Part shown: positions 1 through 27,509 of the stretch, in pieces
Layout of the letters: every line of letters starts with the position of its first letter
How positions within the stretch are numbered: the first letter of the stretch is position 1
From: a virus
Direction: 5' to 3' (one strand)
IMG/VR virus record: IMGVR_UViG_3300027973_000184
Span: 1-27,509 of that record
Length of the DNA: 27,509 nt
Notes under the pieces: generated by a model
What the model saw: only the letters and a program-made list of their open reading frames with translations
Told to the model about the DNA's origin: nothing
Database searches by the model: none
Position numbers and translations under genes: made by a program

Positions 1-1
1 T

Positions 2-1585
2 GGATGGGGTCCGAACAACACACATATTAGAGGTAATACAGATATTACAGGTTCATTAGGTGTTACCAATATAAAAGGAACAGGTAGTTTATTCTTACAA
101 CCAGACCAATCTGATGTAAGATTTTTGGAAGTATATAATACATCACCAACAGACACACATATCACCGCAAGTGGTGGACAATTATTTTTAGGTAATGATG
201 TAACTTATGTTAAGGTTGATAATTACGGTACGGTTAAACATATTGATATTGTAGCAGATAATGGTGTTAATATATCAGGTTCAGTTCAAGTTACAGGTTC
301 ATTAAATCTTTCAGGTTCAGTTGATATAACAGGACAATATCTTGTTAATGGTGTTCCAATTAGTGGTGGAACATCTGGAACAAGTGGTACTTCAGGTAGT
401 TCTGGTAGTAGTGGAACTAGTGGTAGTTCAGGAACAGATGGTTCTTCAGGTAGTTCAGGAACTGATGGTACATCAGGAACAAGTGGTGGTTCAATAAACA
501 CAGGTTCATTCGCAACGACAGGTTCAAATACATTTTATGGTAGTCAAGACATATATGTTCCACCAGGTCAAAACAATGTTTCATTATTAATTAATTCAGG
601 TTCAGGTGGAGCACATCAAATTGGATTTGGTGTTAGTCAAGATGGTTCAACAGGATTATCTTTTCAACATAAAGGAAGTAATTTCTTTCAAACAAATGGT
701 AATTTAGTAATATCAAATAATATTGGTGGTGATGGAACTGGTAGTATAAGTTTTAATGTTCAAACAGGTTCATTAAATGTTACAACACCAAATACAAAAA
801 TTATAAGTTCAGTTGGAATTACAGGTTCACTAAATGTAAGTGGTAGTCAATCTATAATAGGTCCAGTTAATATTACAGGTTCATTACAAGTTAAAGGTGA
901 TATTACATCAATATCAGTTGTTAATAACATAATAGGTAGAACAATGATTTATGGTGGAAATGGTGGTGGTACTGGAGCAACACCTCGTTTATTTATAAGT
1001 GGTAGTGATGGAGCAAATACATCAATAGGTAGGAGTTTTTTTAATGTAGACACAACAATGGTTAATGGTTTAAGTAGTGGTATGCAATTTTATGCGGCAC
1101 CAAATACACAACCTTATATTAATATAGGAGTTTATACACCAGACACATTTGAAGACGATTATGAATTATCAATTAATGTTTCAACAGGTGGAACACAATT
1201 TCAAGATTTTGATAATTTTAATGTGTTTGATTATGAAGATTTTTTAGTTATACCACCAAATGTTGGTAATAGTCCAATACCACAATTTACAAGAGGATTA
1301 GGTATAACAGGTTCATTAAAAGTAACAGGTAATGTAATGTTTGCGTCAGGTTCAAATAAAACAATGGGAACGGTAGCGTTAAATGGTGGAAACCCTGGTA
1401 CCGCAACAATATCAAATACATTAGTTACAACAAGTAGTTTAATATTCTTAACCAAACAAACTAATAATCATCCTAACGCAGGTCCTGTTGTTGTAAGTTC
1501 AAAAGGTAGTTCAACATTTACAATAACATCAAACCATAACGGTGACACAGACACAGTTGCTTATCAAATTATAAACCCTGCATAA
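2..1585 (+). CDS. Tail fibre protein, 5'-truncated by the window edge
   Basis: The frame is open to the first base, so the gene begins upstream. The TTG at 125 is an internal codon, because the same repeat style (NTDITGSLGVTNIKGTGSL) continues before it. The visible part has three sections. First come short beta-repeats of the form TGSLNxSGS. Next is a collagen-like Gly-X-Y stretch (TSG/SSG/TDG, about 362-496). After further TGSL repeats, the C-terminal 60 or so residues look like a common fibre end domain (SSLIFLTKQ, VVVSSK, STFTITSNHNGDTDTVAYQII). There is no S74 chaperone signature. Repetitive fibres of this kind normally trimerise and bind host surface glycans or proteins. The stop overlaps the next start (TAATG), so the genes are translationally coupled. 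The fibre role is well supported by architecture; the receptor is unknown. Confidence 0.75.
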   Translation, partial: GWGPNNTHIRGNTDITGSLGVTNIKGTGSLFLQPDQSDVRFLEVYNTSPTDTHITASGGQLFLGNDVTYVKVDNYGTVKHIDIVADNGVNISGSVQVTGSLNLSGSVDITGQYLVNGVPISGGTSGTSGTSGSSGSSGTSGSSGTDGSSGSSGTDGTSGTSGGSINTGSFATTGSNTFYGSQDIYVPPGQNNVSLLINSGSGGAHQIGFGVSQDGSTGLSFQHKGSNFFQTNGNLVISNNIGGDGTGSISFNVQTGSLNVTTPNTKIISSVGITGSLNVSGSQSIIGPVNITGSLQVKGDITSISVVNNIIGRTMIYGGNGGGTGATPRLFISGSDGANTSIGRSFFNVDTTMVNGLSSGMQFYAAPNTQPYINIGVYTPDTFEDDYELSINVSTGGTQFQDFDNFNVFDYEDFLVIPPNVGNSPIPQFTRGLGITGSLKVTGNVMFASGSNKTMGTVALNGGNPGTATISNTLVTTSSLIFLTKQTNNHPNAGPVVVSSKGSSTFTITSNHNGDTDTVAYQIINPA

Positions 1586-2070
1586 TGGATTTAGAAGCAA
1601 TAGCACCTATATTGGAAGATATAATTAGACAATCTTTATATGAGAAACGTTACCCGTTTGGGTTTAGTAAGAATAGAGGTGTGGGTAATAAGGTGGCTTC
1701 AGGAACATTAGCACGTAGTGTTCAAGTGGTAACAAAACAATCTAAAGACGTAACAGTATTACAAGTATTGATGGAAGAATATGGTCAATGGGTTCAATCA
1801 GGTAGAAGACCTGGTAAGAAATATGTACCGATTGGTTCACTCATGAAATGGATTAAAGATAGAGGGTTGAAAGGTAGAAATAAAAAAGGTAAATTTATCA
1901 CAGACAAGAGTTTCGCATTCGCTATCTCCCGTAACATAAACAAGTTCGGAATTAGACCATCAAACTTTTTAGATATATCAATGGAGAAAATAATGAATGA
2001 CCCAAGAATAGTAGAACTAATTGGGGACTCAACATATGAGGATTTAATAAACAGTTTAGAAGGAATATAA
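1585..2070 (+). CDS. HK97 gp10-like tail-completion/neck protein candidate
   Basis: A 161-residue basic protein. Its central motif, GQWVQSGRRPGKKYVPIGSL followed by MKWIKDRGL, resembles the 'SGRRPGK..P....I..WI..KG' signature of HK97 gp10-like proteins. Those proteins cap the tail tube or join it to the head. The start overlaps the upstream fibre stop by one base. It is set apart from the head genes around 17-21 kb and sits among tail-tip genes, so a tail-tip or tail-completion job is more likely than a head connector. The motif assignment is from memory of the family; no catalytic residues are expected. Confidence 0.5.
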   Translation: MDLEAIAPILEDIIRQSLYEKRYPFGFSKNRGVGNKVASGTLARSVQVVTKQSKDVTVLQVLMEEYGQWVQSGRRPGKKYVPIGSLMKWIKDRGLKGRNKKGKFITDKSFAFAISRNINKFGIRPSNFLDISMEKIMNDPRIVELIGDSTYEDLINSLEGI

Positions 2071-2080
2071 AATAAAAATT

Positions 2081-3652
2081 ATGGGATTTGGCTATCAAAG
2101 TTTATATAGTAATGGATTAAATTCCAATACACAATTAAGAAGATCAACAGATATGGTCTATCAACGTGGAGGAACCTATGAGGTTGTCTTAACAGGAACA
2201 ACATACGAGTCCTCAATGTTATTATCCGTGGATTTATATTCAGATGATGAATTGGTTGGTAACATGTCAATCGTACCTTATAATGTAAGTCAATCAGGTG
2301 CAACCTATACATATAGATTTAACATAAGACCTTATTCTTATTTACAGAACTATGTTGAGACAGAACATTACCAATACTATTGGTTAAATGATTGGTACTC
2401 AACTACAGAACAAATTAATTGGAACAATCCATACCCTAATATTAATAAAGTTAATTTTCAATATGGGTATAAGTATTTAAGTAATGGTGTTTATACTGGT
2501 GACACGGTAACAAATGACTTTAATCATTTTACCGATATACCATCTTGTGTAAGTGACACATCATTTGTTCCATCAGGATTTACCAACACAGGAAAGTATT
2601 TTGATTATGTGGGAGGAACATTTCAATTTGATGATAATTTTATCTTACAGAACTTTGACCAAGAAATTGGAACGGTTGTAGGAACAGGAATGACCATCAA
2701 CACAGTTGATGTTTATAGACGATTGTCACCCATGTCACAATATCTGATGGATTATCCTAGTGTCCCTGAAATGAGTGAAACCTCAAGGTTCCTAACGGAC
2801 TCTCCTCGTATCCAACATATACAATCTACAGAAAATTATGTATTATTTTATCTAAACGGACAAACAGGAGATAGAATGGTAATAGAAGCAGATTATGGGG
2901 TGTTTGAATTATATGATGAGAGTAATACTTTAATTACATCTTTCAATCAAGAACTTAATTTTAGTGGAACAACCTATCAATCACCTACTGGTTATACAGA
3001 CACATTAAAAATATTTTCTTTACCATGTGGTCCTGTGGATATTAATAATATATTTTCAACAATAGATTGGACAGGTGTAAGTTATTATACAGTTCAATTA
3101 TATTATTCATACCCAACAAATAGTGTTAATAGAGTTACATTAGGACCACAAGGACCTTTAAGTGAGATATTCTATTTCTATTTATATGACAACTGTCTTC
3201 CTGAAAATACAAGAATATGTTGGTTAAACAACCGTGGAGGGTATGATTATTTCACCTTCCGTTCTTATAGACAAGACACCAAGAAAATTAAATCACAAAC
3301 ATATGATAGTAGATATTATAGTACCAATATTAGTTCTCCCGATAGAAATATTGGTAGAAGTGTTAAAACCTTTGCAACGGATGTTGACCAAGAGATTGTA
3401 TTAGAAAGTGAGTATATCAATATTCCCGTAGCTCAATGGTTGGAACAATTATTCTATTCACCACAGGTGTATATTATGAAAAATGATTATATCAGTACAA
3501 TGGATAGGCAGGATAAAGTATATAAAGATTTAACTCCTGTTCAAATCCTTTCTACAGAAGTGGACACACTTACTAAAAAACATAAAAAATTGAATAAATA
3601 TAAAATAACGTTGGGTACTTCAAACACCTTCTTCGTTAATAAAGGTTTCTAA
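2081..3652 (+). CDS. Virion protein of unknown function, tail-tip candidate
   Basis: A 523-residue protein rich in Tyr, Ser, Thr and Asn with predicted beta-strand character and no signal peptide or membrane segment. It has no repeats of the fibre type. The C-terminal third is the most ordered-looking part (EYINIPVAQWLEQLFYSPQV, then YIMKND), a stretch that could form a conserved globular domain. The gene is 10 nt after the previous stop, and 3 nt precede the next start. Lying between the tail-completion candidate and the large tail-hub candidate, it is probably a distal-tail or baseplate component. I do not recognise a named family. Expression is part of the late structural operon. Confidence 0.55.
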   Translation: MGFGYQSLYSNGLNSNTQLRRSTDMVYQRGGTYEVVLTGTTYESSMLLSVDLYSDDELVGNMSIVPYNVSQSGATYTYRFNIRPYSYLQNYVETEHYQYYWLNDWYSTTEQINWNNPYPNINKVNFQYGYKYLSNGVYTGDTVTNDFNHFTDIPSCVSDTSFVPSGFTNTGKYFDYVGGTFQFDDNFILQNFDQEIGTVVGTGMTINTVDVYRRLSPMSQYLMDYPSVPEMSETSRFLTDSPRIQHIQSTENYVLFYLNGQTGDRMVIEADYGVFELYDESNTLITSFNQELNFSGTTYQSPTGYTDTLKIFSLPCGPVDINNIFSTIDWTGVSYYTVQLYYSYPTNSVNRVTLGPQGPLSEIFYFYLYDNCLPENTRICWLNNRGGYDYFTFRSYRQDTKKIKSQTYDSRYYSTNISSPDRNIGRSVKTFATDVDQEIVLESEYINIPVAQWLEQLFYSPQVYIMKNDYISTMDRQDKVYKDLTPVQILSTEVDTLTKKHKKLNKYKITLGTSNTFFVNKGF

Positions 3653-3655
3653 AGT

Positions 3656-6600
3656 ATGTCTACACAACAAACAATTTTAAGGGTTCAAACAAACGTACAA
3701 TCAGATTTAACAATATCTGGTACTACTAACCTTTCCCTTATATGGGGAGGTGGAGGAATTGTTTATGGAGGTAATGGTTCACAATATACCCCATTTACCG
3801 GTTATTCAACAAGTAGTGTTTCAGATGATTTTAATATTACCATTACAAATAATGGAAGTTCAGGAACATTATTCTATAGATTTAATTTAGCTAATTATAC
3901 GGGTACATCTAATAACTTTTATACTGAATATTATTTTTCAGTATTTAAAAATGGTCAAACTCCTGCTAGATTTGTTGAATATGCTGTTTCGGATATTGAT
4001 AGTCCTGACAACACATTAAGAATTAATAATGGTGATTATATTAATTTTTATTGTAATATTAATAATGTTGTAAGTGGTAGTACATTTAATATATATTTTA
4101 TACCTGATGATCAATTAGAAAATCCTATATTATCATATGATTTTTTAGATATATATAATAGCATTCCAATTAAAATTAATAAATCATTTGCAGAATTACA
4201 GGATATATCAAAACGTAATTCAGATTATAGTGTTAATATTCAATTACCTGGGTCAAAGAAAAACAATAGGTTCTTTCAAAATTTTTACAATGTTGATAGT
4301 TCTTCATTATATTTTAACCCAAATAAAAGAGTATTATGTGACGTTCTAATTGACGATGAAAGTTACTTTAATGGTTATTTAAGATTAAATAAAATCAATG
4401 TACTTGACTCCAAGGTTGAATATGATGTAACATTATACTCAAGTGTGGGGGATTTATTCGGTAAAATAGGTAACAACCTATTAAAAGATTTAAACTTTAA
4501 CGATATTGATTATCATTTTAATCATTATTTTACATTATATAACGTAACTGCAGGATGGCAAGGTAGTTTATTATTAAATGGTACAGAACAACCTCCTTTA
4601 TGGTTTTATCCTGTATTACACAATGGTTATTTATATTCAGGAGACACTACAAATTTAAGTGGAGGTACGGTTGCATCCCAATCAAGATTATATACTTCAA
4701 CAAAAGTTGGTGCCTTTGTGGATTATGCAGCATTTATTGCCTCAGGTGGAACAGAATATAGAATTAATTCACCTATTAATACAGTATTAGATAATCAATT
4801 AAAACCTGCTTTAAGTATATATAATTTAGTTAAATTAATATTTAAAAATTATGGATATTCAATTAGTTCAACATTTTTTAATACTCCTTGGTTTAAGACA
4901 TTATATACATATGGTTATTTTAGTTCTGACTCAACTAAATTTGGTTTTAGAATATATACCATACAAACATTACCATTAGAAGGTGTTGATATTGTTTTTT
5001 ATAGTTCAGGTGGATTTGACTATGCAATTGTATGTAAATTAGGAACTGGAATCCCATGTTATTGTGAAAGTAATATTAATGTTGTATTTCAATATGACGA
5101 AGGTGAACCATTTGGTATTGTAGATTATCCTTTACCAATTCCTGCAGGGACAACAGGAGCAACTTCAAATTATGGAGGTACTTTTATTGGAGGATATTCA
5201 CTTGAAGTTCCAAATGGTACATTATTATCATATTTTCCAAGACCGGTTGGTAGTGTTGTTAATTTCCAAGAATATAATTTTGTAAATTTTAATTTAGTAA
5301 TAGATGAAAAGATAAAACAAATTGATTTATTATCATCAATAGCAAAGAAATTTAATTTAATATTTACACCAAATCCAAGTAACCCAAGTGAGATTATAAT
5401 TGAACCATATGACTTTTATATTGGTTCAGGTAATATATATGATTGGTCTGATAAAATATCTTATGATAAAGGTTGGTCAGTAGAACCAGCATTGAATTAT
5501 GTGGAGTCAGAATTATATCTTACAGATTTAGAGGATGGAGATGATGGTAATAAACAATTTAAAGATAAAAATAATAGGTTATATGGGGAAATGTACCAAT
5601 ATAACGAAACCGATTTTAAATCTCAACAAAAGAAAATAGACACAATATTTTCACCCGAGATTATTAGAAAATGGGATGATAATATTGGAATCCCGTTGGG
5701 TATAAATTATGTTGCATCTAGTCAAGAAAATACAACAACAAATAGAGTTGAATATCAATATAAAGGAGTTAAAACTAAACCAAAATTATTATTTAATTTA
5801 GGTAATTTCAGTCCTTTTCTTGACCAAGTAGGTGAGTCATATGATTTTGGTTCAGGTACTGGGATTTATACTATGTTTTTTAGATTAAACCAATCTGATG
5901 GAACAAATCCATTAAGTGGTACAACTGCATTAATATATGCAACTAATCCATCCATATCACACACAATTCCAATGGGTAACCCTGACTCAAATAAAATAAA
6001 TGACGATAGTTTATGTATTTTATTTAATTCTGAATTACCAATTGATATAGGATTAGGTCAACCAACCTATAATGCTTATACAGAAAATGACATGTATAGT
6101 GTGTTTTATTCAAATAGAATAGGTAATTTATTTAATAAAACAACAAGATTTTTATCGGGTAATTTCTATTTAAATTTATCGGACATTAAAAATCTTAATC
6201 CAAACGATATTATTAAAATTAATGACCAATATTTTACATGGAACAAAATTGAAGGTTATAATTTAACAAATACTGAACTAACTAAAGTTGAATTAATTCA
6301 ATTTAATAATAGTATTAGAACATATCCAACAAGATATTTTAAATACAATTATCCTAATGATCCAAATAATTATGTCTATAAATTTAGAACATATTTTAAT
6401 CCATCAGAAAATCCTAATACAATTACTTCAGCCAATTCACTACAAAGTACATATTATTATTGGAGTGTTTTTTATGATTATATGGTAGGTGTTTTAGGTG
6501 GAAACGTTTCAGGATTTACATCTTCGTATAATGGATTTTTTGGAGTATATGGACAATTGAGAACTGTATTTAATATTAGTGAAATTACTGAAGATGAATA

Positions 6601-7327
6601 TAATAGTATAAGTTTAACTAATTTTAATGATAGTCAAAATTATATTTTTATTGATCAAATTAATTCTGATTTAAGTTTATTAATTAATGAACAAAATAGA
6701 ATGATTTGGGTTTTTTCAAACCAAACAGGTCATACTAATGCGTTTCTTAACGTAGCATCAGATTATAGTACATTTACAGGATTATGTGCAACTAACTATG
6801 TGTCAACACAATCTGCACCTGTACCTAATTTACCACCAACACCAACTCCTACACCAACTCCATCACCTACTCCATTACCAAATATAATGAGAGGTTCATT
6901 AATATTCACTTTTAACCAAACTCCAAATTATAAAGGTATTGATAATTATACCATAACAGTTAATGGTCAACCAAGAGTATTAAACTATAATAACAACGAT
7001 AATTTATATACAACCTACATATATTCAGGGGATAGTGTTACAATTACAATATTACCAGAATATAATGACTTTAATGTTTATAGAAGAGATTATACAACTG
7101 ATGACCAAGGTGGAGACATGGGAATTAGAGATGTATTTATAACAGGTACAACTTTTACAAATTCTATATCGTTTAATGTAACAACTTCAAGTATTGATTA
7201 TAATTTTGAATATAGAGTAAGTGGAACAACTTATACAGGTGTAACTTATAATCTTTTAACAGAAGATGTAAAAGATATAAAAGCAGAAGATGATGATGAA
7301 ATAATAACAGAACAAAATATCATATAA
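3656..7327 (+). CDS. Large tail-tip/baseplate hub-like protein with PT linker
   Basis: A 1223-residue protein. Residues about 170-275 (PIKINKSFAELQDISKRNSD...NRFFQNFY...FNGYLRLNKINV...YDVTLYSSVGDLF) resemble a module I associate with large tail proteins of Bacteroidetes phages. Around 555-590, IDLLSSIAKKFNLIFTPN is the kind of segment seen in gp27/hub-like tail proteins that assemble at the tube end. Residues about 1058-1078 form a Pro-Thr linker. It leads to a separate C-terminal beta domain of about 145 residues, probably an exposed adhesin. The length and position just before the fibres fit a tail-tip role. The hub label is inferred from motif resemblance and context. Confidence 0.6.
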   Translation: MSTQQTILRVQTNVQSDLTISGTTNLSLIWGGGGIVYGGNGSQYTPFTGYSTSSVSDDFNITITNNGSSGTLFYRFNLANYTGTSNNFYTEYYFSVFKNGQTPARFVEYAVSDIDSPDNTLRINNGDYINFYCNINNVVSGSTFNIYFIPDDQLENPILSYDFLDIYNSIPIKINKSFAELQDISKRNSDYSVNIQLPGSKKNNRFFQNFYNVDSSSLYFNPNKRVLCDVLIDDESYFNGYLRLNKINVLDSKVEYDVTLYSSVGDLFGKIGNNLLKDLNFNDIDYHFNHYFTLYNVTAGWQGSLLLNGTEQPPLWFYPVLHNGYLYSGDTTNLSGGTVASQSRLYTSTKVGAFVDYAAFIASGGTEYRINSPINTVLDNQLKPALSIYNLVKLIFKNYGYSISSTFFNTPWFKTLYTYGYFSSDSTKFGFRIYTIQTLPLEGVDIVFYSSGGFDYAIVCKLGTGIPCYCESNINVVFQYDEGEPFGIVDYPLPIPAGTTGATSNYGGTFIGGYSLEVPNGTLLSYFPRPVGSVVNFQEYNFVNFNLVIDEKIKQIDLLSSIAKKFNLIFTPNPSNPSEIIIEPYDFYIGSGNIYDWSDKISYDKGWSVEPALNYVESELYLTDLEDGDDGNKQFKDKNNRLYGEMYQYNETDFKSQQKKIDTIFSPEIIRKWDDNIGIPLGINYVASSQENTTTNRVEYQYKGVKTKPKLLFNLGNFSPFLDQVGESYDFGSGTGIYTMFFRLNQSDGTNPLSGTTALIYATNPSISHTIPMGNPDSNKINDDSLCILFNSELPIDIGLGQPTYNAYTENDMYSVFYSNRIGNLFNKTTRFLSGNFYLNLSDIKNLNPNDIIKINDQYFTWNKIEGYNLTNTELTKVELIQFNNSIRTYPTRYFKYNYPNDPNNYVYKFRTYFNPSENPNTITSANSLQSTYYYWSVFYDYMVGVLGGNVSGFTSSYNGFFGVYGQLRTVFNISEITEDEYNSISLTNFNDSQNYIFIDQINSDLSLLINEQNRMIWVFSNQTGHTNAFLNVASDYSTFTGLCATNYVSTQSAPVPNLPPTPTPTPTPSPTPLPNIMRGSLIFTFNQTPNYKGIDNYTITVNGQPRVLNYNNNDNLYTTYIYSGDSVTITILPEYNDFNVYRRDYTTDDQGGDMGIRDVFITGTTFTNSISFNVTTSSIDYNFEYRVSGTTYTGVTYNLLTEDVKDIKAEDDDEIITEQNII

Positions 7328-7330
7328 AAT

Positions 7331-8392
7331 ATGTCACAGATAAAAATATCAGATTTACCACTCTATACAGGAAATACAACAGGTGTATATGTGGTAATGA
7401 ATAATAGTGGTGAAACAATCACTTATAAAGTAACTAAAGAAACCTTAATTGGTTCTTCAGGTACATCAGGAACGTCAGGTTCCAACGGTTCTTCGGGAAG
7501 TAGTGGTTCTAATGGTACAAATGGTTCTTCAGGAACTTCAGGTTCTAACGGTTCTTCGGGAAGTAGTGGTTCCAACGGTTCTTCGGGAAGTAGTGGTTCT
7601 AATGGTACAAATGGTTCTTCAGGAACTTCAGGTTCTAACGGTTCTTCGGGAAGTAGTGGTTCTAACGGAACTAATGGTTCATCAGGAACATCAGGTAGTA
7701 ATGGTACTAATGGTTCTTCAGGTTCTAATGGTACTAATGGAAGTTCAGGAAGTTCTGGTTCTAATGGAAGTTCAGGTACATCCGGTAGTAATGGTACTAA
7801 TGGTTCATCAGGAACATCAGGTTCTAATGGTACAAACGGAAGTAGTGGAACATCAGGTTCTAACGGAACTAATGGTAGTTCGGGAAGTTCTGGTGGTAAC
7901 GGTACAGATGGTTCATCAGGAACTTCAGGTTCCAATGGAACAAATGGAACATCAGGTACTAATGGAACGTCAGGTGATAGTTTATTTGCATTGACAGGTA
8001 GTGTTTGGAACACAACAAGAAATTTAGGAATTACAGGTTCATTAAATATTAGTGGTTCTACATTTATAACTGGTTCAGTTCAAGGAAATGTAAATGTTTT
8101 AACAATAAGTTCAAATACATCTTCATTAGATTTTTCAAAAGCAACATTCTTTACATTACAATTAGTAGCAGGAACAAATACATTTATTAACCCAACAAAT
8201 ATTAAAGAGGGAAATACGGTAACGATATTAGTTAATACAACGGGTTCAGCAACTGTGTCTTTTCCAAGTTCAGTAAAACAACCAGTTGGTTCAATATATG
8301 TTCCTACTACAACAACCAGTGTTGATGTTTTGTCATTAATGTCTCTTAATTCTTCAACAATTTATTTAGCTTCAACTAAAAACTTTAATTAA
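7331..8392 (+). CDS. Collagen-like tail fibre protein
   Basis: A 353-residue protein in three parts. Residues 1-40 (KISDLPLYTGNTTGVYVV) match an N-terminal attachment motif common in Bacteroidetes phage fibres. Residues about 41-215 are roughly 58 uninterrupted Gly-X-Y triplets built from SSG, TSG, SNG and TNG, which should form a collagen-like triple helix stabilised by Ser/Thr/Asn rather than hydroxyproline. Residues about 216-353 are a beta-rich head: two TGSL repeats, then a fibre-tip domain (FTLQLVAGTNTFINPTNIKE, later IYLASTKNFN). The triplet region contains a perfect 90-bp tandem duplication. The gene starts 3 nt after the previous stop. Fibre role is clear; receptor unknown. Confidence 0.8.
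   Translation: MSQIKISDLPLYTGNTTGVYVVMNNSGETITYKVTKETLIGSSGTSGTSGSNGSSGSSGSNGTNGSSGTSGSNGSSGSSGSNGSSGSSGSNGTNGSSGTSGSNGSSGSSGSNGTNGSSGTSGSNGTNGSSGSNGTNGSSGSSGSNGSSGTSGSNGTNGSSGTSGSNGTNGSSGTSGSNGTNGSSGSSGGNGTDGSSGTSGSNGTNGTSGTNGTSGDSLFALTGSVWNTTRNLGITGSLNISGSTFITGSVQGNVNVLTISSNTSSLDFSKATFFTLQLVAGTNTFINPTNIKEGNTVTILVNTTGSATVSFPSSVKQPVGSIYVPTTTTSVDVLSLMSLNSSTIYLASTKNFN
7478..7657 (+). repeat. Perfect 90-bp tandem duplication in collagen-like region
   Basis: Bases 7478-7567 and 7568-7657 are identical by eye over all 90 positions, including synonymous choices. Each copy encodes ten Gly-X-Y triplets. Surrounding triplets encode similar residues but differ at synonymous sites, so this copy is a recent event, not shared codon bias. 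Confidence 0.9.
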
Positions 8393-8393
8393 T

Positions 8394-11294
8394 ATGTCAA
8401 TATTTAAACCATTTTTTAATAATAACATTGGTATTTGTACTAATTTTTATACAGGTTTTAATACTATAGTTCAAAGAATTGCTACAGATAATTGGGGTAA
8501 TTTAATATGTGGTTTAAATTTAAAACCATATAACACAATAATTACACCAACATATAGTGGAGTTACTTATTCTGATCAAAAATTTATTTTTAAATTATCA
8601 CCTGAAGGAAAAGTTTTAGCTACTAATACAAATCCTCCAACACAAAATGAAGGTTCAATAGTTAATGGTTTAGGTTTTAATAGTACAAAATCACTATTTG
8701 TTTTATCAAGACATAGAGCGGGATATTCAAATAATGGTACAAGTTATTTAACGTATAATAATACACAAAATGGTTTTAGTTATATTAGAAATATTGGCAC
8801 GCCAAGTGGTGGTGCTGATGATTATATATGTAAATTTTTAACTTTTCAATCAGATGATAAATTATTAATTTATGGTAGTTTTACATTTTTTTATAATACT
8901 ATAACTGGTAATAGGTACCAAAATTCAATAGTTAGAATTAACCAAAACTTACAAGGAACAGACACATCATTTAATACATATTTTAATTCTGGTTGTACAA
9001 TTAATATTGTAAGACAACAATCAAATGGTAAATTAATAGTTGGTGGTAATTTTACATCATATAGTGGTGTTACATGTGGACCTGTAGTTAGATTAAATTT
9101 AGATGGAAGTATAGATAATACTTTTAATTTAAATTATTCAGGAAGTGGTAGTGTAAGTGATATTGCCATTCAAACAGATGGTAAAATAATACTTGGATTT
9201 GCAACTATAGGTGGTACGATAGATGGATATACAATATCATATATATGTAGATTAAATTCAGATGGAACATTAGACACTTCCTATCCTTATAATTTAATGA
9301 ATAATTATATAATTAGATTTAATATTAATGATAATAATCAATTATATGTAGGTTTTTCAGTTGATTATCCTTCAACAATTACATATAGTGGACAAACAAT
9401 TAATGCTTTATTTAGATTAAATTCTGATGGAACATTAGACACAACATTTAATACAGGTTTAGGATTTGATTATTCAAATTTATATGTAACACCAGTTAGT
9501 GCTGTTTTTGATATGGCTTATAATAATGGAAAAATATTTAATGGTGGAGCATATATTAAATATAATAATTATATAGCAGGAAATTTATCAGGTATAAATA
9601 CTGATGGAAGTTTTGGTGAATGTAACCCAATTATAATTTATCCAACTCCAACAGCCACTCCAACTTCAACACCTACTCCTACTCCAACTGTGACACCTAC
9701 TTCAACACCAACTAAATTTGTTGGTAATATTGTTAAAGGAACAAATATATATGACCCTTGTGCTGTAGCTAGTCAAACATTTACTGTCACAGGAAGTATG
9801 GTTAATTTTTGTGATAATACACAACTATATGGTAGTTGGATTAGTGGAAGTAATTATGTTAAAACTTCTCTTTGTAGTTCAACATATATGGTTATATCAG
9901 CACCATCTACAGGAACAGGAGTTGGTACTGTTATACAGGGATGTACATCTTGTCCAACAACACCACCATCAGGAGCAATGACATATACTGTAAATTATAA
10001 TTCATATCCTGTTACTGGTTCTGTAGGTGAAACAAATATTACTATATATAATAATACAAGTCAATCTGTTTATTTATGGGGTCACTTTAATAGCGGTGGA
10101 GCATCAAGTGGAAGTATTTCTGGTAGTAACACATTATCATATACACAATATAATCCTACAATATCTACTACTTTACGTTTTAATCAAACTGTTAGTGGTT
10201 CATTACAAGATTTTTATAGTATAAATAATACAACTATAACAGCAAATAATAGTGCTTCTATGTATGTTTATAAAAATGATGGTATATTAAATCAAAGTAG
10301 TTTAGGTGTAAGTTATTCATTTACTGCCTTTAGTTGTAGTACAAAATTCAATTTAGGAGATATTCCAGTACCAATAACACCTACTCCAACTCCAACTCCT
10401 ACTAACACTCCATTATTTACTGGTTCAGGATATTTTGGTTCAACTACTAATGATGCTTGTTCAGGAGCAATTAGTGGTATTAGTGTTAATTTTACAGGTA
10501 ATACAACAAGTTTCTGTTTATCAACTTATTTCACTGGTAATACATTTGCTTATCAATCAAGTGGAACATATTATTTACAGTATGGTGGAAATTACCAACA
10601 AATATCAATAACATTTGGTAGTGATGTTGCAGAAGTAATAGGTGCTGGATGTTCTGCTTGTCCTTTAACACCTACACCTACACCAACACCAACAGGAACC
10701 CCAACACCGACTCCTACTCAAACACCTACACCAACAAGTCCACCGACTTATTTATATTATTCAGTGGATAGAAGAGCGACGTGTAATACAGGAATTGAAA
10801 ATCCTGTCGCAATGTTTGCACAATTACCATATGCATTTACACCAACATTAAATGGATGGTATAGAGATAGTTCAGGTACATGTACATATTCATATAGAAT
10901 ATCTAATATAACACCAACAAACCCTGGTATATTCACACCGGTTCCTGTTGATGCTGTAACTTATGCAGATAGTACCTTGGCTTGTGGATCAGGATGTATC
11001 CCGACCCCAACCCCAACTCCTACACAGACAGGAACACCAACTCCTACTCCTACAACAGTATATGAACTATATACAGCAGATAGATATACTTGTGACACTC
11101 CATCAGGACCTTGTACTTATGTTGAAACATTACAGATTGCTAATCCAACTGTACTTGTTACAAGTAAATTCTATTTAGATAGTATTAATGGGTATATATT
11201 TAATATTGTAGGTGGTCCTATTAGTGGTCCGTATTTATATACAAGTATGGGTGGATTAGGAACAAATAATTGTAGTTCATTATGTTCAATATAA
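8394..11294 (+). CDS. Tail adhesin: delta-60 propeller plus PT-linked cysteine modules
   Basis: A 966-residue multidomain protein. Residues about 1-410 hold delta-60-type repeats (RLNLDGSIDNTFN, IQTDGKIILGF, RLNSDGTLDTTFNTGLGF), which pack as a beta-propeller. Pro-Thr linkers at about 417-440, 661-673, 757-785 and 870-887 separate the rest. Modules at about 450-521 and 683-757 share the pattern DxC...FC...GCxxCP. Between them (522-660) is a non-repeated beta domain. Modules at about 787-868 and 889-966 share a DRxTC start, a central aromatic segment and a terminal CxxxC. The last is closely matched at the end of the next gene. The gene begins 1 nt after the collagen-like gene, so it belongs to the fibre cluster. 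A role in host surface binding is inferred. Confidence 0.7.
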   Translation: MSIFKPFFNNNIGICTNFYTGFNTIVQRIATDNWGNLICGLNLKPYNTIITPTYSGVTYSDQKFIFKLSPEGKVLATNTNPPTQNEGSIVNGLGFNSTKSLFVLSRHRAGYSNNGTSYLTYNNTQNGFSYIRNIGTPSGGADDYICKFLTFQSDDKLLIYGSFTFFYNTITGNRYQNSIVRINQNLQGTDTSFNTYFNSGCTINIVRQQSNGKLIVGGNFTSYSGVTCGPVVRLNLDGSIDNTFNLNYSGSGSVSDIAIQTDGKIILGFATIGGTIDGYTISYICRLNSDGTLDTSYPYNLMNNYIIRFNINDNNQLYVGFSVDYPSTITYSGQTINALFRLNSDGTLDTTFNTGLGFDYSNLYVTPVSAVFDMAYNNGKIFNGGAYIKYNNYIAGNLSGINTDGSFGECNPIIIYPTPTATPTSTPTPTPTVTPTSTPTKFVGNIVKGTNIYDPCAVASQTFTVTGSMVNFCDNTQLYGSWISGSNYVKTSLCSSTYMVISAPSTGTGVGTVIQGCTSCPTTPPSGAMTYTVNYNSYPVTGSVGETNITIYNNTSQSVYLWGHFNSGGASSGSISGSNTLSYTQYNPTISTTLRFNQTVSGSLQDFYSINNTTITANNSASMYVYKNDGILNQSSLGVSYSFTAFSCSTKFNLGDIPVPITPTPTPTPTNTPLFTGSGYFGSTTNDACSGAISGISVNFTGNTTSFCLSTYFTGNTFAYQSSGTYYLQYGGNYQQISITFGSDVAEVIGAGCSACPLTPTPTPTPTGTPTPTPTQTPTPTSPPTYLYYSVDRRATCNTGIENPVAMFAQLPYAFTPTLNGWYRDSSGTCTYSYRISNITPTNPGIFTPVPVDAVTYADSTLACGSGCIPTPTPTPTQTGTPTPTPTTVYELYTADRYTCDTPSGPCTYVETLQIANPTVLVTSKFYLDSINGYIFNIVGGPISGPYLYTSMGGLGTNNCSSLCSI

Positions 11295-11304
11295 AAAATA
11301 AAAT

Positions 11305-12114
11305 ATGAGTAAAAAATATATAGCACAGGTCAATAGTGACAATTTCGTTTATCCAAACAACACACTCGCGGAGTATGATGTGGATATTGTACACGACATA
11401 AACAATAATAGTGTAAGTGGAACCACATCAGGTTTCAGTGCAGCATATAATAGTGGAACAGGAAACATTGGCATTTCATTTACATATATATGGAATAAAA
11501 ATGGTGCTGACCCGTACATTGATGAAAGTAATTTATTACATATTTTATCAGTTCACATGACAGAACCAACTAAAGAATATTATAAACCTTGGAGAATGGT
11601 TTCAGGTGTAACAACCTCAACCATAACTGCTACCACCAAAACAGACACCTTTGCTTTTGTTGTAACACCTTCAATGATGGGAATTAGTTCATTTTCATCA
11701 GGGGTATATAATTTTGAGATTAGATTTATCGGAAAGAGGGCAATATATCCATTATGTTATTCAACATCTATATTAAATATAACACCAACACCTACCCCAA
11801 CTGTTACACCTACCCATACACCTACTCCTACTCCTACACCAACGGGAACACCTACACCAACACAAACAAGTGGAAGTTATAATTATTATAACGTAACAAG
11901 ATATACTTGTCCAAGTTGTACTTCTCCTGTTACAGATTTAATAGCAAGAACAACATCACCAACAAGTTTAACAAATACACATTATTACAATAATGGTGAT
12001 GGTTACGTTTATTTGGTTAATAGTAGTGTAGGTGGACCAAGTTATACAATAAATTTAGATGGTTCAGCATCACCTTCACCAGGTACTAACTGTAGTAATG
12101 TTTGTGCAGTATAA
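11305..12114 (+). CDS. Small adhesin/tail protein with PT linker and cysteine module
   Basis: A 269-residue protein. Residues 1-155 form an N-terminal beta-rich domain of no recognised family, perhaps the attachment part. Residues about 160-188 are a Pro-Thr linker (TPTPTPTVTPTHTPTPTP). Residues about 193-269 are a cysteine module (YYNVTRYTCPSC...HYYNNGDGYVYLVN...NCSNVCAV) that lines up with the last module of the upstream 966-residue protein (YTADRYTC...FYLDSINGYIFNIV...NCSSLCSI). The stop is 10 nt before the next small gene. The shared terminal module suggests the two proteins bind related ligands or form alternative tips. Function is inferred from architecture. Confidence 0.6.
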   Translation: MSKKYIAQVNSDNFVYPNNTLAEYDVDIVHDINNNSVSGTTSGFSAAYNSGTGNIGISFTYIWNKNGADPYIDESNLLHILSVHMTEPTKEYYKPWRMVSGVTTSTITATTKTDTFAFVVTPSMMGISSFSSGVYNFEIRFIGKRAIYPLCYSTSILNITPTPTPTVTPTHTPTPTPTPTGTPTPTQTSGSYNYYNVTRYTCPSCTSPVTDLIARTTSPTSLTNTHYYNNGDGYVYLVNSSVGGPSYTINLDGSASPSPGTNCSNVCAV

Positions 12115-12124
12115 AATAATAATT

Positions 12125-12295
12125 ATGAAGATAGAAATATATAAAAATAAGAAGAAATTAAACAAAATAAAGAAAGTTAAATTATTTAAACCGAATATTA
12201 TTGAGGTAGATTTTAGTTCAATAAAAGAATTAAAAGGAAATAAATTAATATTAGATAGTGTGTTTCAAAATTTAAAAAAAGAATATCATGGCTAA
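12125..12295 (+). CDS. Small basic protein preceding the tape measure
   Basis: A 56-residue lysine-rich protein starting MKIEIYKNKKKL. The ATG at 12125 is preferred over non-ATG starts further upstream because those lie inside the previous gene and this one follows the usual 'aataattATG' context. Its end overlaps the tape-measure start by 8 nt, implying translational coupling. The position just before the tape measure is where tail-assembly chaperones are normally encoded, but it lacks their typical length and I see no slippery site, so that function is only a possibility. Confidence 0.55.
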   Translation: MKIEIYKNKKKLNKIKKVKLFKPNIIEVDFSSIKELKGNKLILDSVFQNLKKEYHG

Positions 12296-14465
12296 AAAAA
12301 TAGAAATTGAGGTTGATATAACAGGTAACGTTGTTGAAAGTGAAAAGAATTTAAAAGCACTTAAAAAACAATTGAAAGAATTACCTGCAGGTACTGAAGG
12401 TTGGAATAAAGTTTTTAATCAGATTGATGATTTAGAAGACAAATTAAAGAGTGCTAAAAACACTGGTTCAGATTGGATTGACTCATTAGAACAAGCAGGT
12501 GGACCATTGGGTATGTTAGGAGCAGGCTTAAATAAATTAAAAGTTTCAACTCAATCTTTTGGTGCGGCATTGAAGGCGACGGGTATTGGATTAGTAGTTG
12601 CTGCGATTGGTGGATTAGTTGCAGCATTCTCTCAAACAGAAGGTTCAATGAAAAAACTTGAACCATTATTAATCGGATTAGAAAAGATTTTTGGAGGTAT
12701 TGTAGAAGGTATGATGCCGTTGATTGACATGTTTATGGATTTAGCAATGAAGGCCTTACCATATGTTGTTGATGGTATTAAGATATTTTATGGTAGTTTA
12801 ATGGGGTTATTTACCCTTGTTAAAGAAGCAGGTACAGGAGTTGGTAAAATATTAAAAGGTATATTCACTTTAGACACTAAATCATTAGAAGAAGGGTATA
12901 ATCAATTAAAAGGAAGTTGGGATAAAACAAAAGAAAGTTTTAATCAATTTACCGATAATTTTGAAAAGGGATATGCTAAACAAACCAAAACACAGAAAGA
13001 AAATTCAAAGAATAGTGCAGATATAGCAGATAAAGCACTTGCAGAAAAACTTAAAAGAATGGAAACTGACGATAAGTTAGATGAAGCCAAACTTGAAAAA
13101 ATGAAAGCAGAGGCATTGGCACTTGCAACAACTGAACAACAAAAGTTAGATATAGAAAAAACATTTGCCAAAAAATCTTACGATTTAAAGAAACAAGAAT
13201 TAGAAGATAAACAAAAATTATATAAAAAAGATAGTATTGAATATAAAAGTTATACTGCAGAATTATTAAAATTGGATTCAGATTATATAAATACAAAAAC
13301 GGGAAATGACCAAAAACAAAAAGATTTAGATATAAACAAAAGAAAAGAATTTTTTGAGAAGGATAAGGCCATTTATCAAAGTCAAGTTGATGAAAGGCAG
13401 AGAACCCAATCAACAATGGATGAAAAGGAATTACAGGCGTTGGATATTAAATTAAAAATGGGACAGATAAAAGAATATCAATACCAACAAGAATTATATC
13501 TTTTGAAAAAACGTCAATTGGAAAAAAATATGACCCAATTGGCATTTAGTGAACAACAAGAAAGGATGCATTATGAAAATCTATATAATAGAGGTAAAAT
13601 TAGTGAAGAAGATTATAAAGCCCAATTACTTGAAATTCAAAAAAGATATGGTGATAAGAAGATTGAAATATTAAAACTTCAAGGTGATAATGAATTTACC
13701 AATGCAGTAAATCTTGCCAACATGTTAGTAGCTACTAAAGAGTATGAAAAGAATGCAATTATAGCTTTAGAAGATGCCAAAATAAGTGCTATATCAGCAT
13801 TAGGTGGAATTTTATCTCAATTAGCTAACGGTAATAAAGATATAGCGATATTAGGATTAGCGGTTTCTCAAGGTGCAGCAATTGCAGATATTTTAACAAA
13901 ATTTTTTAGAACTAAAGCTGCATTAATTTTTGAAAGATCATTATATAAATCAATGATTCCTTTTCCTGCAACTTCAGCTATTGGTATAGCAGGTGTCGCA
14001 GCAACTACTGCAGGTTTAACTACAAATACAATTGGTATGGTTACAGGTCTAGCAGGTGTAGCAAGTGCTGTTGTTCAAGGAATGTCAGCAATTAATAGTG
14101 GTGGTAGTAAGGCTTCAGGAGGAGGTGGAAATGCACAACCATCATTAGGTCAAGCATATGCAGAGGGTGGATTGATTGAAGGACCAAGACATGCTGGTGG
14201 TGGGGTGATGATAAATGCTGAGGGTGGAGAAGCGGTGATGACCCGAGGAGCAGTTACGATGTTTAATCCACTTCTTTCAATGATGAACCAAATGGGTGGT
14301 GGAGTTTCATTTAGTAAAGGTGCTACAGGACAAGCTTCTTATGATAATCCAAAAACATCACAAGTAATATCACAACCACAAATAATAAAAACATATGTTG
14401 TTTCAAGTGAGATGACAACTGATCAACACAGACAAGCTCGTTTAAAGGATTTAAGTACCCTTTAA
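12288..14465 (+). CDS. Tail tape measure protein
   Basis: A 725-residue protein with the classic tape-measure layout. Residues 1-70 are charged and helical. A hydrophobic stretch lies at about 75-125 (ATGIGLVVAAIGGLVAAF), with a second to about 185. A long Lys/Glu/Gln-rich coiled coil spans about 215-490. A second hydrophobic, Ala/Gly-rich region covers about 500-610. The Gly-rich tail has the familiar AYAEGGLIEGPRHAGGGVM...GGEAVMTRGA signature. Tape measures set tail length and pass into the host membrane during DNA entry. At the usual rule of about 0.15 nm per residue, a tail near 110 nm would be expected, as an estimate only. It is the hinge between tail-tip genes upstream and head genes downstream. 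Confidence 0.85.
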   Translation: MAKKIEIEVDITGNVVESEKNLKALKKQLKELPAGTEGWNKVFNQIDDLEDKLKSAKNTGSDWIDSLEQAGGPLGMLGAGLNKLKVSTQSFGAALKATGIGLVVAAIGGLVAAFSQTEGSMKKLEPLLIGLEKIFGGIVEGMMPLIDMFMDLAMKALPYVVDGIKIFYGSLMGLFTLVKEAGTGVGKILKGIFTLDTKSLEEGYNQLKGSWDKTKESFNQFTDNFEKGYAKQTKTQKENSKNSADIADKALAEKLKRMETDDKLDEAKLEKMKAEALALATTEQQKLDIEKTFAKKSYDLKKQELEDKQKLYKKDSIEYKSYTAELLKLDSDYINTKTGNDQKQKDLDINKRKEFFEKDKAIYQSQVDERQRTQSTMDEKELQALDIKLKMGQIKEYQYQQELYLLKKRQLEKNMTQLAFSEQQERMHYENLYNRGKISEEDYKAQLLEIQKRYGDKKIEILKLQGDNEFTNAVNLANMLVATKEYEKNAIIALEDAKISAISALGGILSQLANGNKDIAILGLAVSQGAAIADILTKFFRTKAALIFERSLYKSMIPFPATSAIGIAGVAATTAGLTTNTIGMVTGLAGVASAVVQGMSAINSGGSKASGGGGNAQPSLGQAYAEGGLIEGPRHAGGGVMINAEGGEAVMTRGAVTMFNPLLSMMNQMGGGVSFSKGATGQASYDNPKTSQVISQPQIIKTYVVSSEMTTDQHRQARLKDLSTL

Positions 14466-14495
14466 TAACATGTAACTAAAAACTATATTTAAATT

Positions 14496-16133
14496 ATGAT
14501 AAAGAAAGAAAAAATATTTGAATTAAAAATTCAAGAAGACGATGAGATTAGTGGAATTGATAGCATAAGTTTAGTTGATGAACCTGCTATTGAGGTCAAT
14601 TGGGTGGCATTTAAAAAAGAAGTACAAGAAGATTTTCACATCCCCGACGGAGAGGACGAAACTTACTTGAGTAAATTATTATCTAAAGGACAACCTGAAC
14701 AAGAATTATTGGATGAGGGTTGGGAAATAGATAGAATTGAAAGTGTTAAACAAAACTTCTCAACATCCCCAAATGATGACTCATATCAAGATAATTCATT
14801 TTATAGAGTTAGATATAAGTACTCATTGAATAGTAATATTAAACAATCATCAATCATTCCTACAACTCGTCAATTTTGTAGAGAGTTAATTCAAAAGAAT
14901 TATGTGTGGAGAATAGAGGAAGTTGAGAATGAAGTTAATTCCTTCGGTCAATCTGCTCAGTTTTGGAGAGGTGGCTACAATTGCCGTCATGAATGGTACC
15001 GAATATTCTATAAAAAGACAGGTGATATTGTAAATAAATCATCAATTAACAAGGGTAAAATCACTGGTGGTGGGTTCCCTATTGAGTTAAGTCCTGAATG
15101 GATTCAACCTGACACGGTTACAGATAAGACAATGGCCAATCCATCTAAATCAACAGTTAAGAACTTGGGTCTATCAAAAGAGAAATTAGATATTGAACCA
15201 AATCCTTGTTGGGATGGCTACGAACCAATTGGGTTAAACGATGATGGTAGTCCAAGATGTGTTCCTATTAAAGAAAATATGGAAAGTGTTGCTGATTATC
15301 CCGACTCGGTTAAAAACAATGCACAATCTGTATTAGATTGGGTTGATGAAAATGGATGGGGAAGTTGTGGTACCGAAGTAGGCAAGATTAGAGCTAATCA
15401 ATTAGCTAAAGGTGAACCAATCAGTATTGACACAGTTAAAAGAATGTACAGTTATTTATCTCGTCATGAGGTAGATTTAGATAGTAGTAAAAGTTATAAT
15501 GAGGGGTGTGGTCGCCTTATGTACAATTCTTGGGGGGGTAAGAGTGCTTTATCTTGGGCAGAGAGTAAATTAAAGAATTTTGGTTATGATGTGAGTAACC
15601 TTCCTTCTTATGTTGATGAATTACCAAAAAAGAAAAAGAAAGAGTTTGAATATCTATTACCCAAGACGGACATGTCCAAACAACACTTCGCAACCGATTC
15701 AGAAAAACATATTGTACTTGGACCTGCAATGGTTCCTGACCAAAAGATATTCCGTAAGGATAATTCTGGTAACCCATATTATGTATTTTTTAGTCCTGAA
15801 ACTATAGCAATGATAGCTCAGAAGTATATGAAGAACAAGTACACGGATAATAACGATATGATGCATGACGGAGAGGCTGTTCCTGACGTACATGTATTGG
15901 AGTCGTGGATTAAAGAGTCCAACAATGATAAATCATCTGATTATGGATTTGAAAATTTGCCTGTGGGCACGTGGTTTGTGAGCATGAAGATAAACAATCC
16001 TGAAATATGGTCTAAAGTAAAAGATGGTACACTTAACGGATTTTCGGTTAGTGGCTTCTTTGAAGAGGTGGCTCAGTTCTCAAAAGAAGAGATGTTCCTT
16101 TACCAAGTAGTTGAAATATTAAAGAAATATTAG
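14496..16133 (+). CDS. XkdF-type prohead protease with large internal insertion
   Basis: A 545-residue protein. Residues about 18-42 (GIDSISLVDEPAIEVNWVAF) are the usual N-terminus of XkdF-like phage proteases. The protease body resumes only at about 397-525: VLGPAMVPDQ, MMHDGE (His457), VLESWIKES, PVGTWFVSMKI and NGFSVSGFF (Ser517). His457 and Ser517 are candidate catalytic residues by family pattern. Between lie three extra segments: 45-85 (IPDGEDETYLSKLLSKGQ), about 100-175 with a Cys/His/Trp-rich motif (FWRGGYNCRHEWYRIFY), and about 236-365 (GWGSCGTEVGKIRANQLAKG, LSRHEVDL, SWGGKSALSW). XkdF proteins without such segments are about half this size. The next two genes are the scaffold and capsid, the expected substrates. 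It is not disrupted: the frame is intact. Confidence 0.75.
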   Translation: MIKKEKIFELKIQEDDEISGIDSISLVDEPAIEVNWVAFKKEVQEDFHIPDGEDETYLSKLLSKGQPEQELLDEGWEIDRIESVKQNFSTSPNDDSYQDNSFYRVRYKYSLNSNIKQSSIIPTTRQFCRELIQKNYVWRIEEVENEVNSFGQSAQFWRGGYNCRHEWYRIFYKKTGDIVNKSSINKGKITGGGFPIELSPEWIQPDTVTDKTMANPSKSTVKNLGLSKEKLDIEPNPCWDGYEPIGLNDDGSPRCVPIKENMESVADYPDSVKNNAQSVLDWVDENGWGSCGTEVGKIRANQLAKGEPISIDTVKRMYSYLSRHEVDLDSSKSYNEGCGRLMYNSWGGKSALSWAESKLKNFGYDVSNLPSYVDELPKKKKKEFEYLLPKTDMSKQHFATDSEKHIVLGPAMVPDQKIFRKDNSGNPYYVFFSPETIAMIAQKYMKNKYTDNNDMMHDGEAVPDVHVLESWIKESNNDKSSDYGFENLPVGTWFVSMKINNPEIWSKVKDGTLNGFSVSGFFEEVAQFSKEEMFLYQVVEILKKY

Positions 16134-16206
16134 TCCCGAGTGGAAATAAAAGACCTTTTATATAGTTATATATAGAAGAAATAAATAAAAAAAACAAAAG
16201 TATATT

Positions 16207-16959
16207 ATGTCTAATTCAAAAAATGCTATTAGTGAAATTAAGAAATTAATGGTACAATTTGGTTTTATGTCTGAAGAAGTAACTTTACAATCATTCAAAT
16301 TAAGTGACGACACTATCTTACAAACTGAAAAGTTAGAAGTTGGTAGTAAAATCTATAAAATTAACGAAGGGTTTGAACAAGTTTCATTGGAAGATGGGGA
16401 GTATATTTTGAAAGAGAATTTCAAGATAGACGTAACTGAAGGAACCATTGTAGTTGTTAAAGAGATATTCATTGATGCGAAATTGGTTGATGGTACAGTA
16501 GTTAAAGTCGGTGGTGATAGTTTAGTAGAAGGTGCTAAAGTAGTTGTCGTTACAGCAGATGCAGAAATTCCTGCTCCTGATGGAACACACGAACTTGAGG
16601 ACGGAACTAAAATTGAAACTAAAGACGGAATTATTGCTAAAGTTATGGAAGTTGCTAACGATGTTGAAGAGGGAGAAGTTCCTGAAGACCCATCATTAGA
16701 AGTACCTACTATTGACAAACCAGTAGAATTATCCAACGAAATGTTGGACATGTTGAAGGAGTTTGTTTCTAAAATGGGAGAGAAAATGTCTCAAATGGAA
16801 CAACAATATTCTTCATTACAAGATGAATTTAATTCATTCAAAAAACAACCAGGTGGTAAGAAATTATCTGATGGTAAAACAGAAGTGTTTAATAAACAAG
16901 AAAATGATGATCAATTGTCTGCACGTATTGCAGCACTTAAATCATTACAAAATAAATAA
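16207..16959 (+). CDS. Head scaffold protein candidate
   Basis: A 250-residue acidic protein. Residues 1-40 are helical. Residues about 60-155 are beta-hairpin repeats of the form 'DGTVVKVGGDSLVEGAKVVV' and 'LEDGTKIETKDGIIAKV'. Residues about 175-215 form a helical, probably coiled-coil segment (LKEFVSKMGEKMSQMEQQYS), followed by a charged tail. Location between the prohead protease and the major capsid gene, high charge and the coiled coil are what is expected for a scaffold that fills the procapsid and is then removed. I recall the same beta repeat next to XkdF proteases in other Bacteroidetes phages. It is separated from the protease by 73 A/T-rich bases, so it may have its own promoter. 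Confidence 0.6.
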   Translation: MSNSKNAISEIKKLMVQFGFMSEEVTLQSFKLSDDTILQTEKLEVGSKIYKINEGFEQVSLEDGEYILKENFKIDVTEGTIVVVKEIFIDAKLVDGTVVKVGGDSLVEGAKVVVVTADAEIPAPDGTHELEDGTKIETKDGIIAKVMEVANDVEEGEVPEDPSLEVPTIDKPVELSNEMLDMLKEFVSKMGEKMSQMEQQYSSLQDEFNSFKKQPGGKKLSDGKTEVFNKQENDDQLSARIAALKSLQNK

Positions 16960-16982
16960 AAAAAATTAAAAATTAAAATTAA

Positions 16983-17960
16983 ATGAGTAATTTAAAAAAA
17001 TCAAACTTTAGTTATGACGTGTCAACAATCGGTGGTTATTCTGACCAAGTTGGTGGTGAGTTATTAGCTAAAGCACTTATCGGTGGAACAACTGCTTCTG
17101 TCGTAAATGTACGTACAGGCATTAAGGGAACGCAAGCATTAAACTTGCTCGATTCAACTCCAGTGTTCCAAGCAGGTAACTGTTCTTTATCACCAAGTGG
17201 TACAACAACTTTTACACAACATTCAATAACAACATGCCCTGAGACATTGTTTGAAAGCCTTTGCTATAAAGCCTTGTTTGACACTTATCAGTCAATGTTA
17301 ATGAAAGCAGGTCAAACACAAGAGACCGTGCCTTTTGAACAAATGATATTGGATTTAAAAAGAAAGCAAATTGAACAACACGTTGAAGATAAATTATGGA
17401 CGTCAACCACTGCAGGTGGTGACTGTTTCAATGGTTTCGCTTTAATGATTAGTACTTCAACAGGAAATACTTTTTCTGGTTCTTGTGCTAACTCAAGTGG
17501 TACAACTTTCAGTTCATCTGCAGCTTATGGTTCAGCAGGTAACCCAATCACAGAAGTTGATAAATTAATCAACGTATTAAATGATAACGCTTTAGTTCGT
17601 GAGGATTTAGTAGTGTTTATGAGCTATGCTTATTTCAGGCTGTATGTACAGGCTTTAACAAGAGCTAATTTCTTTACCAACTACATTGCTGGTACTGATG
17701 TAACATCCAATATGTCTGCGATTCATCCGAACACAAATATCAAGGTATTGCCAACATTAGGTTTAAATAATTCTTCTCAAGTAACTATCGCACCTGCTGA
17801 GTACATGGTATATGGTGTGGATTTGTTGAGCGATGAAACCTTAAAGGCTTGGTATAGTGTTGATTTTGACGAAATTCGTATTCGCTCAAACTTCAATTAC
17901 GGAGCCACCGTTGCTACATTTGGTACAACCAAATATATGGCATGGAATGGTAAGCCTTAA
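16983..17960 (+). CDS. Major capsid protein (HK97 fold)
   Basis: A 325-residue protein following the protease and scaffold. The N-terminus (LKKSNFSYDVSTIGGYSDQV) and body (VNVRTGIKGTQALNLLDSTP, ETLFESLCYKALF, a long helix around FEQMILDLKRKQIEQHVEDK) fit the E-loop, spine-helix and P-domain order of HK97-fold capsids. The C-terminal part has VFMSYAYFRLYVQALTRANF, an A-domain-like segment near 275-285, and the ending FNYGATVATFGTTKYMAWNG. Synonymous codon choice is more C/G-rich than in neighbouring fibres, consistent with high expression. A terminator-like hairpin follows within 45 nt. Family assignment rests on context and sequence character, not on alignment. Confidence 0.8.
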   Translation: MSNLKKSNFSYDVSTIGGYSDQVGGELLAKALIGGTTASVVNVRTGIKGTQALNLLDSTPVFQAGNCSLSPSGTTTFTQHSITTCPETLFESLCYKALFDTYQSMLMKAGQTQETVPFEQMILDLKRKQIEQHVEDKLWTSTTAGGDCFNGFALMISTSTGNTFSGSCANSSGTTFSSSAAYGSAGNPITEVDKLINVLNDNALVREDLVVFMSYAYFRLYVQALTRANFFTNYIAGTDVTSNMSAIHPNTNIKVLPTLGLNNSSQVTIAPAEYMVYGVDLLSDETLKAWYSVDFDEIRIRSNFNYGATVATFGTTKYMAWNGKP

Positions 17961-17983
17961 TTAGAAAAAAATTATAAAAACAT

Positions 17984-18004
17984 AAGGGGTGAAAGTCCCC
18001 TTTT
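17984..18004 (+). terminator. Rho-independent terminator after the capsid gene
   Basis: A 6-bp stem AAGGGG/CCCCTT with loop TGAAAGT is followed by TTTT. It sits 23 nt after the capsid stop and 31 nt before the next start. The short stem suggests partial termination, which would set capsid mRNA above downstream genes. Confidence 0.6.
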
Positions 18005-18035
18005 ATAAAAAACAAAAAATTAAATTATAAACAAT

Positions 18036-18572
18036 ATGAGTTGCTATATATCTTCAGGGGTACAACTTGGCTGTTCTGACGGAATTGGTGGCATTAAAAA
18101 AATCTACGTAGTTGGTGGTGGTGGTGACGTAACAGGTTACACTTACAGTGCTGATGGTTCTATAACAGGAGCTACTTCAACAACTGGAACTACTTTATAC
18201 GGATTTGAATTAAAGCGTAATACATCGTCATTAGTTCAGAATGTGACCAAGTCATTTGAGAACGGAACGATTTATTTTGAGCAGGTATTAACTGCAGTAT
18301 TTTATAAATACGATCAAGATAAACGTAACCAATTAAAGATTTTATCACAAAATGATCAAATACAAATAATTGGTATTGACCAAAATGATGTACAATACTT
18401 ATTAGGTCAAACTAATGGTATGTACTTATCAGGTGGAAGTGCAGGTACGGGCGTTGCTTATGGCGACAGAAACGGATTTGAGATGATCTTTACAGGTCAG
18501 GAACAAGTTCCCGCTAATGTCATCTCAGGTGCGTTGGCTTCTGTGTTTGCAGATGCACAAATTGACGGATAG
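18036..18572 (+). CDS. Major tail tube protein candidate
   Basis: A 178-residue protein. GGIKKIYVVGGGGDVTGYTY near the N-terminus, then FELKRNTSSLVQNVTKSFEN, GTIYFEQVLTAVFYKYD, and FEMIFTGQEQVPANVISG near the C-terminus follow a pattern I associate with tail tube proteins of Bacteroides phages and prophages (N-terminal GL..VY, ENGT.FFEQVL, G.E..PA.FI). Such proteins stack as hexameric rings around the tape measure. The gene is flanked by terminators on both sides and so forms its own transcription unit with, or partly read through from, the capsid gene, fitting two abundant virion proteins. A head-decoration protein is the main alternative. Confidence 0.6.
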   Translation: MSCYISSGVQLGCSDGIGGIKKIYVVGGGGDVTGYTYSADGSITGATSTTGTTLYGFELKRNTSSLVQNVTKSFENGTIYFEQVLTAVFYKYDQDKRNQLKILSQNDQIQIIGIDQNDVQYLLGQTNGMYLSGGSAGTGVAYGDRNGFEMIFTGQEQVPANVISGALASVFADAQIDG

Positions 18573-18618
18573 AATAATGTTTGGTCTAAAGACCACTTTC
18601 TATAATCTCCTAATAAAA

Positions 18619-18652
18619 AGAGGGTAGTAGTAATATACTATCCTTTTTTTTA
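18619..18652 (+). terminator. Strong Rho-independent terminator
   Basis: The stem AGGGTAGTA (18621-18629) pairs with TACTATCCT (18636-18644) with one G-U pair and a 6-nt loop, followed by a run of T. The preceding AAAAG extends the stem by pairing with the T-run. It ends the capsid/tail-tube unit. A smaller TGGTC/GACCA hairpin lies just upstream at about 18582-18595. Confidence 0.85.
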
Positions 18653-18668
18653 TATAATACCAATTCAA

Positions 18669-18698
18669 AACGAAATTTCTTATATTTAATAATAGAAG
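18669..18698 (+). promoter_or_regulatory. Candidate phage promoter (TTTCTTATATTTA box)
   Basis: TTTCTTATATTTAATAATA begins at 18676, directly after a strong terminator and 17 nt (from the end of TATATTTA) before the start of the next gene. The same box occurs before the genes starting at 24329, 24827 and 25691. It has no TAnnTTTG, so it is not the standard Bacteroidetes element. Confidence 0.5.
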
Positions 18699-18705
18699 AT
18701 AGATT

Positions 18706-19077
18706 ATGTTATATATTCAAAAGGGTCAAGAAAATACATTAGTTCTTAATATTAATAACAATAGTAGGGACATATTCACTGGATATACACTCCAATTTAC
18801 ACATGTTATGAGTAAAGAGGTTAAAGTATATTCTGTTGACACGTCTAACCCAACACAATTCGGAGAAAATATTCGTTATTGTGAAATTGTTTTACCATTA
18901 AACCAAGATGATTTAAACTATTTGGGACAGTATGTTTTAAATATATACGGTACACCAAATGACCAACCAGTTTTTAATGGTATGGTTGTACTTGAAGGTG
19001 TACAAGAAAGTCATCCATTTACACAATATATCTCAAATAACGAAGTTAATGAGAACTTCATCTACATACAAGATTAA
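18706..19077 (+). CDS. Small virion-associated protein of unknown function
   Basis: A 123-residue protein of mostly beta character: IQKGQENTLVLNINNNSRDI, YTLQFTHVMSKEVKVYSVD, EIVLPLNQDDLNYLGQYVLN, IYGTPNDQPVFNGMVVLEGV. I recall a similar layout in short proteins of Bacteroidetes phages encoded next to portal or tail genes, but no function is established that I know of. It is the first gene of the unit restarted by the promoter box at 18669-18698 and is followed 2 nt later by the portal. A neck, head-fibre or tail accessory role is possible. No catalytic motif, signal peptide or membrane segment is visible. Confidence 0.55.
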   Translation: MLYIQKGQENTLVLNINNNSRDIFTGYTLQFTHVMSKEVKVYSVDTSNPTQFGENIRYCEIVLPLNQDDLNYLGQYVLNIYGTPNDQPVFNGMVVLEGVQESHPFTQYISNNEVNENFIYIQD

Positions 19078-19079
19078 TT

Positions 19080-20237
19080 ATGAGTGAAATAAAAAAATCA
19101 AGTTTTAAGAAAATTGAATTTAATAGGGCTACACTTCCCGTATTTTCGGAAGTAATTCAACGTGTTCCATGGGTGTACTACGGTACAGATAATTTATTAC
19201 CACAATACTTTATAGATCTTTTTGATAATTGTGCTATTCACAAATCAGTGATAGTTTCAAAAGTAAATCAGATATTAGGTGATGGAGTTGTTTCTTTAAA
19301 CAATCCAATGGCTTCTATTAATCTATTAAACCCAAGAGAGAACGTAACCGAGATAATGAAAAAGTGTGTTTTGGATATGATGATATTCGGTGGGTTCTGT
19401 TTAAATGTAGTATGGTCAAAAGATAGAAAGAGTATATCAGAAATTTACCACGTGGATTTTTCTCGTATTAGAAGTGGTAAGATTAATCCTGAAACGGATG
19501 AAATAGATTGTTATTATTATTCTCCTGATTGGAGAAACCCAAAAAAATATATTCCTGAAGAAATTAAAAGTTTTAGTCAGGATGAGAAAGAACCAAGTCA
19601 ATTGTATTACTTCAAAACTTATATGCCAAGTATGAGTTACTATCCCGTACCCGATTGGAGTGCAGGTCAACGAGCTATAGAGATTAACGTGGAAAGTTTG
19701 AACTTTCATATGAATAATCTACGCAAGGGTATGTCACCAAGCCTATGGGTAAATTATACCAATGGGGTACCGCCTGAAGAAGAGCAGAGAATATTGGTAA
19801 GAGCATTGGAGTCACAATATGGTGGAACAGATAACGCAGGTCAGGCCATCATCTCATTCAATGAAAGTAAAGAACAGTCACCTGAAATTATTCAAATACC
19901 AAGAAACGACAGTGACTCATATTACCAAACACTAAACGATGATATTACAAGAACAATCTTATCTGCTCATCGTGTTTCAAGTGCAGAACTGTTTGGTATT
20001 GCAACTGCAGGTAAGTTGGGTGGTGGAGATGAAATTACACAACACAGTGAATATTTTAGAAAGATGGTTATTATGCCATACCAAAACGAAATTCTTCCTG
20101 TCTTCAATAAATTGGTTTCTCTTAAGTTTGGTGTTCCAACAACATACGAAGTTAAACCATTATCATTATTCCTTACAGGTGACATAACTCAAAATCCAGT
20201 AGTGGATGATAAACCAGTAACAACAACACAAATATAA
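19080..20237 (+). CDS. Portal protein (HK97-like)
   Basis: A 385-residue protein. The N-terminal part has GTDNLLPQYFIDLFDNCAIH followed by KSVIVSKVNQILGDG, the usual portal opening in which the complex meets successive helices. The middle has a crown/stem-like region: the long acidic stretch INPETDEIDCYYYSPDWRNP, SAGQRAIEINVESLNFHMNN, then NLRKGMSPSLWVNYTNG. The C-terminal part has TRTILSAHRVSSAELFGIAT, GGGDEITQHSEYF and MPYQNEILPVFNKLV, matching the family pattern where portal subunits end in helices. Portals form the dodecameric ring for DNA packaging and tail joining. The usual upstream neighbour, the large terminase, is not in this window. The 385 residues are slightly short for the family. 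Confidence 0.75.
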   Translation: MSEIKKSSFKKIEFNRATLPVFSEVIQRVPWVYYGTDNLLPQYFIDLFDNCAIHKSVIVSKVNQILGDGVVSLNNPMASINLLNPRENVTEIMKKCVLDMMIFGGFCLNVVWSKDRKSISEIYHVDFSRIRSGKINPETDEIDCYYYSPDWRNPKKYIPEEIKSFSQDEKEPSQLYYFKTYMPSMSYYPVPDWSAGQRAIEINVESLNFHMNNLRKGMSPSLWVNYTNGVPPEEEQRILVRALESQYGGTDNAGQAIISFNESKEQSPEIIQIPRNDSDSYYQTLNDDITRTILSAHRVSSAELFGIATAGKLGGGDEITQHSEYFRKMVIMPYQNEILPVFNKLVSLKFGVPTTYEVKPLSLFLTGDITQNPVVDDKPVTTTQI

Positions 20238-20238
20238 C

Positions 20239-20859
20239 ATGGGAGTTTTATTAATATCAGAAATTAAGCTAAAAAATTTCACAAATATAAACAAGAACCT
20301 GGATATGGATGTGCTAAAAGCGGAGGTCCAAGTGGCACAAGATATAGATTTACAAACTATCCTTGGTAGTAAGTTCTATTTTCATCTATTAGACCAAGTG
20401 TCCTCAACGGGTAATACGTTCAATTCTGAGGAACTTACACTAGTGAATGACTACATACAACCATATCTAATTCAAACGGCTTATTTCAACGCTATTCCTC
20501 ATATATACGCACGTACGATGAACAATGGTATTACGTTAGGTACAATGGAAAATTCTACTTCAGTAGATATTGAAACGATGAAGTACTTAAGGTCTTTACA
20601 AAAACAACGTGCAGACTTTTATTCACAACGTCTATTGGATTATTTATTAACAGGTAGAGGACAAAATCAATTCCCTGACTACAACTCAGCAAGTACGATT
20701 GATGGTATGGTACCTGATAGAGTACAAAAATATAATAACGGAATATTCCTTGGTCGTTCAACTCGTAAAGGTTGGAGTCCACAGGATATTAAGAATATGA
20801 ATTTAAACCCATACTCGGAACAAGCCACTGCTTGGTGGAACTGTCCTGACTGCTTCTAA
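20239..20859 (+). CDS. Head-tail connector/adaptor candidate
   Basis: A 206-residue protein starting 1 nt after the portal stop. LISEIKLKNFTNINKNLDMD and VAQDIDLQTILGSKFYFHLL at the N-terminus, then LVNDYIQPYLIQTAYFNAIP, recall the all-helical gp6-like adaptor layout (short helix, 'LG..f...l', then a pair of helices), as in the DUF6712 proteins of Bacteroidetes phages. The middle (SVDIETMKYLRSLQKQRADF, YSQRLLDYLL) is also helical. The C-terminus is unusual, ending in WWNCPDCF with a CxxC pair. Adjacency to the portal is the strongest argument. If correct, it forms the first ring below the portal. Confidence 0.5.
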   Translation: MGVLLISEIKLKNFTNINKNLDMDVLKAEVQVAQDIDLQTILGSKFYFHLLDQVSSTGNTFNSEELTLVNDYIQPYLIQTAYFNAIPHIYARTMNNGITLGTMENSTSVDIETMKYLRSLQKQRADFYSQRLLDYLLTGRGQNQFPDYNSASTIDGMVPDRVQKYNNGIFLGRSTRKGWSPQDIKNMNLNPYSEQATAWWNCPDCF

Positions 20860-20863
20860 ACTT

Positions 20864-21124
20864 ATGAACGATTATATATATCAACTTATCGGAGCTATTG
20901 TAACAACCGTTATTGGTTATATTATTGGTTTCCGTAAAAGTAAAAATGAAATTGAGGGTGGACGACTTGAGAATATGGAAAAATCTTTAAAGGTATATCA
21001 AATAATAATTGATGACCTATCAAAAAAGGTTGAAGAATTGACTAATCACATTGTTAGATTAGAACAAACAATAGAGAGTTTAAAACAGGAGAATAAAAAA
21101 TTAAAAAACAAAAGTACAATATAA
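20864..21124 (+). CDS. Membrane-anchored coiled-coil protein (holin- or spanin-like candidate)
   Basis: An 86-residue protein. Residues about 3-23 (DYIYQLIGAIVTTVIGYIIG) form one membrane helix. It is followed by a basic FRKSK, then a charged coiled coil over residues about 36-82 (LSKKVEELTNHIVRLEQTIE). This N-in, single-pass, long soluble coiled-coil layout occurs in inner-membrane spanins and in BhlA-type holins. The basic flank after the helix argues for a cytoplasmic coiled coil, which fits a BhlA-like rather than a spanin topology. No lysin gene is visible nearby. Its stop overlaps the next start by one base. Confidence 0.45.
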   Translation: MNDYIYQLIGAIVTTVIGYIIGFRKSKNEIEGGRLENMEKSLKVYQIIIDDLSKKVEELTNHIVRLEQTIESLKQENKKLKNKSTI

Positions 21125-21483
21125 TGGAGTTAAATCAATTTGTTTCAACATTATGGCAGAGTAGGACACAGTCACATGTCTTCCATCATCAAACCAGTTC
21201 TTATTCGGAACATAAAGCCTTAAGAAATTACTATGAAAGTATTGTACCATTGGTTGACGGGTTTGTGGAGTCAGTTCAAGGAAAGTATGGAATTATATTA
21301 TCTTATTCTACTTATCCTCTTAATGATTGGAGTGAAGGTGGTACAATGGAGTATTTCCACATGTTATGTGAGTTTGTTGATTATAGTAGAAAAACTTTAC
21401 CACAGGACACCTACATCCAAAACCAAATAGATGAAATTACACAATTACTATACGAAACTAAATATCTATTAACCCTTAAGTAA
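21124..21483 (+). CDS. DUF5856 / Dps-like phage protein
   Basis: A 119-residue helical protein. The N-terminal motif contains TQSHVFHHQTSSYSEHKALR followed by NYYESIVPLVDGFVESVQGK. It reproduces the DUF5856 pattern of closely spaced His, an H/xxxH pair and an Asp/Glu on the next helix (His18, 21, 22, 30; Asp45; Glu49). This resembles the metal-binding half-sites of Dps/ferritin-like proteins. DUF5856 proteins are widespread in marine and freshwater phages and are of unknown function. The gene follows the membrane protein with a one-base overlap, late in the virion operon. Whether it binds iron or DNA is not shown by the sequence. Confidence 0.55.
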   Translation: MELNQFVSTLWQSRTQSHVFHHQTSSYSEHKALRNYYESIVPLVDGFVESVQGKYGIILSYSTYPLNDWSEGGTMEYFHMLCEFVDYSRKTLPQDTYIQNQIDEITQLLYETKYLLTLK

Positions 21484-21484
21484 T

Positions 21485-21709
21485 ATGAACATTCATGACC
21501 TACAACGTATTAGAGTTGAACTATCAAAACAGGTTGAACCTCCAATGGTTCCAGCCTTGGTGGTAGATGAAAGTTTTATCGTTCCTACACCCGAACCAAA
21601 TGAGAGTCAGAATGACTACGTAAGTCGTTGTATGAGTGTCATTGGTGGTGAAGACAAACCACAGGACCAATTGTTGGCCATCTGTGTTTCCACCTACGAG
21701 AATAAATAA
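21485..21709 (+). CDS. Small acidic protein with NESQxDYVSRCM motif
   Basis: A 74-residue protein. The C-terminal half has PNESQNDYVSRCMSVIGGED followed by QLLAICVSTYENK. This matches a short recurrent phage motif, 'P.e.E..d.yi.RCm......dq..aiC...w', which I have seen attached to portal and protease proteins and as stand-alone genes. The two cysteines (in RCM and AIC) are typical of it. It is the last gene of the plus-strand operon, 1 nt after the previous stop, and is followed by convergent hairpins. Function unknown; a role in packaging or head assembly is only suggested by the company it keeps. Confidence 0.5.
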   Translation: MNIHDLQRIRVELSKQVEPPMVPALVVDESFIVPTPEPNESQNDYVSRCMSVIGGEDKPQDQLLAICVSTYENK

Positions 21710-21711
21710 AA

Positions 21712-21768
21712 AACCCCTCGTAGAAACGAAGGGTTAAGATTAGGTAACGGTTATAAAAAACCTAATCT
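21712..21768. terminator. Convergent terminator region
   Basis: Two adjacent dyads. AACCCCTCG (21712-21720) pairs with CGAAGGGTT (21727-21735) with one mismatch, and on the minus strand it is followed by TTTTTTATTTATT, a good minus-strand terminator. AGATTAGGT (21737-21745) pairs perfectly with ACCTAATCT (21760-21768), which includes the stop of the minus-strand gene. The pair separates the virion operon from the opposing block. Confidence 0.7.
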
Positions 21769-21941
21769 ATATGTTTAGGGGATAGTTTAGTTCTTAACTT
21801 TTTATATACTTTTAATCTTAAGTCATCAATACGATTTGTTAGTTTTGATTTGTCTTTTAAATCCAAGGCATCACTTTCACATTCCATTTTATAATACACT
21901 TCAAGAGCACATATCATTAATTCTAATTCTTTTTTTGTCAT
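21762..21941 (-). CDS. Small hypothetical protein
   Basis: A 59-residue helical, charged protein starting MTKKELELMICALEVYYKME and ending KLRTKLSPKHID. No family is recognised. It is supported by its A-rich start context (aataATATGAC), its placement 1 nt after the stop of the preceding minus-strand gene, and the terminator that follows it. It is the last gene of the minus-strand block. Nothing in it suggests enzyme activity; small helical proteins of this type are often regulators or inhibitors of host proteins. Confidence 0.5.
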   Translation of the reverse strand: MTKKELELMICALEVYYKMECESDALDLKDKSKLTNRIDDLRLKVYKKLRTKLSPKHID

Positions 21942-21942
21942 A

Positions 21943-22113
21943 TTATTTATTGATTTTATAAATTAGATTTTTAATTGTGTTTATTGTTCTAATATCATTT
22001 ATACTAACTTCTTCACCATCAGGTATTTTTTCAAGTTGTTCTCTAACAACTGATAGGAGAGATTTTAATGTGTAGTTGACTACCTTCAATTCGTCTTCTG
22101 TGAACTTTTCCAT
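21943..22113 (-). CDS. Small acidic hypothetical protein
   Basis: A 56-residue protein starting MEKFTEDELKVVNYTLKSLL and ending NTIKNLIYKINK. Mostly helical, no cysteines and no membrane segment. It begins 1 nt after the previous stop and ends 1 nt before the next start, so it is a tightly packed member of the minus-strand block. Family and function not recognised. Confidence 0.5.
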   Translation of the reverse strand: MEKFTEDELKVVNYTLKSLLSVVREQLEKIPDGEEVSINDIRTINTIKNLIYKINK

Positions 22114-22114
22114 A

Positions 22115-22402
22115 TTACTTATTTAATAAATGTTTTTTAATTATATCCATATCTTCATCCGAGACAATCATTTCTACACTTTCATCAATGGGTTTGGTAA
22201 TAACACCACGGATGGTTTCTTGTTTTTTAAATTCTTTTTCAATAATAGCCGAAATAATTTGACATAACTTTTCTGTTGATAGGAATAATAAATGTTCATT
22301 TTTCATAGGTATAATTATTTTATTACCTGTTTCGGGGTCTTCTACTGTAAAGGTAGTCATTGTTTCACCTTCTTCAAACATAACTTCTTGTGGTTTTTTC
22401 AT
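22115..22402 (-). CDS. Hypothetical acidic protein
   Basis: A 95-residue protein. The first half is beta-like and acidic (VMFEEGETMTTFTVEDPETG, NKIIIPMKNEHLLFL). The second half is helical (LCQIISAIIEKEFKKQ) with a terminal acidic helix (SDEDMDIIKKHLLNK). No family recognised. It follows the 71-residue gene by 5 nt. Size, acidity and position in an accessory block would suit a host-takeover or anti-defence protein, but the sequence alone does not show it. Confidence 0.55.
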   Translation of the reverse strand: MKKPQEVMFEEGETMTTFTVEDPETGNKIIIPMKNEHLLFLSTEKLCQIISAIIEKEFKKQETIRGVITKPIDESVEMIVSDEDMDIIKKHLLNK

Positions 22403-22407
22403 TTTAT

Positions 22408-22623
22408 TTATTTTTGTTCTGTAATAATTTCTTTCATTCGTTGGTAGTCAATTTCTGTGTTAGGACTATCCATCTCTTTAGTCACCGTGTGATATTTTTT
22501 GACATGGTAAGGTGTGAGTGGTTTAGTGTGTTGTCTTAAGAACTGTGTTCGTTTATCAAGGTACTCAAAAAACTCCTCCTCGGTCAATTGTTTTAGTTCC
22601 TCGTCTGTTAAGTTATATTCCAT
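22408..22623 (-). CDS. Hypothetical protein
   Basis: A 71-residue, charged helical protein (MEYNLTDEELKQLTEEEFFE, then YLDKRTQFLRQHTKPLTPYH). No recognised domain or cysteine motif. It starts 1 nt after the preceding minus-strand stop and is cotranscribed with its neighbours. Codon use is like that of the block. Function unknown. Confidence 0.5.
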   Translation of the reverse strand: MEYNLTDEELKQLTEEEFFEYLDKRTQFLRQHTKPLTPYHVKKYHTVTKEMDSPNTEIDYQRMKEIITEQK

Positions 22624-22624
22624 A

Positions 22625-22921
22625 TTAGTACTCTAAAAATCTGAAAGGTCTGATTGAATAATAAACGTCGTAGGTCACTTCCTCTATACCTTCGTACTCC
22701 TCACCGTCTGGTTGTCCCTGACTTTTTATCTTAATTAGAAAATCACCAATGGTACCTTTAATATTCAGTTGTTGTGTATGAACAAGGTACCCCACAATTT
22801 CGTAGTCGTTACCAAATAGTCGGTGTATGTCGTTAATACCCTCTACCAAGTCGTAGTAGAATTGGTCGGTGGTTCCTGGTAACTCTATTTGAATTACCTC
22901 ATTGTGTAATAGTCGTCTCAT
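22625..22921 (-). CDS. Hypothetical protein
   Basis: A 98-residue protein with a beta-rich C-terminal half (NIKGTIGDFLIKIKSQGQPD, EVTYDVYYSIRPFRFLEY) and an N-terminal helix (YYDLVEGINDIHRLFG). No family recognised. Its start directly abuts the stop of the 28-residue membrane ORF. It is likely transcribed from the Bacteroidetes-type promoter at 23028-23059. It carries more G/C at synonymous sites than the fibres, as do several genes of this block. Confidence 0.55.
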   Translation of the reverse strand: MRRLLHNEVIQIELPGTTDQFYYDLVEGINDIHRLFGNDYEIVGYLVHTQQLNIKGTIGDFLIKIKSQGQPDGEEYEGIEEVTYDVYYSIRPFRFLEY

Positions 22922-23008
22922 TTATTTTAATTTTGTTATTTTATTTAATTTATAAATTACTAATACAATTAGTAAAAAATAAGGTAGGATTGATAAAGTA
23001 TGTAACAT
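22922..23008 (-). CDS. 28-residue single-pass membrane peptide
   Basis: MLHTLSILPYFLLIVLVIYK followed by LNKITKLK: one membrane helix with a basic tail. The ORF fills the gap exactly, its TAA ending at the base before the next ATG. A consensus host promoter lies just upstream and would give a leader of roughly 12 nt. No coding statistics can be judged at this length; the case rests on packing, promoter distance and hydrophobicity. Alternatively this is simply an A/T-rich 5' leader. Confidence 0.4.
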   Translation of the reverse strand: MLHTLSILPYFLLIVLVIYKLNKITKLK

Positions 23009-23027
23009 ATTTTTTGGTTTTGTTCCA

Positions 23028-23059
23028 CAAAAATACGACGGTATAACTTACCCACCAAA
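23028..23059 (-). promoter_or_regulatory. Bacteroidetes-type promoter TTTG-N20-TATTTTTG
   Basis: On the minus strand, TTTG (23059-23056) is followed after exactly 20 nt by TATTTTTG (23035-23028), an exact match to the -33 TTTG and -7 TAnnTTTG elements of Bacteroidetes housekeeping promoters. Transcription would start near 23020 and serve the genes from 23008 down to 21762. Confidence 0.65.
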
Positions 23060-23087
23060 TCTTTTTTGAGAAACTTATCCACATTTT

Positions 23088-24329
23088 TTAATTACCAACC
23101 AAATTATCAAAGGAGTTTTTTAGGACCATATTATAGTCGTTCACCTTGGGACCTTCCAATTGAACACCGTTCTTTAAAACCAGTGGTTGTTTGAATAATT
23201 TGGTATAGGAGATGTGGTGGTGTGGTCGTCCATCCACATGTCGTCCTGTGGTCAACTTGACAATGTCTGGCCAATTGTTCTTCAGTTCGTCAAACTTTTT
23301 TTGGTACCCACTCACCGTTCCACCCTCGTAGATAGATGAGGTATTACCACCTGTCATAGTACCTGTGGTCTGTTTCCCTGATAGGAGTGAGTTGAAATTA
23401 ACAGTTGTTAAGTCACCTGTGGACAAAACCCTCAAGGTTAAATCCGTGTCCTCATTATAGGTACCTCTCCATCTCTCATCCAATCTTGAATCCAACAACT
23501 CTGTGTTGATTAAAATACAACTGTAGGTTCTAGTGTTCAGAATGAATTGTTCCCGACTCACATCAATTGTAGGTACGAAGGAAGTGTATTGACAACTAAC
23601 CAACCCAAGGTTCTCATACCTATCACTAAAGTCCTCCATGATTCTGAAGAACACACCTGACTTAACCTTCTTCTGTAAATTGTAGTTCCATCTGTAGAAA
23701 CCTAATATATTATCATCCAATATCCAATGTTTGGTATGACCCATCTGTTTTGAATGTTCCCATACCCAATTACGGACAGGGATTCCACCTTGACCACGTT
23801 CAGAAAAGTTCTCGGGTAGGACGATGATTTTATTTTTATCAATGGAAGGATTGGAAATGTAATTCTCATACTCTTTTGGTTCAACACAAATATAAAAATC
23901 TACACCCATTTCTTCAAGTGAGTCAATGGTTAATGTTTTTTCCCACCTACCTTTAGTTATTACGTAGATAGGATATTTTGGGTCAACCTTATGTGTGTAG
24001 TAATATATGTGTTCGTCATACCAATTACCATCTAACATGTAATGGATGTAGGAATTTTTGGTTGGTTTTTTGTGGAAGGACTGAAAAAATATATCACTCT
24101 CTTCTTGTGTGTTAATCTCCACATCAAAAATAAATCTATCCTTGGTGGACTCGGACCACTTAAACTCGGGTAGGTTGGTGTAGTGTTCGTTAGTTAGTGG
24201 ATTGAATTTGAAGTAGTCCTCAATCAGATTGTACTTTAATACGTTGGTGTTCTTAAGGATTTGTTCCACCGTGTCTTTATGACTGGTGTGAACCTTCATC
24301 TTTTTTGATTTGAATTGATCATTTGCCAT
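23088..24329 (-). CDS. TET-associated-like glycosyltransferase (DNA base modification candidate)
   Basis: A 413-residue protein. Residues about 118-155 (YPIYVITKGRWEKTLTIDSL, then VDFYICVEPKEYENYI) look like a GT-A nucleotide-sugar entry. ENFSERGQGGIPVRNWVWEH (173-192) is a Gly-rich loop and following helix. TKHWILDDNILGFYRWN (199-215) contains the acidic DDN expected to bind the sugar-nucleotide metal. YNEDTDLTLRVL (291-302) is a second acidic motif, and GGNTSSIYEGG (327-337) a third conserved loop. This combination matches what I recall of TAGT/GREB1-type transferases, which in phages glycosylate 5-hydroxymethylated pyrimidines in DNA. The N-terminal 110 residues are unassigned. No TET/JBP or hydroxymethylase partner is in the window. 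A protein or capsule glycosyltransferase is the alternative. Confidence 0.65.
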   Translation of the reverse strand: MANDQFKSKKMKVHTSHKDTVEQILKNTNVLKYNLIEDYFKFNPLTNEHYTNLPEFKWSESTKDRFIFDVEINTQEESDIFFQSFHKKPTKNSYIHYMLDGNWYDEHIYYYTHKVDPKYPIYVITKGRWEKTLTIDSLEEMGVDFYICVEPKEYENYISNPSIDKNKIIVLPENFSERGQGGIPVRNWVWEHSKQMGHTKHWILDDNILGFYRWNYNLQKKVKSGVFFRIMEDFSDRYENLGLVSCQYTSFVPTIDVSREQFILNTRTYSCILINTELLDSRLDERWRGTYNEDTDLTLRVLSTGDLTTVNFNSLLSGKQTTGTMTGGNTSSIYEGGTVSGYQKKFDELKNNWPDIVKLTTGRHVDGRPHHHISYTKLFKQPLVLKNGVQLEGPKVNDYNMVLKNSFDNLVGN

Positions 24330-24348
24330 TTTAATTATTTTGTTTTAT

Positions 24349-24380
24349 ATTAATAAATATAAAGAAAAAAATCAAAAGCA
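24349..24380 (-). promoter_or_regulatory. Candidate phage promoter (TTTCTTTATATTTATTAATA)
   Basis: On the minus strand CTTTTGATTTTTTTCTTTATATTTATTAATA lies 24 nt before the glycosyltransferase start. It shares nearly 30 positions with the element at 25645-25680 on the plus strand, including the upstream TTTTGA. Confidence 0.55.
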
Positions 24381-24578
24381 AGAAATAATTGAAGTATTTT
24401 TTTAAAAAAAGAAAGGGGGTTGTGTATAACAATAAAACAATATTACAAATGGCACTAAGTAATAATATCTGACCCCCTCTCTAATATTAAATATAGGGGA
24501 AATAGAAAAAGATGTAAAGGGTATTGGAAACACTGTCCTCACCTCTACATCTTACATCAATATACAAACAAAACAAAA
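24381..24578 (-). ncRNA. Non-coding, structured intergenic segment
   Basis: About 250 nt between genes hold no ORF. On the minus strand, AAGATGTAGAGG pairs with CCTTTACATCTT (positions 24553-24542 and 24520-24509) with a G-U at one site and then runs into TTTTTC: a terminator-like hairpin for the upstream 82-residue gene. The odd pair is G-U only on the minus strand, which argues for that strand. Further on, AGGGGGT/ACCCCCT (24478-24472 and 24420-24414) encloses a 51-nt loop and is followed by TTCTTTTTTT. It is a second terminator or a small RNA. Confidence 0.4.
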
Positions 24579-24827
24579 CTAAATTTCTATTCCATCCACG
24601 TCGTTGGTTAATCTGTCTCCCATTAATTTATTGAATTTTTTTAATCGTTCTGTTATTTTTGGTGTTAAACCTTCATAACAAAAGTCGGTCATCAGTTCTA
24701 CGTAGATTGTAAATTCATACGGGTCTAATGATTGTAGGTAACCCATCTTGGATAGGTACTCTCTACAGTGTTGTGTTTGATTTTGACGGATAATACTCCT
24801 GTCCTTGTTGTACGTTTCGTTTGCCAT
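24579..24827 (-). CDS. Hypothetical protein
   Basis: An 82-residue protein starting MANETYNKDRSIIRQNQTQH and containing CREYLSKMGYLQSLDPYEFT, DFCYEGLTPKITERLKKFNK and ending NDVDGIEI. Helical, with no recognised domain. It has its own promoter box 23 nt upstream and a terminator-like hairpin 26 nt downstream, so it is a monocistronic unit facing away from the DUF6291-like gene. That placement suits a regulator or early gene. No HTH motif is evident. Confidence 0.55.
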   Translation of the reverse strand: MANETYNKDRSIIRQNQTQHCREYLSKMGYLQSLDPYEFTIYVELMTDFCYEGLTPKITERLKKFNKLMGDRLTNDVDGIEI

Positions 24828-24850
24828 TTGTAATTGTTTTTGTTGATATT

Positions 24851-24870
24851 AAAATATAAGAAATATTATT
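24851..24870 (-). promoter_or_regulatory. Candidate phage promoter (TTTCTTATATTTTAATATC)
   Basis: Third minus/plus copy of the recurring box, 23 nt before the 82-residue gene start. Facing it, a plus-strand variant (TTTTCCCTATACTTATAATAG) lies at 24910-24931. Confidence 0.45.
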
Positions 24871-24909
24871 GGTAATAAAAAATAATTGGAAAGATTTTTT
24901 CTTTCGGTT

Positions 24910-24998
24910 ATTTTCCCTATACTTATAATAGTCCCCTCTAACAGTAAAGGACATTAAAACATTAATAGGGTTATTGGAACGAAAGACGAGGTTAGAGG
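24910..24998 (+). promoter_or_regulatory. Divergent promoter and leader dyad
   Basis: CCTATACTTATAATA matches the phage box TTTATATTTATAATA at 12 of 15 positions. Downstream, CCTCTAAC (24935-24942) and GTTAGAGG (24991-24998) form a perfect 8-bp dyad across 48 nt in the presumed leader of the gene starting at 25031. An operator or a leader fold is possible. Confidence 0.35.
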
Positions 24999-25030
24999 CG
25001 TTGAGTAGGACCTTTAACCCTTATTTTATT

Positions 25031-25630
25031 ATGAAAAATAGAAAGGCATTTAACTTCTATCGTAGTTATTACGATTTAGTTATTGAATTACCTGATGAAC
25101 AAAAAGTAAAGTTTTTGATGGCAATTCTAAATAAACAATTTTCGGATATTGACCCTCAACTTGATGGTTTGGTTGGGTTACTTTACAAAAGTCAACAACA
25201 CAGTATTGATAAACAAGTTGAGGGTTATAAATCTAAAATGAAAATTAAGACACCTACCGAAGGACCTACCGAAGGACCTACCGAAGGACCTACCGAAGGA
25301 CCTACCGAAGGACCTACCGAAGGTCTTCAGTTACACCCTACCGAAGGACCTACACAACCCCCTACCGAACCCCCTTACCTAGACCCTTCGGTACAAGGGG
25401 AAGAGAAAGGACAAGAGAAAGAGAAAGGGAAAGAACAAGTAGACGAAAAAAATAAAGTAAAACTAAAAGGTGAATTAGGAATTAAATTAAAATCAATATT
25501 TAAAACAATACCTAATATTATTAAACTGGTTGATATTAATGATTTAGATAAAGTAGAACGAATGGATAAATATTTATTCAATCTACATTACTCAACGATA
25601 GTTGAATATCAATCCATCAAAATAAATTAA
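25031..25630 (+). CDS. DUF6291-like protein with PTEG repeats
   Basis: A 199-residue protein. The ATG at 25031 is chosen over the TTG at 24974 because it begins the recognisable domain and follows an A/T-rich leader. Residues 1-70 (FNFYRSYYDLVIELPDEQKV, LMAILNKQFSDIDPQLDGL) match the DUF6291 pattern seen in phage proteins near replication genes. Residues about 75-98 are six PTEG units, with a seventh after LQLH. A Lys/Glu-rich low-complexity stretch follows (about 120-150). The C-terminus (LKSIFKTIPNIIKLVDINDL) is helical. DUF6291 proteins often carry a winged-helix or replication-initiator part; here the C-terminus is too short to show one. Downstream genes are separated by a promoter box. 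Confidence 0.55.
   Translation: MKNRKAFNFYRSYYDLVIELPDEQKVKFLMAILNKQFSDIDPQLDGLVGLLYKSQQHSIDKQVEGYKSKMKIKTPTEGPTEGPTEGPTEGPTEGPTEGLQLHPTEGPTQPPTEPPYLDPSVQGEEKGQEKEKGKEQVDEKNKVKLKGELGIKLKSIFKTIPNIIKLVDINDLDKVERMDKYLFNLHYSTIVEYQSIKIN
25253..25324 (+). repeat. 12-bp minisatellite, six copies (PTEG)
   Basis: CCTACCGAAGGA repeated six times in phase, all identical except the last base of the sixth copy (T). A seventh, separate copy occurs at about 25338. It encodes an acidic PTEG linker between the two halves of the DUF6291-like protein. Confidence 0.9.
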
Positions 25631-25644
25631 CTCAATTATTTTTT

Positions 25645-25680
25645 TCTTTTGAGTTTTTTCTTTATATTTATAATAAATAA
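25645..25680 (+). promoter_or_regulatory. Candidate phage promoter (TTTTGAGTTTTTTCTTTATATTTATAATA)
   Basis: The best copy of the recurring box, 20 nt before the next start. It follows the DUF6291-like stop by 15 nt. Confidence 0.55.
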
Positions 25681-25690
25681 AATAACCAAC

Positions 25691-25891
25691 ATGGGACCAA
25701 AATGGAGAGAAGATAGTTTAACTTTAAAAAGTTTTTACAAACTATCTCAACAAGAAAAAGAGGAATATCTATTCCTATTACAAGGACTACATCCTGGTGA
25801 AAGAGGAGATGTTGATGACCACATCATCCATTTCCATTCCAAACAAATTAATAAACCAAAAGAGTTTTTAAACATAGAAGAAACATTATGA
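25691..25891 (+). CDS. Small hypothetical protein
   Basis: A 66-residue protein starting MGPKWREDSLTLKSFYKLSQ. The start at 25691 is preferred to an upstream non-ATG start, which would translate the promoter box. It contains LLQGLHPGERGDVDDHIIHF and a His/Asp cluster (DDHIIHFHS) without a recognisable family. Its stop overlaps the next start as ATGA, so it is coupled to the HNH gene. Function unknown. Confidence 0.5.
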   Translation: MGPKWREDSLTLKSFYKLSQQEKEEYLFLLQGLHPGERGDVDDHIIHFHSKQINKPKEFLNIEETL

Positions 25892-26430
25892 TAGTACCAA
25901 TACAAATACCTGGTTACGAACACTATTCTATCTCAACCGAAGGAGTAGTATATTCAACCAGTAATACTACAAGGACTAAAACCCTACCAAGAATTAAAAT
26001 TAGAAAATCACATCCCAACAAGAACACTGGTTACCTCCAAGTGTTATTACAGAATGGGAAGTTGAAGTTGAAACCAAAATTGTTTTACGTACACCGTTTG
26101 GTGGCTATTCATTTTATTCCTAATCCAAATAATCTATGGGAAGTAAATCATCTTAACTTTAATAGGGGTGATAATCGTATAGAGAACTTGGAATGGGTAA
26201 CCAAAAGAGATAATGTTATTCATTCAATACCAAACAGAAATAATGTGGTTAAGTTAATATTAAAAGATAATGAACTGTTGGAGAAAGGACTTAACAGTTA
26301 TAGAAAAATACAATGTACCCCAAGGGTAAGTAAGATATGGAATTGTAGTGACACTACTACCTTAAAAATATTAAGGTCACATGGATTGAAAATAAAATGG
26401 GAACACAAGAAACCTTTAGAATTGGTTTAA
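25888..26430 (+). CDS. NUMOD4-HNH endonuclease (homing-type)
   Basis: A 180-residue protein. Residues about 6-25 (QIPGYEHYSISTEGVVYST) are the NUMOD4 motif. Residues about 70-108 carry the HNH core: YVHRLVAIHFIPNP, VNHLNFNRGDNRIENLEWVT. The His of VHR, the NH pair and the N...ENLEW are all present, so the nuclease should be active. The C-terminal VSKIWNCSDTTTLKILRSHG suggests a helix-turn-helix for target recognition. Free-standing genes of this kind are common selfish elements in phages and spread by cutting homologous sites. The frame is intact, and it starts inside the previous stop (ATGA). Confidence 0.85.
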   Translation: MIVPIQIPGYEHYSISTEGVVYSTSNTTRTKTLPRIKIRKSHPNKNTGYLQVLLQNGKLKLKPKLFYVHRLVAIHFIPNPNNLWEVNHLNFNRGDNRIENLEWVTKRDNVIHSIPNRNNVVKLILKDNELLEKGLNSYRKIQCTPRVSKIWNCSDTTTLKILRSHGLKIKWEHKKPLELV

Positions 26431-26451
26431 TGTTATTTATATTATAAAATT

Positions 26452-26619
26452 ATGATTTGTAGAATTTGTAACGAGAATAGGAACGATAATCTTTTCAGGA
26501 AATATACCAATAAAAAATCAGGTATAACTTACCAACGAAAGGAATGTAAGTATTGTTTATCCAAGTTATGTACGGAAAGGAGATTAAAAAAAAAACTGGA
26601 ACCAACATCAAACCAGTAA
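26452..26619 (+). CDS. Zinc-ribbon protein, first half of a frameshifted gene
   Basis: A 55-residue product, MICRICNEN...ECKYCLSKLC...RRLKKK, with two CxxC pairs (residues 3/6 and 32/35) forming one zinc ribbon. After an A10 run at 26586-26595 the frame soon stops. A shift of -1 in that run would continue into the frame of the next entry, giving KKKTGTN and a second ribbon with the same layout. Alone, the product lacks any effector domain. See the following entry and the findings. Either a sequence error, a real mutation or programmed slippage. Confidence 0.5.
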   Translation: MICRICNENRNDNLFRKYTNKKSGITYQRKECKYCLSKLCTERRLKKKLEPTSNQ

Positions 26620-27122
26620 TACTCAACCCAAGAGTGTGTACAAGATGTAATGAAACCAAAAATAGTATGACAGATTTTTACGTTAATAGGTTCCAATGTA
26701 TAACATGTGTTCGTGAATATGAGAACAAAACAAGAAGAAAGAAAGACGAAGAACGTAGGATAAGGAACTGTGGTTCCGAGAGAGTGCCACAAACTCCTGG
26801 TATATATTCAGATGAACTTCAAGAGGGACAGGTTTCAGAATTTCTAACTCTCTTGGGTTGGATATTAAATGACAATGGTGTGTGGTCCAAGGAGGGTTTT
26901 AAGTCAAAAGATAAGGTATGGGAAATACCTATCAAGAAATTTAAACGTCCTGTAGGAAACTATAAAGGAAGTGAGAGGTCACCAGTGTATTTAAAGAGAG
27001 ATGAATTAATTGAATTACGTCAGACTGGAATGACATTTCAGAAGATAGGTGATATTTATCAAATAAGTCCTGCAACCGTATTAAGAATAATACGAGACGA
27101 TTATAAAACAAATGAACAATAA
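26568..27122 (+). CDS. Zinc-ribbon/HTH DNA-binding protein, second half of a frameshifted gene
   Basis: A 184-residue reading if the ATG at 26568 is used. VCTRCNETKNSMTDFY...QCITC is a zinc ribbon matching the one in the preceding overlapping frame. A basic stretch (KTRRKKDEERRIRN) follows. LLGWILNDNGVWSKEGFKSK is a middle domain of unknown family. The C-terminal RDELIELRQTGMTFQKIGDI, YQISPATVLRIIRDDY is a helix-turn-helix of resolvase/sigma type. So it should bind DNA, as a regulator or as a relative of HNH-associated recognition proteins. The true N-terminus is probably at 26452 with a -1 shift in A10, making a protein of about 220 residues. The stop overlaps the next start. Confidence 0.55.
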   Translation: MYGKEIKKKTGTNIKPVILNPRVCTRCNETKNSMTDFYVNRFQCITCVREYENKTRRKKDEERRIRNCGSERVPQTPGIYSDELQEGQVSEFLTLLGWILNDNGVWSKEGFKSKDKVWEIPIKKFKRPVGNYKGSERSPVYLKRDELIELRQTGMTFQKIGDIYQISPATVLRIIRDDYKTNEQ

Positions 27123-27378
27123 CGACCATATTGAATTAGGGTTTATAGATATTCCAAAAGAGTATAATAAATTTACAGAAGAGAGGAAGATATTAATTGT
27201 TAATAGGATTATTGACATATTACTTTTACATATAGATAAAGATTTAGACCCAATGTATAATAGAATAGATTTTTTAAATGAGGTACTTGACTCATCCATA
27301 ATGACCAATGAAGAGGAAGAACAGTATGAGATATGTTCGGTCTTATTGGATTGTAAGAAACAACTAAATTTTGAATAA
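27112..27378 (+). CDS. Small acidic hypothetical protein
   Basis: An 88-residue protein (MNNNDHIELGFIDIPKEYNK, RKILIVNRIIDILLLHIDKD, LDSSIMTNEEEEQYEICSVL). Helical and acidic with no recognised family. It overlaps the end of the HTH gene and the start of the sigma-like gene, so all three are coupled. Acidic partners next to sigma-like genes are sometimes anti-sigma factors, but nothing specific supports that here. Confidence 0.5.
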   Translation: MNNNDHIELGFIDIPKEYNKFTEERKILIVNRIIDILLLHIDKDLDPMYNRIDFLNEVLDSSIMTNEEEEQYEICSVLLDCKKQLNFE

Positions 27379-27509
27379 ACATTTAGAGAAGTACATTTGT
27401 AACCACTATCAGGAGTTGTTAAACATCTCCAAGAAATTAACCAAAAACTCGGATTGGGCAGGGGACTTACTTCAGAACGTAATCCTACAGTTATACGATA
27501 AAAAAGAAA
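27371..27509 (+). CDS. Sigma-factor-like protein, 3'-truncated by the window edge
   Basis: An open frame runs off the window. An in-frame stop at 27365 leaves TTG at 27371 as the likely start, overlapping the previous stop. The 46 visible residues (HLEKYICNHYQELLNISKKL, then DWAGDLLQNVILQLYDKK) follow the region-2 pattern of ECF/phage sigma factors: an N-terminal helix, a short turn with Asp, then 'DLLQ.V.LQLY'. Bacteroidetes phages commonly carry such a sigma-like gene. If complete, it would direct RNA polymerase to phage promoters. Only the first part is seen. Confidence 0.5.
   Translation, partial: MNKHLEKYICNHYQELLNISKKLTKNSDWAGDLLQNVILQLYDKKE

Follow-up and report, generated by a model that had tools for sequence, protein, structure and literature searches.

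The TAGT gene and its surroundings

We have analyzed an IMG/VR phage record of 27,509 bases, the whole of which is termed the window. An intact open reading frame (ORF) on its minus strand, beginning with ATG and having no internal stop, encodes a protein that matches the Pfam TAGT family (PF20691) with E = 9.5e-36. The match covers residues 119-328 and the full profile (positions 1-205 of 205), with a score of 124.1 bits against a gathering cut-off of 27.5. The protein also matches PHROG 842, 'beta-glucosyl-HMC-alpha-glucosyltransferase', with E = 3e-35. TAGT was the only family found in a Pfam scan with E values up to 1; the profiles of the T4 alpha- and beta-glucosyltransferases (PF11440 and PF09198) and of GREB1 gave no match in it. 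A sequence search of the PDB with the window protein returned no similar chain, and no TAGT was found among the PDB sequences. The original prediction for this DNA had pointed to five peptides, in a given order, as the mark of a TAGT or GREB1-like glycosyltransferase. All five are present in the ORF in that order, and profile, fold and motifs agree on TAGT, with a resemblance far beyond chance. The window protein is a true TAGT.

The positions of the features are collected in Table 1. On one side of the gene the structural module ends at 21709, and on the other an early plus-strand module begins at 24974; the minus-strand block between them varies in content among sister phages. Fibre or capsid genes do not adjoin it, and its placement in an accessory block away from the fibres had been correctly predicted.

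Table 1. Features of the TAGT locus in the window
Feature	Position	Strand	Evidence or remarks
Terminator-like hairpin, end of minus-strand block	21712..21735	-	
Accessory minus-strand block: TAGT and small ORFs (82, 98, 71 and 95 aa, two shorter)	21762..24827	-	small ORFs without significant family matches
TAGT-family (PF20691) glycosyltransferase, 413 aa	23088..24329	-	intact ORF, Pfam, PHROG 842, AlphaFold
TAGT catalytic domain, residues 119-328	23346..23975	-	Pfam match, full profile 1-205
Invariant G327-G328 (GGN), C-terminal edge of TAGT domain	23346..23351	-	30 homologues
E293-D294 (NEDTDL), invariant; presumably supplies the catalytic base, like the 'ED' motif of GT2 enzymes	23448..23453	-	30 homologues; role inferred
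D205-D206 (HWILDDN), invariant; DxD-like, would bind metal and UDP-sugar	23712..23717	-	30 homologues; by analogy with GT-A enzymes
N-terminal accessory domain, residues ~9-111, beta-alpha-beta units, motif LPEFKWS	23997..24305	-	fold elements in model; no Pfam match
Leader upstream of TAGT, 249 nt, strong predicted RNA structure	24330..24578	-	folding z = -4.9; 95-98% identical in sisters L002/L003
Promoter-like element directly upstream of TAGT	24334..24403	-	repeated in window and sister phages
Second promoter-like copy, preceding the 25649/25888 ORFs	25621..25685	+	83% identical

The 69 nt upstream of the gene recur in the window as the close copy listed in Table 1 and as a weaker one at 24874-24930, and they recur also in the sister phages. 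The repeated element is AT-rich and promoter-like (TTGCTTTTGA...TTTCTTTATATTTAT) and is located where several transcription units start. The earlier claim that the gene has a phage-type promoter of its own is thus supported at the level of sequence, and the recurrence of the element in the window and sisters makes it a probable phage-wide promoter.

The leader lies between the ORF at 24579-24827 and TAGT. It is 98.0% identical to that of L003, the figure for the TAGT coding DNA being 90.7%. A leader segment, UGCCAU, is complementary to the start of TAGT (AUGGCA), and both sides change together in L002 (CGCCAU and AUGGCG). The leader also contains 13 nt that are antisense to the start region of ORF 24827. 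The leader is a possible regulatory RNA; an Rfam search of the window gave no match.

Several other features of the window were observed. A NUMOD4-HNH homing-type endonuclease (25888-26430, plus strand) adjoins the variable block. The ORF at 24974-25630, which has a DUF6291 match, contains a 12-nt tandem repeat (25240-25383) encoding PTEG repeats, and its L002 version is only 42% identical. Tail-fibre-like ORFs at 125-1585 and 7331-8392 carry long SSGTSGS(N)G repeats, and TPTPTP stretches occur in the ORFs of 3656-12114. A 119-aa protein of the DUF5856 / phrog_858 'starvation-inducible' family is encoded directly 3' of the structural genes (21124-21483, plus strand).

Fold and conserved residues

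An AlphaFold model of the window TAGT, calculated from a 30-row alignment, predicts with confidence the GT-A fold that is expected of the family (pLDDT 83.6, pTM 0.83). The neighbors found by Foldseek and VIA-align are GT-A glycosyltransferases, i.e., SpsA, ppGalNAcT-2, collagen glycosyltransferases and the chlorella virus hyaluronan synthase; the best structural alignment has Z up to 13.5 and an rmsd of 4.9 A over 236 residues, with 10% identity. Searching the BFVD library of virus structures gave matches to TAGT-annotated viral proteins with E down to 1.6e-21. The outcome that the original prediction had set against itself was a best match to capsule or protein glycosyltransferases with no similarity to TAGT. 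Although the PDB structures matched are GT-A enzymes of this kind, the similarity to TAGT is strong.

Aligning 30 homologues revealed 24 invariant columns, which include D205, D206, E293, D294, G327 and G328. The acidic DD and ED motifs expected of the family are present, and the motifs picked out in the original prediction are the conserved ones. In GT-A and GT2 enzymes the DD motif binds the metal-UDP-sugar and the ED motif gives the catalytic base. By analogy, we infer the same division of roles in the window TAGT, for which a nucleotide sugar would be the donor. The T6 TAGT forms a beta-1,6 bond (gentiobiose) (PMC13390438), which is consistent with inversion, and the window enzyme is presumably also inverting.

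The N-terminal domain taken alone had no Pfam match and nothing in PHROG below E = 0.13, and a search of bacterial genomes from one seed found no relatives. The TAGTs of L031, PTm1 and avDM6 carry a comparable domain as a fusion. Short separate ORFs lie directly upstream of TAGT in L032, L033 and L036, and are possibly a separate counterpart of the domain. Our guess is that it might be an adaptor that binds DNA or the sliding clamp.

Replisome synteny and the history of the gene

Outside its own phage group, the nearest relatives of the window TAGT (64-69% identity) are found in unrelated, mostly large phages. Those of the IMG/VR phages L004-L028 (e.g., IMGVR_UViG_3300031857_000028) belong to the same clade and share the domain layout, including the N-terminal extension. 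In contrast to the window, where TAGT is a lone accessory gene of a small phage, TAGT in these phages lies between the sliding clamp and the clamp loader. The gene order is clamp, an optional HD hydrolase, TAGT, an optional short TAGT paralogue and methylase-like gene, then clamp loader. Nearby are genes for PolB (phrog_262, 2.6e-190), DNA ligase, the small clamp-loader subunit, dCMP deaminase and dUTPase. Sequence alone did not identify the clamp, a PDB profile search being empty and the match to T4 gp45 weak (E = 0.006); structure settled the matter, the model (pLDDT 93.2) matching PCNA with a Foldseek value of 2.7e-13 and TM up to 0.82.

The association extends to other lineages. TAGT stands directly before a beta-clamp-like gene in L032, L036 and L218, and near T4-type clamp and loader genes in L217, although in a limited labelled comparison most TAGT loci of bacterial genomes had no clamp gene. 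Clamp genes beside TAGT in several lineages point to DNA as the likely acceptor, and modification would probably take place at the replication fork. There is a precedent for coupling a DNA glucosyltransferase to the replisome, in that the T4 alpha-glucosyltransferase (GT63) binds the gp45 clamp (PMC13216743). The analogy is one of role, since the T4 enzyme has a GT-B rather than a GT-A fold and is unrelated in sequence. The replisome synteny of the nearest relatives of the window TAGT is new here.

Further features of the large phages may be recorded. In L017, L018, L024, L026 and others a short TAGT paralogue directly follows the long one, being optional between phages; the tandem arrangement suggests two-step glycosylation. 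The large TAGT phage G011 (IMGVR_UViG_3300024346_000008) encodes ThyX, an adenylosuccinate-synthetase-like protein, several epimerases, an NTP-transferase and an aminotransferase, while G010 (IMGVR_UViG_3300031857_000028) encodes an IMPDH/GMP-reductase-like protein and an HD hydrolase. Further base or sugar-nucleotide chemistry is possible in these two phages.

How did the gene come to the window phage? In the tree the window protein groups with those of L002 and L003 (support 99/100), and is nested inside the clamp-associated clade (support 95/99 for the 9-row set). The tree was rejected as a guide to base chemistry, as the TET and the ThyA labels are each spread over more than one group; the branches of T6 and P12024L are long and their positions uncertain. 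The window, L002 and L003 are one phage group, and among close phages TAGT is present in these three only, intact in each with 92-96% protein identity and all catalytic residues kept. No TAGT was found in 31 sister contigs collected through the capsid protein, many of them fragments and three closed genomes of 30-33 kb. The latter (G017, G037 and G043) have exact terminal repeats of 123, 994 and 123 bases and closed lengths of ~30.3, 32.9 and 33.1 kb. In other sisters the equivalent variable block holds HNH and homing endonucleases and genes without assigned function. TAGT in the window phage is most simply explained as a recent accessory gain, probably borrowed from much larger phages. The phage had been assigned to the Bacteroidetes. 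No gene in the window names a host, but TAGT phages and prophages of Flavobacteriaceae are among the relatives found, so a host in the Bacteroidota is plausible.

The acceptor and the source of the modified base

Our preferred reading, to which we give a probability of about 0.72, is that this GT-A enzyme glycosylates a hydroxylated pyrimidine in phage DNA. With a nucleotide sugar as donor, it would attach the sugar to a hydroxymethyl- or hydroxy-pyrimidine, and the glycosylated DNA would be shielded from restriction and other DNA-targeting defences. A phage of ~33 kb would have acquired the gene from large phages in which TAGT is encoded alongside the clamp and its loader; the enzyme would probably act at the replication fork. 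The claim that the enzyme acts on phage DNA, which was already part of the original prediction, thus draws indirect support from the replisome synteny and from the TET or hydroxymethylase partners of its relatives; the lack of a base hydroxylase in the window and sisters counts against it, as do the empty ThyA and TET searches of the 145.7- and 163.9-kb relatives and the action of the PDB structural neighbors on proteins and polysaccharides.

Such partners are seen in several known systems. A TET/JBP or hydroxymethylase gene in the same genome gave the TAGT family its name, although this association is not universal. The T6 TAGT matches PF20691 (E = 3.7e-9) and directly adjoins the thymidylate-synthase-type gene 42, with polymerase, clamp loader and clamp genes close by. 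It has long been assigned the addition of a second glucose to glucosyl-hmC (PMC13216743; PMC13390438). Its motifs, WMIDD / CED / PGG, follow the order seen in the window TAGT and in A1, although in a profile comparison with A1 it aligns only weakly (E = 0.025). However, the T6 protein is very distant, with 279 aa and no N-terminal domain, and it acts on alpha-glucosyl-hmC in a genome that also encodes an alpha-glucosyltransferase and the gene 42 hydroxymethylase. No ThyA-family gene of this kind is present in the window, which is an incomplete genome.

In the Nonlabens phage P12024L, also a small phage and one with a host in the Flavobacteriaceae, gp26-gp28 are consecutively TET (PF12851, Tet_JBP 5.9e-27), TAGT and a methyltransferase. 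This TAGT also matches PF20691 and is distantly related to that of the window (32% over 46% of the query), which lacks the accompanying oxygenase and methyltransferase. TAGT lies near a TET homologue in the Winogradskyella MAG contig L222, and Ah1, Kuja and PTm1 have TAGT together with a thymidylate-synthase-family (ThyA) gene. TAGT genes are thus often accompanied by a route to hydroxylated pyrimidines.

Where, then, would the base come from in the window phage? No TET, ThyA or ThyX gene was found in the window. The sister contigs have no TET/JBP, and those searched for ThyA and ThyX gave none; the PF12851 search does detect the TET of P12024L. The original prediction had placed a TET/JBP, hydroxymethylase or kinase partner outside the window, an expectation for which the data give no support. 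Only ~5-7 kb of a genome of ~33 kb lies outside, and in closed sisters the missing stretch holds terminase and genes without assigned function. A partner there is possible, and would need an extra insertion or be an uncharacterized gene. A rightward extension of the window through ORF 26553 returned only the two short relatives already known.

A version of our reading to which we lean somewhat less than evenly is that the enzyme glycosylates DNA whose modified base comes from an unrecognized enzyme, the gene for which would be among the small ORFs or in the ~5-7 kb that the window lacks, or is provided by the host, a resident prophage or a co-infecting phage. The orphan setting of the gene favors this, and there are parallels elsewhere. 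Relatives of 145.7 and 163.9 kb, on contigs that may be incomplete, have TAGT with neither ThyA nor TET, as have the Vibrio phages 1.076.O and 1.124.O. Moreover, solitary TAGTs, lacking an alpha- or beta-glucosyltransferase, occur in 288 of 753 phage genomes, and have been discussed as possible novel transferases (PMC13216743). ThyX occurs without ThyA in three TAGT phages (G011, G012 and G013), but its normal product is dTMP and it is absent from G010 and the window, and was rejected as the universal missing partner. The small ORFs, at 71-98 aa, are below the size of known hydroxylases. A bolder extension, which we hold only tentatively and think rather doubtful, is that the clamp-associated clade, the window TAGT included, acts behind the fork through the N-terminal adaptor, on a base made by an unrecognized hydroxylating route neither of the TET/JBP nor of the ThyA type, such that one moved gene confers DNA glycosylation on a small phage.

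We consider it unlikely that the acceptor is a protein or surface glycan, such as a virion protein or receptor. The missing partner and the fold similarity to protein O-glycosyltransferases such as ppGalNAcT (Z ~13.5) and collagen glycosyltransferases would be in keeping with this, as would Vibrio phage 1.076.O, where TAGT lies between portal and head-morphogenesis genes in a genome without thymidylate synthase, TET or ThyX. But sequence family and synteny both indicate DNA metabolism, and the window gene keeps no such company with fibre or capsid genes. Still less probable is a second-step enzyme that extends a sugar placed on DNA by another glycosyltransferase. T6 provides the precedent (PMC13216743; PMC13390438), and tandem TAGT pairs in Kuja and the large phages suggest stepwise addition. 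Nevertheless, the window has just one recognized glycosyltransferase gene, and the long TAGT stands without an adjoining short paralogue in L022, L023, L025 and L028, so that the long type seems sufficient alone. That a recently acquired gene is now functionless, decaying cargo would fit its restriction to three close phages, but is very improbable given its intact catalytic residues and the conservation of its leader and promoter-like element.

The TAGT family itself was already known, and the window protein adds a member in an apparently orphan, mobile setting. Assays have been made on few of its enzymes. Replisome synteny in several lineages provides concrete, testable evidence for the action of TAGT on DNA during replication. 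The orphan copy raises the question of the origin of the acceptor base. Either answer, be it a hydroxylase so far overlooked or another acceptor, would extend what is known of how phages camouflage their DNA, and is relevant to the range of defences that phages of this kind evade.
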